64,000 nt of DNA, taken from assembly GCF_041261445.1 (NCBI RefSeq), contig NZ_JBGCCU010000002.1, positions 62,001 to 126,000 of the forward strand, given 5' to 3'. Each line of letters opens with the position of its first letter. Within the stretch, counting starts at the first letter, position 1. Of the stretch, positions 1 through 64,000 are shown one piece after another. Under the pieces are notes generated by a model, which did no database searches, had not been told where the DNA came from, and was given only the letters and a program-made list of their open reading frames with translations. The position numbers and the translations under genes were made by a program. The stretch comes from Catenulispora sp. EB89 (lineage in GTDB: Bacteria; Actinomycetota; Actinomycetes; Streptomycetales; Catenulisporaceae).

Positions 1-467
1 TACATCGGGATCAGCATGGCTTCGAAGAACACGTAGAACAGGAACAGATCGGTGGCCGCGAAGACCCCGATCATCATGGTCTCCAGCAGCAGGTACAGCG
101 AGAAGTAGGCGCGTACCGAGCGGCGGCCGTCGACCTGCGCCTCGTCGGCGTCGTTCCAGGCCGCCAGCAGCACCACCGGCATCAGCACCGTGGTCATCAG
201 GATCAGCACCAGGGCGATGCCGTCGACCCCGAGGCCGTAGTTGATGTTGAAGGCCTTGATCCAGTGGTGGCTCTCGATGAACTGGAACCGGGCGCCGCCC
301 TTCTTGAACTGCGAGGCCATCGCCGCGGCGATGCCGAAGGTGGCGACGCTGAAGGTCAGCGCGATCTTCTTGGCGGCCTCGCTCCGCTCCTTCGGCAACG
401 TGGCCACCAGCGCGGACCCGACCAGCGGGACCACGCCCATCGTGGTCAACCAGGGAAAGCTGCTCAT
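1..467 (-). CDS. nuoM: NADH-quinone oxidoreductase subunit M (5' part only)
   Basis: N-terminal ~155 residues of the proton-pumping antiporter-like subunit NuoM of complex I; the gene runs off the left edge. The translation begins MSSFPWLTTMGVVPLVG and shows hydrophobic helices, including FSLYLLLETMMIGVFAATD followed by LFLFYVFFEAMLIPMY, the conserved glutamate-bearing helix of MrpD-like subunits. I chose the ATG at 467 because GGGAG lies at a suitable distance; an in-frame ATG at 473 is too close to it. It starts 13 nt after the nuoL stop, as the next gene of the nuo operon. Identity is certain from sequence and order. Confidence 0.95.
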   Translation of the reverse strand, partial: MSSFPWLTTMGVVPLVGSALVATLPKERSEAAKKIALTFSVATFGIAAAMASQFKKGGARFQFIESHHWIKAFNINYGLGVDGIALVLILMTTVLMPVVLLAAWNDADEAQVDGRRSVRAYFSLYLLLETMMIGVFAATDLFLFYVFFEAMLIPM

Positions 468-480
468 CTCCATCTCTCCC

Positions 481-2436
481 TTAGAGCTTCGCGAAGAGGA
501 TCGCGGCGACCAGGGCGGCCGCGCCTCCGAACATGGACAGGGCATAGGAGCGGACGAATCCGGTCTGGAGCCGCCGCAGCCGGCCCGAGGTCCCGCCGAC
601 CAGCGCGGCCAGGCCGTTGATCGCCCCGTCCACGCCGCGGTTGTCGGTGTAGACCAGGGTGCGCGTGAGGTACTGGCCGGGCCGCATCAGCGCCGCCTCG
701 TTGAAGGCGTCGCCGTACAGGTCCTTGCGCGCCGCGACGGTGATGAAGCTGCCGCGCGGGGCGACGGCCGGGACCTTGCGGGTGCCGTACTTCACGATCG
801 CGATCGCCACGCCCACGGCCACCGCGGCCAGCGTGATGATCGACAGCGTCGTGGAGTTCAGGCCGCCGGGCAGCTTGCCCTCCTCGCGCGGGCCGGTCAC
901 CGGCTCCAGCCAGTTCACGAACGCCGAGTTCATCGAGAACAGGAAGCCCGCGGCCACCGAGCCGACGGCCAGCAGCAGCATCGGCAGGCCCATGGACAGC
1001 GGCGACTCGTGCGGGTGCGGCTCGTGGCCCTCGGCGTCCTCGACCCAGCGCTTCTCGCCGAAGAAGGTCATGATCACCATGCGGGTCATGTAGAAAGCGG
1101 TGATCAGCGCGCCCAGCAGGGCCGCGCCGCCGAGGATCCAGCCCGAGGTGCCGCCCTTGCTGAAGGCGGCCTCGATGATCTTGTCCTTGGAGTAGAACCC
1201 GGAGAACGGCGGACAGCCGATGATCGCCAGGTAGCCCAGGAAGAACGTGCCGAAGGTGATCGGCATGTACTTCCGAAGGCCGCCGTAGTGGCGCATGTTC
1301 ACCTCGTCGTTCATGCCGTGCATGACCGATCCGGCGCCGAGGAACAGCCCGGCCTTGAAGAAGCCGTGGGTGACCAGGTGCATGATCGCGAACGCGTAGC
1401 CGATCGGGCCCAGGCCGGCGGCCAGGATCATGTAGCCGATCTGCGACATCGTCGAGCCGGCCAGGCTCTTCTTGATGTCGTCCTTGGCGCAACCGACGAT
1501 CGCACCGAACAGCAGCGTGATCGCGCCGACGATGGTCACCAGCAGGCGCGCGGTCGGCGACAGGTCGAAGATGGCGTGCGAGCGGACGATCAGGTAGACG
1601 CCGGCGGTCACCATGGTCGCGGCGTGGATCAGGGCGCTGACCGGGGTCGGGCCCTCCATCGCGTCGCCGAGCCAGGACTGGAGCGGGAACTGCGCCGACT
1701 TACCGCAGGCGGCCAGCAGCAGCATGATGCCGATCGCGGTCAGCATGCCATGTGAGGCCTGCGGCGCCAGGCCGAAGACGCCGGCGCTGTTGGCGGCGAA
1801 GTCCTTGTACGGCTGAGCGCCGCCGAAGCTGAACGTCCCGAAGGTGACGAACATCAGCATGATCGCGATCGACAGCCCGACGTCGCCGACGCGGTTCACG
1901 ACGAACGCCTTCTTCGCCGCGGCCGCCGCGCTCGGCTTGTGCTGCCAGAACCCGATCAGCAGGTAGGAGGCCAGACCGACGCCCTCCCAGCCGACGTACA
2001 GCAGCAGGTAGTTGTCGGCCAGCACCAGGACCAGCATCGCGGCCAGGAAGAGGTTCAGGTAGCTGAAGAACTTCCGGCGCTCGGGGTCGTGGCTCATGTA
2101 GCCGACCGAGTAGATGTGGATCAGCGATCCGACACCGGTGATCAGCAGGATGAAGACCACCGAGAGCTGGTCGAGCTGGAAGGCCACGTCGGCCTGGAAC
2201 GGGTTCTGCCCCGTCCCGGGCACCGGGACCCAGGAGTACAGGTGCTGGTGCATGGTGCGCGCGGCGCCGTGCTTGCCGAGCATCGTGAAGAACAGCCCCG
2301 CCGCGAGGGCGAAGCTGCCCAGCGCCGTCAGGCACCCGAGCAGGTGCCCCCAGGCGTTGGTGCGCTTGCCCCCCAGGAGCAGGAGCGCCGCGCCGAAGAG
2401 CGGCAGTCCGGGGACAAGCCAGATGAGACTTTCCAT
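481..2436 (-). CDS. nuoL: NADH-quinone oxidoreductase subunit L
   Basis: 651-residue membrane subunit NuoL, the distal proton-pumping antiporter-like module with the long lateral helix of complex I. The sequence has the expected many transmembrane helices and conserved blocks: [21 protein letters not shown] (the helix with the key glutamate), [20 protein letters not shown] and [13 protein letters not shown] (lysine/histidine-lined channel), and a C-terminal hydrophobic helix after a Gly-rich linker. Length fits the family. It lies 19 nt downstream of nuoK in the nuo operon. Confidence 0.97.
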
Positions 2437-2455
2437 TGCTTACTCGGCCCGCCTC

Positions 2456-2755
2456 TCAGTACTTCAGCAGGTTCGCATCGTCGACCGAGGCCGAGCGGCG
2501 AGTACGGAACACGGACACGATGATGGCCAGGCCGACCACGACCTCCGCCGCGGCCACCACCATCGTGAAGAAGGCGATGACCTGACCGGTGAGGTCGCCG
2601 TGCATGCGGGAGAAGGTCACCAGCGACAGGTTCACGGCGTTGAGCATCAGCTCCACGCACATGAAGACCACGATGGCGTTCCGGCGGATCAGCACTCCGA
2701 AGGCGCCGATCGTGAACAGGAGCGCCGACAGGAACAGGTAGTTGGCCGGGTTCAT
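2456..2755 (-). CDS. nuoK: NADH-quinone oxidoreductase subunit K
   Basis: 99-residue, three-helix membrane subunit of complex I that helps carry protons near the quinone module. It begins [20 protein letters not shown] and contains the conserved acidic residue in [14 protein letters not shown] plus a second in [13 protein letters not shown]. The ATG overlaps the nuoJ stop by 4 bp (ATGA), suggesting translational coupling. The last ~15 residues are hydrophilic. Typical length. Confidence 0.97.
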
Positions 2756-3615
2756 TCGGCTGCTCCGTTCGTCGAGGCGTTTTCGAGTTCCGGAGCGTCG
2801 CCCTGGTGCGGCACGGCCATGTTCTCCCGGGTGACCGCGGTCAGGCCGACCGCGTCGCGCACCGGGGTGCGGGCCTGCAGCGTGGCGTTCACCGAGTCCT
2901 CGGCGACCGAGCCGTCGGGCAGCAGCGCGGGGATGTCGACCGCGTTGTGCCGCGCGTAGACGCCCGGCGTCGGCAGCGGCGTCATCCGCTTGCCGGTGCG
3001 CACGCGCTCCTCGACCAGTTCCTTCTGCGACTTGCGGGCCACCAGGCGTTCCCGGTGCGTCATCACCATCGCGCCGACCGCGGCGGTGATCAGCAGCGCC
3101 GAGGTGACTTCGAAGGCCCAGAAGTACTTGCTGAAGATCAGGTCCGCGAGGTTCTTGACGTTGCCGCCGCCGGCGTTGGCCTGTCCGGCCCCGACGAAGG
3201 TCCCCAGCCGCGCGTGGCCCAGGGCCACCATGACCAGCACCGCGAACGCGACCGCGGCCAGTACCGCCAGCTTGCGCTGGCCCTTGATGGTCTCCACCAG
3301 GGAGTCGGCGCTGGAGACGCCGACCAGCATCAGCACGAACAGGAACAGCATCATGATCGCGCCGGTGTACACGACGATCTGCACGACGCCGAGGAAGTAG
3401 GCCCCCTGCGCCAGGTAGAACATCGCCAGGCAGATCATGGTCATGGCCAGCGAGAGCGCCGAGTGCACAGCCTTCTTGGAGAAGACCGTGCCGAGCGCCC
3501 CGAGCACCGCCACCGCGCCGAGCACGTAGAACTGGAAGGCCTCGCCGTCGGAGGTCTTGCTCAGTCCGGCGGCCAAGGTGACGCCCTGCTCGGAAAGAGC
3601 GAGCGGAAGGCTCAT
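2752..3615 (-). CDS. nuoJ: NADH-quinone oxidoreductase subunit J
   Basis: 287-residue membrane subunit J. I start it at the ATG at 3615, which overlaps the nuoI stop by 4 bp; the reading frame stays open further upstream, but that part is antisense-like shadow of nuoI/nuoH. The core has helices [30 protein letters not shown] and [20 protein letters not shown], the last being the family's signature. A hydrophilic C-terminal tail of ~100 residues (after the last helix near [18 protein letters not shown]) makes the protein longer than enterobacterial NuoJ, as is usual in actinomycetes. Confidence 0.96.
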
Positions 3616-4226
3616 CACGCGTCCTCCCCGTCCGGATCGGGCTTGGCCGAGCTGCGCTGCTGCGGGACGGTGCCCGGCGCGGCCGCGGTGACCTTGCCCT
3701 CGTAGTAGTCCTGGGCGGACATGCCCGGGAAGATCGAGTGCGGCGATTCGACCATGCCCTCGGTCAGCCCCGCCAGCAGCTCGTCCTTGGTGTAGATGAG
3801 GCTGGCCCGCGAGGTGTCCGCGAGTTCGAACTCGTTGGTCATGGTCAGCGCCCGGGTCGGGCACGCCTCGATGCACAGCCCGCACAGAATGCAGCGCAGG
3901 TAGTTGATCTGGTAGACGCGGCCGTAGCGCTCACCCGGGGAGTAGCGCTCCTCCTCGGTGTTGTCCGCGCCCTCCACGTAGATGGCGTCCGCCGGGCAGG
4001 CCCACGCGCACAGCTCGCACCCGATGCACTTCTCCAGGCCGTCGGGGTGCCGGTTGAGCTGGTGCCGGCCGTGGAACCGCAGCGCGGTCTGCTTGGGCTC
4101 CTCGGGGTACTGCTCGGTCGTCCGCTTCTTGAACATCGTCGAGAAGGTGACGCCGAACCCCGCGACCCCGGCGAGCGGGTTCTTCGGCTTCTCCTTACCG
4201 GAGTAAGGGTTCTGCTCGTCAGACAT
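3615..4226 (-). CDS. nuoI: NADH-quinone oxidoreductase subunit I
   Basis: 203-residue peripheral subunit carrying the two [4Fe-4S] clusters N6a and N6b that pass electrons towards N2. Two ferredoxin motifs are visible: [16 protein letters not shown] near residue 65 and [16 protein letters not shown] near residue 108. The N-terminal 50 residues are basic. The start overlaps the nuoH stop by 8 bp and the stop overlaps nuoJ by 4 bp. An extended C-terminal tail ([20 protein letters not shown]) is poorly conserved. Confidence 0.97.
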
Positions 4227-5628
4227 CGGAGTCTCCTGCTTCCAGTTCGGTGGCCTCCACCACGGCGCCGACCAAGGCCGCCCGAGGACGGCGCGGCGTG
4301 AACGCCGGCAGCTGCTGGCCGGGCAGCGGCGGCACCGGGAACCCGCCGCCCATCGGGTCGAACGGCTTGGCCGCCTCCGCGGCCTCCTCCGCCTTCTCCA
4401 GAGCGCTGGTCTGCCGGTAGCGCAACTCGCTGACGATCCAGGCGATCACCACCACCGCGGCCACCGGCCCGAGGATGTAGACCAGATGCGAGCGGTTCAG
4501 GTCGCCCTGGTTCTTCAGGGTCCGCACCACGGCCACCGCGAGCAGCCAGACCAGCGAGGCCGGGATCAGCACCTTCCAGCCCAGCTTCATGAACTGGTCG
4601 TAGCGCAGGCGGGGCAGCGTGGCCCGCAGCCAGAAGAAGAACAGCATGAAGACCACGAGCTTGATGACGTACCACAGCACCGGCCACCAGCCGCTGTTCG
4701 CGCCGTGCCAGACCGAGACCAGCCCGAACGGGGCGTGCCAGCCGCCCAGGAACATCAGCACGGCCAGCGAGGAGACGGTGACCATGTTGACGTACTCGGC
4801 CAGGAAGAACAGCGCGAACTTGATCGAGGAGTACTCGGTGTGGAACCCGCCGACCAGCTCGCCCTCGGCCTCGGGGAGGTCGAAGGGCGCGCGGTTGGTC
4901 TCGCCGACCATCGACACCACGTAGATGACGAAGGAGGGCAGCAGCGGCAGGCAGTTCCACCAGCTGTGCTGGCTGTTGACGATGCCCGAGGTGCTCATCG
5001 TGCCGGCGTAGATGAACACCGCCACGAAGGACAGCGACATCGCGATCTCGTAGGAGATCATCTGCGCGGTGGAGCGCAGACCGCCGAGCAGCGGGTAGGT
5101 CGAGCCGGAGGCCCAGCCGGCCAGCACGATGCCGTAGATCCCGATCGAGGTCGCGGCCAGCACGTACAGGATGCCGACCGGGAGGTCGGTGAGCTGCAGC
5201 GGCGTGCGGTGGCCGAAGATCGACACCTGGTTGTTCGCCGGGCCGAAGGGCACCACGGCGATCGCCAGGAACGCCGGGACCGTGGAGATCAGCGGGGCCA
5301 GGATGAAGACGATCTTGTCCGCCGCGGTGGGGATGATGTCTTCCTTGAGCATCAGCTTCACACCGTCGGCCAGCGACTGGAGCATGCCCCAGGGGCCGGT
5401 GCGGTTGGGCCCGATGCGCTGCTGCATGTAGCCGACGATCTTGCGCTCGAACAGGATCGCCATCAGGACCGTGACGACCAGGAACGCGAAGACCGCGACC
5501 ACCTTGATCAGGATCAGCCACCACGGGTCCCGGCCGAAGAACGAGAGGTCCTCGTAGTTCGTGGGAGTGGTGGCGTCGGCCGCGAGCGGGCCACTGGCCA
5601 GGTGCCCGAATACCGTCAGGGCGCTCAC
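4219..5628 (-). CDS. nuoH: NADH-quinone oxidoreductase subunit H
   Basis: 469-residue membrane subunit H, which forms part of the quinone-binding chamber. The GTG at 5628 overlaps the nuoG stop as GTGA; the frame continues open upstream but that is shadow. Family signatures are [40 protein letters not shown] (acidic quinone loop) and [19 protein letters not shown]. Compared with E. coli NuoH it carries a ~30-residue N-terminal extension and a ~70-residue hydrophilic C-terminal tail. Confidence 0.97.
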
Positions 5629-8140
5629 GCGGTGGCCTCCACTTCGGTCGCGGCGCGTGCGATCTTGACCAGCGAGCCGGTGTCCGCGCGCAGCGCGCGG
5701 CGGACCTTCGAGCCCTTGGAGTTCGTGGGCAGCCACACGACGCGGCCGGCCAGGTCCTCGATCCGCAGCGGCAGGGTGATCGAGCCGTGCTCGTTGGAGA
5801 CGGTGACCAGGTCGCCCTCGGCGGCCTCGATCTCCGAGGCGGTCTCCTTGCTCAGGTGGACCGCCGTGGGCTTGCGGGTGCCGGCCAGGAACGGCTCGTG
5901 CGCCTGCAGGGACCCCTCGTCCAGCAGCAGGTGCCAGGTGGCCAGCACGGCCTCGCCGACCGCCGGCTTGGGCAGGTCCGCGGCGGTGCCGGCCAGCGCC
6001 GGGGTCTTCTCCCGGTGCCACAGGCCCAGCCGCGCCAGCTCGTGCCGGGCCGCGCCGACCGTGGGCAGGCCCAGGTGCACGTCCATGGCGTCCGCGATCC
6101 GGTCCAGCACCCGCAGGTCCGGCATCTCGCCGAGGCCGGCGGCCTGGACCGCGTCGGCGTCCAGCGCGGTGTCGAAGGACCGCGCGCGGCCCTCCCAGTC
6201 CACGAAGGTGCCGGACTTCTCGGCGACCGGGGCCACCGGGAACACCACGTGCGCCCGCTCGGTGACCGCGCTGTGCCGGAACTCCAGCGAGACCACCAGC
6301 GGCACCCGCTCCAGGGCGTCCAGGAACGCCTGCGGGTCGGCCGTGTCGTAGGGGTCGACGCCGGCGACCACGAGTCCTGCGATCCCGCCGAGGACCGCGG
6401 TGTCCACGATCTGGTCGGCGCCGCGCCCGAAGGCGCCCGGCAGGTTGGCCACGCCCCAGCGGGCGGCGACCTCGGTCCGGGCCTCGGGGTCGGTGGCCGG
6501 GCGGCCGCCGGGCAGCAGGTTCGGCAGCGCCCCGGCCTCCAGGGCGCCGCGCTCGCCGGCCCGGCGCGGGACCCACGCCAGCTTGGCGCCGGTCACCCCG
6601 GCCAGCTTCACCGCGGCGGTGAGCGCCCCCGGCACGGCCGCGAGCCGCTCGCCGACCAGGATCACCGCCCCGGGCTTGCGCAGGTCCTCGGCGGTCTTCA
6701 GGCCCGCGGCGTCCAGACCGGAGTCCGGGCCGCCGTCGGCCAGCGCCGCCAGGAACGCCGGCTCCGTGAGCGGCGCCGCCTTCAGCAGCGCGCCCTTGAG
6801 CTTGCTCAGCCCGCGGGTGGCGTAGGGCGCTATGGCCGAGACCGCCAGCTTCCGGGAGAGGACGTTCTTGCGCAGCCGCAGGAAGACGATCGGCGACTCC
6901 TCCTCCGGCTCGAAGCCGACGAGCAGCACGGCCGGGGCGAGGTCGAGGTCGGCGTACGTGGTCGCCAGGCCGGAGCCGGCGACGTAGGACGCCAGGAACT
7001 CGGCCTCCTCCTCGGAGTGCGGCCGCGCCCGGAAGTCGATGTCGTTGGTCTCCAACGCGATCCGGGTGAACTTCGCGTAGGCGTACGCGTCCTCCATCGT
7101 GAGCCGGCCGCCGACCAGCGCGGCGGCCCGGCCGCGAGCGGCGTTCAGCCCCTCGGCGGCGAAGGCCAGCGCCTCGGGCCAGGAGGCCGGACGCAGCTCG
7201 CCCGACTCGCGGTCCCGGATCAGCGGGGAGGTGATGCGCTTGGCGGCGGGGGCCTGCGAGTACTGGAACGCCCAGCGTCCCTTGTCGCAGTTCCACTCCT
7301 CGTTCACCTGCGGATCGTCGGCGGCCATCCGCCGGGTGACCTTGCCGCGCCGGTGGTCGGTGCGCAGCGAGCAGCCCGCCGCGCAGTGCTCACAGGCGGT
7401 CGGCGAGGAGACCAGGTCGAAGGGCCGCGACCGGAACCGGTAGGCCGCGCCGGTCAGCGCGCCGACCGGGCAGATCTGCACGGTGTTGCCGGAGAAGTAG
7501 GACGCGAAGTCCTGGTCCTCGGCCACCGAGATGCCGACCTGCTGCTCCGAGCCGCGCTCGATCAGGGTGATGAACGGGTCGCCGGCGATCTGGTCGGCGA
7601 ACCGGGTGCAGCGCGCGCAGGACACGCAGCGCTCGCGGTCCAGCAGCACCTGGCTGGAGATGTTGATCGGCTTGGGGAAGGTGCGCTTGACGCCCTCGAA
7701 CCGGGACTCCCCGGCGCCGGTGCTCATCGCCTGGTTCTGCAGCGGGCACTCGCCGCCCTTGTCGCAGACCGGGCAGTCCAGCGGGTGGTTGATGAGCAGC
7801 AGCTCCATCACCCCGCGCTGGGCCTTCTCGGCGACCGGCGAGCTCATCTGGGTCTTGATCACCATGCCGTCGGCGACCGTGGTGGTGCAGGCGGCCACCG
7901 GCTTGCGCTGGCCCTCCACCTCCACGATGCACTGCCGGCAGGCGCCGACCGGGGCCAGCAGCGGGTGGTCGCAGAACCGCGGCACCTGGGTGCCGATCCG
8001 CTCCGCGGAGCGGATGATCAGCTCGTTCTTCGGCACCTGGATCTCGACGCCGTCGATGGTGATGGTCACGAGATCGACGGGAGGTGGCGTAGGCACCGCC
8101 ACCTCCTTGCCGCTGTCAGCGGAGTTCTGAGTGGTCACGG

Positions 8141-8144
<4 letters not shown>
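5625..8144 (-). CDS. nuoG: NADH-quinone oxidoreductase subunit G
   Basis: 839-residue iron-sulfur subunit G of the electron-input arm. The start ATG at 8144 overlaps the nuoF stop by 4 bp. The N-terminal 2Fe-2S ferredoxin domain shows [15 protein letters not shown] and a further Cys at VAACTTT; next is [17 protein letters not shown], then the 4Fe-4S motif [10 protein letters not shown]; a molybdopterin-oxidoreductase-like domain follows from about residue 220, beginning with the N7-type cluster [18 protein letters not shown]. The second half is the degenerate molybdopterin fold found in NuoG. The stop overlaps nuoH. Confidence 0.97.
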
Positions 8145-9465
<1,321 letters not shown>

Positions 9466-9466
<1 letters not shown>

Positions 9467-10143
9467 TACTCGGACGCCTCCGTGGTGAGCGCCGGACCGG
9501 TGGGGGTCCGGCCCTGCGAGACGAGCAGACCGGCCAGCGTGGCGTGGCCGGCGGCGCCGCCCCCGGCCACGGCGCCCTCGCGCGGGTCCTCGAACCCGGC
9601 CAGGATCCGCTCGGCCTGCTTGAAGGTGCACAGCGCGGGGCCGCGGGTGGAGTGCACTTCCTTGCCCGCGCGCAGTTCGTCGACGACCCGGACCGCCTTG
9701 TCGGGGTTCATGTCGTCCAGGAACTCCCAGTTGACCATCATCACCGGGGCGAAGTCGCACGCCGCGTTGCACTCGATGTGCTCCAGCGTGACCCTGCCGT
9801 CCTCGGTGGTCTCGTCGTTGCCGACGCCCAGGTGCTCCTTGAGCGTGGCGAAGATGGCGTCGCCGCCCATCACCGCGCACAGCGTGTTGGTGCACACCCC
9901 GACGTGGTAGTCGCCGACCGGGCGCCGCTTGTACATCGTGTAGAACGTCGACACCGCCGAGACCTCGGCGGTGGACAGGCCCAGCTTGTCGGCGCAGTAC
10001 TCGATGCCCGCCGGCGAGACGTAGCCCTCCTCGCTCTGCACCAGGTGCAGCAGCGGCAGCAGGGCCGAGCCGGACTGCGGGTAGCGCGCGACGATCTTGT
10101 CGGCGTCGCCGTCCAGCTTCATCAGGTGTTCGTAGTTGCTCAA
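9466..10143 (-). CDS. nuoE: NADH-quinone oxidoreductase subunit E
   Basis: 225-residue subunit E with the [2Fe-2S] cluster N1a; thioredoxin-like fold. The cluster cysteines lie in [13 protein letters not shown] and [18 protein letters not shown] place the start at the TTG at 10143, which overlaps the nuoD stop as TTGA like the other junctions in this operon; the first ATG at 10122 has no visible ribosome-binding site. A ~40-residue Gly/Ala-rich C-terminal tail extends past the conserved region (after [16 protein letters not shown]). Confidence 0.94.
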
Positions 10144-11477
10144 CGGTCCACACCACCCATAACCGGGTCCAGGGAGGCGATGGCGACGATGACGTCGGCC
10201 AGCTGGCCGCCCTCGCACATCGCCGCGGTCGCCTGGAGGTTCGTGAAGGACGGGTCGCGGAAGTGCACCCGGTAGGGCCGGGTGCCGCCGTCGGAGACGA
10301 CGTGCACGCCGAGTTCGCCCTTGGCCGACTCCACCGCCGCGTAGGCCTGGCCGGCCGGGACGTGGAAGCCCTCGGTGACCAGCTTGAAGTGGTGGATCAG
10401 GGCCTCCATGGAGTCGCCCATGATGTGCCGGATGTGGTCCAGGCTGTTGCCCATGCCGTCGCTGCCCAGGGCGAGCTGCGCGGGCCAGGCGATCTTCTTG
10501 TCCTCGACCATGACCGGCTGGCCCTGGGTGCGCTGGACGCGGTCCAGGCACTGCTCGACGATCCGCAGCGACTCGTACATCTCGGCCAGGCGGATCCGGT
10601 AGCGGCCGTAGGCGTCGCAGGTGTCCCAGGTCGGGACGTCGAACTCGTAGGTCTCGTAGCCGCAGTACGGCTCGGACTTGCGCAGGTCGTGCGGCAGGCC
10701 GGTGGCGCGCAGCGTCGGGCCGGTGATCCCCAGGGCGATGCAGCCGGCCAGGTCCAGGTGGCCCACGCCCTCGGTCCGGCCCTTGAAGATCGGGTTCTCG
10801 TTGCACAGCTTCGCGTAGTCCGGGAAGCGCTTGCGCATCAGCTTGATGTAGCTGCCGATCTTGTCCACCGCGCCGGGCGGCAGGTCCTGCGCGACCCCGC
10901 CGGGGCGGATGTACGCGTGGTTCATGCGCAGGCCGGTGATGAACTCGAAGAGGTCCAGCGTCTCCTCGCGCTCGCGGAAGCCCGCGGTCATCATGGTCAG
11001 CGCGCCCATCTCCATGCCGCCGGTGGCCAGGCACACCAGGTGGCTGGAGATCCGGTTCAGCTCCATCAGCAGGACCCTGATGACGCTGGCCCGCTCGGGG
11101 ATCTGGTCCTCGATGTCCAGGGCCGTCTCGACCGCCAGGCAGTACGCCGTCTCGTTGAACAGCGGCGTGAGGTAGTCCATGCGGGTCACGAACGTGGTGC
11201 CCTGCACCCAGTTGCGGAACTCGGTGTTCTTCTCGATGCCGGTGTGCAGGTAGCCGATGCCGCAGCGGGCCTCGGTGACGGTCTCGCCGTCGATCTCCAG
11301 GATCAGCCGGAGCACACCGTGCGTCGAGGGGTGCTGCGGCCCCATGTTGACGACGATGCGTTCCTCGGGGCTCTCCTGCAGGCCCGACAGGATCTCGTCC
11401 CAGTCGCCGCCGGACACCGTGAAGGCACGGCCCTCGGAGTCGGTGACCGATTCGCCGGTCTCGTCGATGACGGTCAT
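10140..11477 (-). CDS. nuoD: NADH-quinone oxidoreductase subunit D
   Basis: 445-residue 49-kDa-type subunit that builds the quinone-reduction site with NuoB. Conserved segments are [20 protein letters not shown] (quinone-site histidines), [24 protein letters not shown] and a C-terminal [19 protein letters not shown]. An N-terminal extension of ~40 residues precedes the core. The ATG at 11477 overlaps the nuoC stop by 4 bp; the frame open upstream is shadow. Confidence 0.97.
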
Positions 11478-12177
11478 GAGTAGGCCCTCCGCTGGTCCGG
11501 AGCCGGGATCTGCGCGCCCTTGAACTCGACGGGGATGCCGCCGAGCGGGTAGTCCTTGCGCTGGGGATGGCCCAGCCAGTCGTCCGGCATCAGGATCCTG
11601 GTCAGGCCGGGGTGGCCGTCGTAGATGACGCCGAACATGTCGTAGGCCTCGCGCTCGTGCCAGTCGACCGTCGGGTAGACCTCGTAGAGCGAGGGGATGT
11701 GCGGGTCGACGTCCGGAGCGGTGGTCTCCAGGCGGATCCGGCGGTTGTGCGTGATGCTCAGCAGCGGGACGACGCTGTGCAGTTCGCGGCCGGACTCCTC
11801 CGGGAAGTGGACACCGGTGACGCCCAGGCACATCTCGAAGCGCAGCGCGGGGTCGTCGCGCAGCGTCCTGGCGACGCTGACGAGGTGCTCGCGCGGGACG
11901 TGGATGGTCAGCTGGCCGCGGTACACCACGTAGGCGCTGATCGCCTCCAGCGGCAGGCCCTGCTCCTCCAGCGCGCCCTCGAGCTCGTCGGCGACGACGT
12001 CGAAGTAGCCGCCGAACGGGCGCTCGCTGGCGCCGGGGAGCTCGATCCGGCGGACCAGGCCGCCGTAGCCGGAGGTGTCGCCGCCGTTGCGGACCCCGAA
12101 CATGCCTTTACGGGTGGCGATCAGCTCGCCACCCGGCTTGTCAGCACCCTGTTCCGGGACCGCGGGTACGTTTTCGG

Positions 12178-12181
<4 letters not shown>
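11474..12181 (-). CDS. nuoC: NADH-quinone oxidoreductase subunit C
   Basis: 235-residue 30-kDa-type subunit. The family signature is [20 protein letters not shown] followed by [20 protein letters not shown] and DYPLGG. The start is GTG at 12181, overlapping the nuoB stop as GTGA. NuoC and NuoD are separate proteins here, unlike the fused NuoCD of enterobacteria. The N-terminal ~45 residues are not conserved. Confidence 0.96.
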
Positions 12182-12732
<551 letters not shown>

Positions 12733-12735
12733 CTG

Positions 12736-13095
12736 TCAGTCCCATTCCAATCCGCCGCGGCGCCAGACGTAGGCGTACGCGACGAAGACGGTGAGGATGA
12801 AGAACACCATCTCGACGAGCCCGAACCAGCCCAGCGAGTCGAACCGCACCGCCCACGGGTACAGGAACACGATTTCGATGTCGAAGATGATGAAGAGCAT
12901 GGCGGTCAGGTAGTACTTCACCGGGAAGCGGCCCCCGCCGACCGGCTGCGGAGTGGGCTCGATGCCGCACTCGTAGGCCTCCAGCTTGGCGCGGTTGTAC
13001 CGCTTCGGTCCGGTCAGCATCCCCGACACCACCGAGAACACGGCGAACCCGGCGGCCAACCCGCCGAGCACCAGAATCGGCGCGTAACTGTTCAT
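12736..13095 (-). CDS. nuoA: NADH-quinone oxidoreductase subunit A
   Basis: 119-residue, three-helix subunit A; first gene of the operon. Signatures are KLEAYECGIEPTPQPVGGGR, with the conserved loop Cys facing the quinone site, and FDIEIVFLYPWAV. AGGA lies about 8 nt before the ATG. The promoter region upstream holds a Rex-type palindrome about 64 bp from the start codon. Confidence 0.97.
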   Translation of the reverse strand: MNSYAPILVLGGLAAGFAVFSVVSGMLTGPKRYNRAKLEAYECGIEPTPQPVGGGRFPVKYYLTAMLFIIFDIEIVFLYPWAVRFDSLGWFGLVEMVFFILTVFVAYAYVWRRGGLEWD

Positions 13096-13158
13096 GGATG
13101 ACGTCCTGTCAGGCAGGTTTGTGTCAATTTCTGGACGAGTGGGCCCTGCTCACGCTAC

Positions 13159-13176
13159 TTGTGGCTGATTTCACAA
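13159..13176. promoter_or_regulatory. Candidate Rex operator for the nuo operon
   Basis: The 18-mer TTGTGGCTGATTTCACAA matches the actinobacterial Rex operator consensus TTGTGAA-N4-TTCACAA at all but two bases of the left half and perfectly in the right half. It lies 64 bp upstream of the nuoA start. Rex is an NADH/NAD-sensing repressor known in Streptomyces to control nuo, so the position makes sense; binding here is inferred. Confidence 0.65.
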
Positions 13177-13330
13177 GCTCCCGCGACGTTCAGTGCCGTG
13201 CCGTGAACCCAGTGTGTGGTGAGGCGGTTTCACAAGCACGACCGTGAGCGCCACGAAACGGTCGGTGCCTTCTTTCGCCGCTGATCCTACGCCTGCGCCG
13301 TGTGGGCTGCGCCACAGGGGTGCGGCCAAG

Positions 13331-13346
13331 TGTGATCGAGATCACC
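13331..13346. promoter_or_regulatory. CRP/FNR-type palindrome
   Basis: TGTGATCGAGATCACC contains the perfect inverted repeat GTGATC-GA-GATCAC and fits the TGTGA-N6-TCACA layout of cAMP-receptor-protein sites. It sits between the divergent nuoA and a lipoprotein gene, about 235 bp upstream of nuoA. Which gene it would control, and whether a CRP or another FNR-family protein binds, cannot be told from the sequence. Confidence 0.4.
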
Positions 13347-13481
13347 GGAAGATCAACGATCATCAGCTCACGAAGATCATCCAACCGGATAAAAGCGAAG
13401 GTGTCGTGATATAGGGGCCTAGCTCCGCCCGCCGCCTAAGACCGACTTGCGCCCCAGGCCGGGCTCTGCTTGGGAAAGCCC

Positions 13482-13509
13482 TTGGCGGCCGCGCCCATGG
13501 GAGTAGGTT
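13482..13509 (+). promoter_or_regulatory. Candidate sigma-70-type promoter
   Basis: TTGGCG (13482-13487) and TAGGTT (13504-13509) are separated by 16 bp, a fair match to the housekeeping actinobacterial consensus. The downstream ribosome-binding site GGAGG (13541-13545) and ATG at 13552 belong to the lipoprotein gene. Confidence 0.4.
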
Positions 13510-13551
13510 CACATGGTGGACGCCCAGGCGCTCTCAACGAGGAGGTCCACG

Positions 13552-14253
13552 ATGCACCCGCGTCGGCTTTCTGTTAGCTCGGTGGCGGTATGCGCCGTTC
13601 TCCTTGGTTTCACAACGGTTTCCTGCTCCACGACAGCCAATCAGGTGAACGCCGGGCACTCCGCGGGGTCCGGATCGGGGACGGTTTCGGCGAGTTCTTC
13701 TCAGGGGACTGGTTCGGGGACGGCCTCGGGCTCCCCGAGCCCTTCGGGCCCGTCGAGCCCCTCGGCGACCGGGGTGAGCTCGGCTACCGGGGTTCCCGGT
13801 GGGGGCACGTCCACCTCTTCTCCGTCGGCGGCCGGTCCCGGAAGCAGCACCGGTGGGCGGCCGACGTCTCCGCCGTCCTCACCGACGCCGTCGCCGCACC
13901 CCTCGCCGCCCAGTTCGGCGCCGAGCACGGTGCACGGGACGCTGACCGTGACGCCGGCACAGAACGGGATGACGTTCGACGTGGCGGTGGGGACGGAGAT
14001 CATGGCCGCGCAGTTCCCGTGGCCCGCGGCGCCCATCTCGACCAACCCCTCGATCCTGGCGCCCGGGGTCTCGCCGATGTACATCGTGTGCCGGCCGCCG
14101 GGGACGTCGTGCTCGGCGCCGCCGCGGACGTTCTCGGCGAAGGGCCGGGGGACGGCGGAGATCACGGCTTACCGGGAGATGTGCGGGGAGGCTCGGCGGT
14201 GTGTGCCGCCGGCGGACTGGACGCAGTTCGAGGTGACGATCGTCGTGGGTTGA
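13552..14253 (+). CDS. Secreted lipoprotein with Ser/Thr/Pro linker, function unknown
   Basis: 233-residue exported protein. I start at ATG 13552 (MHPRRLSVSS) because GGAGG precedes it by 6 nt; the ATG at 13513 is unsupported. A basic start, hydrophobic stretch VAVCAVLLGFTTV and SC (Cys about residue 26) form a lipoprotein-type signal, although the -3 residue is Thr rather than Leu. About 90 residues of Gly/Ser/Thr/Pro-rich linker follow, then a ~100-residue domain beginning HGTLTVTPAQNGMTFDVAVG with four cysteines (VCRPPGTSC, MCGEARRC) that could form two disulfides. I do not recognise the domain. The gene has its own promoter and stands alone. Confidence 0.75.
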   Translation: MHPRRLSVSSVAVCAVLLGFTTVSCSTTANQVNAGHSAGSGSGTVSASSSQGTGSGTASGSPSPSGPSSPSATGVSSATGVPGGGTSTSSPSAAGPGSSTGGRPTSPPSSPTPSPHPSPPSSAPSTVHGTLTVTPAQNGMTFDVAVGTEIMAAQFPWPAAPISTNPSILAPGVSPMYIVCRPPGTSCSAPPRTFSAKGRGTAEITAYREMCGEARRCVPPADWTQFEVTIVVG

Positions 14254-14291
14254 TCGGTGTGGGCCGATCAGCGTGGGTTGATCGGTGTGGG
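14244..14291. repeat. 20-bp direct repeat across a stop codon
   Basis: CGTGGGTTGATCGGTGTGGG occurs at 14244-14263 and again, identical, at 14272-14291. The first copy contains the last codons and TGA stop of the lipoprotein gene; the second is in the 3' untranslated region. It looks like a recent local duplication. Confidence 0.8.
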
Positions 14292-14350
14292 TGAGGCGCG
14301 GCACTCGCGCGGGCACGTGCCGCGGTCGTGCGGCCATCTCCGCGTAACAC

Positions 14351-14386
14351 CGCGCCCCGGCCCGGAGAAGCCCGGACCGGGGCGCG
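14351..14386. terminator. Bidirectional terminator hairpin
   Basis: CGCGCCCCGG (14351-14360) pairs perfectly with CCGGGGCGCG (14377-14386) between the convergent lipoprotein and LRR genes. No T-run is present, as is common in GC-rich actinomycetes. Confidence 0.6.
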
Positions 14387-14428
14387 TACGGCGTTTGTCA
14401 GCCTCCTGGCGGCCCAGCCGCCCCACTA

Positions 14429-17400
14429 TCAACTACTGCTGCGCCAGGGCTGCGAGGGCGCCGGCGGCGGACCGTAGCCGGGGGGCGTGCTGAAGTGGGT
14501 GCTGTCGGCGTCGGATTCACCGGACTGCCACGCGCGCTCCTCGAAAGCCCCGGGCCGTGCCGACGCCGCGGCGAAGGAATCCGGGCCCTCCACGACGTCG
14601 ACGACCTCCTCGTCCACCACCACGGCGGGACCGTCGTAAACCACCGTCGGCTGGTCCGCCACCGGCTGGAACACCAGCGACGGCTCCTCCACGACCGCGA
14701 CCGGCTCCTCGACCACCACGACGTCACCGGCCCCGACGTTCAGCAGCCGCTCCTCCTCGCGCGCCTCGACCTGCGCGGCGGCGGCCAAGGCCTCGGCCTC
14801 ACGCTGCGCAGCCGCGAACGCCTCGATCCCGCCGTGGTCCCCGGACACCCGCTGCAACGGCACCCCGACGCCCACGGGAGGCAGCGGCTCACCGGCGACA
14901 GCAGCCGCACGGCGATCGGCCCGAGCGCGGCGCTCCTCGGCGGAGAGGGTTTCCACGTGCTCGACGCTGTCGACGGGGATATGCGGCTGATCGGTGGCAG
15001 CATACTGAGACGCGGCATCGGGCTGGATGGCCGCGCCATCGGTGCCCAGAGTCGCCGAGTACAGGCCGGGTGCCACGAAATCGGCCTGCTGCTCACCGAT
15101 GCCACCGAAAGCCCCGTGCGAGCCGGCTGCGGGTGCAGGCAAGCCCGGGATATCAGCCTGCTGTTCGCCGGCGACACCGGTGGCGCCGGAAGCCGCGTGT
15201 GAGCCGACTACGGGCCCGGGCTGCACGCCAGGCAAGTCCTGCTGGCCGGGGGCAATGTAGGGACCGGCGGCCGATACATCAGCCTCCTGCTCGCCTGCCA
15301 CGCCGTTGCCGCCGTGAGCCGCATGCGAACCAACCACACCCTGCTCAGCCGCCGCGCGCTCGGCAGCCGCAGCAGCCTCCGCCTCATCGGCACGGTTCGC
15401 CGCAGCCACCATCTCCGCCAGCAACGCGGCTTCCTCAGCCGCCGCAGCCTCGTTCGCTGCGACCAGTGCCGCTTCCTGATCGCCGGCTTCGGCCGCGGCC
15501 ACGGCCTGGGCCGCGAGCGCCACCGCCTTGTCGTCCACGAATTCCGCGGCCGCGTCGGCGATTTCCGCCGCGAGTTCCGGGGCGCCTTCCTCAGGTACAT
15601 TCTCGGCCCCGGCTTCAGCTCCGGCTTCGGCTTCGGCCCCGGCTTGGGCTTCGACTCCAGTTTCGGCTTCGACTCCAGTTTCGGCTTCGACTTCGGCCCC
15701 GGCTTCGGTGCCCACCGCCTCGGCGGCCGGCTCGCCATCGCCAACCGCCTCAGCCTCGACACCGGTCTCGGCCTCGACCCCAGCCTCAGCCTCAGCCTCG
15801 AACTCGGCGTCAGCATCGGCACTAGCCTCAACCGCCGCTTCAACCGCCCCGCCGACGATCACCTCCGCCGCCAGCGCCCGCCGCACATCCTCCGCCGCGG
15901 CCTCCAGCACCGCGCGCGCCAGTGCCCGCAGGGCGTTCTCATCCGCGGCGTGCAGGGCGGCCAGGACCTGGGCCTCGGCGGCGGCGACCGCCGTGTCGAG
16001 GACGCCGCCGGCGTTCAGGACCTCGGCGAGTTCGGAGTCGATCGACTCCGACACGATCGCCTGCGCCATCGCCTGGGCCGTGGCCGCCTCCGTCAGGGCG
16101 GAGGCCGAGGCGAGCGCGTCGGCTGCGGCGGCGTCCGCGAGGACCGCCTCGACCGTGGCCGTCGGGTCCGGCTCGGATTCCGTTTCCGGGGTGGCTGCTG
16201 CCGCTGCCGCTTCGGCGAACGCCTCCTCGACCGCTGCTTCCACCGCCGCCTCCGCCGCGGCCTGGCCGGCGGCGCCTGCCGCCTGGGCGATCAGCTCGGC
16301 TTCGGCGTGCACCACGCCGCCGACGATGCCGGCGATCGCGTCCGCCTCGTGCCGGCGGGCGCGTTCGGCTTCTTCGACGCCGGCCTGCGCGACCGCGTCG
16401 CGCTTGTCGGCCGGGACGCGGTCGCCGAGGGCGCCGAACAGGGCCTTGTCCGCGGCCAGCGCCATGGTGGCGACGTCCCAGTTCTCCGGGACGGTGGTCA
16501 GCAGCGGGTTGTCGCTGAGGTCCAGTTCCTTCAGCGTCAGCTTCTGCCAGTTGCTCGTCGGGAGGTCCGAGAGCCGGTTGCCGCGCAGGACCAGCGTCTC
16601 CAGCTTCGGCAGGTCGCACACCGAGCGCGGCACCCACGTCAGCTGGTTCTCGGCGACGTCCAGTTTGCGCAGCGACTCCAGTCCGCCGAGCGCGCGCGGC
16701 AGCGACGACAGCTCGTTGTCCGCGAGGTCCAGGTTCACCAGGTTGCGCAGCATGCCCAGGGTCCGGGGCACCCACGCCAGCTGGTTCGAGGCCAGGTTCA
16801 GGGTCGTCAGCGCGCCGAGGCCGGACAGCTGGAAGGGCAGCTCCCGCAGGTTGTTGCCGACCAGGTCCAGCGTCTCCAGGCGGTGCAGCCCGCCGAGGCC
16901 GGCCGGCAGCGTCTCCAGGTCGCAGTAGGCCAGCGACAGCCACGTCAGCCGCTTCAGCGCGCCGACCGAGGCCGGCAGCGACGTCAGCGGGTTCTGCGCC
17001 AGGTTCAGGGTGTCCAGGTTCGCCAGGCCGTCGAAGCTGTCCGGCAGGTCGCGCAGGCTGTTGCGGGAGACGTCCAGCGACGTCAGCACCCGCAGCGCCC
17101 CCAGCGACGGCGGCAGCTCGGTGAGCCGGTTGTACGTCAGGCTCAGCTTGTCCAGCGACGCCAGCCGCCCGATCGCCTCCGGGACGTGGGTCAGCCAGTT
17201 GTCGGCCAGGTTCAGGTCGGTCAGCCGGCTCAGGTCCGCCACCGAGGCCGGCAGCTCCTCCAGGTGGTTGCCGCTGAGCGCGAGCGTCTGCAGCTCGCTG
17301 AGGTTGCCGATCGACGCCGGCAGCGTCTGCAGCTGGTTCTTCTGCAGCAACAGCTTGGTCAGCGAGGCCATGTCGCCGATCGACGTCGGCAGCTTGCGCA

Positions 17401-18055
17401 GCCGGTTGCCGGTCAGGCTCAGCTCCTGCAGCCGGATCAGGGCCCCGATGCTCGGCGGCAGCTCGGTCAGCACGTTGTCGTCGGCGGACAGCGTCACCAG
17501 GGTCTGGGTGTCGCCGATCCAGTCCGGCAGCTCGGTGAGCCGGTTGCCGTCCACGACCAACGAGCGCAGGCTCGGCGCGCCCAGCGAGTTCGGCAGCCCG
17601 GGCAGCTGGTTCTTCTGCAGGTACAGGTGCGTGAGATTGGTCAGCCGGCCGACCGCGTCCGGCAGGACCGCGAACGCGTTCTCGTCGAGCCACAGGCTGA
17701 CCAGCCGCTCCAGCTGGCTGAAGTCGTCGGGGAGCGTGGACAGGCCGTTGCCGGTCAGGCTCAGCTCCACCAGGCCGACGAGCAAAGACGTCTGCGGCGG
17801 CAGTTCTCCGCACTCGTTGTTGTCCAGCCACAGCCGACGCAGCCCCGCCAGCGCGCCCAGCGTTTCGGGCAGCGCCCGGAGCCGGTTGCCCGACAGGTTC
17901 AGGAACGTGACCGGCGCGAGCTCGGGCAGGCGGCCGAACTCCGCGGGCAGCCCGGTCAGACCCAGATTGGACAGGTCCAGGCCGACCTCACCGTTGTCCT
18001 CGGTGGTGAGACGGTCACTGATGAGCCTTCTGATGTGGTCGATGTCCGGATTCAC
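14429..18055 (-). CDS. Large leucine-rich-repeat protein with Ala/Glu-rich tail
   Basis: 1208-residue protein. I start at GTG 18055 (MNPDIDHIRRLIS), preceded by GGGGGA at a good distance; an ATG at 18094 in the same frame lacks such a site. Residues ~24-525 hold about 22 repeats of ~23 residues with the pattern LxxLPxxLGxLxxLxxLxLxxN, the bacterial/SHOC2-like LRR type, forming a protein-binding solenoid. Residues ~525-1208 are low-complexity Ala/Glu/Val (for example EAETGVEAEAV), containing three degenerate ~25-35-residue repeats with GSHAA..GVAGEQ.AD, and ending in a Ser/Pro-rich tip. There is no signal peptide or membrane helix, so it is probably cytoplasmic. No catalytic domain is seen; a scaffold or interaction role is only inference. 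Confidence 0.85.
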   Translation of the reverse strand: MNPDIDHIRRLISDRLTTEDNGEVGLDLSNLGLTGLPAEFGRLPELAPVTFLNLSGNRLRALPETLGALAGLRRLWLDNNECGELPPQTSLLVGLVELSLTGNGLSTLPDDFSQLERLVSLWLDENAFAVLPDAVGRLTNLTHLYLQKNQLPGLPNSLGAPSLRSLVVDGNRLTELPDWIGDTQTLVTLSADDNVLTELPPSIGALIRLQELSLTGNRLRKLPTSIGDMASLTKLLLQKNQLQTLPASIGNLSELQTLALSGNHLEELPASVADLSRLTDLNLADNWLTHVPEAIGRLASLDKLSLTYNRLTELPPSLGALRVLTSLDVSRNSLRDLPDSFDGLANLDTLNLAQNPLTSLPASVGALKRLTWLSLAYCDLETLPAGLGGLHRLETLDLVGNNLRELPFQLSGLGALTTLNLASNQLAWVPRTLGMLRNLVNLDLADNELSSLPRALGGLESLRKLDVAENQLTWVPRSVCDLPKLETLVLRGNRLSDLPTSNWQKLTLKELDLSDNPLLTTVPENWDVATMALAADKALFGALGDRVPADKRDAVAQAGVEEAERARRHEADAIAGIVGGVVHAEAELIAQAAGAAGQAAAEAAVEAAVEEAFAEAAAAAATPETESEPDPTATVEAVLADAAAADALASASALTEAATAQAMAQAIVSESIDSELAEVLNAGGVLDTAVAAAEAQVLAALHAADENALRALARAVLEAAAEDVRRALAAEVIVGGAVEAAVEASADADAEFEAEAEAGVEAETGVEAEAVGDGEPAAEAVGTEAGAEVEAETGVEAETGVEAQAGAEAEAGAEAGAENVPEEGAPELAAEIADAAAEFVDDKAVALAAQAVAAAEAGDQEAALVAANEAAAAEEAALLAEMVAAANRADEAEAAAAAERAAAEQGVVGSHAAHGGNGVAGEQEADVSAAGPYIAPGQQDLPGVQPGPVVGSHAASGATGVAGEQQADIPGLPAPAAGSHGAFGGIGEQQADFVAPGLYSATLGTDGAAIQPDAASQYAATDQPHIPVDSVEHVETLSAEERRARADRRAAAVAGEPLPPVGVGVPLQRVSGDHGGIEAFAAAQREAEALAAAAQVEAREEERLLNVGAGDVVVVEEPVAVVEEPSLVFQPVADQPTVVYDGPAVVVDEEVVDVVEGPDSFAAASARPGAFEERAWQSGESDADSTHFSTPPGYGPPPAPSQPWRSSS
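15648..15683. repeat. 18-bp tandem repeat inside the LRR-protein tail
   Basis: GGCTTCGACTCCAGTTTC-type unit (18 bp) occurs twice in tandem (15648-15665, 15666-15683) inside a wider array of GGCTTC/GGCCCC hexamers from about 15600 to 15720. On the coding (minus) strand this reads as Glu-Thr-Gly-Val-Glu-Ala repeats. It keeps the frame because the period is a multiple of three. Confidence 0.7.
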
Positions 18056-18157
18056 AGTCCGTCCCCCTGCGTCGTTCTGAAGTGGCAACCGCAATGCGTT
18101 CGGCGATCACAGACTGCCATCCCCGACAGGCGTATGTCGCATTGACGCTACCTTGCT

Positions 18158-18163
18158 TATAGT
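18158..18163 (+). promoter_or_regulatory. -10 box of a leaderless transcript
   Basis: TATAGT lies 7 nt before the GTG at 18171, the layout of a leaderless transcript whose first base is the start codon. There is no ribosome-binding site, which supports this reading and decides the start. Confidence 0.5.
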
Positions 18164-18170
18164 CCGCGCC

Positions 18171-19310
18171 GTGAGCGAACCGAAGAGGAACGCCGAAGCC
18201 GCACCGGACGCCACCCGCCCCCGGACCAGCACTCGCGACCCCGAAGCACTGCGGGCCGCCCTCGAGCCCTGGCTGGCCCGCCGGACTGGCGGCACCGATG
18301 TCCGGATATCCGATGTCCGAACACCCCAAACCAACGGGATGTCCTCGGAGACGTTGTTGTTCGACGCCCGATGGAACCTCCCTGATCGCGAAGCGCAGTT
18401 CCGCCAATGCGTCGCACGGCTCGCACCGGCCACCGACGCTATGCCCATCTTCCCGGAATACCGGATGCGGGATCAGTTCACTGTCATGGCGTTGGTCGGC
18501 GAACGCACGGCCGTCCCGGTCCCGCGGACTCTTTGGTATGAATCCGACCCGGAAATCCTCGGTGCGGAGTTCTTCGTCATGGAGCGCGTCGAGGGCCTGG
18601 TGCCACCGGACATCCTGCCCTACACGTTCGGCGACAACTGGCTCTCGCAGGCCACCGACGACCAACGCCGGCATCTCCAGGACGCCACAGTCGCCACCCT
18701 CGCGCGCATCCACGCCATCCCCGCGACGGCTGAGGAAGTCACCTTTCTGGGGGACCTCGGCGCCGACGGCGACACCGCGCTGCGCGCGCACGTCGACGGC
18801 TGGCGCTCCTATTACACGTGGGCCCACGGCGACCACCCGATCCCCATCCTGGAGAAGACGTTCGCCTGGCTGGACGCGCACTGGCCGACGGCCGTCGACG
18901 CCCCGGTCCTGAGTTGGGGCGACGCCCGCATCGGCAACATCATGTACCGGGACTTCGCCCCGGCCGCGGTGCTGGACTGGGAGATGGCCGGGATAGCGCC
19001 GCGCGAGGTGGACCTCGGCTGGCTGGTCTTCCTGCACCGCTTCTTCCAGGACCTCGCAGAGTTCTTCGAGCTGCCGGGCCTGCCGGGCTTCCTCGGGTTC
19101 GGCGACGTCGCCGCCGAGTACACCGCGCTGACCGGATACCGGGTCCGGGATCAGGGGTTCTACGAGGTCTACGCGGCGCTCCGGCACGGGATCGTGATGG
19201 GGCGCGTGAACCAGCGCCGCATCCGGTTCGGGGAGCAGGAGGCCCCCGACGAACCGGACGGGCTGGTGAACCACGCCGCCACCCTCGAGCGCATGATCGG
19301 GGAGGGTTAG
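18171..19310 (+). CDS. Phosphotransferase family protein (APH/choline-kinase fold)
   Basis: 379-residue soluble protein of the aminoglycoside phosphotransferase superfamily. The catalytic loop LSWGDARIGNIMYRD near residue 250 is a WGD variant of HGDxxxxN, and AVLDWEMAGIAPREVDLGW supplies the metal-binding D-x-E. The overall pattern is closest to the kinase-like domain found fused to acyl-CoA dehydrogenases (ACAD10/11-type) and stand-alone in actinobacteria, so the substrate is more likely a hydroxyacyl or small metabolite than an antibiotic. Its stop overlaps the convergent membrane-protein gene by 4 bp. Confidence 0.8.
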   Translation: MSEPKRNAEAAPDATRPRTSTRDPEALRAALEPWLARRTGGTDVRISDVRTPQTNGMSSETLLFDARWNLPDREAQFRQCVARLAPATDAMPIFPEYRMRDQFTVMALVGERTAVPVPRTLWYESDPEILGAEFFVMERVEGLVPPDILPYTFGDNWLSQATDDQRRHLQDATVATLARIHAIPATAEEVTFLGDLGADGDTALRAHVDGWRSYYTWAHGDHPIPILEKTFAWLDAHWPTAVDAPVLSWGDARIGNIMYRDFAPAAVLDWEMAGIAPREVDLGWLVFLHRFFQDLAEFFELPGLPGFLGFGDVAAEYTALTGYRVRDQGFYEVYAALRHGIVMGRVNQRRIRFGEQEAPDEPDGLVNHAATLERMIGEG

Positions 19311-20452
19311 GCGTCGGCCACCGCGTCGGCCACCGCGTCGGCCGGGACCTCGTCGGCCGCCTTCTGCGGCTTCCCGGGCTGCCGGTCCACCGGGGTGATC
19401 ACGTCGATCTGGGCCTCCGAACTGCGCCGGGGGCCCGACCAGCGGGCCGGCACCGCGTCGATCCGGTAGGCCAGCGCGTAGGCGACCGCTTCGTAGTTCA
19501 CCCGCCACCCCTGGAAATGCGGCCAAGCCTCATCGGGCGTGCGTTCGAACTCGTATCCCTGAGCCCGCATCCGTTGCACGCCGTAAAGGAACTCCTCCTT
19601 GGTGAGCACGATCGGATCGTCCGGAGAGGGGTCCGGGTTATAGGGAACGCGTTCCGTACGCGCGATCTCCCGCAGCGTCACATATCCGCTCCGCAACGCC
19701 ATCCGGATCTCCCCGACGTTCTGCGACGGATTGAACGACACGTGAAGCGCGGCGGCGTCCAGGACGGCCAAGAGGGCGATGAGCCAGTTGCGCTGCGCAC
19801 GCGGGGACCGGAAGTAGATGAGAACCGGATAGCTGGTGTGGCTCTCCGAGACGTCGGCCGTCCACCGCTCCCACCCCCGGTAGAGGTCGGGCAGCTGGTC
19901 GTTCAGATTGACCATCGCGTAGCGCGCCAGGATCTCCGGGCCCCAGGCCGGTCCCCCGGCGCGCGCCTCGAGCATCGTCACCTCGGTCTCGCGCCGGGCG
20001 TAGGCGGCGTAGAGCGCCGGCAGGTATCCGACCAGCAGGCCGATGGAGACCGGTCCGGTGACCGCGGCGCAGAAGTCGATGGCGTTCAGCCGGGACTTGT
20101 CGGCCGAGGCGAAGCCCAGGGTGAACAGCGAGGAGCCGGCCTCGCGGATCGAGGCGCGCAGGTCCAGGGCACCCAGCGAGAAGTTGAGCATGGAGTAGCC
20201 GGCCAGGAAGGATCCGAGCCAGCCCACCAGCTTGGCGACCACCGACAGCGGCCCGGCGTAGGCCAGGATCCGGTCCTTGGTCTCGTAGCGGTCGAAGCGG
20301 TTGGCGAGGAACTGGAACGACACGTAGACGACGCGCCCCAGCATGTTCGACATGCCGGGGCGGAAGACCCGCGGGACCACCAGGGTCCGCACCTCCGACA
20401 TGAACGTGCCCAGCACGATCAGGCCCCCGACCACGCCCCAGATCGTCCGCAC
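19307..20452 (-). CDS. Ion-channel-like integral membrane protein
   Basis: 381-residue membrane protein of unproven function. I start at GTG 20452 (MRTIWGVVGGLIVLG), with GGAG ~9 nt upstream; the frame is open much further upstream but that is the shadow of the divergent LLM gene. About four hydrophobic segments are visible: WGVVGGLIVLGTFMSE, VAKLVGWLGSFLAGYSMLNF, FCAAVTGPVSIGLLVGYLPA and WLIALLAVLDAAAL. Between the second and third, GSSLFTLGFAS resembles the pore helix and filter region of two-helix cation channels, but TxGYG is not present. A ~170-residue cytosolic domain follows and the tail ends in ADAVADAVADA, encoded by a 12-bp repeat. Confidence 0.7.
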   Translation of the reverse strand: MRTIWGVVGGLIVLGTFMSEVRTLVVPRVFRPGMSNMLGRVVYVSFQFLANRFDRYETKDRILAYAGPLSVVAKLVGWLGSFLAGYSMLNFSLGALDLRASIREAGSSLFTLGFASADKSRLNAIDFCAAVTGPVSIGLLVGYLPALYAAYARRETEVTMLEARAGGPAWGPEILARYAMVNLNDQLPDLYRGWERWTADVSESHTSYPVLIYFRSPRAQRNWLIALLAVLDAAALHVSFNPSQNVGEIRMALRSGYVTLREIARTERVPYNPDPSPDDPIVLTKEEFLYGVQRMRAQGYEFERTPDEAWPHFQGWRVNYEAVAYALAYRIDAVPARWSGPRRSSEAQIDVITPVDRQPGKPQKAADEVPADAVADAVADA

Positions 20453-20526
20453 AGCGCCAGCTCCGTAGATCGTCGATACTGCGTTTGAACCGCGGCCTGC
20501 CCTGCTCGTTCCTGGGGTGATCGTAA

Positions 20527-20532
20527 TAGGCT
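20527..20532 (+). promoter_or_regulatory. -10 box of a leaderless transcript
   Basis: TAGGCT lies 7 nt before the ATG at 20540 of the LLM oxidoreductase; there is no Shine-Dalgarno sequence in between. Confidence 0.45.
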
Positions 20533-20539
20533 CGGGGGC

Positions 20540-21451
20540 ATGTTGCGTCTCGGCGTCTGCGTCCTGCCCGACCGTCCCTTCCGTGAGGCCGCCGCACGCT
20601 GGCGCCGGGCCGAGGAGCTCGGCTTCGAGCACGCGTGGACCTACGACCACATCACCTTCAGCGGCATCCCCGACGGCCCCTGGTACGACGCGGTCACGAC
20701 GCTGGCCTCGGCGGCCGCGGTGACCGAACGGATCAAGCTCGGGACCCTGGTCGCGTCCGCGAACTACCGCCATCCGGTGCCGTTCGCCCAGGAGATCATG
20801 TCGCTGGACGACGTCTCCCAGGGCCGCTTCGTCCTCGGCTACGGCGCCGGCTCCTTCGGCCCGGACGCCAAGGTGCTCGGCTACGGCCCGGACGGCGCGG
20901 GCTGGTCGGCCAAGGAGCGCGGCGAGCGCTACCGGGAGTCGGTGGAGATCCTGGACCTGCTGCTGCGCGGCGGCGCCGAGGGCCGGACGCGCAGCACCTA
21001 CCGCGGCACCTACTACGACGCGGTCGACGCCCGGATGGAGCCCGGCTGCGTGCAGCGGCCGCGGGTGCCGTTCGGGCTGGCCGCGACCGGGCCGCTGGGC
21101 CTGCGCACCGTCGTGAAGCACGCGCAGATGTGGATCGCCGACGACACCCTCGCCGGCCGGGACGGGGAGGGCCCGGTCGCGGCCGACACCTGGGCCGCGC
21201 TGGAGAAGGTGAGCCGGAAGCTCGACGACGTCTGCGAGAAGGAGGGCCGCGACCCGGCCTCGCTGCCGCGGCTGCTGCTGACCGGGCTCTCGCCGTTGCG
21301 GACCATGGAGTCCAAGGCCCGGTTCGACGACGTCGCCGGGCGGGTGGAAGAACTCGGCTTCACCGACTTCGTGGTCCACTATCCGCGGGAATCAGGGGCT
21401 TACGCCACCCCCGCGCACGTCCTTGACGAGATCGCGCCCGCCAACGCCTGA
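20540..21451 (+). CDS. LLM-class flavin/F420-dependent oxidoreductase
   Basis: 303-residue member of the luciferase-like monooxygenase family (TIM barrel). Diagnostic stretches are RRAEELGFEHAWTYDHITF near the N-terminus, ITERIKLGTLV-like (VTERIKLGTLVASANYRHP), QEIMSLDDVSQGRFVLGYGAGS and LAATGPLGLRTVVKHAQMW. Such enzymes use reduced F420 or FMN to reduce or oxygenate small molecules; the substrate here is not predictable. It is followed after 23 nt by an arylamine N-acetyltransferase gene with its own -10 box. Confidence 0.85.
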   Translation: MLRLGVCVLPDRPFREAAARWRRAEELGFEHAWTYDHITFSGIPDGPWYDAVTTLASAAAVTERIKLGTLVASANYRHPVPFAQEIMSLDDVSQGRFVLGYGAGSFGPDAKVLGYGPDGAGWSAKERGERYRESVEILDLLLRGGAEGRTRSTYRGTYYDAVDARMEPGCVQRPRVPFGLAATGPLGLRTVVKHAQMWIADDTLAGRDGEGPVAADTWAALEKVSRKLDDVCEKEGRDPASLPRLLLTGLSPLRTMESKARFDDVAGRVEELGFTDFVVHYPRESGAYATPAHVLDEIAPANA

Positions 21452-21460
21452 GGACTGCTT

Positions 21461-21466
21461 TACCCT
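21461..21466 (+). promoter_or_regulatory. -10 box of a leaderless transcript
   Basis: TACCCT lies 8 nt before the ATG at 21475, with no ribosome-binding site. Confidence 0.45.
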
Positions 21467-21474
21467 ATGTCACC

Positions 21475-22341
21475 ATGGCGAACATAGACGTCCAGGGGTA
21501 TCTTCGCCGCCTGGGCACGGAGCATCCCGGAAAGCCCACGATCGAGGGGCTTTTCGCGCTGCACCGCGCGCACGTGGAACGTGTCGCGTACACCTCCTTG
21601 CAGGTCCATCTCGGCCAGCGCACGACGCCGGACCCGTACGACTCCGCGGCCCGCATCGTGGCTGGCGAGTCCGGGTACTGCTACCACCTCAACGGCGCGT
21701 TCGGCGCGCTGCTCGAAACGCTGGGCTATGACGTGACCACCCACCGCGGCCGGGTCTGGCGCGCGGCGCCGGAGGGCAGCGGGCCCGGGTCGATCAGCGA
21801 CGAACCGAACCACCTGGTGCTTCTCGTGGAGGCCGAGAACACCCTCTACTACTGCGACGCCGGACTCGGCGACGCGCTGCACGAGCCGCTGCTGTGCGTG
21901 CCGGGCGAGACGACGCAGGGCCCGTACACGTACCAGCTGGAGCGGACCCGCTTCGAGAACGGCGCGTCCGGCTGGAGCTTCACCCACGACCCGAAGGCGA
22001 ACTCGTTCACCGGCATGGTGTTCGAGGAGCGGATCGCGTCGCTGCCGGACTTCGTGGCGCGGCACGAGTGGATGGAGACGAACCCGGAGTCGGCATTCGT
22101 GAAGAACCTCGACGTGTACCGGCGCGACGCCACCGGCGTGGACCATCTGCGCGGATGCGTGCTGACCCGCTCGGACGGGACCAGCGCGAGCACGCGCGAG
22201 ATCACCGACTCCGAGGAGTGGTTCGACGCGCTGGCCGACGTGTTCGGGCTGCGGCTGCCGGGGGTCGGGGACGTCGCGCAGGAGCGGCTGTGGAAGCGGG
22301 TGTGGGAGCACCACGTGGCTTGGGCGGCGCAGCAGGGCTGA
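21475..22341 (+). CDS. Arylamine N-acetyltransferase family protein
   Basis: 288-residue acyl-CoA-dependent transferase. The Cys-His-Asp triad is visible: Cys in GESGYCYHLNGAFG (residue ~64, matching the family RGGYCFELN), His in EPNHLVLLVEAEN and Asp in YYCDAGLGDALHEPL. N-terminal IDVQGYLRRLG is also typical. The family acetylates arylamines and hydrazides, and some members act in polyketide amide formation; no biosynthetic cluster is adjacent. Length fits the family. Confidence 0.88.
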   Translation: MANIDVQGYLRRLGTEHPGKPTIEGLFALHRAHVERVAYTSLQVHLGQRTTPDPYDSAARIVAGESGYCYHLNGAFGALLETLGYDVTTHRGRVWRAAPEGSGPGSISDEPNHLVLLVEAENTLYYCDAGLGDALHEPLLCVPGETTQGPYTYQLERTRFENGASGWSFTHDPKANSFTGMVFEERIASLPDFVARHEWMETNPESAFVKNLDVYRRDATGVDHLRGCVLTRSDGTSASTREITDSEEWFDALADVFGLRLPGVGDVAQERLWKRVWEHHVAWAAQQG

Positions 22342-22415
22342 GGGTGGCTGAAGGTGGCCGAGGGCGGCGGCCGCTTCTGGCGGCCGGCGGCTGACGAATC
22401 GAGGGGACGGACCCG

Positions 22416-23708
22416 ATGGGGTGGTTTCGGGGGCGGCGGAAGCGGCGCGGAGGGGAGCCGGCCGCGGAGGCTCCCGGCCAGGCGGCGGCGACAAGCCGCA
22501 CAGCAACGGAGGCGGCGGGCGCTCGACAGGCGTCGGCTGCCGCGCGCCCGGAAACGGGGAGCTTCGGCTTCGGGGAGGAACCGGCCGCCGCGGCCGGGGC
22601 CCCGATCTCGAGCCCGGACCGCATCCCGGACCGCATCCCGTGGCGCGGCCTCGACGGCGGCGTGTACCCGCGGCTGCTCGGTCCGCTCGCGGACGACCCT
22701 GGCGTCGGCGCGCTTCTGGACCACTGCGAGCTGGGCTCACTGGGGCCGCCCGGCATCGCGAAAGACCTTGTCGGGCAAGCGCCGCGGGCCGGGGAGGCGC
22801 TGGGCCGGCTGGTCGGCCGGGAGCAGGCCGCCGGGCTGCGGTCCGCGGAGTTCGTCGCCGGGGTGATCAGGGTCCTGCCTTTGCTGCCCGCCGAGGAGGC
22901 GGTGCCGCTGCTGGTCCGGCTCGCGGCCCAGGAGTCCGGGCTCACGGTCGAGTCGATGCCGGTGGCGCGCGCCGCGATCCGGGCGCTCGCTTCGGTACCC
23001 GGGGAGCTGGTGCCGTCGGCTCTGCACCGGCTGGCTTCGGAATCGCCGTTGGCGGCGCTGCGGAAGGCGGCCTATGCGGAGCTGAAGCGCCGCCTGCGCA
23101 CGCTCTCGGACGCGCCGGAGTGGACCGTCGACGCCTTCGGGCTGGACGGCGACAGCCGGCTGCGGATGGCGGTGGGGCCGGACCACGTCGCGGTGGTGCG
23201 GGTCGAGCTCGGCGGACGCGTGAAGGTCGGCTATCACGAGAGCCACGGACGCGCCTCCGCCGACGGACGCGCCCTGGCCGGGAAGCCGACCGCCTCGACC
23301 GTCGACCAGGACGCGCTGCGGGACGTCACGGAGCTGGCCGCGAAACTGCGGACCGCGGTACGCGCGGCGCGTACGCGCCTGGAATCCGCGCAGAAGGAGC
23401 GTCGCGAGATCCCCACGGCGGACTGGATCGAGCACTACATCACGCATCCGGTGACCGGCACACTCGCCAAGACGCTGCTGTGGGAGACGCGGGACGGCGA
23501 GGCCGCCTGGCGCATGGGCCTGCCCCGCCAGGTCGAGGGCCGCTGGGGATTGATCACCGAGACCAGCGAGCGCATCGTGCCCGGGGACGGCTCCGTGCTG
23601 CGAATCGCCGCCCCGATGCGGCTGCCGGTGGCGCGGGCCCGGGCCTGGGAACGGTTGCTGGCCAAGGCGAAGGTCGAGCCGGCGCTGAAGCAGATCCAGC
23701 GCGGCTGA
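22416..23708 (+). CDS. DUF4132-domain protein, apparently shortened at the C-terminus
   Basis: 430-residue cytosolic protein. The first ~55 residues are Arg/Gly/Ala-rich (GWFRGRRKRRGG). Residues ~60-235 are helical, HEAT-like. Residues from ~300 carry the DUF4132 signature: DWIEHYITHPVTGTLAKTLL, followed by a strand-rich part and WERLLAKAKVEPALKQIQRG. In other DUF4132 proteins I know, the equivalent of EPALKQI is followed by a further large segment; here TGA comes immediately and is followed by a GC-rich repeat array. GAGGGGA upstream of the ATG serves as ribosome-binding site. Function of the family is not established. Confidence 0.7.
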   Translation: MGWFRGRRKRRGGEPAAEAPGQAAATSRTATEAAGARQASAAARPETGSFGFGEEPAAAAGAPISSPDRIPDRIPWRGLDGGVYPRLLGPLADDPGVGALLDHCELGSLGPPGIAKDLVGQAPRAGEALGRLVGREQAAGLRSAEFVAGVIRVLPLLPAEEAVPLLVRLAAQESGLTVESMPVARAAIRALASVPGELVPSALHRLASESPLAALRKAAYAELKRRLRTLSDAPEWTVDAFGLDGDSRLRMAVGPDHVAVVRVELGGRVKVGYHESHGRASADGRALAGKPTASTVDQDALRDVTELAAKLRTAVRAARTRLESAQKERREIPTADWIEHYITHPVTGTLAKTLLWETRDGEAAWRMGLPRQVEGRWGLITETSERIVPGDGSVLRIAAPMRLPVARARAWERLLAKAKVEPALKQIQRG

Positions 23709-23999
23709 GGCTGGGGCTGCGGCCGAGACTGAGGCAGACGCTGGGGCTGAAGCCAAGGCAGACCCGGCGCGGCTGAGGCTGGCGCCGGGCTCGGGCCGGG
23801 CTGAGGCCGGGGCCGGGGCCGGGCCGGGGCCCTGGAGCTGGAGCTGGAGCTGGAGCCGGGCTAAGGCTTGGGCCGGGCTGAGGCTTGGGCCGGGCTGAGG
23901 CTTGGGCCGGGCTGAGGCTGAAGCAGAGGCAGACCCGGCGCGGCTGAGGCCGGAGCCGGAGCAGAGGCAGGCCCGCCACCGCCGCCGAGCCGCCCCGCC
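23709..23999. repeat. GC-rich degenerate repeat array between convergent genes
   Basis: This ~290-bp stretch has no gene. It contains a near-perfect 17-bp tandem repeat, unit GGGCTGAGGCTTGGGCC, about 3.5 copies around 23857-23918, plus GAGCTG hexamers and two copies (near 23757 and 23930) of a ~20-bp segment CAGACCCGGCGCGGCTGAGG that resembles the sequence around the stop codon of the preceding DUF4132 gene. The 5' part would read as Ala-Glu-rich peptide in another frame. Confidence 0.75.
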
Positions 24000-24494
24000 T
24001 CAGCGCCCGGTGGTCCCGTCGATCTGCTCGCGCAGGATGTCCGCGTGGCCGGCGTGCCGGACGGTCTCGCTGGTCATGTGGGCGATGACCCAGCGCACCG
24101 ACTGGGTCGTGTCCCCCGGCGGGAACGCGGTCGGCGTGCCGAGGTCGCCGACGGCCCGGATCGTGGCGTCGCTGGCCGCGATCGCCGCCTGGTAGTCCGC
24201 GAGTACGCGCTCCGCGCCGTGGCCCGCGGGGACCTCCATGTCGACGTCGCCGGGGTCCTCCTCCTCGCGGCCGGCCACGTAGTAGCCGAACCAGAGCCGC
24301 TCGGCGAGGGTGAGGTGGTGGACCAGGCCCAGGAGCGTCGTGCCGGAGTCCACCAGGACTCGGCGCAGCTGTTCCTCGGTCAGTCCGTCGGTCTTCTTCA
24401 CCACGCATTCCCTGGCGAACGCCAGGAAGGCCAACGCGGTGTCGCGTTCGCCGGCGTCGTTGCGGGGTACCGGGCGGCGCTGGGTCTCGGCCAT
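24000..24494 (-). CDS. DinB-family (DUF664-type) protein
   Basis: 164-residue four-helix-bundle protein of the DinB/YfiT superfamily, which includes mycothiol- and bacillithiol-dependent transferases. Metal-binding-type histidines are seen in LLGLVHHLTLAERLWFG, IAHMTSETVRHAGHADILREQ. The family name DUF664 fits the pattern DTALAFL...LL.LV.HL..AE..WF. I choose ATG 24494 because a TAAAGT box 7 nt upstream suggests a leaderless transcript. Substrate unknown. Confidence 0.82.
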   Translation of the reverse strand: MAETQRRPVPRNDAGERDTALAFLAFARECVVKKTDGLTEEQLRRVLVDSGTTLLGLVHHLTLAERLWFGYYVAGREEEDPGDVDMEVPAGHGAERVLADYQAAIAASDATIRAVGDLGTPTAFPPGDTTQSVRWVIAHMTSETVRHAGHADILREQIDGTTGR

Positions 24495-24501
24495 GGCACG
24501 C

Positions 24502-24507
24502 ACTTTA
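24502..24507 (-). promoter_or_regulatory. -10 box of a leaderless transcript
   Basis: On the minus strand TAAAGT lies 7 nt before the ATG at 24494 of the DinB gene. Confidence 0.5.
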
Positions 24508-24522
24508 GCGACGGGTCGCCGA

Positions 24523-25284
24523 CTAGCTCTCCAGCCACCGCTCAACGAAGTCGGCGGTGTCCTGCCAGTTCTTCACCGGCACCGAGCGGATGCCCATCGC
24601 CTCGACCGGGTGGTCGTTGCCCTGCGGGTCGAGGCGGTCGCCGACGAAGACGATGTCGTCCATGCCGACGTGCAGTTCGGCCATCAGCTTGCGCATCCCG
24701 TAGGCCTTGTCGATGCCCTGCGCGGTGACGTCGATGGAAGTGCTGCCGCCGCTGCGGACCTCCAGGTCCGGCAGGCGTTCGGCGGCCCAGGCGCGCAGGC
24801 GCTCCTTCTTCGAGCCGTCCGGGTCCCAGTCGGTCTTGGCGGCTACCGGGGCCCGCTGGCCGAGGGCGGAGAAGGTGATCTGGCTGCCGCGGTCCTCGAT
24901 GATGTCGCCCCAGGTCTCGTCCTCCCACAGGCCCAGGGTCTTCGCGCCCTCGGTCAGTACGTCGATCACCTCGCGCTTGGTGGCGTCGGGCAGGTCCTCG
25001 GCGTAGATCTCGCGCCAGGTGTCGTCGCGGAAGAGGTAGTAGCGGGTCCCGTTGGTGGGCATCAGGTTCAGTGCGGCGAGCTGCTGCGGGGTGGCGTCCA
25101 GATGGTCCAGGACCTGGGTCTGGAACTGGGGGAAGGCGCCGCCGGAGATGATGCAGACCTGGACCTCGTCCAGGAGCCGGACCAGCAGGCCGGCCATGCG
25201 CGCGGTAATCGCGGACTTGGACTCGGCGAGGGTCCCGTCCAGGTCGAAGGCCATGACACGGGCGTCAGGATCGTGAGACGTCAT
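24523..25284 (-). CDS. HAD-IIB family sugar-phosphate phosphatase/phosphomannomutase-like
   Basis: 253-residue HAD hydrolase. Motif I is VMAFDLDGTLAES (nucleophile and acid/base Asp), motif II VCIISGG, motif III Lys in the KKERLRAWAAERL region, motif IV FVGDRLDPQGNDHPV. The cap type and order resemble eukaryotic-type phosphomannomutase and sucrose-phosphate phosphatase-like HAD-IIB proteins. The true activity could be phosphatase or mutase. It ends 29 bp upstream of the DinB start in the same direction. Confidence 0.82.
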   Translation of the reverse strand: MTSHDPDARVMAFDLDGTLAESKSAITARMAGLLVRLLDEVQVCIISGGAFPQFQTQVLDHLDATPQQLAALNLMPTNGTRYYLFRDDTWREIYAEDLPDATKREVIDVLTEGAKTLGLWEDETWGDIIEDRGSQITFSALGQRAPVAAKTDWDPDGSKKERLRAWAAERLPDLEVRSGGSTSIDVTAQGIDKAYGMRKLMAELHVGMDDIVFVGDRLDPQGNDHPVEAMGIRSVPVKNWQDTADFVERWLES

Positions 25285-25341
25285 GCCTCCACTTCACCCC
25301 ATAAAGTCCGAATGCGCCAAGGGCGATCTGAGGGGGATGAA

Positions 25342-25408
25342 GACACCGGCCCCCGGCAGCTCCTGAGCAGCTGCCGGAAACCGGTGTCCTGGGAGCATTA
25401 ATACTCCC
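25342..25408. terminator. Terminator hairpins downstream of malic enzyme
   Basis: A nested stem: GACACCGG (25342-25349) with CCGGTGTC (25381-25388), and inside it CCGGCAGCT (25353-25361) with AGCTGCCGG (25369-25377). A second small hairpin GGGAG/CTCCC (25391-25408) directly follows the malic enzyme stop. This should end the malic enzyme transcript before the HAD gene. Confidence 0.65.
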
Positions 25409-25413
25409 CTCCG

Positions 25414-26628
25414 CTACAGTCGCGCGACCCCGTCGCGGCGGGCGGCGTCGGCCACGGCCGCGGTGACCGCCGGGGCGACCCGCTCGTCGAAGGGACTGGG
25501 GATCACCTTGTCGGCCGACAGTTCGCCGGCGACCACGGCCGCCAGGGCCTCGGCGGCGGCCAGCTTCATGCCCTCGGTGATCCGGGAGGCACGGACCGAC
25601 AGCGCCCCGGCGAAGACGCCGGGGAAGGCCAGGACGTTGTTGATCTGGTTGGGGAAGTCGGAGCGGCCGGTGGCCACCACGGCGGCGTACTTGTGGGCCA
25701 CGTCGGGGTGGATCTCCGGGTTGGGGTTGGCCATCGCGGCGATGATCGCGTTCGGGGCCATCGTGGCGACGTACTCCTCCGGGACGCGGCCGCTGGAGAC
25801 GCCGATGAAGACGTCGGCGCCGCGCATCGCCTCGGCCAGGCCGCCGGACAGGTGCGCGCGGTTGGTGATCGCCGCCAGCTCGGTCTTCACCGGGGTCAGG
25901 TCGGCGCGGTCGGCGGAGACGATCCCGCGCGAGTCCACCACGGTCAGGTCCCCGATGCCGGCGTCCAGCAGGATCTTGGCGATCGCCACGCCCGCCGCGC
26001 CGGCGCCGGAGATCACCGCGCGCAGGTCCGCCAGCGGCCGGTTCACGACCTTGGCGGCGTTGCGCAGCGCGGCCAGCAGCACGATCGCGGTGCCGTGCTG
26101 GTCGTCGTGGAAGACCGGGATGTCCAGCCGCTCCTGCAGCCGGCGCTCCACCTCGAAGCAGCGCGGGGCCGAGATGTCCTCCAGGTTGATGCCGCCGAAG
26201 GCCGGGGCCAGCCGGACCACGGTCTCGACCAGCTCGTCCACGTCGGTGCAGTCCAGGCACACCGGGACCGCGTCCACGCCGCCGAACTGCTTGAACAGGA
26301 CCGCCTTGCCCTCCATCACCGGGAGCGCGGCCAGCGGCCCGATGTCGCCGAGCCCGAGCACGGCGGTGCCGTCGGTGACCACCGCGACGGTGTTGGCCTT
26401 CCAGGTGTAGTCCATCGCGAGCTCCGGACGCTCGGCGATGGCGGTGCAGACCTCTGCGACACCCGGCGTGTAGGCCAGCGAAAGGTCCGCACGGTCCCGC
26501 AGCGGGACCGTGGCGCGCACCTCCATCTTGCCGCCGCGGTGCAGGTCGAAGACCGGCGATTCGCCCACGACGGAGCCTCCGGCGGTGTCACTCTCGATGG
26601 ACTGGGTCGGGATGAGCTGCCCTGACAT
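25414..26628 (-). CDS. NAD(P)-dependent malic enzyme
   Basis: 404-residue enzyme that decarboxylates malate to pyruvate with reduction of NAD(P). Family stretches: LSLAYTPGVAEVC (catalytic Tyr), MEGKAVLFKQFGGVDAVPV (catalytic Lys), FHDDQHGTAIVLLAAL (metal-binding acidic residues), VISGAGAAGVAIAKILLDAG (dinucleotide fold) and AMANPNPEI. It is the short bacterial form without a phosphotransacetylase domain. It stands alone with a terminator behind it. Cofactor choice (NAD or NADP) cannot be read with confidence. Confidence 0.93.
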   Translation of the reverse strand: MSGQLIPTQSIESDTAGGSVVGESPVFDLHRGGKMEVRATVPLRDRADLSLAYTPGVAEVCTAIAERPELAMDYTWKANTVAVVTDGTAVLGLGDIGPLAALPVMEGKAVLFKQFGGVDAVPVCLDCTDVDELVETVVRLAPAFGGINLEDISAPRCFEVERRLQERLDIPVFHDDQHGTAIVLLAALRNAAKVVNRPLADLRAVISGAGAAGVAIAKILLDAGIGDLTVVDSRGIVSADRADLTPVKTELAAITNRAHLSGGLAEAMRGADVFIGVSSGRVPEEYVATMAPNAIIAAMANPNPEIHPDVAHKYAAVVATGRSDFPNQINNVLAFPGVFAGALSVRASRITEGMKLAAAEALAAVVAGELSADKVIPSPFDERVAPAVTAAVADAARRDGVARL

Positions 26629-26938
26629 GGCTTACCCCTTAGCTGCCGCGAGCGGCGTGTTGAGGGAACGGAAAAGGCCGGACCGTGAACCTGTTGAGGG
26701 ATGAGGGGGAGGTTCGCCGGGCCCGCTTCGCTGCCGTCGGATGGTGGTCCGTACCGCGTTCCACGAGCACCGTTCAGTCCGTTCGACGCTGTCGCACCGA
26801 CGACGCGGGGTTCGCCCGTGATGCGATTTTTACATGGCTGCCTATGTTCAACGGCCAATTAGCGGTGCAAGGATTCCAGCACCGTACCCCATGAACGTTG
26901 CTTGAGCGGGTAATGGATCACCCACAGGAGGAGAACAT
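26629..26938. other. Intergenic region between malic enzyme and glutamate-type ABC importer
   Basis: 310 bp between divergent genes. The right end holds a strong ribosome-binding site (AGGAGG at about 26927) for the binding-protein gene. It has an AT-richer patch around 26825-26870 that could hold the promoters, with an imperfect inverted repeat ACATGGCTGCCTATGT. I see no gene and no recognised riboswitch. Confidence 0.5.
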
Positions 26939-27898
26939 ATGCGAGCCGGGAGAACTTCCAGGGCCGTCATAGTCGGGGCCGCGGGGATCGCGCTGGTCCT
27001 CACCGCCGCAGGTTGCGGAAGCGGCAGCAAGCCGGGGAGCTCGTCCTCGACCACCGCATCGACGAGCTCCGGGTCGTCTTCCACCGCTTCCTCCTCGGGT
27101 TCGGGCTCGGTCGACGCCGCGGCCGCGGCCCTGGTGCCGGCGACGATCAAGAGCAAGGGCGAGATCAGCATCGCGACCGACCCCAGCTACCCGCCGAACG
27201 AGTCCAAGGACGCGAACGGCAAGATCGTCGGCTGGGACGTGGACATGGGCAACGCCATCGCGGCGAAGCTGGGCCTGAAGGCCAACTTCCAGGAAGTGAC
27301 CTTCGACAACATCGTCACCGGCATCCAGACCGGCAAGTACGACGCCGGCATGTCCTCCATCACGGACAACAAGACCCGTGAGGGCGTCGACGACTTCGTC
27401 ACCTACTTCAACGCCGGCACCAAGCTGATGGTCCTGAAGGGCAACCCGAAGAACCTCACGGACACCTCCCCCACCGACCTGTCGCTGTGCGGCCTGACGA
27501 TCGGCGTGGAGAAGGGGACGATCCAGGAGAGCCCGGACATCCCGAACCGCAGCAAGGCCTGCCAGGCCGCCGGCAAGCCGGCCATCAAGGCGCTGTCCCA
27601 GGACACCCAGGACCAGATCAACGAGTCGCTGCAGTCCGGCCGCTGCGACGCGGTGCTCGCCGACTCCCCGGTCGTCGACTACTACGCCAAGAGCGGCAAC
27701 TTCCAGGCGGTCGGCGACATCTACTCCGGCGCCCCCTACGGCATCGCGATCTCCAAGAGCAACAGCGGGCTGTCGCAGGCGTTCCTGGCCGCCTTGAAGG
27801 ACCTGGTGGCCGACGGCACCTACCACAAGCTCACCAGCCAGTACGGGATCCAGGCCGGCGACTACACGACCCCGGGCTTGAACCAGGCGACGAGCTGA
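26939..27898 (+). CDS. Polar amino acid ABC transporter substrate-binding lipoprotein
   Basis: 319-residue lipoprotein of solute-binding family 3. Signal peptide with lipobox LTAAGC (Cys26), then a ~45-residue Ser/Thr/Gly-rich linker, then the two-lobed domain: GEISIATDPSYPPNESKDAN, GWDVDMGNAIAAKLG, FDNIVTGIQTGKYDAGMS and the terminal LKDLVADGTYHKLTSQYG. This pattern is that of glutamate/polar amino acid receptors. AGGAGG lies before the ATG. First gene of a three-gene importer operon. Confidence 0.93.
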   Translation: MRAGRTSRAVIVGAAGIALVLTAAGCGSGSKPGSSSSTTASTSSGSSSTASSSGSGSVDAAAAALVPATIKSKGEISIATDPSYPPNESKDANGKIVGWDVDMGNAIAAKLGLKANFQEVTFDNIVTGIQTGKYDAGMSSITDNKTREGVDDFVTYFNAGTKLMVLKGNPKNLTDTSPTDLSLCGLTIGVEKGTIQESPDIPNRSKACQAAGKPAIKALSQDTQDQINESLQSGRCDAVLADSPVVDYYAKSGNFQAVGDIYSGAPYGIAISKSNSGLSQAFLAALKDLVADGTYHKLTSQYGIQAGDYTTPGLNQATS

Positions 27899-27905
27899 GC
27901 CGCGC

Positions 27906-28898
27906 GTGACTGAGAAAAATCCGGCGGCGGGCACGGACGACGTGTTCGCCGCCCCGGACACGCCGTTCGCGCCCGCCGCGATCCGTGCGGTGCCGGTGAG
28001 ACGTCCGGGACGATGGATCAGCGCGGCCATCCTGCTGGTGTTCGTGCTGATGTTCTTCAACATGCTGGTGTTCAACAAGAACTTCGGCTGGGACCTGGTC
28101 CGGCAGTGGCTGTTCTGGCACACCATCGTGCAGGCCGTGCTGGTCACCCTGGAGCTGACCGTCTACGCGATGGTCATCGGGATCGTCGGCGGCGTGCTGC
28201 TGGCGGTGATGCGGCTGTCGAGCAATCCGGTTTCCTCCAGCGCCGCATGGGCCTACACATGGTTCTTCCGCGGCACCCCGGTCCTGGTCCAGCTGTTGTT
28301 CTGGAACAACATCGCGGCGCTGGTCGGTCAGCAGATCGGCTTCGGCATCCCGTTCGGGCCGCAGTTCCTCCACCTGAACACCAACTCCACGATCACCGCG
28401 TTCACCGCGGCGGTGCTGGCCCTGGGCCTGAACGAGGCGGCCTACATGTCCGAGATCGTCCGGGCCGGCCTGCTGTCGGTGGACGAGGGGCAGACCGAGG
28501 CCGCGGCGTCGCTGGGCATGCGGCGCGCGAAGATCATGCGCCGGATCGTGCTGCCGCAGGCGATGCGGGTGATCATCCCGCCGACCGGCAACGAGACCAT
28601 CAGCATGCTGAAGACCTCGTCGCTGGCCTCGGTGATCGGCGTGGTGGAGCTGACGGACGCCAGCGAGTCGGCGATCCACCTGTACTTCAAGGCGATCCCG
28701 TTCTACGTCGTGGCCTCGCTGTGGTACCTGTTCTTCACCACGGTGCTGTCCATCGGCCAGTACTACATCGAGCGGCACTACGCGCGCGGCTCCAGCCGGA
28801 ACCTGCCGCCGACGCCGTTCCAGAAGCTGATGCGGGCCAACCTGTCGTTCCGCCGGCGGAGTACCCCCTTCACGGAAGCCAGGGAGGCGCTGCGATGA
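27906..28898 (+). CDS. Polar amino acid ABC transporter permease
   Basis: 330-residue inner-membrane permease of the His/Glu/Gln family, starting at GTG 27906, 7 nt after the binding-protein gene. About five transmembrane helices and the EAA loop that contacts the ATPase: [20 protein letters not shown] followed by [19 protein letters not shown]. Only one permease gene is present, so a homodimer is likely. A ~30-residue N-terminal cytosolic extension is present. The gene overlaps the ATPase gene by 4 bp. Confidence 0.93.
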
Positions 28899-29689
28899 CC
28901 GCCGACAGCGTTCCCCAGGCCTCCCGCACCCAGGTGGCCGTCGAGATCGACAAGGTGTACAAGTCCTTCGGCCGGGTGCCGGTCCTCCAGGGCGTCTCCA
29001 TGACCGTCCGCGAGGGCGAGGTGGCCTGTCTCATCGGCCCCTCGGGCTCGGGCAAGTCGACGCTGCTGCGCTGCGTGAACCACCTGGAGAAGATCGACGC
29101 CGGGCGGATCAGCGTGCACGGCCGGCTGGTCGGCTACCACGAGAAGAACCACCGGCTGCACGAGATGCACGACCGGGACGTCGCCAAGCAGCGGCGCACG
29201 ATCGGCATGGTGTTCCAGCGGTTCAACCTGTTCCCGCACAAGACCGCCCTCGAGAACATCATCGAGGCCCCGATGCAGGTGCTCGGCAAGAGCAAGGCCG
29301 CGGCCGTCGCCGAGGCCCGCGAGCACCTGGAGAAGGTGGGCTTGTCCGACAAGGCGGACAACTACCCGACCCAGCTGTCCGGCGGGCAGCAGCAGCGGGT
29401 GGCGATCGCCCGGGCGCTGGCCATGCAGCCCGCGCTGATGCTGTTCGACGAGCCGACCTCGGCGCTGGACCCGGAGCTGGTCGGGGACGTGCTGGCGGTG
29501 ATGCGCGGGCTGGCCGAGTCCGGGATGACGATGATCGTCGTGACCCACGAGATGGGCTTCGCGCGGGACGTCGGCGACACCGTGGCGTTCATGGACGGCG
29601 GCGTGATCGTGGAGCACGGCGACGCCCGGCAGGTCATCGCCGAGCCACAGCACGCGCGCACCCAGGCGTTCCTGGCCAAGGTGCGCTGA
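28895..29689 (+). CDS. Polar amino acid ABC transporter ATP-binding protein
   Basis: 264-residue ATPase of the GlnQ type. Walker [10 protein letters not shown], signature [15 protein letters not shown], Walker [15 protein letters not shown] and the switch His in [18 protein letters not shown] 28895 overlaps the permease stop as ATGA, with GGGAGG upstream. With the two preceding genes it completes a polar amino acid importer. A terminator hairpin follows. Confidence 0.95.
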
Positions 29690-29717
29690 AAACCCGTCGG
29701 AGCTGCTGCGTCGAGCC

Positions 29718-29751
29718 GGCCGCGGACCGTTTCCAAGAACGTTCCGCGGCC
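29718..29751 (+). terminator. Terminator of the amino acid importer operon
   Basis: Perfect 9-bp stem GGCCGCGGA (29718-29726) / TCCGCGGCC (29743-29751) with a 16-nt loop, followed by CTCTTTG. Confidence 0.65.
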
Positions 29752-29919
29752 GCCTCTTTGGACGTTCCCCACAAAGGTCGGACGACCTGATTGTTGAATC
29801 GACGATGATTTGACCCTCGCGCAGCGACCCCGAACGGCGTACCGTCAGGGCTACTAAACGAGCAGAACGTCGGGCATCGGGCGCCTGGCGCTAACTAAAG
29901 GCGAACAAGGACGAAGGCC

Positions 29920-30549
29920 GTGGAACTCGCATCCTACGCAGATCGGGCGGTGTCGCTGGTGAACACCGCCGACCCCTACCGGCACCGGGACACGCTCACC
30001 ACGTGTGAGCAGGCCAAGGAGCTGCTCGCGCCGGAGGGCAGGTGCCGTGTCACCAATGCCGACGTGGCGGAGCTGCGCGCGATCCGCGACCGGCTCCGCG
30101 AGGTCTTCGACGCCGCCGAGTCCGGCCGGGTGCCGCGCGCCGTCCAGGTCCTCAACTCCCTGATGAAGCAGTACCCGATCCGCCCCGTGGTCACCGACCA
30201 CGACGGCGCCTCGTGGCACCTGCACCTGGCCGAGGGCGCGCCGACCATCGCGGCGGTGTACGGCGCCAAGGCCGCGATGGGGCTGGCCGTGCAGGCCACC
30301 GAGCTCGGCTTCGACCGGCTCGGCGTCTGCCAGGCCGCGCCGTGCCGCGAGGTGTTCATCGACACCTCGACGAACCGCTCGCGCCGCTACTGCTCGGACC
30401 GCTGCGCCACCCGCGCGAACGTGGCCGCCTACCGGGCCCGGCGCAAGGAGCAGGCACGGGCCGCCGCGGCGGCCGGCGAGGCCGAGGCCGCCGCGACCGC
30501 CGCCGGCAAGGTGATGGCCGCCGCCGGAAGCGCCGCACCCGGCCGCTGA
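29920..30549 (+). CDS. CGNR zinc-finger (ABATE) transcriptional regulator candidate
   Basis: 209-residue protein. Residues ~1-125 are the helical ABATE domain (SLVNTADPY...DVAELRAIRDRLREVF) and ~135-180 the CGNR zinc finger, here VCQAAPCREVFID followed by RYCSDRCATRANVAAYRARR, with four cysteines for zinc. The family is predicted to be stress-related and DNA-binding. An Ala-rich tail of ~35 residues follows. Start is GTG 29920. It stands alone, with a hairpin terminator after it. Confidence 0.85.
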   Translation: MELASYADRAVSLVNTADPYRHRDTLTTCEQAKELLAPEGRCRVTNADVAELRAIRDRLREVFDAAESGRVPRAVQVLNSLMKQYPIRPVVTDHDGASWHLHLAEGAPTIAAVYGAKAAMGLAVQATELGFDRLGVCQAAPCREVFIDTSTNRSRRYCSDRCATRANVAAYRARRKEQARAAAAAGEAEAAATAAGKVMAAAGSAAPGR

Positions 30550-30576
30550 CGAGCTCCCAGCCCCACTGGGAGCTCG
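30550..30576 (+). terminator. Terminator behind the CGNR gene
   Basis: CGAGCTCCCAG (30550-30560) pairs perfectly with CTGGGAGCTCG (30566-30576) around a 5-nt loop, starting directly after the stop codon. Confidence 0.7.
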
Positions 30577-30712
30577 CCGGAGCACCGGGCGTCCGCGATC
30601 GGCTCAGCGGCCCTCACCGGCCGTGCGGGCCGATTCGCGGTTCGCGGCGGTTCACGGCGGTTCACGGACGACTTTCTTCAGCAGTTTCGGCGTTGCCGGT
30701 ACTCCGGCTCCG

Positions 30713-31078
30713 TCAGCGCTTCTCCGGGATCCGGGCGATCCGGCACGGATCCCGGAGCCGCAGCACGGCGCGGGCCAGGACCAGCTCGTCCGGCACCGCG
30801 CCGAACTCGCGCGAGTCCGACGTCACGAACTCGTTGTCGCTCAGCAGCCACCAGCCCCCGCTCTCGCGGCGGTCGACCCGCTTGATGACGAGCAGTTCGT
30901 CGGCCCGCAGCGGGTGCCGCGCGACCACCACGTCGCCCGGCCGGATCTTTCCCGGGCGCACCCCGCGCACCACGACGAAGTCGCCGTCGCGCAGCGCCGG
31001 GGCCATCGAGGGGCCGCTCACCCGCAGCACGGACCAGCGCGCCGTCCCGGGTGCCGTGGCCGATCTCACGGACGCCAC
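30713..31078 (-). CDS. sodX: Nickel superoxide dismutase maturation protease
   Basis: 121-residue S26-type signal-peptidase-like protease. The Ser nucleophile is in VSGPSMAPALRDGD and the Lys general base in DELLVIKRVDRR; unlike true signal peptidases there is no membrane anchor, which fits the cytosolic processing of pro-SodN. Start is GTG 31078. It is divergent from sodN with 86 bp between the starts. The job, removal of the 14-residue SodN propeptide to free His1, is inferred from family and position. Confidence 0.88.
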   Translation of the reverse strand: MASVRSATAPGTARWSVLRVSGPSMAPALRDGDFVVVRGVRPGKIRPGDVVVARHPLRADELLVIKRVDRRESGGWWLLSDNEFVTSDSREFGAVPDELVLARAVLRLRDPCRIARIPEKR

Positions 31079-31129
31079 CTTGTCACGCGTCGGCCCGAGG
31101 GGGGCAGTAGGGTCGTGGCATCACGTTGT

Positions 31130-31145
31130 CCGGCAATCCGGCAAA
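31130..31145. repeat. 8-bp direct repeat in the sodX-sodN intergenic region
   Basis: CCGGCAAT (31130-31137) is followed directly by CCGGCAAA (31138-31145), 20 bp upstream of the sodN start. sodN of Streptomyces is nickel-controlled through the Fur-family regulator Nur; whether this repeat is part of such an operator is a guess. Confidence 0.35.
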
Positions 31146-31164
31146 CAAGATAGGGGAACCTCAC

Positions 31165-31566
31165 ATGTTCTCGCGGATCTTCTCCCGCACCACCGCTGTC
31201 CACGCTCACTGCGACCTGCCGTGCGGCGTCTACGACCCGGCGCAGGCCCGGATCGAGGCCGAATCGGTCCTGGCCATCACCAAGAAGTACGCCGACAGCT
31301 CCGACGAGGCCTTCCGGACCCGCGCCATCGTCATCAAGGAGCAGCGCTCCGAGCTGGTCAAGCACCACCTGTGGGTGCTGTGGACCGACTACTTCAAGGC
31401 GCCGCACTTCGAGAAGTACCCGCAGCTGAACACGCTGTTCAACGAGGCCACCAAGCTGGCCGGCGCGGGCGGCACGAAGGGCAGCATGGACCCGGCCGTG
31501 GCCGAGCAGCTGCTGGGCAAGATCGAGGAGATCTCGAAGATCTTCTGGGAGACCAAGCAGGCCTGA
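31165..31566 (+). CDS. sodN: Superoxide dismutase, nickel type
   Basis: 133-residue precursor of Ni-SOD, which dismutates superoxide in the cytoplasm as a homohexamer. The 14-residue propeptide MFSRIFSRTTAVHA is followed by HCDLPCGVYDP, the nickel hook with His1, Cys2 and Cys6. The rest is a four-helix bundle (EQRSELVKHHLWVLWTDYF). I take ATG 31165 because GGGGAA precedes it by ~6 nt; an upstream in-frame start would alter the propeptide. Divergent from its protease gene sodX; followed by a strong hairpin. Confidence 0.96.
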   Translation: MFSRIFSRTTAVHAHCDLPCGVYDPAQARIEAESVLAITKKYADSSDEAFRTRAIVIKEQRSELVKHHLWVLWTDYFKAPHFEKYPQLNTLFNEATKLAGAGGTKGSMDPAVAEQLLGKIEEISKIFWETKQA

Positions 31567-31606
31567 CCGGTCCTTGATCGGCCGCTGAACGATCAGCGCG
31601 GTCCCG

Positions 31607-31649
31607 CGAGCCGTCCCGCACCGGATTTTCCCCGGCGCGGGACGGCTCG
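31607..31649 (+). terminator. Terminator of sodN
   Basis: Perfect 13-bp stem CGAGCCGTCCCGC (31607-31619) / GCGGGACGGCTCG (31637-31649), with TTTTCC in the 17-nt loop. Confidence 0.75.
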
Positions 31650-31841
31650 TCTGTCCCCCGTTCGGGGTACGTTGAGTGTGAGGGACGAGCACTGAGGGTG
31701 CGTCCGGGCCGCGCCCGGGCACGCGTTCGGCGTACGATCCGCAGCAGAATGATTCACTCCAGCAGCGGAGGTGTCGTGCATCAGCACTCTGCCCAGCGGA
31801 CAGCCGTCCCCACAATCGCCTCAACGAGCGCAGGAAGCGGA

Positions 31842-32279
31842 ATGGGACAACAAAACGGTGCCCCGCAGGACTTCGTCGAGGTTCGCATCCCGGCCGAGGG
31901 AGCGTACCTGTCGGTGCTGCGCACAGCGACCGCGGGCCTGGCGGCCCGGCTGGACTTCACCTTGGACGAGATCGAGGACCTGCGCATCGCCGTGGACGAG
32001 GCGTGCGCGATCCTGCTCACCAAGGCGGTGCCCGGCTCCGGGCTGACGTGCCGCTTCGAGCTGCGCGACGGCGCGCTCGCGGTCGACGTCTCGGTGCCCA
32101 CGCTGGACGGCCGGCCGCCGGCCCGGGACACCTTCGCCTGGACCGTGCTGGCGGCACTGGCCGGCCAGGTCGACGCGAAGGTCTCCGACGCGGAGGGGCC
32201 CGACGGCGCGGCCGGGAACGGCATCGGGCAGATCGTCACCATCAGCATGCTCAAGCAGCGCGGCGTGGGAGCTCCGTGA
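31842..32279 (+). CDS. Anti-sigma factor, RsbW-like ATP-binding kinase fold
   Basis: 145-residue protein with a HATPase_c-like fold that would bind and hold the following sigma factor. Conserved stretches are VEVRIPAEGAYLSVLRTA, LDFTLDEIEDLRIAVDEACA (the N-box region) and WTVLAALAGQVDAKV. I choose ATG 31842 (MGQQNGAPQDF): sequence before it has low GC at third positions, though GTG 31776 behind GGAGGT is possible. The stop overlaps the sigma gene as GTGA. By sequence and position it corresponds to UshX/RshA, the SigH anti-sigma of Streptomyces (inference). Confidence 0.85.
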   Translation: MGQQNGAPQDFVEVRIPAEGAYLSVLRTATAGLAARLDFTLDEIEDLRIAVDEACAILLTKAVPGSGLTCRFELRDGALAVDVSVPTLDGRPPARDTFAWTVLAALAGQVDAKVSDAEGPDGAAGNGIGQIVTISMLKQRGVGAP

Positions 32280-33391
32280 GCGCCGCCGAGGAGATCCCAG
32301 TGCGCGCCTTCGAGCCCGACGAGATCCCCGCCGCCCGCCGGGCCGGGTACGGCGAGGGCCGGCGGGGCACGCCCGCGGCCGCCGCCGGCGCGGCCGGGGA
32401 CGACGACGCCCCGAACGCCCCGGACACCCAGCACGAGCCGCACGAGCCGCACGAGCCGGACGAGCCGGACACCGACGCCGAGGACGCCGACTTCGAGGAG
32501 CCGGTCCTGGAGCTGGACGACCTCGGCGGCGACCTGGTGGAGGCCGAGGACGCCGACCCGGACGCCGAGACCGTCGCCCCGGTGGTGGCCTCCTTCCCGC
32601 TGCGCCGGACGCCGCGCCAGGGCGGCCCGCACGCCGAGGCGCACGCCCGAGCCCGCGAGCTGTTCGCCCGGCTGAACGAGCTCCCCGAGGGCTCCACCGA
32701 GCGCAAGCAGATCCGCGACGAGCTGGTCCAGATGCACCTGCCGCTGGTGGAGCACCTGGCCCGGCGCTTCCGCAACCGCGGCGAGCCGCTGGACGACCTG
32801 ACCCAGGTGGCGACCATCGGCCTGATCAAGTCGGTGGACCGCTTCGACACCGAGCGCGGCGTGGAGTTCTCGACCTACGCCACGCCGACCGTGATCGGCG
32901 AGATCAAGCGCCACTTCCGCGACAAGGGCTGGGCGGTCCGGGTCCCCCGCCGCCTGCAGGAGCTCCGGCTGTCGCTGACCAGCGCCACCTCCGAGCTCTC
33001 GCAGCGCAACCGGCGCTCGCCCACGGTGGCCGAGCTCGCCGAGTACCTCAAGATCTCCGAGGAGGAGGTCCTGGAGGGGCTGGAGTCGGCGAACGCCTAC
33101 TCGACCCTGTCCCTGGACGTCTCCGAGGGCGGCGACGAGGACTCGCCGGCCGTCGCGGACTCCCTCGGCAGCGAGGACGAGGCGCTGGAGGGCGTGGAGT
33201 ACCGCGAGTCGCTCAAACCGCTGCTGGAGCAGCTGCCGCCGCGCGAGAAGAAGATCCTGCTGCTCCGGTTCTTCGGCAACATGACGCAGTCGCAGATCGC
33301 CGAGGAGATCGGGATCTCGCAGATGCACGTCTCGCGCCTGCTCGCGCGGACCCTGGAACAGCTCCGGGCCCAGCTGCTCGTCGACGAGTGA
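32276..33391 (+). CDS. SigB/SigF/SigH-family RNA polymerase sigma factor
   Basis: 371-residue group-3 sigma factor. An acidic, Pro/Glu/His-rich N-terminal extension of ~110 residues (with HEPHEPHEPDEPD) precedes region 2 (VEHLARRFRNRGEPLDDLTQ, GLIKSVDRFDTERGVEFSTY, VIGEIKRHFRDKGWAVRVPR), region 3 and region 4 (PPREKKILLLRFFGNMTQSQ, ISQMHVSRLLARTL). Start GTG 32276 overlaps the anti-sigma gene. A long N-terminal extension is also known for S. coelicolor SigH, and the neighbours wblE, lipid kinase and sodN fit that locus, so this is probably the SigH counterpart for osmotic/stress response. Confidence 0.92.
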   Translation: MSAAEEIPVRAFEPDEIPAARRAGYGEGRRGTPAAAAGAAGDDDAPNAPDTQHEPHEPHEPDEPDTDAEDADFEEPVLELDDLGGDLVEAEDADPDAETVAPVVASFPLRRTPRQGGPHAEAHARARELFARLNELPEGSTERKQIRDELVQMHLPLVEHLARRFRNRGEPLDDLTQVATIGLIKSVDRFDTERGVEFSTYATPTVIGEIKRHFRDKGWAVRVPRRLQELRLSLTSATSELSQRNRRSPTVAELAEYLKISEEEVLEGLESANAYSTLSLDVSEGGDEDSPAVADSLGSEDEALEGVEYRESLKPLLEQLPPREKKILLLRFFGNMTQSQIAEEIGISQMHVSRLLARTLEQLRAQLLVDE

Positions 33392-33426
33392 CCGGCTAGA
33401 CGGCGGAACGGATCAGACGGAGAAGC

Positions 33427-33464
33427 GAGAAGAGCGGCGGCCCGACCGGGCCGCCGCTCTTCTC
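33427..33464. terminator. Strong hairpin terminator after the sigma factor gene
   Basis: Perfect 17-bp stem: GAGAAGAGCGGCGGCCC (33427-33443) with GGGCCGCCGCTCTTCTC (33448-33464) and a GACC loop. It separates convergent genes and can work in both directions. Confidence 0.85.
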
Positions 33465-33486
33465 ATGTCCTCTCGGGACCCTCGGG

Positions 33487-33942
33487 TCATGTCCCCTCGG
33501 GACTCTCGTCCTCGCGCCAGTGCTTGGTCAGTGCCGCCGTGGAGGCCGGGGCGAAGATGCACACCAGGCCGACGACCGCGGCGGCCACGGTCGGCACCGC
33601 GCCGATCCAGAAGTGCGCCTGCACCATGAAGTAGGCGACCCACAGCGCCAGCAGCTGCATCATCACCGCCGGGGTGCGGGCCCGCATACTCGCCCGCGCC
33701 AGGCCGCGCGGCACCAGCGGCAGCGGGACGGCGAAGATCAGGAAGGTGACGGCGACCGCGATCGCCTGCCCCCGCTCCCGCGGCGTGCCGACGAAGGCCT
33801 CGACCAGCAGCCAGAGCACGTACACCAGGGCGACCAGGCTCTCCACCGCCGTCACCGCGGCGGCGCCCAGCAGCGGGCGCGGGATCTGCTCCCGGACAGC
33901 GGGAGCGGCTGGCGCGGCCTGCGGGGTCGGATTGCTCGGCAT
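33487..33942 (-). CDS. Hypothetical four-helix membrane protein
   Basis: 151-residue protein with a Pro/Ala-rich N-terminal ~25 residues and about four hydrophobic segments (LLGAAAVTAVESLVALVYVL, AIAVAVTFLIFAVPLPLV, MMQLLALWVAYFMVQAH, VPTVAAAVVGLVCIFA) and a charged tail. I do not recognise a family. The start ATG 33942 is preceded by TACCCT at 8 nt (leaderless layout). It is divergent from the lipid kinase gene. Confidence 0.75.
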   Translation of the reverse strand: MPSNPTPQAAPAAPAVREQIPRPLLGAAAVTAVESLVALVYVLWLLVEAFVGTPRERGQAIAVAVTFLIFAVPLPLVPRGLARASMRARTPAVMMQLLALWVAYFMVQAHFWIGAVPTVAAAVVGLVCIFAPASTAALTKHWREDESPEGT

Positions 33943-33950
33943 AGACACCG

Positions 33951-33956
33951 AGGGTA
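33951..33956 (-). promoter_or_regulatory. -10 box of a leaderless transcript
   Basis: On the minus strand TACCCT lies 8 nt before ATG 33942 of the small membrane-protein gene. Confidence 0.4.
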
Positions 33957-34019
33957 CCTCCCGGCGCTGCACCGGCCGCGTGCGGGCGGGTCGCATACCG
34001 CAGTCGTAATACGAACCAG

Positions 34020-34025
34020 TAACGT
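34020..34025 (+). promoter_or_regulatory. -10 box of a leaderless transcript
   Basis: TAACGT lies 6 nt before ATG 34032 of the lipid kinase gene; it supports that ATG over the GTG at 34026. Confidence 0.45.
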
Positions 34026-34031
34026 GTGCCC

Positions 34032-34964
34032 ATGCGCGCGCTCCTGGTCATGAACCCCAAGGCGACCAGCACGTCCGAACGCACGCGCGAAGTGCTGGCC
34101 CACGCCCTGGCCGGGGAACTCGACACCGAGATCGGCGAGACCGCCTACCGCGGGCACGCCGTCGAGCTGGCGCGCACCGCCGCCGAGGAAGGGTTCGACC
34201 TGGTCGTCGCGCTCGGCGGGGACGGCACGGTCAACGAGGTCGTGAACGGGATACTGACCGCGCGGATCCCGCAGGGCGGCCGGCTGCCCGACCTCGGCGT
34301 GGTCCCCGGCGGGTCGACGAACGTCTTCGCCCGCGCGCTCGGGCTGCCGAACGATCCGGTCGAGGCCACCGGCGTGCTGCTGGACGCGATCCACGAGAAC
34401 CGGCGCCGGCCGGTCTCCATGGGCCTGGCCGACGACCGCTACTTCACCTTCACCGCCGGGTACGGCTTCGACGCCGCCGTGGTCGGGATAGTGGAGGAGC
34501 GCCGCAGCGCCGGGCACAAGTCGACCGGTTCGCTGTACATCCGTTCGGCCCTGCGGCATTACTGGCACGGCCTGGACCGCAGGAATCCGCCGATCGGCAT
34601 GAAGATGGCCGACGGCACGGAGATACCGCGACTGTTCATGGCGATCGTCACCAACACCTCGCCGTGGACCTATCTCGGGAACAAGCCGATCGTGATCACG
34701 CCGGAATCCTCGTTCGAGGACGGTCTGGACTTGTTCGGCGTCACCAGGATGTCCGGCCGGGCGGCGTTGAGGATAGTGCGGCAGATGTTCACGTCCACTG
34801 ACAAGCTGGTCCGCGGGAAGAATGTCAGCCTGCAGCACGACCTGACGGAATTCACGCTCACCGCCGAGGTCCCGACCGACTTCCAGGTCGACGGGGACCA
34901 CTTGGGGCTACGCGAAAGTGTGACGTTCCGCGCGATTCGCGACGCGCTGCGCGTCGCGATGTGA
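34032..34964 (+). CDS. Diacylglycerol/lipid kinase family protein (YegS/DagK type)
   Basis: 310-residue kinase. The N-terminal catalytic domain shows NPKATSTSERTREVL, the nucleotide loop VVALGGDGTVNEVVNGIL and GVVPGGSTNVFARALGLP; the C-terminal beta-sandwich contains FTAGYGFDAAVVGIVEERR and the terminal FQVDGDHLGLRESV. The family phosphorylates diacylglycerol or related lipids with ATP. It stands in the order lipid kinase-wblE-histidine kinase also seen in Streptomyces. Confidence 0.9.
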   Translation: MRALLVMNPKATSTSERTREVLAHALAGELDTEIGETAYRGHAVELARTAAEEGFDLVVALGGDGTVNEVVNGILTARIPQGGRLPDLGVVPGGSTNVFARALGLPNDPVEATGVLLDAIHENRRRPVSMGLADDRYFTFTAGYGFDAAVVGIVEERRSAGHKSTGSLYIRSALRHYWHGLDRRNPPIGMKMADGTEIPRLFMAIVTNTSPWTYLGNKPIVITPESSFEDGLDLFGVTRMSGRAALRIVRQMFTSTDKLVRGKNVSLQHDLTEFTLTAEVPTDFQVDGDHLGLRESVTFRAIRDALRVAM

Positions 34965-35629
34965 TGACATGGAGTCACAGCCGGTCGCCGGGACCCTGAC
35001 GTAGCCAAGGATTCTCAGGTACTAGCTCGCTCTAGTGCCTTTGGACTAGTCATCGGCACCTCGTTACCCCCTTGGAAGGCAAGGTGTGAGCGAGGAGACA
35101 CCCTGGAATCCAAAAACATCAGACCAACCTCTTGTGCGCCGGCCGGGTCCCCTGACACCCTTTGGGAAGGCACCTGTCGGAGGATCACCCGGCCCGGTGC
35201 GGTTGGGCGCGAGGGAAAAGCGGCACGGATCTTGTCCGGGTCGCGGTTCTCCCTTTGCGTCATGCCTTCGTCTGTGGAGCGCGCCAGCGATCTCCACCAA
35301 GGCCAACTGCCCAGTAGTTCGAGTGGTCGCCGATCGCCGGGGTTACTAGTGAAAGCGTTCACATTCACAAGGTGGACGTCGGAACGGGGAACCCGCGCGG
35401 CGGTCGTCCAGTGGCGGGCCCGCCGCCACACAGGTAGAGCCGTACAGAAGACGTACAACAGCAGGACCCACAGTGACCGGACACCCGCGTCCGGCGTTGT
35501 GGCGGTAGTAACCGGCACACCGGACGCGACCGGACCCGCCAGGGCCGTGGGGGACCTGGTCGAGTCGCCGCTTCCGTGCCGGCGGACGAGCAAACACACG
35601 TACACGACTGAACCGAAGGAGTGGACCCC
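34965..35629. other. 665-bp region upstream of wblE, no gene recognised
   Basis: No convincing coding sequence. It contains three CTAG tetramers within 28 bp (35022, 35032, 35046), rare in this GC-rich DNA, several short inverted repeats such as GTGCC/GGCAC (35035-35039, 35055-35059), and a Rex-like palindrome at 35347-35364. The base composition is lower in GC than the neighbours. It may hold distant promoters and a long wblE 5' leader or a small RNA; nothing here matches an RNA family I can name. Confidence 0.5.
35347..35364. promoter_or_regulatory. Rex-like operator upstream of wblE
   Basis: TAGTGAAAGCGTTCACAT contains the perfect inverted repeat GTGAA-AGCG-TTCAC and matches the Rex consensus TTGTGAA-N4-TTCACAA at all half-site positions except position 2 and the last base. 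It lies 266 bp upstream of the wblE start. A TTCAC direct repeat (TTCACATTCACAA) adjoins it. Confidence 0.45.
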
Positions 35630-35881
35630 ATGGACTGGCGCCACCGCGCTGCCTGCCGTGACGAGGACCCAGAGCTCTTCTTCCCCATCGGGAACACCGG
35701 GCCCGCGTTGCTGCAGATCGAAGATGCCAAAGCCGTATGCCGCCGTTGTGACGTGGTCGACCAGTGCCTTCAGTGGGCTCTGGAGAGCGGCCAGGACGCC
35801 GGCGTGTGGGGCGGAATGAGCGAAGACGAGCGTCGCGCGCTGAAGCGTCGCGCCGCGCGGGCCCGCAGCCGGATGGCCTGA
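35630..35881 (+). CDS. wblE: WhiB-like iron-sulfur transcriptional regulator WblE (WhiB1 type)
   Basis: 83-residue Wbl protein. The [4Fe-4S] ligands are C9, C37, C40 and C46 (C..CxxCx5C), followed by the GVWGG turn and the basic tail RRALKRRAARARSRMA for DNA contact. The sequence MDWRHRAACRDEDPELFFP is typical of WblE/WhiB1, which binds region 4 of the housekeeping sigma factor and responds to nitric oxide in mycobacteria. ATG 35630 is chosen because GGAG lies 8 nt upstream; GTG 35621 would overlap that site. Confidence 0.95.
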   Translation: MDWRHRAACRDEDPELFFPIGNTGPALLQIEDAKAVCRRCDVVDQCLQWALESGQDAGVWGGMSEDERRALKRRAARARSRMA

Positions 35882-35946
35882 CCAGGCCCTCGGCTTTCCA
35901 CCCCCGGCAAGCTCTCGCACGACCGCACGACAACTTCAAACGTATC

Positions 35947-36025
35947 TCCGTACTGCGGCGGTCTTGGACCGCAGTACGGACGCCGAGACTGAGCGGTCCC
36001 ACAGGGCCGCTCTGTTGGTTTTCCC
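35947..36025 (+). terminator. Tandem terminator hairpins after wblE
   Basis: First hairpin: perfect 12-bp stem TCCGTACTGCGG (35947-35958) / CCGCAGTACGGA (35969-35980). Second: GAGCGG-T-CCC / GGG-CCGCTC (35991-36012) followed by TGTTGGTTTTCC, an intrinsic-terminator-like T-rich tail. Confidence 0.75.
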
Positions 36026-36137
36026 GGGGTCTTTCTCCGGTGCATCCGCTCATAGCGTAGCGGAGTCCTGTTACCACTCTGTTGCGCCCCCGGGTAGCCC
36101 CTCTCGCCCAATCTCAGCTCTTCGGTTGAGACGCCCC

Positions 36138-37664
36138 TCAGCTCTTCGTCTGAGGCACCTCGCCGACCTCCAAGTCCAGCACCGCGACCGCGCCCCGGCC
36201 GCTGGGGGCCGGCCGGAGATCGAAGGTGCCCTTCAGATCGCCGTGCACAAGTGTTCTGACGATCTGAAGTCCGAGGTTCCCGGCCGTGGCGGCGTCGAAA
36301 CCCGCCGGCAGCCCGTTTCCGTCGTCGGTGACGACCACGCTGAGCCGGGGACCGGAGCGCCGGGCCTCGACCTCGAGCGATCCCCCGCGGTCGGCCAGGC
36401 CGTGTTCCAGCGAGTTCTGCAGGACCTCGGTCAGCACCATCGACAGCGGGGTGGCGATCTGCGCGGACAGGATGCCGAAGCGCCCCACGCGGCGCGAGCG
36501 CACGCTCACCCCGCCGGGGCCGCCCGGACCGCCGGCGCCGACGTCCACCACCATCTCCAGCACCCGGTCGGCGATCTCGTCGAAGTCGACCTGCTCGTCC
36601 AGGGTCTGCGACAGCGTCTCGTGGACCAGTGCGATCGAGCCGACCCGGCGGACCGCCTCCTCCAGCGCGGCCCGGCCGGTGCCGTCCTCGATGCGCCGGG
36701 CCTGCAGGCGCAGCAGCGCGGCCACGGTCTGCAGGTTGTTCTTCACCCGGTGGTGGATCTCCCGGATGGTCGCGTCCTTGCTGATCAGCTCGCGCTCGCG
36801 GCGGCGCAGCTCGGTGACGTCGTGCACCAGGACCAGCGCGCCGGTGCGCTCCCCCTGCGGCCGCAGCGGGATGGCGCGGAGCTGGACCACGGTGCCGTTG
36901 CCCTCGACCTCGGCCTCGCGCGGCTTGCGGCCGGAGGCCACGACCTGCAGCGCCTCCTCCATCGCGCCCTGGACCGGGGCCAGGGTCGCGGTCAGGTCGC
37001 CGAGATGCTCCCCCACCATGTCGGCGGCGTAGCCGAGCCGGTGGTAGGCGGACAGCGCGTTCGGGCTGGCGTAGACGACGGCGCCCTCGGCGTCGAGCCG
37101 GATCACCCCGTCGCCGACCCGCGGGGAGTTGTCCTGCTGGTCGCGGGACTCCGGGTAGGGGAAGATCCCCTCGGAGATCATCCGCGAGAGGTCCGCCGCG
37201 GTCTGCAGATAGGTCAGCTCCAGCCGGCTCGGGGTGCGGGCGGCGAGCAGGTTGGTGTTGCGGGAGATCACCGCGATGATCCGGTCCCCGCGGCGGACCG
37301 GGATCGCCTCGACCCGGACCGGCACGTCCTCGCGCCACTCCGGGTCGCCCTCGCGCCGGATCCGCCCGGAGTCGATGGCCAGGTCCAGCATCGGCCGCTC
37401 GCCGCGCCGCAGCGTGGAGCCGACCAGGTCGGCGGTGTAGCAGGTGGGGCCGGTGTTCGGGCGCATCTGGGCGACCGCGACGTAGCCGGGGCCGCCCAGC
37501 GGGGCGGGCTCGGGGTCGGTGCCGCCCTCGGTCCGCAGCGGGGCCCACAGCACCAGGTCGGCGAACGACAGGTCGGCCAGCAGCTGCCAGTCCGCGATCA
37601 GCAGGTGCAGCCAGTCCAGATCGGCCGCGTCGAGGTCGGTCCGCGTGTGGATCAGGTCGTTCAT
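36138..37664 (-). CDS. Sensor histidine kinase with GAF-like and PAS domains (HisKA_2 type)
   Basis: 508-residue soluble histidine kinase. N-terminal ~160 residues form a GAF_3-like sensor (DLSFADLVLWAPLR, VAQMRPNTGPTCYTADLVGS); a PAS domain follows (GVIRLDAEGAVVYASPNALS); then the HisKA_2 box REIHHRVKNNLQTVAALLRL with the phosphorylated His, and an HATPase domain (LTEVLQNSLEHG, DDGNGLPAGF). No membrane helix, so it senses a cytosolic signal. No response regulator gene is adjacent. I start at ATG 37664 (MNDLIHTRTDL), matching related kinases; ATG 37673 is an alternative. It is convergent to wblE. Confidence 0.9.
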   Translation of the reverse strand: MNDLIHTRTDLDAADLDWLHLLIADWQLLADLSFADLVLWAPLRTEGGTDPEPAPLGGPGYVAVAQMRPNTGPTCYTADLVGSTLRRGERPMLDLAIDSGRIRREGDPEWREDVPVRVEAIPVRRGDRIIAVISRNTNLLAARTPSRLELTYLQTAADLSRMISEGIFPYPESRDQQDNSPRVGDGVIRLDAEGAVVYASPNALSAYHRLGYAADMVGEHLGDLTATLAPVQGAMEEALQVVASGRKPREAEVEGNGTVVQLRAIPLRPQGERTGALVLVHDVTELRRRERELISKDATIREIHHRVKNNLQTVAALLRLQARRIEDGTGRAALEEAVRRVGSIALVHETLSQTLDEQVDFDEIADRVLEMVVDVGAGGPGGPGGVSVRSRRVGRFGILSAQIATPLSMVLTEVLQNSLEHGLADRGGSLEVEARRSGPRLSVVVTDDGNGLPAGFDAATAGNLGLQIVRTLVHGDLKGTFDLRPAPSGRGAVAVLDLEVGEVPQTKS

Positions 37665-37781
37665 GGACGGCATGCTTCTTGGTATCACAAGCCGGCGCCC
37701 ACGACTGATTGCCGGCCCGGACAGCGCCCCCCACGATCGTTTTGGAAGTTCCGGCAGGTCCGGAGCCATGCCGGGGGCGGG

Positions 37782-37787
37782 TAGCCT
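37782..37787 (+). promoter_or_regulatory. Possible -10 box for bioF
   Basis: TAGCCT lies 9 nt before the GTG at 37797; slightly longer spacing than the other leaderless starts in this window. Confidence 0.3.
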
Positions 37788-37796
37788 CTTGGCTTC

Positions 37797-38969
37797 GTGA
37801 GCACCCTCGACCAGCCTTCCCAGCATCCGCTGTCCTGGCTCGCCGGCCACGCGGACGAGCGCCGCGCCGCCGGGCTGCGCCGGACCCTGGTCCCGCGCGG
37901 CGCCGACTCGGCGCTGATCGACCTCGCGGGCAACGACTACCTCGGCCTGACCCGGCATCCGGAGGTCGTCGAGGGCGCGGTCGAGGCGGTGCGGCGCTGG
38001 GGCACCGGCTCCACCGGCTCGCGGCTGGTGACCGGGACCACGGAGCTGCACGCGGAGTTGGAGGCCGAGCTCGCCGCGCACGCCGGCATGGAGGCCGGCC
38101 TGGTGTTCTCCTCCGGCTACCTGGGAAACCTGGGCGTCATCACCGCACTGGCCGGCCGCGGCGACCTGATCGTCTCGGACAGCCTCAACCACGCCTCGAT
38201 CATCGACGCCGCGCGGCTGTCGCGGGCCCGGGTCACGGTCACTCCGCACAGCGATGTGGAGGCCGTCTCGCGGGTCCTGGCGGACCGGTCCGAGGAGCGG
38301 GCTCTGGTCGTCGTCGAATCCTTGTTCTCGGTGGACGGGGACACAGCACCCCTCAGAGAGCTCCACGAGGCCTGTAGAGCGCACGGCGCGGTCCTTGTGG
38401 TGGATGAGGCGCACGGGTTCGGTGTGGCCGGTCCTGAGGGCCGTGGAGCCGTTTTCGACGCCGGGCTCGCCGGACAGCCGGACGTGATCGTGGCCGCCAC
38501 CCTGTCCAAGGCGCTGGCCTCGCAGGGTGGGGCGATCCTGGGCTCGGCCGAGCTGGTCGCGCACCTGGTGGACGCCGCGCGGTCGATGATCTTCGACACC
38601 GGGCTGGCCCCGGCCGCGGCCGGGGCGGCGCTGGCCGCGCTGCGGGTGATCCGGCGCGACCCGGGGCTGCCGGAGCTGGTGCGGAAGCGGTCGTGGGAGA
38701 TCTACGAGCTGGCGCTGGCCCTCGGGCTGGAGGCCACTCCCCCGAGCGGCGCGGTGACGTCGATCATCATGGGCGCGCCCGAGGCCGCGGTGGCCGCGCG
38801 GGACTTCTGCCTGGAGCGCGGGCTGCACGTCGGCTGTTTCCGGCCACCGTCCGTCCCGGACGGAAAATCACGTCTCCGAGTGACGGCACGTGCGGATTTG
38901 TCCGACCTTGAGGCCGACCGGATCCGTTCGGTCTTGAGCGAACTCGCGGAGAATCCCGCACAGGTCTAG
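37797..38969 (+). CDS. bioF: 8-amino-7-oxononanoate synthase
   Basis: 390-residue PLP enzyme that condenses pimeloyl-ACP/CoA with alanine, the first committed ring step of biotin synthesis. Marks: IDLAGNDYLGLTRHPEV, GTGSTGSRLVTGTTELHAEL, VVVDEAHGFGVAGPEGRGA and the PLP-lysine segment ATLSKALASQGGAILGSAEL. Start GTG 37797 with no ribosome-binding site. bioD and bioB lie ~11 kb away; no bioA is seen in the window. Related C-acyl transferases (KBL) have a different active-site pattern. Confidence 0.92.
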   Translation: MSTLDQPSQHPLSWLAGHADERRAAGLRRTLVPRGADSALIDLAGNDYLGLTRHPEVVEGAVEAVRRWGTGSTGSRLVTGTTELHAELEAELAAHAGMEAGLVFSSGYLGNLGVITALAGRGDLIVSDSLNHASIIDAARLSRARVTVTPHSDVEAVSRVLADRSEERALVVVESLFSVDGDTAPLRELHEACRAHGAVLVVDEAHGFGVAGPEGRGAVFDAGLAGQPDVIVAATLSKALASQGGAILGSAELVAHLVDAARSMIFDTGLAPAAAGAALAALRVIRRDPGLPELVRKRSWEIYELALALGLEATPPSGAVTSIIMGAPEAAVAARDFCLERGLHVGCFRPPSVPDGKSRLRVTARADLSDLEADRIRSVLSELAENPAQV

Positions 38970-38974
38970 ACATC
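38961..38974. promoter_or_regulatory. Candidate DasR site 1 upstream of nagA
   Basis: CAGGTCTAGACATC contains the palindromic core GTCTAGAC of the DasR-responsive element (ACTGGTCTAGACCACT-type) with weaker outer bases. It overlaps the bioF stop codon and lies ~20 bp from site 2. Confidence 0.5.
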
Positions 38975-38978
38975 CACA

Positions 38979-38994
38979 AATGGTCTAGTCCACA
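38979..38994. promoter_or_regulatory. Candidate DasR site 2 upstream of nagA
   Basis: AATGGTCTAGTCCACA carries TGGTCTAG-T-CCA, one base from the core dre element TGGTCTAGACCA. It ends 10 nt before the nagA start codon, overlapping the likely -10 region (CACAAT), where bound DasR would block RNA polymerase. Confidence 0.7.
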
Positions 38995-39004
38995 ATCTTT
39001 TCTC

Positions 39005-40213
39005 GTGACCAGCATCTCTGCTCCGCGCGTCCTGCTGGACGGACGCCTGGTGGGACCCGCCACCGTCGTCGTCGACGACGGCGTCGTGGCCGAGGTGCTG
39101 GACGGCGCTTCGCCCGAGGCCGACATAACCCTGGACTCCGGCGTGCTCACGCCGGGTCTGGTGGACATCCAGACCAACGGCTGCTTCGGCGTCGACTTCA
39201 TCACCGCCTCCGACGACGACTGGCGGCTGGTCTCCGACCGGCTGCCGGGCACCGGCGTGACGGCGTTCCAGCCGACGTACATCACCGCGCCGCTGGAGAC
39301 CCTGCTCGCGGGGGTGGAGCGGGCCGGTGCGGTCTTCGGCTCCCTGCGGGGCGCGCAGGCGATGGGGGTCCACCTGGAGGGACCGTTCCTGTCGCCGCTG
39401 CGCCCCGGGGTCCACGACCCCCGGTACCTGGTCGAGCCGACGCCGGAGCGCGTCGGCTCGATCCTGGCGACCCGGACCGCCGAGGGCACCCGCGGCGTGG
39501 TCACGATGGTGACCCTGGCCCCGGAGCTCGACGGCGCCCTGGAGGCGGTACGGCGCCTGTCCGAGGGCGGCGTGCGGGTCTCGCTGGGGCACACCGACGC
39601 GCTGGCCGCGCAGGTGCTCGCCGCGGCGGACGCCGGCGCGAGCCTGGTCACGCACATCTTCAACGCCCAGCGCCCGCTGAACCACCGCGAGCCCGGGGTC
39701 CCCGGCGCCGCGCTGTACGACTCCCGGTTCACCTGCGGGCTGATCGCCGACCTGCACCACGTGGCCCCGGAGATCTGCACACTGGTCTGGCGCGCGGCCG
39801 GCGGCCGGGTGGCACTGGTGACGGACGCCATAGCGGCGGCCGGAATGCCGCCCGGCGAGTACGAGTTGTCGGGGATCAAGGTTCACCTCGGCGAGGACGG
39901 CGTGCCGCGGGACGCGGCCGGCGTCATCGGCGGCTCGGCGCTGACCCTGGACCGCGCGGTCCGCAACCTGGTCGGCATCGGCCTGGACGAGGCCTCGGTG
40001 CTGGTCGCGGCCACCCGGGTGCCCGCCGACGCGCTGGGCCGGACCGATCTGGGCCGCATCGCCCCCGGCGCCCGCGCCGACCTGGTGTGGTTCGACGACG
40101 GGTACCACCCGCTGCACACCTGGGTCGCAGGGCGTAGCGTATTCGAGGCCGGTTCCGGCGCCCAGGCGCCGGACGGGCCCCACAGACTGGCGAGGGAGCA
40201 CCAGCCCGCCTAG
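39005..40213 (+). CDS. nagA: N-acetylglucosamine-6-phosphate deacetylase
   Basis: 402-residue amidohydrolase that converts GlcNAc-6-P to GlcN-6-P and acetate. Visible sites: DIQTNGCFGVDF (start of the barrel), the metal Glu in GVHLEGPFLSPLR, His in VSLGHTDALAAQ and LVTHIFNAQRPLNHREPG, and the catalytic Asp in VALVTDAIAAAGMPPGEYEL. Start GTG 39005. Two DasR-like sites in its promoter link it to the das genes 3-10 kb downstream; in Streptomyces nagA is a DasR target. Confidence 0.94.
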   Translation: MTSISAPRVLLDGRLVGPATVVVDDGVVAEVLDGASPEADITLDSGVLTPGLVDIQTNGCFGVDFITASDDDWRLVSDRLPGTGVTAFQPTYITAPLETLLAGVERAGAVFGSLRGAQAMGVHLEGPFLSPLRPGVHDPRYLVEPTPERVGSILATRTAEGTRGVVTMVTLAPELDGALEAVRRLSEGGVRVSLGHTDALAAQVLAAADAGASLVTHIFNAQRPLNHREPGVPGAALYDSRFTCGLIADLHHVAPEICTLVWRAAGGRVALVTDAIAAAGMPPGEYELSGIKVHLGEDGVPRDAAGVIGGSALTLDRAVRNLVGIGLDEASVLVAATRVPADALGRTDLGRIAPGARADLVWFDDGYHPLHTWVAGRSVFEAGSGAQAPDGPHRLAREHQPA

Positions 40214-40447
40214 CCCTGACAGGCGCGGGACGGGTGTTTCCGACCAGGCCGCCCCCCGGCGGCAACGCACGACGAGGCTCCGCACGCCTCGCCGGACGGC
40301 CGGGACGGCGGCGAACCAAGAAGGCCGCGGGCTAGCGCGGCGGTGGAGGTTGAGGGGCCGAAACCGCCGCGGGCCCGGGGCCGGAAGGCCACCGAACCCG
40401 CCGCGAACCCGTCGCGAGCCAGTCGCGAGCCATGGGAAAGTGCGGCC

Positions 40448-40476
40448 GGGGCGTCTCGCGCCCCATGAGACGCCCC
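40448..40476. terminator. Hairpin downstream of nagA
   Basis: Perfect 10-bp stem GGGGCGTCTC (40448-40457) / GAGACGCCCC (40467-40476). It lies in the 322-bp gene-free stretch between nagA and the convergent membrane-protein gene; the first ~230 bp of that stretch (40214-40447) hold nothing I recognise. Confidence 0.6.
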
Positions 40477-40481
40477 CATGG

Positions 40482-40514
40482 CGAAGGCCCGCCGAGATGA
40501 TCGGCGGGCCTTCG
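40482..40514. terminator. Bidirectional terminator between convergent genes
   Basis: Perfect 14-bp stem CGAAGGCCCGCCGA (40482-40495) / TCGGCGGGCCTTCG (40501-40514) with a 5-nt loop. Confidence 0.75.
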
Positions 40515-40535
40515 TCGTGCCGGTGCTGCTTCTCG

Positions 40536-41429
40536 CTACTTCTCCAGCGCCTGCTGCATGTCGGCAAGGACCTTCGCGTCATCCGCAGTGCTCGTGAAGG
40601 CGGGGCCGAACTGGTTCTCCATCAGCATCGCGACCCGATTCCCCGACCGCACCACCCAGTCATGGGTGTCCGACGGCAGGTTCCGCACGCCGCTGTCCTG
40701 CTGGAGCGACAGCCACGACAACCCGTAGCCGGTGCTGACGCCGGGCACCGGCTTCGGCTGGGCGGCGCCGGAGCCGCACCCGGGCGCGGTGCCGGCGTGC
40801 CGGGCGTCGGCCAGGAAGGCCGAAGCCGTGGCCTCGTCGGGGAACGTGTAGACCGTGTAGATGCCCTCCGCGTGGTGCGTCGTGTCGTATCCGTTGGCCC
40901 ACATGTTCATTCCGGTGACCGGGAAGGTCTTCATCTTGGGCGTATCGCCAGTGGGCTGATAGCAGCCCGGGTCGGGGGTGCCCACCGATGTGACGGGGCC
41001 GCGCGGGTTCGACAGCTGCGGATTCCAGTGGACCAGGTCGTACCAGGGCCACAGCTGCGCCGGCAGCAAGCCGTCGCCGTGCGCCGACGCCGGGGCCGAC
41101 TCCGTGACCGGCGTGGGCACACTGGCCGAGTGCCCCGCCGTCGTCGGTGTCGTCGGTGTCGTCGGTGTCGTCGGTGTCGTCGGTGTCGTCGGTGCTGTGG
41201 CGGTCGTCGTGACCGCCGCGGCCGTCGTGACCCCGCCGCCGGCCCCGCCCAGCGAGGCGGTCACTCCGAAGGCGCCGCCGACCGCGGCCACCCCGAGCAC
41301 CGCCGCCCCGCCGCGGGCCCGCAGCGAGCGCCTGCGGCCCCGCCGCAGCGCGTCCGCGGCGCCGGGCAGCCCGCCGCGCGCGACGCCGTCCTCCACGGCC
41401 CGCGCGAGGGCTTCGTCGAACTCAGACAT
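40536..41429 (-). CDS. Membrane-anchored protein, ECF-sigma partner, function unknown
   Basis: 297-residue protein with a ~45-residue cytosolic N-terminus (SEFDEALARAVEDGVARGGL), one membrane helix (GAAVLGVAAVGGAFGVTASL), a Thr/Pro linker with six TPT repeats, and a ~180-residue extracytoplasmic domain with two cysteines. It overlaps the preceding ECF sigma gene by 8 bp, so it is probably its anti-sigma or sensor. It lacks an obvious zinc anti-sigma motif (HxxxCxxC). The ATG 41429 has a GGAG box just upstream. Confidence 0.75.
   Translation of the reverse strand: MSEFDEALARAVEDGVARGGLPGAADALRRGRRRSLRARGGAAVLGVAAVGGAFGVTASLGGAGGGVTTAAAVTTTATAPTTPTTPTTPTTPTTPTTAGHSASVPTPVTESAPASAHGDGLLPAQLWPWYDLVHWNPQLSNPRGPVTSVGTPDPGCYQPTGDTPKMKTFPVTGMNMWANGYDTTHHAEGIYTVYTFPDEATASAFLADARHAGTAPGCGSGAAQPKPVPGVSTGYGLSWLSLQQDSGVRNLPSDTHDWVVRSGNRVAMLMENQFGPAFTSTADDAKVLADMQQALEK
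41140..41193. repeat. 9-bp minisatellite in the Thr/Pro linker
   Basis: Six tandem copies of GTCGTCGGT, in frame, encoding the (Thr-Pro-Thr) linker of the ECF-sigma partner protein. Copy number could vary without breaking the frame. Confidence 0.85.
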
Positions 41430-41940
41430 AGTTCTCCGTCTCCTGGTTCTCGTCGGCGTACTCGGAGACATGGCCGGCCAGCGTGCGGCGGCCCCGGGCC
41501 AGCCGGGACTTCACCGTGCCGGTCGGCGTGGCGGTCTCTGCGGAGATCTCCTCCACGGTCAGGCCCACCAGGTGGTGCAGCACGATCGCCCGCCGCTGGT
41601 CGGCGGGGATCTCGCGCAGCGCCGCGACCAGCGCCAGCCGGTCCGGCGAGGTGCCCGGCTCCGCTTCGGGCCGGGCCCCGCGCCGGTGCGCGCGGAGCCT
41701 GCTGACCGTCCGGCGCCAGGAACTCACCGCGATGCGGTAGGCGACGGTGCGGACCCAGGCTTCCGGGTCCTCGTAGTCGGCCACCCGGCTCCAGCGCTGC
41801 CAGGCCCGTGCGTAGGCCTCCTGGAGCGCGTCCTCGGCCTCGGCCAGATCGCCGACCATCGCGTACACATGGCCGAGCAGCCGGCGTGACGAGGCGCTGT
41901 AGAACGCCTCGAAGTCCGCCTCCGATCTCGCTGAACCCAT
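41422..41940 (-). CDS. SigE-family ECF RNA polymerase sigma factor
   Basis: 172-residue extracytoplasmic-function sigma factor. Region 2: FEAFYSASSRRLLGHVYAMV, DLAEAEDALQEAYARAWQRW; region 4: REIPADQRRAIVLHHLVGLT and TPTGTVKSRLARGRRTLAGH. Short and without extra domains. I use ATG 41940 (MGSARSEADFEAF), preceded by GGGGCGG; an upstream ATG (41994) would add an Arg-rich stretch. It is the first gene of a two-gene operon with the membrane protein. Confidence 0.9.
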   Translation of the reverse strand: MGSARSEADFEAFYSASSRRLLGHVYAMVGDLAEAEDALQEAYARAWQRWSRVADYEDPEAWVRTVAYRIAVSSWRRTVSRLRAHRRGARPEAEPGTSPDRLALVAALREIPADQRRAIVLHHLVGLTVEEISAETATPTGTVKSRLARGRRTLAGHVSEYADENQETENYV

Positions 41941-42050
41941 CAGATCCCGCCCCTTGTCGTCCGAGGGTGGCGATCGGCGCCACCGATCGGACACGCCCCG
42001 GCCCCGTCCCGGGTTCCCTCCGGAGGAGAGAAATCCTCAAAGAACCTCAG

Positions 42051-42095
42051 AAAAACCCGGGGCCCGCCGGTCATGTCGGACCGGCGGGCCCCGGG
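42051..42095 (-). terminator. Intrinsic terminator of the das/SIS operon
   Basis: Perfect 17-bp stem CCCGGGGCCCGCCGGTC (42056-42072) / GACCGGCGGGCCCCGGG (42079-42095), followed on the minus strand by TTTTT. It closes the minus-strand gene block that includes the SIS protein. Confidence 0.85.
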
Positions 42096-42127
42096 CCCAC
42101 TGAAGCAGATGCGGAAGCAGATGCGGC

Positions 42128-43177
42128 TCAGTGTGTCTGCGTCACCTTTGCCAAGGCCCGCGGCGCGTCCGGGTTCAGACCCCGGCTCATCGTCACGTGG
42201 TAGGCCAGTTGCTGCAACGGCAGGATCTCCAGGATCGGCGCCAGCTCCTCCGGGACGCCCGAAGGGAGCACGAAGCCTGCTGTAGCGCCTGCGACGTGCT
42301 CGGCGGAACCGACCACGACCAGGTCGGCGCCGCGCTCGCGCAGCCGCTCCAGCACCGGCTCCAGCGCCGTGCCGCCGGCGCCCTCGGCCGCCACCGCGAC
42401 CACCGGGCTGACGTTGTCGACCATGGCCAGCGGGCCGTGCAGCAGGTCCGCGCCGGAGAAGGCGTGGGCCGGCAGGTAGCTGGTCTCCATGATCTTCAGC
42501 GCGGCTTCGCGCACGGTCGGGTACGAGTACCCGCGCGCGGTCAGCACCAGCCGGGAGGCGAAGCGGTAGCGCTGCGCCAGGTCGACCACCTCGGACTCCC
42601 GGGCCAGCACCGCGGCGGCCAGCTCCGGCAGCGCCCGGGCCGCCGAGCCGTCGCCGCCGCGCAGGGCGTCCACCAGGAGCCACAGCGTCAGCAGCTCCGC
42701 GGTGTACGTCTTGGTCGCCGGAAGAGCCAGCTCCGGACCCGCCAGGACGTCCAGAGACAGCTCAGAGGCCTGGTTCACCGGCGAGCCGGCGACGTTGGTG
42801 ACGGCCAGCGTCAGCCCGCCGCGCGCCTTCGCCATCTCGGTGTACGCCACCAGGTCCGGCGAGCCGCCGGACTGCGAGACCGTCACGCAGAGCACGTCCC
42901 GCAGGTCCGGCTCGGCCCGGTAGGCCGTCGTGGTCGACATCGACGTCAGCCCGACCGGCAGCCCGAGCGCGATCTCCATGAGGTACTTGGCGTAGTACGC
43001 CGCGTTGTCGCTGGTACCGCGGGCGGTGAGCAGCGCGAAGCGCGGCCGGGCCGCTTTCACGCGCTCGGCCGTCTCGCGGATGCGCGGCAGTCCCTCGGTG
43101 AGGATCCGTTCGAGGACCGCCGGCTGTTCGGCGATCTCGCCGGCCATGATTTCGCCGGGCGTCGCTTCGCCGGGCAT
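42128..43177 (-). CDS. SIS-domain sugar-phosphate isomerase/deaminase (GlmS-C-like, NagB-II candidate)
   Basis: 349-residue protein with two SIS domains and no glutaminase domain. SIS1: ARFALLTARGTSDNAAYYAK-like start and VTVSQSGGSPDLVAYTE; SIS2: ARGYSYPTVREAALKIMETS and DLLHGPLAMVDNVSPVV, ending in RGLNPDAPRALAKVTQTH. This is the pattern of GlmS isomerase-domain homologues such as AgaS and the NagB-II GlcN-6-P deaminases. It sits directly after the GH3 gene, where Streptomyces has nagB. I place the start at ATG 43177 (AGGTGGG 7 nt upstream); GTG 43189 and ATG 43147 are alternatives. Reaction inferred: GlcN-6-P to fructose-6-P plus ammonia. Confidence 0.82.
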   Translation of the reverse strand: MPGEATPGEIMAGEIAEQPAVLERILTEGLPRIRETAERVKAARPRFALLTARGTSDNAAYYAKYLMEIALGLPVGLTSMSTTTAYRAEPDLRDVLCVTVSQSGGSPDLVAYTEMAKARGGLTLAVTNVAGSPVNQASELSLDVLAGPELALPATKTYTAELLTLWLLVDALRGGDGSAARALPELAAAVLARESEVVDLAQRYRFASRLVLTARGYSYPTVREAALKIMETSYLPAHAFSGADLLHGPLAMVDNVSPVVAVAAEGAGGTALEPVLERLRERGADLVVVGSAEHVAGATAGFVLPSGVPEELAPILEILPLQQLAYHVTMSRGLNPDAPRALAKVTQTH

Positions 43178-43189
43178 GACGTCGCCCAC

Positions 43190-44974
43190 CTAGACCGTTC
43201 CCTCCGTCAGGAGCCGGGCGACGGCGAGCCCGGACACCAGCGCCGCGCCGTGCGTGGCGATCAGCGTCGCCCCGCCGGACTTCTCCCCCCGACCGTAAGC
43301 GATCCCCATCTCGACCACGATCGCGTCGGGCCGGACGGCGGTCACGGCGGCCACGGCGGCGGCCATCCAGGCGTGCCGGTGCGCGTCGCGCACCACCAGC
43401 ACCAGCGGACGGCCCGCGGCGGCAGCCACGGCTTCCGACACCCCGGCCGAGGTGTACGGGAGGGCGGCGAGCCGCGGGCGCACCGCGGCCAGCGCGGCGG
43501 CGGTGTCGTCGTCGCCGGCGAAACTGGTCGCGGAGCCGGGCTCCACGAACCGCGTGGCCACGGAGCCGGCCGGGAGTTCGGACAGCACCGGGCTCAGGCC
43601 CCAGGGCACCGCGTTGCCGGCGGCGTTGTTGGCCAGCGGCACGAACTCCAGGATCGACGCCGGACCGGTCAGCGGGGCCAGCGGGACGCCGGAGACCGTG
43701 ACGGCGCGCAGCGCGGCGGTCAGGCCTATCTGCGCGGCGTCATCGGAGTCGGCCGCAGCCGAGACCGCGACCGCCGGCGAGGCCGAGGCCGAAGCCAGGC
43801 CCGAAGCCGAAGCCGAACCCGAGGCCAGGCCCGAAGCCGAACCCGGTCCCGAACCCGACGCCGAAGCCGGGACGCCGTTCGCCGACACCGACACCGACGC
43901 CGCCCCCGAGGAGCTGCCGGCGCCGGCGTCACCCCCGGCAGCGTGCGTCCCCTCCACGGTCGCACGCTGCGCGGCGGCCCACGCCCCCAGCTCCCGCACC
44001 CGCGTCGCGGCGTCGTGCAGCCGCTCGGCGGGCAGCCGGCCCGCGCGCACCGCGTCGACCAGCGCGTCCCGCAGCATCAGGTAGTCGCACTCGTCGCGCA
44101 GCCCGCCGCCGACGCAGACCGCGTCGACGCCCGCGGCCAGCGCCAGGACCGTCCCCTCGGCGATCCCGAAGGTGTCGGCGATGGCGGCCATCTCGATGCC
44201 GTCGGTGACCACCAGCCCGGTGAAGCCGAGCTCGCCGCGCAGCAGGTCCACCAGGACCTTGCGGCTCATGGTCGACGGGAACTCCGGGTCGTAGCGCGGG
44301 GCCAGGATGTGCGCGGTCATCACCGACTTCACCCCGGCTTCGATCGCGGCCCGGAACGGCGCCAGGTGCTTGGCCCACTCCTCGTCGGAGTGCTGCACCA
44401 GCGGCAGCCCGTGGTGGGAGTCCACCGCGGTGTCGCCGTGGCCGGGGAAGTGCTTGGCGCACCCGGCCACGCCGGCCCCCTGCAGGCCCCTGACGTACGC
44501 CGCGACGTTGCGCGCCGCCACGCCCGGATCGGACCCGAAGGACCGGGTGCCGATCACCGGGTTGTCCGGGTTGGTGTTCAGGTCCGCGTCCGGCGCGTAG
44601 TTCAGGTTGATGCCGGCCCGCCACAACGAGCGCCCGATCTGCCGGGCGACCGTCTCGGTCAGCTCCGGGTCGTCCACGTACCCCAGGGCGTAGTTGCCCG
44701 GGAACGCCGACCCGGTGGCGACGTCCAGCCGGGTGACGTCGCCCCCTTCCTCGTCCACCGCGACCAGCACGTGCGGGTTCTCGGCCCGCAGCGCCGCCGA
44801 CAGCTCGCCGGTGCGTTCCGGCGTCGCGGCTATGTTCCGTCCGTAGTAGGCGACCCCGCCCAGGCCGTCCTCCGTCAGGGCGCGACGCACCCAGTCGGGA
44901 ACCCGGCCGGAGTCGTCGTTGACGAACCCCGGCTGGAGGACGGCGGCGGCGTCGCGCAGCAGTTGTTCTCCCAC
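43190..44974 (-). CDS. Glycoside hydrolase family 3 beta-N-acetylhexosaminidase (DasD-like)
   Basis: 594-residue cytosolic enzyme (no signal peptide). NagZ-type signature KHFPGHGDTAVDSHHGLP near residue 180 carries the catalytic His-Asp; the nucleophile Asp is in LVVTDGIEMAAIADTFG. After the ~360-residue barrel comes a ~65-residue Ser/Ala/Gly-rich linker (SASGLASGSASASG) encoded by a repeat, then a ~200-residue second domain. It should split imported chitobiose into GlcNAc. Start GTG 44974 behind GGGGGA. It follows dasC, as dasD does in S. coelicolor. Confidence 0.88.
   Translation of the reverse strand: MGEQLLRDAAAVLQPGFVNDDSGRVPDWVRRALTEDGLGGVAYYGRNIAATPERTGELSAALRAENPHVLVAVDEEGGDVTRLDVATGSAFPGNYALGYVDDPELTETVARQIGRSLWRAGINLNYAPDADLNTNPDNPVIGTRSFGSDPGVAARNVAAYVRGLQGAGVAGCAKHFPGHGDTAVDSHHGLPLVQHSDEEWAKHLAPFRAAIEAGVKSVMTAHILAPRYDPEFPSTMSRKVLVDLLRGELGFTGLVVTDGIEMAAIADTFGIAEGTVLALAAGVDAVCVGGGLRDECDYLMLRDALVDAVRAGRLPAERLHDAATRVRELGAWAAAQRATVEGTHAAGGDAGAGSSSGAASVSVSANGVPASASGSGPGSASGLASGSASASGLASASASPAVAVSAAADSDDAAQIGLTAALRAVTVSGVPLAPLTGPASILEFVPLANNAAGNAVPWGLSPVLSELPAGSVATRFVEPGSATSFAGDDDTAAALAAVRPRLAALPYTSAGVSEAVAAAAGRPLVLVVRDAHRHAWMAAAVAAVTAVRPDAIVVEMGIAYGRGEKSGGATLIATHGAALVSGLAVARLLTEGTV
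43794..43841. repeat. Hexamer-based repeat in the GH3 linker
   Basis: The 18-mer GCCAGGCCCGAAGCCGAA occurs at 43794-43811 and 43824-43841, within a longer array of GAAGCC-like hexamers (about 43775-43870). In the gene's minus-strand frame it gives Ala-Ser-Gly repeats. The same GGCTTC/GAAGCC hexamer, in the other orientation and frame, builds the LRR-protein tail. Confidence 0.7.
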
Positions 44975-44988
44975 GCGCGCCGTTCCCC

Positions 44989-45876
44989 CTACCCCTTCAC
45001 CGCGCCGGCGGTCAGACCGGTCGCGATGTTCTTCTGGATGGCCAGGAACAGGATGACCACGGGGATCGAGGTGATCGTGGCGCCGGCCATCAGCACGCCC
45101 CAGTCGGTGCCGCGCGAGCCGGTGGCGGTCTGGACCAGCCAGGCCATCATGTTCTGCTTGCGGGGGTCGTGGTTGATGGTGGTGATCAGGATGAACTCGT
45201 TCCAGGCCTGGATGAAGCCGTAGACCGAGGTCGCGACCAGGCCGGGGCCGGTCAGCGGCAGGATGATGCGGAAGAAGGTCTGCCAGCGGCTGCAGCCGTC
45301 GACCATCGCCGCCTCGTCCAGCTCGCGCGGGATGTTGGTGATGAAGCCGCGCAGCGTCCAGACCGTGTAGGGCACCGAGAACACCAGGTAGGTGAGGATG
45401 ATGCCGTAGAGGGTGTCGGTCATGTTCAGGTTCTGCAGGGTCTGCGTCACCGGGATGACCAGCACGATCAGCGGGACCATCTGCACCAGCAGGACGGTGA
45501 AGATGATCACCTTCTTGCCGGCGAAGTGGAACCGGGCGATGGCCAGCGCGCCGAAGAACCCGACGACCAGCGACACCACCACCGCGCCGAGCGTGATCAC
45601 GACGCTGTTCCACAGGTCGATGCCGAAGTTCGAGGCCTGGAAGGCCCCGGTGAAGTTGCGGAACGTGGGGTGCTCGGGGATGAAGTGCGGCGTGTAGTTC
45701 TGCCACTCGCTGAGCCGCTTCAGCGAGGTGTTGAGCATCCAGTAGACCGGGAAGCCCATCACCACGAAGACCAGGATGCCCAGGGTGTTCCAGGCGGCCT
45801 TCTTGCCCTTCTTGCGGCCCGAGCCGGGACGCGGGGCGACGGTCCGGCGACGGCCGGGATTGATGTCGACGCTCAT
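44989..45876 (-). CDS. dasC: Chitobiose-type ABC transporter permease DasC
   Basis: 295-residue MalG-type permease with six predicted helices; N-terminal basic segment RRRTVAPRPGSGRKKGKKA, then helices. The EAA loop is DEAAMVDGCSRWQTFFRIIL. Start ATG 45876 shares one base with the dasB stop (TGATG). With dasA, dasB and an unlinked MsiK-like ATPase (not in the window, as usual in Streptomyces) it imports N,N'-diacetylchitobiose. Substrate is inferred from locus and DasR sites. Confidence 0.88.
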   Translation of the reverse strand: MSVDINPGRRRTVAPRPGSGRKKGKKAAWNTLGILVFVVMGFPVYWMLNTSLKRLSEWQNYTPHFIPEHPTFRNFTGAFQASNFGIDLWNSVVITLGAVVVSLVVGFFGALAIARFHFAGKKVIIFTVLLVQMVPLIVLVIPVTQTLQNLNMTDTLYGIILTYLVFSVPYTVWTLRGFITNIPRELDEAAMVDGCSRWQTFFRIILPLTGPGLVATSVYGFIQAWNEFILITTINHDPRKQNMMAWLVQTATGSRGTDWGVLMAGATITSIPVVILFLAIQKNIATGLTAGAVKG

Positions 45877-46844
45877 CAGTCAGCGTCTCCGATCCGCAGC
45901 ATCTGCCGCACGTAGAAGATCATCATCCCGAGCATCGCCAGGATGGTCAGGATCGAGATCGCGGCGCCGAGCCCGTAGTCGCTGTGCCCGAACGCCTGGG
46001 TGTAGGAGAAGACGCTGAGCACCTGGTAGTCCGGCTCCGGCTTGGTCTGCCGGATCACGAACACCTGGTTGAACAGCTGGAAGTCCCAGATCACCGACAG
46101 CGAGGTGGCGATGATCAGCAGGGGCTTGATGGTCGGATAGGTGACCGTGCGGAATACCTGGAACGGGTTGGCCCCGTCCATGCGCGCGGCCTCGCCGAGC
46201 TCCTTGGGCACCATCGACATGCCGGCGGTCAGCGTCACGGTCAGGAACGGCAGCGCCTGCCAGACCACCAGGGCGATGATGACGATCCAGCCCTGCACCG
46301 GGTCCACGAACCAGTCGTGCGTCTTGAACCCGTGGAAGCCCAGCTTGTCCAGCATGTAGTTGATGACGCCGAAGTTCGGGTCGGTGAACCACACGAACAG
46401 CTCGACCGCGACGATCTGCGGGATCGCCCAGACGAACAGCAGCAGCGCCATCAGCGGCGTGCGGACCCAGCGGGACAGCTGGTTCATCATCAGCGACAGC
46501 AGCAGCGCGATGGCCATGGACAGGACCACCAGGACCGCGCAGACCACGAAGGTCCGCTCGACCACGGACCAGAAGTCCGCGCTGCCCAGGACGTCGGAGA
46601 AGTTCTGGAACCCGACCCAGTCGCCGGGCTTGTTCGTGTAGAGCTCACGCTTGGTCTGGTGCTGGAAGGCCAGCACCACGATCTTGTAGAGCGGGATCCC
46701 CAGCGTCACGACGATCACCAGGAGCGTCGGGATCACCAGGAAGTACGGAGTCGATTCGAACCGTCGGCGCTTCGGCGGGCGCTCGTCGCCCAGCGTCGGA
46801 GGCGGTTCGAGGGGGCCTACAGCCTTCCCCACTACCGCGGTCAT
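45876..46844 (-). CDS. dasB: Chitobiose-type ABC transporter permease DasB
   Basis: 322-residue MalF-type permease. An N-terminal cytosolic ~30 residues (PPKRRRFESTPYF) precede six helices, beginning FLVIPTLLVIVVTLGIP. EAA loop: GEAARMDGANPFQVFRTVTY. ATG 46844 is preferred because AGGTGAGG lies 7 nt before it; GTG 46850 is too near. Two hairpins lie between dasA and this gene. Confidence 0.88.
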   Translation of the reverse strand: MTAVVGKAVGPLEPPPTLGDERPPKRRRFESTPYFLVIPTLLVIVVTLGIPLYKIVVLAFQHQTKRELYTNKPGDWVGFQNFSDVLGSADFWSVVERTFVVCAVLVVLSMAIALLLSLMMNQLSRWVRTPLMALLLFVWAIPQIVAVELFVWFTDPNFGVINYMLDKLGFHGFKTHDWFVDPVQGWIVIIALVVWQALPFLTVTLTAGMSMVPKELGEAARMDGANPFQVFRTVTYPTIKPLLIIATSLSVIWDFQLFNQVFVIRQTKPEPDYQVLSVFSYTQAFGHSDYGLGAAISILTILAMLGMMIFYVRQMLRIGDAD

Positions 46845-46868
46845 GTGCACACCTCACCTCGTTGAAGA

Positions 46869-46896
46869 GGCCGTGCCGCGAGTGCGCGGCACGGCC
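46869..46896 (-). terminator. Intercistronic hairpin dasA-dasB, proximal to dasB
   Basis: 11-bp stem GGCCGTGCCGC (46869-46879) / GCGGCACGGCC (46886-46896). Such stems between a binding-protein gene and its permeases commonly keep the binding-protein mRNA in excess. Confidence 0.6.
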
Positions 46897-46922
46897 CCCA
46901 CCGGAAACTCACCCGGGTGTCG

Positions 46923-46952
46923 CGGACACCGCCTTCGAGGAGGCGGTGTCCG
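46923..46952 (-). terminator. Intercistronic hairpin dasA-dasB, proximal to dasA
   Basis: 12-bp perfect stem CGGACACCGCCT (46923-46934) / AGGCGGTGTCCG (46941-46952), 22 bp after the dasA stop. Acts as partial terminator or mRNA stabiliser (inference). Confidence 0.65.
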
Positions 46953-46973
46953 TACCCCTGAAGAAGCGCTGGA

Positions 46974-48377
46974 TCAGCTCTTGTTCAGGATCGAGGTGAT
47001 CTGGTCGTCCGCGGCCTTGGCCGCGTCGGCGACCGAGGACTTGCCGGTCGCGATGCTCTCCGCCATGTTCTGCAGCACGTTGCTGGACTCCACGTCGGCC
47101 CAGTTCGGGGCGACCGGGGTGAACCAGCTGGACGCGGCCTGGTCGGCCACCTGCTGGCTGATCGCCGGGCCCACCGCCTTGGCCAGGTCGGTCTGGTTGT
47201 TCGGCAGGTTGCCCAGCGCGCCCTCGGCGGCGTTGGAGGCGGAGTTCGTGTAGTCCTGGATCCACTCCGCGGCCAGGGCCTGGTACTTCGACTTCTGCGC
47301 GATGCCCAGGACCGAGCCGCCGAGGAAGGCCGGCGACGGCTTGTCAGCGGTGACACCGGGCAGCGGCATGGTGGCGACCTTGCCCTTGACCTTGGTGTCC
47401 TCCAGCGGCGACTTCGGGTCGTTGGGGTTCTGGTTCACCTGCTGCACGGCACCCAGGTGCCAGGCCGCGTCGTACTCGGCGAAGACGTTGCTGGTCTCGA
47501 ACAGGGTGTCCTGGTCTGACTCGTCCTTGGTGTGGCTGGCCGCGGTGGAGTACTTGGAGACCAGGTCGGACCACTGCTGCAGGCCGGAGATGGACTTGGG
47601 GTCCTCCAGGTTGCCCTTCCACTTGCCGTCCGAGCCCTTGACCGCGAACGAGCCGCCCTGGCCGTAGACGAAGGAGCCGACCTGGTACCAGTCCTTGCCC
47701 GGGGCGTTGTAGGTGACGAAGTTCGGGTTGGAGGCGTTGGCGGCCTTGACCTTGTCCAGCGCCGCGGTGAAGTCCGACCAGGTGGTCGGCGGGGTGGTCA
47801 CCCCGGCCGCGGTCAGCAGGTCGGTGCGGTAGATCAGGGTGCGGGTGCCCGCGTAGTACGGGATGCAGTACAGGTGCCCGTCCTGGGTGCAGGGCGCGGA
47901 CAGGCCGTTGAGCCAGGTGGCGTTGTTGTCGAAGGTCGACTTCACCGACGAGACGTCGGCCAGCGCGCCGTTGAACGCGTACTTCGGGGCCTCGGTGTTG
48001 CCCAGCTCGACGATGTCCGGGACGTCGCCGTTGCCGCCGAGCGTCGCGTCCAGGTTCGTCAGGTGGTTGGACCAGGTCTGCCAGATGATGTTGATATCAG
48101 CACCGGTCTTGGCCTTGAAGGCGGCCGTGGCGTTGTTGATGATCGCCATCCACTTGGGGTTGTCCTTGGGGTCCGAGACCAGCCAGACGTTCAGCTTCAC
48201 GCCGGTCGCGCCGGTCGTCGGCCCGGTCAGCGCCGGGGCGTTGGTCGCGGTGACCGAGCCGCCCTGCGAGGGCGCGCCGTTGGCGGACGAGCCGCTCGAC
48301 TTGGACGAGCTGCACGCGGAGGCCATGAGCGCCACGGCCGCGGCGGCCGACGTCAGGGCTATGAGCTTGCGCCTCAT
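46974..48377 (-). CDS. dasA: Chitobiose-type ABC transporter substrate-binding lipoprotein DasA
   Basis: 467-residue extracytoplasmic lipoprotein. Lipobox MASAC (Cys22) after a hydrophobic signal, Ser/Gly-rich linker, then a family-1 solute-binding fold: LNVWLVSDPKDNPKW, VPDIVELGNTEAPKYA, YAGTRTLIYRTDLLTAAG, PPTTWSDFTAALDKV. It captures the sugar for DasBC. GGAG lies 6 nt before ATG 48377. The promoter region carries two DasR-like sites; dasR is divergent. Confidence 0.88.
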   Translation of the reverse strand: MRRKLIALTSAAAAVALMASACSSSKSSGSSANGAPSQGGSVTATNAPALTGPTTGATGVKLNVWLVSDPKDNPKWMAIINNATAAFKAKTGADINIIWQTWSNHLTNLDATLGGNGDVPDIVELGNTEAPKYAFNGALADVSSVKSTFDNNATWLNGLSAPCTQDGHLYCIPYYAGTRTLIYRTDLLTAAGVTTPPTTWSDFTAALDKVKAANASNPNFVTYNAPGKDWYQVGSFVYGQGGSFAVKGSDGKWKGNLEDPKSISGLQQWSDLVSKYSTAASHTKDESDQDTLFETSNVFAEYDAAWHLGAVQQVNQNPNDPKSPLEDTKVKGKVATMPLPGVTADKPSPAFLGGSVLGIAQKSKYQALAAEWIQDYTNSASNAAEGALGNLPNNQTDLAKAVGPAISQQVADQAASSWFTPVAPNWADVESSNVLQNMAESIATGKSSVADAAKAADDQITSILNKS

Positions 48378-48589
48378 GCCGTACTCCTTGGTGGGTGTGG
48401 ACGACCCACTGCGACCAACGGAGATAGACCGACCGCGCGACACGGCAACCCTGAGCGATGCCGTCCCGTGCTGCGATAATCGGTGTACCCGGTCTCGTGG
48501 ATCTGGTTGTGGTGTCGAGCTGTCGGGAAATACGGGGCAAGTTCCTGCGAAGAAAAGGCGCCTCCTGAAGCGCCTCCCCGCCTTTCCCG

Positions 48590-48605
48590 ATTGGTTTAGA
48601 CCAGT
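48590..48605. promoter_or_regulatory. Candidate DasR site (dre) between dasA and dasR
   Basis: ATTGGTTTAGACCAGT matches the dre consensus ACTGGTCTAGACCAGT at 14 of 16 bases. The 430-bp intergenic region (48378-48807) around it holds no other feature I recognise besides the second site. Confidence 0.75.
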
Positions 48606-48611
48606 CCGGAG

Positions 48612-48627
48612 ACTGGCATAGACCACT
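48612..48627. promoter_or_regulatory. Second candidate DasR site between dasA and dasR
   Basis: ACTGGCATAGACCACT matches the dre consensus ACTGGTCTAGACCACT at 14 of 16 bases. Its centre is 22 bp, two helical turns, from the first site. CCAGTC and GACTGG between them form a further inverted repeat. Confidence 0.75.
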
Positions 48628-48807
48628 GGGGTCGTCAAGAGAGCGCGACCCCGGTTGTCCAACCCGTTACCAAGACGCAACCAGCACTGACATACATAAT
48701 CCCGCCCCAGGTAAACACCGGTTTCCGAACAAAGTCGGCACCGAGATCAACCCGGCTGGACACACACGCGGGTCCATGGCACTTTGGGCCACGAGGAGGG
48801 GCCGTTC

Positions 48808-49617
48808 ATGACCGCAGAACCCGCGAACATCGCTCTGGAGACGCAGGGCCCGCAAGGGCCGGCGCCGGCGCTTGAATCAGGGCTGGAATCAGCACTGGAA
48901 ACGGTGCGCGTTCCCAAGTACTACCGCCTGAAGCAACACTTGCTGGACCTCACCCAGACGATGCCCCCGGGCACCCCGGTCCCGCCGGAACGCCTGCTCG
49001 CGACCGAGTTCGACACCTCGCGCACCACCGTCCGGCAGGCGCTGGCCGAGCTGGTCGTGGAGGGCCGCCTGGAGCGGATCCAGGGCAAGGGCACCTTCGT
49101 GGCCAAGCCGAAGGTGGCGCAGTCGCTGCAGCTGACCTCCTACACCGAGGACATGCGGGCCCAGGGCCTGGAGCCGACCTCGCGGCTGCTGGAGATGGAG
49201 TACGTGGCCGCCGGAGTGGAGCTCGGCGAGCGCCTGGGCATCCGGGCCTCGGCGAAGGTGCTGCGCATCAGCCGGCTGCGACTGGCCAACGGCGAGCCGA
49301 TGGCGATCGAGACCACGCACCTGTCGCAGCAGCGCTTCCCCAACCTGCGCAAGCTGCTGGGGCGGTACTCCTCGCTGTACACGGCGCTGGCCGAGGAGTA
49401 CGGCGTGCACCTGGGCGAGGCCGAGGAGACCATCGAGACCGCGCTGGCCACCCCGACCGAGGCCGGGTTGCTGGGCACCGACACCGGGCTGCCGATGCTG
49501 CTGCTGTCGCGGCACTCGATCGACACCGAGGGGGAGCCGGTGGAGTGGGTGCGGTCGGTGTACCGGGGCGACCGGTACAAGTTCGTGGCGCGGTTGAAGC
49601 GGCCGGACGACGAGTAG
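48808..49617 (+). CDS. dasR: GntR/HutC-family regulator DasR
   Basis: 269-residue repressor. Winged-helix domain at residues ~35-100 ([49 protein letters not shown]), then a UTRA effector domain ([30 protein letters not shown]) ending [15 protein letters not shown], nearly the same wording as Streptomyces DasR. DasR is released from DNA by GlcN-6-P and controls chitin/GlcNAc use, development and antibiotics. GGAGGG precedes ATG 48808. N-terminal ~30 residues are variable. Confidence 0.94.
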
Positions 49618-49678
49618 CGCGCGCCGGGGCGTGACCCGACTCACCCCGCGATCGCGCGGTCGGGGCCCCGGCCTCCCG

Positions 49679-49684
49679 TAAAGT
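49679..49684 (+). promoter_or_regulatory. -10 box of a leaderless transcript (bioDB)
   Basis: TAAAGT lies 6 nt before GTG 49691 of bioD, with no ribosome-binding site between. Confidence 0.5.
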
Positions 49685-49690
49685 CGCGTC

Positions 49691-50437
49691 GTGTCCATCG
49701 TCGTAGTAACCGGAACCAACACCGACGTCGGCAAGACCGTCGTCACCGCCGCCGTGGCCACCCTCGCCGCGACCCGCGGCACCTCCGTGGCCGTCGTGAA
49801 GCCGGCGCAGACCGGGGTGACGCCCGACGGGCCGGGCGACCTGGCGACCGTCCGGCGGCTGGCCGGCGTGACCGATCTGCACGAGTACGCCCGCTACCCG
49901 GACCCGCTCTCCCCCGCCGCGGCCGCGCGCCGCTCGGGCCTGCCGCCGCTGGACTTCGACGAGACCGTCCGGCGGATCTCGGAGCTGGCCCACGGGTCCT
50001 CCGGCACCGACGGCCGCCGCCTGGTGCTCGTCGAGGGCGCCGGCGGCCTGCTGGTCCGCAACGACGAGGACGGCGGCACCCTGGCCGACCTCGCGCACGC
50101 GCTCAAGGCGCCGGTGCTGCTGGTCGCGCACCCGAACCTGGGCACCCTGAACATCGCCGCGCTCACCCTGGAGGCGATGGCCGCCCGCGGCCTGGACCTC
50201 GCGGGCATCGTGCTGGGCTCCTGGCCCGCCGACCCCGACCTGGCGATGCGCAGCAACATCCGCGACCTGGAGACGATCGGCGCCCGCCCGCTGGCCGGCG
50301 CGCTCCCCGAGGGCGCCGGCGCGCTCGACCCGGCCGAGTTCCTCCTCGCCGCCCGGGCCGCCCTGGCCCCGGCGTTCGGCGGCACCTTCGATCCGGCAGA
50401 ATTTCGGCAGACCTGGGACCCTCGGAAGGCGGCCTGA
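49691..50437 (+). CDS. bioD: Dethiobiotin synthetase
   Basis: 248-residue P-loop enzyme forming the ureido ring of dethiobiotin from DAPA, CO2 and ATP. Walker-type loop VTGTNTDVGKTVV at the N-terminus, VVKPAQTG with the substrate Lys, and the second motif LVEGAGGLLVR. Three nt separate it from bioB. The C-terminus continues ~15 residues past usual length. Confidence 0.94.
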   Translation: MSIVVVTGTNTDVGKTVVTAAVATLAATRGTSVAVVKPAQTGVTPDGPGDLATVRRLAGVTDLHEYARYPDPLSPAAAARRSGLPPLDFDETVRRISELAHGSSGTDGRRLVLVEGAGGLLVRNDEDGGTLADLAHALKAPVLLVAHPNLGTLNIAALTLEAMAARGLDLAGIVLGSWPADPDLAMRSNIRDLETIGARPLAGALPEGAGALDPAEFLLAARAALAPAFGGTFDPAEFRQTWDPRKAA

Positions 50438-50440
50438 ACC

Positions 50441-51454
50441 ATGACAACCACCGAACAAGACCTCGACATCCTCGCCGAGGCCCGGCGCCAGGTCCTCGAC
50501 GAGGGCAGGGGGCTGACCGAGGAGCAGGTGCTGCGGGTGCTCCGGCTCCCCGACGAGGCGCTGCCGGAGCTGCTGCAGCTGGCGCACGAGGTCCGCGACA
50601 AGTGGTGCGGCCCGGAGGTCGAGGTCGAGGGCATCGTCTCCCTCAAGACCGGCGGCTGCCCGGAGGACTGCCACTTCTGCTCCCAGTCCGGCCTGTTCCC
50701 CTCCCCGGTCCGCGCGGCCTGGCTCAACATCCCCGAACTGGTCGAGGCGGCCAAGCAGACCGCGGCCACCGGCGCCACCGAGTTCTGCATCGTCGCGGCC
50801 GTCCGCGGCCCCGACGCGCGCCTGATGAAGCAGATGCGCGAGGGCGTCAAGGCGATCCAGGACGCGGTCGACATCCAGGTCGCGGCCTCGCTCGGGATGC
50901 TGACCCAGGAGCAGGTCGACGACCTGGCCGACATGGGCGTCCACCGCTACAACCACAACCTGGAGACCGCCCGCTCCCACTTCCCCAACGTGGTCACCAC
51001 CCACACCTGGGAGGAGCGCTGGGACACCCTGACGATGGTCCGCGAGGCCGGCATGGAGGTCTGCTGCGGCGGCATCGTCGGCATGGGCGAAACCCTGGAG
51101 CAGCGCGCCGAGTTCGCGGCGCAGCTGGCCGCCCTGACCCCGGACGAGGTCCCGCTGAACTTCCTCAACCCGCGCCCGGGCACCCCCTTCGGCGACATGG
51201 AACCGCTGAGCGCGCAGGAGGCGCTGAAGACGATCGCGGCCTTCCGCCTCGCGCTGCCGCGCACCATCCTGCGCTACGCCGGCGGCCGCGAGATCACCCT
51301 CGGCGACCTGGGCACGGAGCAGGGGCTGATGGGCGGGATCAACGCGGTGATCGTCGGCAACTACCTGACGACGCTGGGGCGCTCGCCCGAGGAGGACCTG
51401 GCGTTGCTGACGAAGCTGGAGATGCCGATCAAGGAGCTGTCGAAGACGCTCTGA
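50441..51454 (+). CDS. bioB: Biotin synthase
   Basis: 337-residue radical-SAM enzyme inserting sulfur into dethiobiotin. The radical-SAM cluster cysteines are C73, C77 and C80 in [44 protein letters not shown] and [13 protein letters not shown] are family blocks. Second-cluster ligands lie in AASLGMLT and following strands. In actinobacteria many BioB enzymes need the small BsaP protein; a BsaP-like gene lies at 63728. The 3' end overlaps the convergent regulator gene by 26 bp. Confidence 0.95.
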
Positions 51455-52316
51455 CGGCCTGCACCCACGCAGCCAGCAGCTGGAGGGCCGCCTCGGCCGG
51501 CGAGCCCTCCGGCACGGTCTGCATGATCAGCGCCTGGTCCGGGTCGTCGGGGGCGCGGAAGGTCTCGTAGTCGAGCGTGATCTCGCCGACGACCGCGTTG
51601 CGGTACGTGTAGCTGCCGTGTGTCTTGTCGCGCACGTCGTGCCGCGCCCAGATCTCCGCGAACTCCGGGTTCCGGCACAGCTGCGCGACCAGCGCGCCGA
51701 GCGCCGGGTCGGCCGGGTGCCGGCCGATGTCGAAGCGCACGTAGGCCGCGACGTCCGCCATCTTCTTGGCCGGGTCCGCGAACACCGCGCGGAAGCCCTC
51801 GTCGTGGCAGATCAGCCAGGCCAGGTTGCGCTCGTGCGGCGCCAACGTCCCGAAGTCGGTCAGCAGCGCGGCGGCCAGCCGGTTCCACGCCAGCACGTCG
51901 GTGCCCAAGCCGACGACGTACGCCGGCACGTCGGTCGCGGACTCCAGCAGCCGCCGCAGCCCCGGCCGCACCTCCTGCGGCTCGCGTCTGCCAGTCCCCT
52001 GATACACCTGCGGCTGGTACGGCCGCGCGAGCCGGTACAGGTGCTCGCGCTCCGTCGCGTCCAGCTGGAGCGCCCGGGCGACGGCGTCGAGGACCTCCTC
52101 GGAGAACTGCAGCGTACGGCCCTGCTCCAGCCGCACGTAGTGGTCCACGCTGACCCCCGCCAGCAGCGCCAGCTCCTCACGCCGCAGGCCCGGCACGCGG
52201 CGCCGGCCGCCGTAGTCGGGCAGCCCCACCTCGGCCGGGTTCAGCCGGGCCCGCCGGGACCGCAGGAACTCGCCCAACTCCGCACGCCTGTCGATGCTCA
52301 CGCTCCTGCCTAACAT
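51429..52316 (-). CDS. XRE-family regulator with MmyB-like ligand domain
   Basis: 295-residue regulator. HTH at residues ~12-75 ([40 protein letters not shown]); MmyB-like domain from ~105 ([40 protein letters not shown]). Such genes are usually divergent from an oxidoreductase gene they control, as here with an aldo-keto reductase 75 bp away. A TGCCTAGGCA palindrome in the gap may be its operator. Start at ATG 52316; GTG 52301 is possible. Confidence 0.88.
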
Positions 52317-52339
52317 GTGCGGCGCATCCTGGTCATCCC

Positions 52340-52351
52340 ATGCCTAGGCAT
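52340..52351. promoter_or_regulatory. Palindromic operator candidate between XRE and AKR genes
   Basis: ATGCCTAGGCAT is a perfect 12-bp palindrome in the short divergent promoter region; another TGCCTA half-site lies at 52307-52312 just inside the regulator gene. Confidence 0.5.
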
Positions 52352-52391
52352 CGCACGGTCCTGGGTAAGCCGCCGCGCGAGACGGATCGTT

Positions 52392-53441
52392 ATGGCCATG
52401 ACGAACGAGACCACGAACACGGCACTGGACACCACCCGCCTCGGCACCACCGACATGACCATCACCCGCGTCGGCTTCGGCTCCTGGGCCGTCTCCGGCA
52501 GCGGCTGGTCCTACAGCTGGGGCGCCACCGACGACGCCGAGTCCGTCGCCGCCATCCGGCACGCGGTCGACTCCGGCGTCAACTGGATCGACACCGCCGC
52601 GGTCTACGGCCTCGGCCACTCCGAGGAGTTGGTCGGCAAGGCGGTCGCGGCCTACTCCGACGCCGACCGGCCCTACGTCTTCACCAAGGTCGGTCTGGTC
52701 TGGGACCCGGAGAACCCGCACCAGCAGCCGATCCGCACCATGAAGCCGGCCAGCGTCCGCCGCGAACTCGAGGACTCCCTGCGCCGCCTCGGCGTCGAGC
52801 GCATCGACCTGTACCAGGTGCACTGGCCGGACACCGGCGAGGCCATGAGCGCGGTGGCCGGGGACGGCGGCGACGGCTCCGTCTCCTCGAACCACACCCC
52901 GCTGGAGGAGTACTGGCAGCTGATGGCCGACCTCAAGGCCGAGGGCAAGATCCGCGCGATCGCGCTGTCCAACCACAACGCCGCGCAGCTGACCGTCGCC
53001 GAATCCATCGCGCACGTCGACGCGATCCAGCCGCCGTTCTCCGCGATCAACCGCTCGGCCGCGCCCGACATCGCGTGGGCGAAGGAGCACGACACCGGCG
53101 TCATCGTCTACTCCCCGCTTCAGTCCGGCCTGCTCACCGGCACCTTCTCCGCCGAGCGCGTCGCGAACCTGCCGGCCGAGGACTGGCGCCGCGCGCATCC
53201 GGACTTCTCCTCCGGCCTGGCCGCGAACCTGCGCATCGCGGACGCCCTCAAGCCGATCGCCGCGCGGCACGGCGTGAGCGTCACCGAGATCGCGATCGCG
53301 TGGACGCTGGCCTGGCCGGGCGTCAGCGGCGCGATCGTCGGCGCCCGGACCCGGGTGCAGGTGGACGGCTGGGTGAACGCCGGCGCGGTGCGGCTGACCC
53401 CGCAGGACCTGGCCGAAGTCGCCGCGGCGATCGGTCTGTGA
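52392..53441 (+). CDS. Aldo/keto reductase
   Basis: 349-residue NADPH-dependent TIM-barrel reductase. The catalytic tetrad: Asp in WIDTAAVYGLGHSEELVG, Tyr in the same stretch (VYG), Lys in YVFTKVGLVWD and His in YQVHWPDTGEA. NADP-binding end WAKEHDTGVIVYSPLQSGLL and VSGAIVGARTRVQVD. Start ATG 52392 (MAMTNETT) or 52398; no strong ribosome site. Probably controlled by the divergent XRE protein. Substrate unknown. Confidence 0.9.
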   Translation: MAMTNETTNTALDTTRLGTTDMTITRVGFGSWAVSGSGWSYSWGATDDAESVAAIRHAVDSGVNWIDTAAVYGLGHSEELVGKAVAAYSDADRPYVFTKVGLVWDPENPHQQPIRTMKPASVRRELEDSLRRLGVERIDLYQVHWPDTGEAMSAVAGDGGDGSVSSNHTPLEEYWQLMADLKAEGKIRAIALSNHNAAQLTVAESIAHVDAIQPPFSAINRSAAPDIAWAKEHDTGVIVYSPLQSGLLTGTFSAERVANLPAEDWRRAHPDFSSGLAANLRIADALKPIAARHGVSVTEIAIAWTLAWPGVSGAIVGARTRVQVDGWVNAGAVRLTPQDLAEVAAAIGL

Positions 53442-53591
53442 CCCGGAGGAGCGTGAATCCCAGCTGCGAGACCAGACCCCGCCGGGTGCTGCGGATCGGC
53501 TTCGAGCGGTGAGGTGACCCTTGCGGAAGCCAGGTGCGGGCGGAAAGCTACTGACTCGTAACTTCGCCCCAGTCCGCCCGAGCCCCCGCAG

Positions 53592-55271
53592 GTGACCGCC
53601 GTGACCGAAGCACAGCCCGAAACCCCGCAGCCGCTGCACGGCGGCCAGATCTCCGTCGAGGTGGCCCGAGCCCACGGCGTCGAGACGATGTTCACGCTCT
53701 CCGGCGGACACGTCTTCTCGCTCTACGACGGCGCGGTGAAGGCCGACCCCCCGATGCCGATCCTGGACGTCCGGCACGAGCAGACCGCGGTCTTCGCCGC
53801 CGAGGCCACCGCCAAGCTGACGCGCCGGCCGGGGCTGGCCGTCCTCACCGCCGGCCCGGGCATCACCAACGGCGTCTCGGCGGTCACCACCGCGCACTTC
53901 AACGGCTCCCCGGTGGTCGTGCTCGGCGGCCGGGCCGCGGATTCCAACTGGGGCAAGGGCGCGCTGCAGGAGCTGGACCACCCGCCGCTGCTGGCCCCGG
54001 TGACCAAGCGCTCGGCGACCGTGCACACCACCGCGACCCTGGCCGCGGACCTCGACGACGCCTTCGCGCTCGCCGACGCGCCGCACCGCGGCCCGGTCTT
54101 CCTCGACCTGTCGCTGGAGGCCGCGTTCGACGTCGACGCCGAGCCGCTGCCGGCGGTCGGGGCCCGCGCGGCCGTCGCCCCCGACCCCGACGCGCTGGCT
54201 GCCATCGGCGAGCTGCTGGCCCGCGCCGCCAAACCGGTGCTGGTACTGGGATCCGACGTCTGGATGGACGGCGCCGAGGCAGCGGCGCTGGCCTTCGCCG
54301 AGGAGACCGGCGTCCCGGTCATCACCAACGGCATGGGCCGCGGCATCCTGCCGCGCGGCCACCGCCAGCTGGTGACGCGGGCCCGCTCGGCCGCGTTCGG
54401 CGGCGCGGACCTGGTGATCGTCGTCGGCACGCCGCTGGATTTCCGGTTGGGCTACGGGCTGTTCGGCGGACGGGACGGCAGCCCGCTCGCGCCGGTGGTG
54501 CACCTGGTCGACTCCCCGGAGCAGGTCAGCGGCCACATCGGGCTGGCGGCGAGCGCCGCCGGGGATCTGGCCGCGGCGTTCGAGGGCATCGCAGAGTCCT
54601 GGCGTGGGTCGGCGAAGCCGGGGGCGTACGCGGACTGGCTGAACACGTTGCGGGACAAGGCATCCGCGGCCATCGCCGCCGACCAGGAGCTGCTGACCGC
54701 GGCCTCGGATCCCATCCACCCGGCCCGCATCTACGGCGAGCTGCTGCCGCGCCTGGCCGACGACGCGGTGGTGATCGGCGACGGCGGCGACTTCGTCTCC
54801 TTCGCCGGCCGGTTCGTGGAGCCGGGGCGCGCGGGCTGCTGGCTGGACCCGGGCCCGTACGGCTGTCTGGGCACCGGCCTCGGCTACGCGATCGCCGCTC
54901 GGCTCGCGCGGCCGACGTCGCAGGTGGTCCTGATGCTCGGCGACGGCGCGGCCGGCTTCTCGCTGATGGACGTGGACACCCTGGTGCGGCACGGGCTGCC
55001 GGTGGTGATGGTGATGGGCAACAACGCGTGCTGGGGCTTGGAGAAGCACCCGATGCAGGCGCTGTACGGGTACGACGTCGCCGCCGACCTGAACCCGGAC
55101 GCGCGCTACGACAAGGTCGTACAGGCGCTCGGCGGCGGCGGGGAGTTCGTCACCGACCCGGCGCAGATCGGGCCGGCCCTGGACCGGGCCTTCGCCTCGG
55201 GCGTCCCGTACCTGGTCAACATCGCCACCGACCAGGCAATCGCCTATCCGCGATCGACCACGGGGCTGTGA
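53592..55271 (+). CDS. Thiamine diphosphate enzyme, acetolactate synthase-like
   Basis: 559-residue ThDP-dependent enzyme. N-terminal domain with the activating Glu in ILDVRHEQTAVFAAEATAKL and GPGITNGVSAVTTAHFNGSP; central domain (NGMGRGILPRGHRQL); C-terminal ThDP domain with GDGGDFVSFAGRF and the cofactor motif GDGAAGFSLMDVDTLVRHGL ending in MGNNACW. Closest in pattern to IlvB-like proteins and oxalyl-CoA/benzoylformate-type decarboxylases; no small regulatory subunit gene adjoins, so it may not be a valine-pathway enzyme. Start GTG 53592, or 53601 after AGGTGA. Confidence 0.85.
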   Translation: MTAVTEAQPETPQPLHGGQISVEVARAHGVETMFTLSGGHVFSLYDGAVKADPPMPILDVRHEQTAVFAAEATAKLTRRPGLAVLTAGPGITNGVSAVTTAHFNGSPVVVLGGRAADSNWGKGALQELDHPPLLAPVTKRSATVHTTATLAADLDDAFALADAPHRGPVFLDLSLEAAFDVDAEPLPAVGARAAVAPDPDALAAIGELLARAAKPVLVLGSDVWMDGAEAAALAFAEETGVPVITNGMGRGILPRGHRQLVTRARSAAFGGADLVIVVGTPLDFRLGYGLFGGRDGSPLAPVVHLVDSPEQVSGHIGLAASAAGDLAAAFEGIAESWRGSAKPGAYADWLNTLRDKASAAIAADQELLTAASDPIHPARIYGELLPRLADDAVVIGDGGDFVSFAGRFVEPGRAGCWLDPGPYGCLGTGLGYAIAARLARPTSQVVLMLGDGAAGFSLMDVDTLVRHGLPVVMVMGNNACWGLEKHPMQALYGYDVAADLNPDARYDKVVQALGGGGEFVTDPAQIGPALDRAFASGVPYLVNIATDQAIAYPRSTTGL

Positions 55272-55277
55272 GTTCTG

Positions 55278-55283
55278 TAGCCT
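55278..55283 (+). promoter_or_regulatory. -10 box of a leaderless transcript
   Basis: TAGCCT lies 7 nt before GTG 55291. Confidence 0.4.
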
Positions 55284-55290
55284 CCAGCGC

Positions 55291-55950
55291 GTGACTGACT
55301 GGGTGACCATATCCTCGCTGGCCACCGCCGGGACCACGGTGATCCTGGCGGCGGCCACGCTGAAGTCGGTGCGCTCGGCCTCGCGCGCCGCGGCCGCCGC
55401 CGAGCGGGCGGTGCTGGTGGGGCTGCGGCCGGTGCTGCTGAACTCGCGGCTGACCGACCGCGACGAGAAGATCTTCTGGGCCGACGACCACTGGGCCGTG
55501 GTGAGCGGGGGTCGGGGCTACGCCGAGATCGTGGACGGGGTCATCTACTTCGCGATCTCCGTGCGCAACGCCGGCGCGGGATTGGCGGTGCTGCAGGGCT
55601 GGGCGGTCGCCGAGGAGCGCCGCGGGCCGGAGGACCAGCACACGGCGCCGCAGGACTACCGCCGGATGATCCGCGACCTGTTCATCCCGGCGCACGACAT
55701 CGGCTACTGGCACGCCGCGCTGCGCGACGCCGACGACCCGCAGTACGCGGCGATGGAGGCGGCGATCAAGGAGCGGCGGGTGTTCACCGTCGAGATCCTG
55801 TACAGCGATCACGAGGGCGGGCAGAGCAGCATCTGCCGGTTCGTGCTGCGGCCCCGGGACAAGGACGGGAACCTGGCGGACTGGATCTCCGGGGTGGGGC
55901 GGCACTGGAATCTGGACCGGCCGGATCCTCGGGCTGCGTGGTCTGGGTGA
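55291..55950 (+). CDS. Hypothetical protein with one N-terminal membrane helix
   Basis: 219-residue protein; helix at residues ~5-25 (ISSLATAGTTVILAAATL), then a short Ala-rich coil and a ~170-residue cytosolic domain rich in beta-strand (YFAISVRNAGAGLAVLQGW, FTVEILYSDHEGGQSSICR). The pattern resembles conserved actinobacterial proteins of unknown function in which the strand domain follows a single anchor. No catalytic motif seen. 19 nt after the ThDP gene but with its own -10 box. Confidence 0.7.
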   Translation: MTDWVTISSLATAGTTVILAAATLKSVRSASRAAAAAERAVLVGLRPVLLNSRLTDRDEKIFWADDHWAVVSGGRGYAEIVDGVIYFAISVRNAGAGLAVLQGWAVAEERRGPEDQHTAPQDYRRMIRDLFIPAHDIGYWHAALRDADDPQYAAMEAAIKERRVFTVEILYSDHEGGQSSICRFVLRPRDKDGNLADWISGVGRHWNLDRPDPRAAWSG

Positions 55951-56024
55951 GGGGGCGCTCGGGTGGGTCTTTTGCGGCTTCGGCGACGCGCCGTATTCCC
56001 GTTGAGCACCGGCGACGCACGGGT

Positions 56025-56030
56025 TAGCGT
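56025..56030 (+). promoter_or_regulatory. -10 box of a leaderless transcript
   Basis: TAGCGT lies 8 nt before ATG 56039 of the methyltransferase gene. Confidence 0.4.
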
Positions 56031-56038
56031 CGGGTGTC

Positions 56039-56896
56039 ATGAGCGCTGAGACGACCGCCCCGCAGCCGGACCCGGAGAAGTGGCTGGAGTACAACCGGGC
56101 CAACTGGGACGAGCGGGTGCCGATCCACGTGGACGGCCGGTTCTACGACCTGGACTCGTTCGCCGCGGGCCGGGAGACGCTGGAGCCGTTCGAGCTCGCC
56201 GAGGTCGGGGACGTGCGCGGCAAGCACCTGCTGCACCTGCAGAGCCACATCGGGACCGAGACGCTGGGCTGGGCCCGGCACGGCGCGGCGGTCACCGGGC
56301 TGGACTTCTCGGCGCCGGCGATGGAGGCCGCGGCGAAGCTGGCGGAGCGGATCGGCGTCACGGACTCGCGGTGGGTCACGTCGAACCTCTACGACGCGGC
56401 CGAGGCGCTCGGCGGGGAGCAGTTCGACGTCGTGTACACCGGCAAGGGCGCGCTGTGCTGGCTGCCGGACATCGAGCGGTGGGCCCGGGTCGCGGCGTCG
56501 ATGGTGAAGCCGGGCGGGTTCCTGTACGTGTCGGAGTTCCATCCGTTCGGGAACACGCTGGACGACGAGGCCGGGCGGACGGTCGCGTACGACTACTTCG
56601 ACCGGTCGCCGCAGGTGTGGGACGAGCCCGGGACGTACGCGGACTTCGAGGCGCGGACGCAGCAGAACGTGAGCGTGGAGTTCTACCACGGGATCGGGGA
56701 GATCGTCAGTGCCCTGATCGGCGCGGGGCTGCGGCTGGAGTTCCTGCACGAGTTCGACATGACGCTGTTCTCGCGGTTCCGGACGCTGGAGCGGCGGGAC
56801 GAGGTCTACCGGCTGCCGGAGGGGCAGCCTCGGGTGCCGCTGATGTTCTCTTTGCGGGCTTCCAAGCCCGCGGCGGGTGAGACACCAAAGCTCTGA
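56039..56896 (+). CDS. Class I SAM-dependent methyltransferase
   Basis: 285-residue enzyme. SAM motif I is KHLLHLQSHIGTETLGWARHG, a variant (LQxHxGxD/E) known for one methyltransferase subfamily, then VTGLDFSAPAMEAAAKLAER and FDVVYTGKGALCWLPDIERW. C-terminal part (SRFRTLERRDEVYRLPEG, PLMFSLRASKPA) is typical of the same subfamily. Substrate unknown. Confidence 0.87.
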   Translation: MSAETTAPQPDPEKWLEYNRANWDERVPIHVDGRFYDLDSFAAGRETLEPFELAEVGDVRGKHLLHLQSHIGTETLGWARHGAAVTGLDFSAPAMEAAAKLAERIGVTDSRWVTSNLYDAAEALGGEQFDVVYTGKGALCWLPDIERWARVAASMVKPGGFLYVSEFHPFGNTLDDEAGRTVAYDYFDRSPQVWDEPGTYADFEARTQQNVSVEFYHGIGEIVSALIGAGLRLEFLHEFDMTLFSRFRTLERRDEVYRLPEGQPRVPLMFSLRASKPAAGETPKL

Positions 56897-56908
56897 TGTC
56901 CGAGCCGC

Positions 56909-57346
56909 TCACAGCTTCGCCATGAACCGTTCGGCGTTGACGATGACGCGGGTGATCTCGCCCTCGCCGACCAGGCGGCCGTCGGCGTCGTGCGCGGCCA
57001 CGGTGAAGCGCAGGAGGCGGTCGTCGCGGTGCGCGAGATCAGCGCTGGCGGTGACGGTACCGCCGACCGGCGTGGGGTAGACGTGGTCGAAGCGGATGCG
57101 GGTGCCGACGGTGGTCTGGCCTTCGGCCAGGAGCCGCGCGGCGGCCACGACCGTCGCCTGCTCGGCGAGGGCGATGAGGCGCGGGGTGCCCAGCACGGGG
57201 AGGTCGCCGGAGCCCACGGCGCGGGCGGTGTCGGCTTCGGTGACGTGGAGGGTGGTTTGCGCTTGGAGCGGGGCGGCTTCGGCGGCGGGGGTTTCGGGGG
57301 TCCCGCCGGCATCGTGGGCGTCGTGGGCTCCGTGTGCTTCGGTCAC
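56909..57346 (-). CDS. Thioesterase-family protein (FlK/hotdog type)
   Basis: 145-residue hotdog-fold protein. VLGTPRLIALAEQATVVAAA and GTRIRFDHVYPTPVGGTVTA match the fluoroacetyl-CoA thioesterase-like family; most members are general acyl-CoA thioesterases or binding proteins. N-terminal ~35 residues are Ala/Pro/His-rich. GTG 57346 overlaps the cydDC stop as GTGA, and TAGGGT 6 nt upstream could also start a leaderless mRNA. Confidence 0.82.
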   Translation of the reverse strand: MTEAHGAHDAHDAGGTPETPAAEAAPLQAQTTLHVTEADTARAVGSGDLPVLGTPRLIALAEQATVVAAARLLAEGQTTVGTRIRFDHVYPTPVGGTVTASADLAHRDDRLLRFTVAAHDADGRLVGEGEITRVIVNAERFMAKL

Positions 57347-60300
57347 GCGTAGACCCTACACAGGCTGTGGAAGGCGCCCCGCCGGCGCATGAGCTCCGAC
57401 CAGCTGCCGCGTTCGACGACGCGGCCGGCGTCCAGGACGACGATCTCGTCGACGTGCTCCAGCCCGGTGAGCCGGTGCGTGACGAGCAGCGTGGTCTTCG
57501 GCAACGCGAGCAGGTCGCGCAGGAGCGCGTCGGCGGTGGCGGGGTCGAGGTGCTCGGTCGGCTCGTCGAGGAGCAGGACGGGGAAGTCCGCCAGCAGCGC
57601 GCGGGCCAGCACGAGGCGCCGATGCTGGCCCCCGGAGAGGCAGGCGCCGTGCTCGCCGACGAAAGTGCCGAGGCCCGCGGGGAGGGTGCGGACCCAGTCG
57701 GCGAGGCGGGCGCGGGTGAGGGCGTCTTCGAGGTCTGATGCGGTGGCGCCGGGGCGCGCGAGGCGGAGGTTCTCGCGCAGGGTGCTATCGAAGACGTGGG
57801 CGTCCTGGGCGCAGAGGCCGATGACGCGGCGGACTTCTTCAGCGCGGAGGGCGGTGGTGGGGGTGCCGCCCAGGGTGATCGGGGAGTTGGTATCGGGGTC
57901 GACGAGGCGGAGCAGGGCACTGATGAGGGTGGACTTGCCGGAGCCGCTGGGGCCGACGACGGCGACCTTGCGGCCGGGAGCGAGGTCGAGGTCGAAGTCC
58001 CGGAGGGCGGGCTGCTCGCGCCCGGGCCAGGTGACGCTGAGGCTGCGGACGCGGATGGTGTGGTCCGCGGGCAGCGGGACCGGCTGCGCGGGCTCGCGGA
58101 CGGCGTCGGGAGCCGCGAGGACTTCGCGGACGCGGCGCTCGGCGGTTCGGGCGCGACGGAGGTGCTGGAGGGCTTGGGGGAGGCCGGCGGTGGCCTCGGC
58201 GAGGGCTAATGGAGTGAGGATGAGGACGGCTAGGAGCGTGGCGGGGAGGGCGGCTGCGGTCGCGGCGTGGCTGGCGGTCGCGGCGGCGTGACCGGCAGTC
58301 GCAGCGGCAGCAGCGACGTGGCCGGTAGGCGCGGCGGCAGCAGCGACGTGGCCGGTAGGCGCGGCGGCAGCGGCGGCGTGGCCGGTAGGCGCGGCGGCAA
58401 CAGCATGACCGGCAGCGGCACCAGCGGTCGCGGCGCCTTGACCAGCAGCGGCACCGGCAGTCGCGGCAGCAGCATGACCGGCGGCGACGGCAGCTTGGCT
58501 GGCGGTCGCGGCAGCTTGACCGGCAGCGGCACCAGCGGTCGCGCCGACTTGGCCCGCTGGCCCCGCCGACCTCCCGTGCAGAGCCTCCAGCGCGGCGTAG
58601 GCAGCGCCCCAGACCGTCGTGCCTGTAGCCAGGACGGCGAGCCCGGTACCCATGCCGCGTGCTCGGGCGGACCGGCGTTCCGTGGCGGTGAGATCGTGGT
58701 CGGCGGCGTTGATGCGGGCGAGGCGTGGCCGGACCGCGTCGGCGGCGATCAGGTCGGGGGCGCCGCGCAGCAAGTCGTGGAGTTCGGTCGTGAGGTGGCC
58801 CTTCGCGGGCGCCACGTGCTGGTCGGCTTTGGCTGAGGTGCGCGCCGCCGCCACGGGAATCGCGATGCCGCCGACGATCAGACCGAGCGCCGTGATCGCC
58901 GCGACGCTCGGGAGTGCCTGCGCCAGCGCCGCCACCGCGAGGGTGCCGGCCGTCGTCGCCGCGATCGCCGGCAGCAGGAAGCGGAGGTAGCGGTCCTGGA
59001 CCGCGTCGACATCGGCCACGAAGCGCGCCAGCAACTCGCCGCGCCGCCGCCCCGGAGCCTGGCGCGTGAGGCGGTCGTAGGTGCGGGCGCGCAGGTCGCC
59101 GAGGATGCGGTACGCGGCGTCGTGCGCGACCAGGCGCTCGGCGTAGCGGAACACGGCGCGGCCGATGCCGAGGGCGCGGACGGCCGTGATGGCGATCATC
59201 AGGTCGAAGATCGGAGGCCGCTGCGCCGCCCGCGAGATGAGCCACGCGGAGGTGGCGGTCAGGCCGACCGCGGAGGCCAGCGCGGCGGCGCCGAGGGCCG
59301 CCGCGAGGGCGAGGCGCGCGGTGGGGTGGCGGTGGCGGCCGGGGGCGGGCTGCGGAGGTTGCGCAGCGGCGGGGTCGCATGCTGATGGTGCGGCGGCGGG
59401 CAACAGTTCGGCCTGAGGGGGGTATGGTTCGCGGTCGTTCGTGGCGGGGCCGACCGGGACCACGCGATCCGCGAGTGCCGCCAGCGCTGTGCGGTGTGCC
59501 ACCACGAGCGCGGTGCGGCCTTTGATCAGGGTGCGGATGCTGGCCACGACCTCGGCTTCGGCGGCTGCGTCCAGGGATGCCGTGGGCTCGTCGAGGAGGA
59601 GGACCGGGCGGTCGGCGAGGAAGGCTCGGGCGATGCCGAGGCGTTGGCGTTGGCCTGCCGACAGGCCGTGGCCGCCTTCGCCGATGCGGGCTGACAGGCC
59701 GCCCGGGAGGGCCGCGACGAAGTCCGCTGCCGCTGCCGACCGGAGCGCTGCCCAGACTTCCGCGTCCGATGCCTCCGCGCGGGCCAGGCGCACGTTCTCC
59801 GCCACCGTCCCGGCGAACAAGTACGGATGCTGCGGCAGCCACGCCACCGGTCCGGCCGCGGGTGCCACGGTCGCCGAGCCCGACGACGCCTCCACGAAGC
59901 CCAGCAGCGCCTTCAGCACCGTCGACTTGCCCGCGCCCGATGCCCCGACCAGGGCCACGCACTCCCCCGGCGCGACGGTCAGTGAGAAGTTCGACAGTGC
60001 GGGTTCGGTGCGGCCCGGGTAGCAAACTGTCAGGTTGTTGATATCGATGCCGCCGGGGGCGTCCGAGGATCGTTGGCTCGGGACCGGAACAGCTGCAGGA
60101 GCAAGCGATGGAGCAGGAGCAGGAGCAGAAGCAGAAGCGCTGGGAGCCGTCTCCAAAACCCCCAAAACCTCCCCCGCGGCAGCCTTCCCCTCCGCACTCG
60201 CGTGATAGAAAGCCCCCACCTGCCGCAGCGGCCAGTAAGCCTCCGGCGCCAGAATCAGCACCAGCAGCCCCGTCCGCAGGTCCAGCGTCCCGCCCACCAG

Positions 60301-61107
60301 CCGCAGCCCGACCCCCACCGCGACCATCGCCACCGAGATCGTCGCGGCCAGCTCCAGCACCAGCGACGACAGGAACGCCACCCGCAGCGTCCCCAGCGTC
60401 GCCGCCCGGTCCTCGTCCGTCGCGCGGCGGATCGCGGCGGCCTGCGCCCGCGCGCGGCCGAACACCAGCAGGTCCGGCAGACCCGCGACCACGTCCAGGA
60501 AGTGCCCCGCCAGCACATCCAGGGCGCGCCGGCGGCGCTCCACGTGCGTGCGCGTCGCCACGCCGACCAGCCACAGGAACAGCGGGATCAACGGCAGCGT
60601 CACCAAGACAACGACGCCCGATTCCCAGTCCGCGGCGAACAGCACCGCCAAGACCGCGGCCGGCACCGTCGCCGACAGCACCACCTGCGGCAGGTAGCGC
60701 GCGAAGTAGTCGTCGAGGCCGTCCACCCCGCGCGTCGCCAGCGTCACCAGCGGGGCCGTCTTGCGCGTCGCCAGCCAGCGCGGGCCCAGCGCCATCAGGT
60801 GCGCGGCCAGCCGCAGGCGCAGCGCGGACTTCACCGACGCCGACGCCCGGAACGCCGCCGTCTCCGTCGCCCAGGACAGCGCCGCCCGCGCGCAGACGCA
60901 GCAACCCAGGACGGCCAGCCACGGCCAGACCGAAGCTGCCGGAGCCGACACCCCCGCCGCCGCCCGCGCGAACCCCACAGCGATCAGCGAAGCCAGCGCC
61001 CACGCCTGCCCGATCACCGCCAGCGCCGACAGCGTCCCGAGCACCGCGCACAGCGCCACCCACGGACGGACCGCCTCGGCCTCCCGCGCCAGCCGCCGAT
61101 CGAGCAT
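57343..61107 (-). CDS. cydDC: Fused CydDC-type ABC transporter
   Basis: 1254-residue fusion of the two half-transporters that assemble cytochrome bd by exporting cysteine/glutathione-type thiols. First half (CydD-like): six helices, Walker A GASGAGKST, signature LSAGQRQRLG, Walker B VLLLDEPTASLD. Second half (CydC-like) from ~residue 580: Walker [10 protein letters not shown], signature LSGGQHRRL, Walker B LLLDEPTEHLD. In the second membrane domain an Ala-rich insertion of ~105 residues (repeat AAAPTGHVAA) interrupts the helices. Fused CydDC is known in Streptomyces; this insertion is unusual. It begins 31 nt after the cydB stop. Confidence 0.9.
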   Translation of the reverse strand: MLDRRLAREAEAVRPWVALCAVLGTLSALAVIGQAWALASLIAVGFARAAAGVSAPAASVWPWLAVLGCCVCARAALSWATETAAFRASASVKSALRLRLAAHLMALGPRWLATRKTAPLVTLATRGVDGLDDYFARYLPQVVLSATVPAAVLAVLFAADWESGVVVLVTLPLIPLFLWLVGVATRTHVERRRRALDVLAGHFLDVVAGLPDLLVFGRARAQAAAIRRATDEDRAATLGTLRVAFLSSLVLELAATISVAMVAVGVGLRLVGGTLDLRTGLLVLILAPEAYWPLRQVGAFYHASAEGKAAAGEVLGVLETAPSASASAPAPAPSLAPAAVPVPSQRSSDAPGGIDINNLTVCYPGRTEPALSNFSLTVAPGECVALVGASGAGKSTVLKALLGFVEASSGSATVAPAAGPVAWLPQHPYLFAGTVAENVRLARAEASDAEVWAALRSAAAADFVAALPGGLSARIGEGGHGLSAGQRQRLGIARAFLADRPVLLLDEPTASLDAAAEAEVVASIRTLIKGRTALVVAHRTALAALADRVVPVGPATNDREPYPPQAELLPAAAPSACDPAAAQPPQPAPGRHRHPTARLALAAALGAAALASAVGLTATSAWLISRAAQRPPIFDLMIAITAVRALGIGRAVFRYAERLVAHDAAYRILGDLRARTYDRLTRQAPGRRRGELLARFVADVDAVQDRYLRFLLPAIAATTAGTLAVAALAQALPSVAAITALGLIVGGIAIPVAAARTSAKADQHVAPAKGHLTTELHDLLRGAPDLIAADAVRPRLARINAADHDLTATERRSARARGMGTGLAVLATGTTVWGAAYAALEALHGRSAGPAGQVGATAGAAAGQAAATASQAAVAAGHAAAATAGAAAGQGAATAGAAAGHAVAAAPTGHAAAAAAPTGHVAAAAAPTGHVAAAAATAGHAAATASHAATAAALPATLLAVLILTPLALAEATAGLPQALQHLRRARTAERRVREVLAAPDAVREPAQPVPLPADHTIRVRSLSVTWPGREQPALRDFDLDLAPGRKVAVVGPSGSGKSTLISALLRLVDPDTNSPITLGGTPTTALRAEEVRRVIGLCAQDAHVFDSTLRENLRLARPGATASDLEDALTRARLADWVRTLPAGLGTFVGEHGACLSGGQHRRLVLARALLADFPVLLLDEPTEHLDPATADALLRDLLALPKTTLLVTHRLTGLEHVDEIVVLDAGRVVERGSWSELMRRRGAFHSLCRVYA
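57353..57358 (-). promoter_or_regulatory. -10 box inside the end of cydDC
   Basis: On the minus strand TAGGGT lies 6 nt before GTG 57346 of the thioesterase gene, inside the last codons of cydDC. Confidence 0.4.
58318..58407. repeat. 30-bp tandem repeat in the CydC-like half
   Basis: Three tandem copies of a 30-bp unit starting GTGGCCGGTAGGCGCGGCGG (58318-58347, 58348-58377, 58378-58407), encoding a 10-residue Ala/Pro/Thr/Gly/His repeat in the minus frame. The whole low-complexity insertion spans about 58240-58560. Confidence 0.8.
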
Positions 61108-61138
61108 CAGCAGCCCGCAAGAACGGAAAGCAGCCGCA

Positions 61139-62140
61139 TCAGTGCGCCGCCGGAATGTTCCGGACCCCGATGCGCTTGCGGAACACCCAGTACGTCCAGC
61201 CCTGATAAAGCAGCACCAGCGGCGTGAAAACGCACGCCACCACGCTCATCACCGTCAGCGTGTAATGCGACGAAGCCGCCGAGTGCACCGTCAGCGACCA
61301 CTGCGGATCCAGCGACGACGGCATCACGATCGGGAACATCGCGATGAACATCGACGCCACCATCGTCGCCACCGCCGCCCCCGACAGCACGAACGCCCAG
61401 CCGTCCCGCCCGAGCCGCACCACCGCCGCGCAGGCCAGCAGCGCCACCAACGGCACCACCCCCACCGTCCACGACAGCGGCCCGCCCCAGTGCCCGTTGA
61501 TCCGGCCCAGCAGCACCCCGACCAGCACCAGGCTCACCAGCGCGCCGGGCACCGCCAGCCGCCGCGCGCCGTCGCGGATGGGCCCGCGCGTCTTCAGCGC
61601 CGTGTAGACGGCGCCGTGGGTCAGGAACAGCGCCAGGAAGGCCAGGGCGCCGACGAGGCCGTCGAAGGTGGTGAGGAAGTCGGACATCCGGCCGTGGAAG
61701 TTCATGTCGTCGCCGATCTTGGTGCCGGAGAACATGCAGCCGAACACCAGGCCCCACAACAGCGGCGGGAGCAGCGAACCGAGGAAGATGCACCAGTCCC
61801 ACCACGCCCGGTGCCGGGCGTCGCTCTTGCCCCGGTACTCGAAGGCGACGTTGCGGACGATCAGCGACAGCAGCACCAGGAGCAGCGGCACGTAGAACCC
61901 GGACAGCAGGGTGGCGTACCAGTTCGGGAACGCCGCGAACGTCGCCCCGATCGCGGTGATCACCCACACCTCGTTGCCGTCCCAGACCGGGCCGATGGTG
62001 TTGATCAGCACCCGGCGGTTGGCCTCGTCGCGCGCCAGGACCTTGGTCAGGATCCCGACCCCGAAGTCGAAGCCCTCCAGGAAGAAGTAGCCGATCCACA
62101 GCACCGCGATCAGCAGGTACCAGAAGTTCACCAGGCTCAC
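61139..62140 (-). CDS. cydB: Cytochrome bd oxidase subunit II
   Basis: 333-residue membrane subunit. Signature YFFLEGFDFGVGIL near the start, then GPVWDGNEVWVITAIGATFA and FPNWYATLLSGFYVPLLLV. Second gene of the cyd operon, 19 nt after cydA. It supports the haem-bearing CydA subunit in reducing O2 with quinol. Confidence 0.95.
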   Translation of the reverse strand: MSLVNFWYLLIAVLWIGYFFLEGFDFGVGILTKVLARDEANRRVLINTIGPVWDGNEVWVITAIGATFAAFPNWYATLLSGFYVPLLLVLLSLIVRNVAFEYRGKSDARHRAWWDWCIFLGSLLPPLLWGLVFGCMFSGTKIGDDMNFHGRMSDFLTTFDGLVGALAFLALFLTHGAVYTALKTRGPIRDGARRLAVPGALVSLVLVGVLLGRINGHWGGPLSWTVGVVPLVALLACAAVVRLGRDGWAFVLSGAAVATMVASMFIAMFPIVMPSSLDPQWSLTVHSAASSHYTLTVMSVVACVFTPLVLLYQGWTYWVFRKRIGVRNIPAAH

Positions 62141-62159
62141 GGCCGTCTACCTCTCAGTG

Positions 62160-63599
62160 TCAGTACGCGAACGCAAGTGGCTGATCCTCGTCGCCGTCCA
62201 GAGACGGAGGAGTGGCGACCGGGGCGACGTCATGAGCACCCGCCCGCGCGTACTTGACGCACAACCCCACCTCGACCACGGCCAGCACCGCGTAGAGAGC
62301 CGCGAACAGGATCAGCGAGGTCAGCACCCGGCCGGCCGGCACCGACGTCGAGACGCCCTCGCGGGTGCGCATCAGGCCGTACACGATCCAGGGCTGGCGT
62401 CCGGTCTCGGTGAAGATCCAGCCCCACGCCGAGCCGATCACCGGGAAGACCAGGGTCCACAGGCCGAACCGCCAGAACCACCGGCCCCAGCGGCCCGACG
62501 GCGTGCGGCCCCGCCGGGTGAACCAGAGGCCGAACAGCGCCACCAGCACCGAGAACATCCCGAAGCCGATCATCCAGCGGAAGGACCAGTACGCCATCGG
62601 GATCCACGGCCGGTAGTCGCCGGGGCCGTACTTGGCCTGCTCGGCGGCGTTGGTCTGGTTGATGCCCGGGACCGGGTCGTGGAAGTTGCCGTGGGCCAGG
62701 AAGGACAGCAGGCGCGGGATCTCGATCTCCACCGAGTTGCGGCCCTTCTCGACGTCGCCGACCGCGAACACCGAGAACGGCGCCGGCCCCTGCGTGTCCC
62801 ACAGCGCCTCGGCCGAGGCCATCTTCATCGGCTGCTGCTCGAACATGACCTTGCCCTGCTGGTCCCCGGTCAGCGCGACGCCGACGCCGGCGATCAGCAG
62901 TGCCCACAGGCCGACCAGCAGCGAGGGTCGGAAGACCGCGGGCTGCTGCTTCTTGCGCAGGTGGTAGCAGGAGATGCCGACCAGGGCGGCGCCGGCGCAC
63001 AGGAAGCAGGCGGTCAGGACGTGCAGGAAGGTGATGACGGTGGTCCGCTGGGTGATCACGGCCCAGAAGTCGGTGAGCTCGGCGCGGCCCTTCAGCTCGT
63101 TGAACACGTAGCCGACCGGGTGCTGCATGAAGGAGTTCGCGGCCAGGATGAAGTAGGCGCTGGCCATGGTGCCGAAGGCGGCGATCCAGATGCAGGCCAG
63201 GTGCACGCCGCGGGGCAGCCGCTCCCAGCCGAAGATCCACAGGCCCAGGAACGTGGACTCCAGGAAGAACGCCAGCAGCGCCTCGATGGCCAGCGGCGAG
63301 CCGAAGATGTCGCCGACGAAGCGGGAGTACTCCGACCAGTTCATGCCGAACTGGAACTCCTGCACGATGCCGGTGACCAGGCCGAGGGCGAAGTTGATCA
63401 GGAACAGCCGGCCCCAGAACTTCGTGGCCTGGTAGTACTGCTCCCTGCCGGTGCGGTGCCAGGCCGTCTGGAAGCCCGCGACCAGGAACGAGGTGCCGAT
63501 GGTCAGCGGGACGAACAGGAAGTGGTAGACGGTCGTGATCGCGAACTGCCAGCGGGCCACCGACACCGGGTCCATCGCGGCGGTCACGGACTGGTGCAC
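62160..63599 (-). CDS. cydA: Cytochrome bd oxidase subunit I
   Basis: 479-residue quinol oxidase subunit with three haems. Conserved: ARWQFAITTVYHFLFVPLTI (haem His), GTSFLVAGFQ, GWERLPRGVHLACIWIAAFG, and RQPWIVYGLMRTREGVS (short Q-loop region end). I choose GTG 63599 because AGGAGG lies 7 nt upstream; ATG 63575 (MDPVSVARW) is the alternative. Rex controls cyd in Streptomyces, but I do not find a good Rex site here. Confidence 0.95.
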   Translation of the reverse strand: MHQSVTAAMDPVSVARWQFAITTVYHFLFVPLTIGTSFLVAGFQTAWHRTGREQYYQATKFWGRLFLINFALGLVTGIVQEFQFGMNWSEYSRFVGDIFGSPLAIEALLAFFLESTFLGLWIFGWERLPRGVHLACIWIAAFGTMASAYFILAANSFMQHPVGYVFNELKGRAELTDFWAVITQRTTVITFLHVLTACFLCAGAALVGISCYHLRKKQQPAVFRPSLLVGLWALLIAGVGVALTGDQQGKVMFEQQPMKMASAEALWDTQGPAPFSVFAVGDVEKGRNSVEIEIPRLLSFLAHGNFHDPVPGINQTNAAEQAKYGPGDYRPWIPMAYWSFRWMIGFGMFSVLVALFGLWFTRRGRTPSGRWGRWFWRFGLWTLVFPVIGSAWGWIFTETGRQPWIVYGLMRTREGVSTSVPAGRVLTSLILFAALYAVLAVVEVGLCVKYARAGAHDVAPVATPPSLDGDEDQPLAFAY

Positions 63600-63715
63600 G
63601 GCTCGGCCTCCTACCGACAAACTGACGCGGTCAGCTGATCACGCAGGGTAGTGGAGGCGCGTTCTGTGATGTCAAAGGCGTGTCACCTGTTCGGCGGCAC
63701 GACCAGGCCGAGTGT

Positions 63716-63721
63716 TATTTT
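63716..63721 (+). promoter_or_regulatory. -10 box of a leaderless transcript (bsaP-like)
   Basis: TATTTT lies 6 nt before ATG 63728. Confidence 0.45.
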
Positions 63722-63727
63722 GCCTGC

Positions 63728-63907
63728 ATGGATTTCTGCGGGCAGTGCGGCGAGCCGACGGCCGCGACCGGCCACGAGCGGTGCGCCGCTCGGGCGGAGC
63801 TGGAGCCGCCGCGGTACTGCGGGCACTGCCGCCGCCGGATGGTGGTGCAGGTCGTGCCGACGGGGTGGTCGGCGCGCTGCGTCGAGCACGGGACCGTCAC
63901 CAGCTGA
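63728..63907 (+). CDS. Small Cys-rich protein resembling biotin synthase auxiliary protein BsaP
   Basis: 59-residue protein with six cysteines (C4, C7, C19, C31, C34, C51). The segment [20 protein letters not shown] followed by [11 protein letters not shown] closely recalls actinobacterial BsaP, a small iron-sulfur-linked helper that keeps actinobacterial BioB active. Here it is not beside bioB (which lies 12 kb away) but next to the 3' end of a biotinyl-carrier protein gene. Start ATG 63728 fits the leaderless -10 box. Family call is from memory of the motif and is good but not certain. Confidence 0.75.
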
Positions 63908-63911
63908 AAAA

Positions 63912-63939
63912 GAGCACCGTTCTCCGTAGAACGGTGCTC
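63912..63939. terminator. Bidirectional intrinsic terminator
   Basis: Perfect 12-bp stem GAGCACCGTTCT (63912-63923) / AGAACGGTGCTC (63928-63939), with AAAAA on its left that becomes TTTTT after the stem on the minus strand, so it ends the biotinyl-carrier gene and probably also the BsaP-like gene. Confidence 0.85.
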
Positions 63940-63955
63940 CGGAGTGTCAGGGCCC

Positions 63956-64000
63956 TCAGCCGATGACGGCGATGAGGTCGCCCTCCTGGACCACGTCGCC
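63956..64000 (-). CDS. C-terminal end of a biotin carboxyl carrier domain protein (partial)
   Basis: Only the last 14 codons are present: GDVVQEGDLIAVIG and stop. This is the typical end of a biotinyl/lipoyl domain, as in the biotin-carboxylase-BCCP subunit of actinobacterial acyl-CoA carboxylases. The biotinylation motif would lie beyond the window. Confidence 0.75.
   Translation of the reverse strand, partial: GDVVQEGDLIAVIG

Follow-up and report, generated by a model that had tools for sequence, protein, structure and literature searches.

A predicted NagB-II-type glucosamine-6-phosphate deaminase at the end of the Catenulispora das cluster, beside a classical NagB encoded elsewhere in the genome

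The window, i.e. the whole stretch of 64,000 nucleotides of the Catenulispora sp. EB89 genome that was analysed, contains a dasR/dasABC/GH3 cluster whose last gene encodes a protein built from SIS domains. The minus-strand open reading frame was confirmed at 42128-43177, with an ATG start and a product of 349 amino acids, while an alternative GTG start at 43189 (42128-43189, minus strand, 353 amino acids) lies directly 3' of the stop codon of the GH3 gene. The following features frame the locus.

38981-38992, dre-like site TGGTCTAGTCCA, one mismatch, upstream of nagA
39005-40213, plus strand, nagA, GlcNAc-6-P deacetylase (TIGR00221, 251.7 bits, cut-off 225.65)
42128-43177, minus strand, two-SIS-domain protein, predicted NagB-II-like GlcN-6-P deaminase (Pfam, HMM, residues, tree, AlphaFold model)
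43190-44989, 5' end approximate, minus strand, GH3 beta-N-acetylglucosaminidase-like gene in the dasD position (PF00933, 237 bits)
44989-45876, minus strand, ABC permease in the DasC position (PF00528)
45876-46850, minus strand, ABC permease in the DasB position (PF00528)
46974-48380, 5' end approximate, minus strand, solute-binding protein in the DasA position (PF01547)
48592-48603, dre-like site TGGTTTAGACCA, one mismatch, between dasA and dasR, with a counterpart in the Catenulispora rubra and Catenulispora pinisilvae loci
48614-48625, second dre-like site TGGCATAGACCA, two mismatches, 22 bp from the first
48784-49617, plus strand, DasR-like GntR/UTRA regulator, divergent from the das genes (PF00392, PF07702)

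Membership of the DasR regulon is defined by a dre in the promoter of the transcription unit, and the two sites in front of dasA, at 48592 and 48614, would place the das genes within it; the same paired arrangement between dasA and dasR is found in most relatives. The nagA gene, located about 2 kb from the SIS gene on the side opposite the das genes, is preceded by a further, weaker dre-like site (three mismatches, at 38962), and its product supplies the substrate of a GlcN-6-P deaminase. Genome-wide, one-mismatch dre sequences are not enriched (34 versus 65 in a reversed control), and the sites are therefore argued from position and conservation, not from counts. The GH3 protein has the beta-N-acetylhexosaminidase family NF003740 as its best NCBIfam match, below the cut-off.

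In Streptomyces the gene order is dasR-dasA-dasBCD-nagB, with nagB divergently transcribed (PMC7017467), in agreement with the statement in the original prediction that dasD is followed by nagB in S. coelicolor. Of 80 named loci examined, nearly all likewise have the SIS gene after a dasR/das/GH3 cluster, and its placement there is therefore not a matter of chance. Across the order, this position of the das cluster is occupied by the SIS gene, by nagB or by the two together, and the situation in the window is thus not peculiar to this genome.

In a comparison with three other loci, the dasABC transporter genes (44989-48380) are 95-99% identical to those of C. rubra, and only 40-50% identical to those of C. 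pinisilvae and Catenulispora pinistramenti, whereas the DasR, GH3 and SIS genes on either side reach 96-98% identity; hence, as judged from these identities, the transporter cassette seems to have been exchanged at its original position. The NagA of the window is only about 40% identical to Streptomyces NagA, and a second NagA is encoded in the same genome. Near the SIS gene lies a histidine-kinase-like gene (36138-37670, product starting MPSMNDL), whose streptomycete counterparts adjoin the nagB/SIS slot, often with a dre site in front.

The protein itself contains two copies of the SIS domain (PF01380) and no other Pfam domain, and accordingly lacks a glutaminase domain; together with the reading frame and the gene order, this bears out the original description of a two-SIS-domain protein without glutaminase domain at the end of the das cluster. 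The classical NagB models, PF01182 and TIGR00502, do not recognize it. The AlphaFold model (mean pLDDT 93, pTM 0.92) shows a GlmS-isomerase-type fold spanning the full length, and its closest structural matches, all with Z above 40, are 3fj1, the GFAT and GlmS isomerase domains, 7kqa and Shewanella NagB-II, scores that lie too close together for the fold to distinguish a synthase from a deaminase. By sequence, the best PDB matches are 7kqa, titled GlcN-6-P deaminase from Stenotrophomonas, and 3fj1. In E. coli GlmS numbering, S303, S347, Q348, S349, K485, E488, H504 and K603 are all kept, the changes T352 to S and S401 to A match NagB-II and not GlmS, and both the SQSGxSPD motif and the C-terminal KVTxT motif are present, the latter following NagB-II. 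In a maximum-likelihood tree the SIS clade groups with NagB-II with support 98/90, the reference set being three NagB-II structures and the tree tool giving a long-branch warning, and GlmS, FrlB and AgaS fall apart from it, which answers the comparison that the original prediction had called for.

The original prediction further proposed that this protein had replaced the classical enzyme, i.e. that the SIS-type deaminase took over from a lost nagB by non-orthologous replacement. The slot occupied by nagB in other streptomycetes does hold the SIS gene here, and a takeover of this kind is the actual state in 17 of 148 relatives. However, a profile search of the contigs detected two PF01182 proteins in the genome, one of which is a canonical nagB (contig C24, 164839-165627; TIGR00502 248.9 bits, cut-off 236.9; NF001684 418.5 bits, cut-off 326) with a one-mismatch dre, TTGGTCTATACCAA, about 60 bp upstream. 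This dre is kept in seven of seven Catenulispora genomes, including the present one, although neither the spacing to the gene nor the neighbouring bases are constant. An intact classical nagB with a DasR-type site is one of the findings that the original prediction had named as its own refutation; the SIS gene does not replace classical nagB in this bacterium, and the replacement reading is left with very little probability. The stronger PF01182 match, on contig C28, was rejected as nagB: it is a 6-phosphogluconolactonase (TIGR01198, 224 bits, above the cut-off) in an opcA-pgl neighbourhood.

The distribution of the two genes across genomes is the strongest functional evidence for a deaminase role. 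Among 148 Streptomycetales genomes, 56 carry the SIS gene and 131 a classical NagB: 39 have both, 17 the SIS gene only and 92 NagB only, and a search for genomes devoid of both deaminases found none among the 148. All 17 NagB-less genomes thus carry the SIS gene (Fisher p 1.2e-8, not corrected for shared ancestry). In these 17, the PF01182 search returns only pgl-type proteins (223-250 bits), and NagA is present in every one, so that the pathway is present without NagB; in some relatives, therefore, the SIS enzyme is the only deaminase found. About two thirds of 49 named SIS-bearing genomes likewise lack NagB, with 18 giving any match at E<1e-20, one of which, only 37% identical, was not counted as NagB. 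When NagB presence is mapped on the SIS tree, six changes are needed, at least four of them forced by well supported branches. Outside the order, the SIS enzyme and NagB tend to avoid each other, with 4 genomes containing both against about 18 expected (p 9e-7), weak NagB-like matches of 33-38% identity not being counted as NagB.

The NCBIfam NagB-II equivalog NF046059, built on Shewanella SO3506, gives 183 bits against a cut-off of 430, for which reason we file the protein as NagB-II-like and not as a member of the equivalog. The GlmS C-terminal models score slightly higher, at 202 and 195 bits, TIGR01135 giving 194.6 bits (cut-off 418) through a match to the C-terminal part only; combined with an active site nearly identical to that of GlmS, this raises the possibility of a synthetic role, either that of a GlmS-like GlcN-6-P synthase using ammonia or that of a sugar-phosphate isomerase. 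We regard that as improbable, since a full-length GlmS is encoded in the same genome, the SIS gene belongs to a catabolic operon and takes the place of NagB in genomes without it, and S352, A401 and the C-terminal KVTxT all follow NagB-II. Another substrate, for an FrlB-like fructosamine-6-phosphate deglycase or an AgaS-like galactosamine-6-phosphate deaminase, would be compatible with the shared two-SIS architecture and with Glu488 and His504, which are common to all these enzymes. The scores to the corresponding models are nevertheless low (FrlB NF008481 43 bits, cut-off 430; AgaS TIGR02815 27 bits, cut-off 529), the alignment shows Lys603 in the window protein but in neither FrlB nor AgaS, the tree sets both apart, and the DasR, chitobiose and nagA context, like the alternation with NagB, points to GlcN-6-P, leaving a different substrate only a slim chance. 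Finally, Streptomyces NagS (SCO4393), a GlcNAc-6-P dehydratase, likewise contains a SIS domain and acts in GlcNAc metabolism in the same order; it is a relative of MurQ whose single SIS domain extends across the protein, and it is restricted to Streptomycetaceae and encoded beside dmdR1 (PMC12680351). With two SIS domains, a das-locus position and 22.6 bits to the MurQ model TIGR00274, the window protein is set apart by that very description, and we give a NagS-like dehydratase next to no credence. The tree, the catalytic residues and the co-occurrence instead lend good support to the function originally guessed, that of a NagB-II-type GlcN-6-P deaminase, and it is very probable that the product is a second type of enzyme, structurally unrelated to the classical one, for the conversion of GlcN-6-P to fructose-6-P.

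How the two genes came to share one slot is suggested by the locus anatomy in relatives. In 30 of the 39 genomes with both, nagB and the SIS gene lie side by side and are transcribed divergently, with 167-559 bp between them; all ten such loci that were read have a one-mismatch dre in this gap, after dasABCD. Most NagB-less loci place the SIS gene after the GH3 gene, in the same orientation, and keep the dre pair between dasA and dasR. A dre of its own (at most two mismatches, over the 400 bp in front of the SIS gene) was absent from 30 of 31 loci, comprising 29 NagB-less genomes and two Catenulispora, with a single weak match at L056. The window shows this appended arrangement, yet nagB has been kept at another locus in Catenulispora. 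Distant SIS homologues of about 40% identity are found next to DasR-like genes in further families of the class, and several of them have a dre-like site. Taken together, the pairs, the appended SIS genes, the NagB-less loci and the distant homologues lead us to infer an ancestral back-to-back nagB/SIS pair with differential loss, from which either gene has likely since been lost or moved. In ten loci, L056 among them and mostly from Kitasatospora, the das cassette is flipped with respect to the SIS gene, and most of these have a second solute-binding gene in front of it.

SIS-type GlcN-6-P deaminases are already known. Proteobacterial NagB-II enzymes, exemplified by Shewanella denitrificans (8eol, 8eym, 8fdb), Stenotrophomonas maltophilia (7kqa) and Xanthomonas nagB-II, share with the window protein the two SIS domains alone, the catalytic residues, the C-terminal KVTxT, the fold (Z 42-43) and an amino-sugar operon, but differ in sequence (about 25-35% identity), and neither DasR control nor attachment to a chitobiose-import operon is a feature of theirs. 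DasR control of a nagB-II is known as well: Saccharopolyspora erythraea nagB-II is listed among the DasR-repressed GlcNAc assimilation genes (PMC11076491, 2024), and was compared with the window gene by name and DasR control. The classical NagB of the Streptomyces das locus (SCO5236 type) agrees with the window protein in predicted reaction, locus and DasR control, whereas its fold is unrelated (PF01182) and the classical gene lies here on another contig. The GlmS isomerase domain has the same fold and nearly the same active site, in contrast to the lack of a glutaminase domain, the catabolic operon and the S/A in place of T/S at 352/401 in the window protein. A search of the open-access literature returned no description of a SIS enzyme in the Streptomyces das locus, nor of the nagB/SIS pair.

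Based on these comparisons, we hold with considerable confidence that the window gene encodes a NagB-II-type deaminase, the last gene of a predicted DasR-controlled das operon, acting beside a classical NagB and probably descending from a pair ancestral in the order. Fold, residues, phylogeny, co-occurrence, synteny and sites are computed results, while the activity is predicted. By homology with the GlmS isomerase domain, the histidine would open the GlcN-6-P ring, the glutamate would shift a proton between C2 and C1 of the substrate, and the C-terminal lysine would assist, yielding fructose-6-P and ammonia. Operon transcription and DasR binding are likewise predicted: the SIS gene would close the dasABC-dasD transcript, governed by the predicted DasR sites between dasA and dasR, so that chitobiose import, hydrolysis and amino-sugar deamination would be induced together. 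The SIS enzyme would then work alongside the classical NagB, which has a DasR-type site of its own.

The genome encodes a second SIS protein, an 86% identical paralogue on contig C9 (L013, 7669-11440), whose gene points away from that of a MocR-type regulator, with a GH46 chitosanase gene after the latter. The chitosanase makes this a GlcN-releasing context and hence an independent hint at the substrate; no clear dre site was found at the paralogue. The MocR-SIS pair appears to recur in C. rubra, where the same kind of regulator seems to lie upstream of a SIS copy. In addition, a dre-like site, TGGTCTGTACCA, is located about 36 bp ahead of the start codon of glmS (contig C30; L018, 6338-6353) and is found in nine of nine Catenulispora genomes read, which suggests that DasR may also touch GlcN-6-P synthesis.

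DasR is released by GlcN-6-P and GlcNAc-6-P, and both GlcN and GlcNAc are toxic to nagB mutants of S. coelicolor (PMC12680351); the type of deaminase therefore matters for GlcNAc signalling and antibiotic control. Annotation that seeks a classical nagB would call the 17 SIS-only strains deaminase-free, while these same strains represent ready-made material on enzyme type versus DasR signalling. The GlcN-6-P step within the DasR feedback exists in three natural states in Streptomycetales, i.e. classical NagB only, SIS type only, or both as a back-to-back DasR-controlled pair. A changed setting of the DasR inducer level, raised in the original prediction, is a hypothesis in the same vein. Since differences in kinetics or allostery between the two enzymes are possible, we put forward, as a tentative idea that we consider rather less than probable, that the state might set the strength of GlcNAc and GlcN as signal and toxin. 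In that case, the model derived from S. coelicolor would not hold for the SIS-only lineages.
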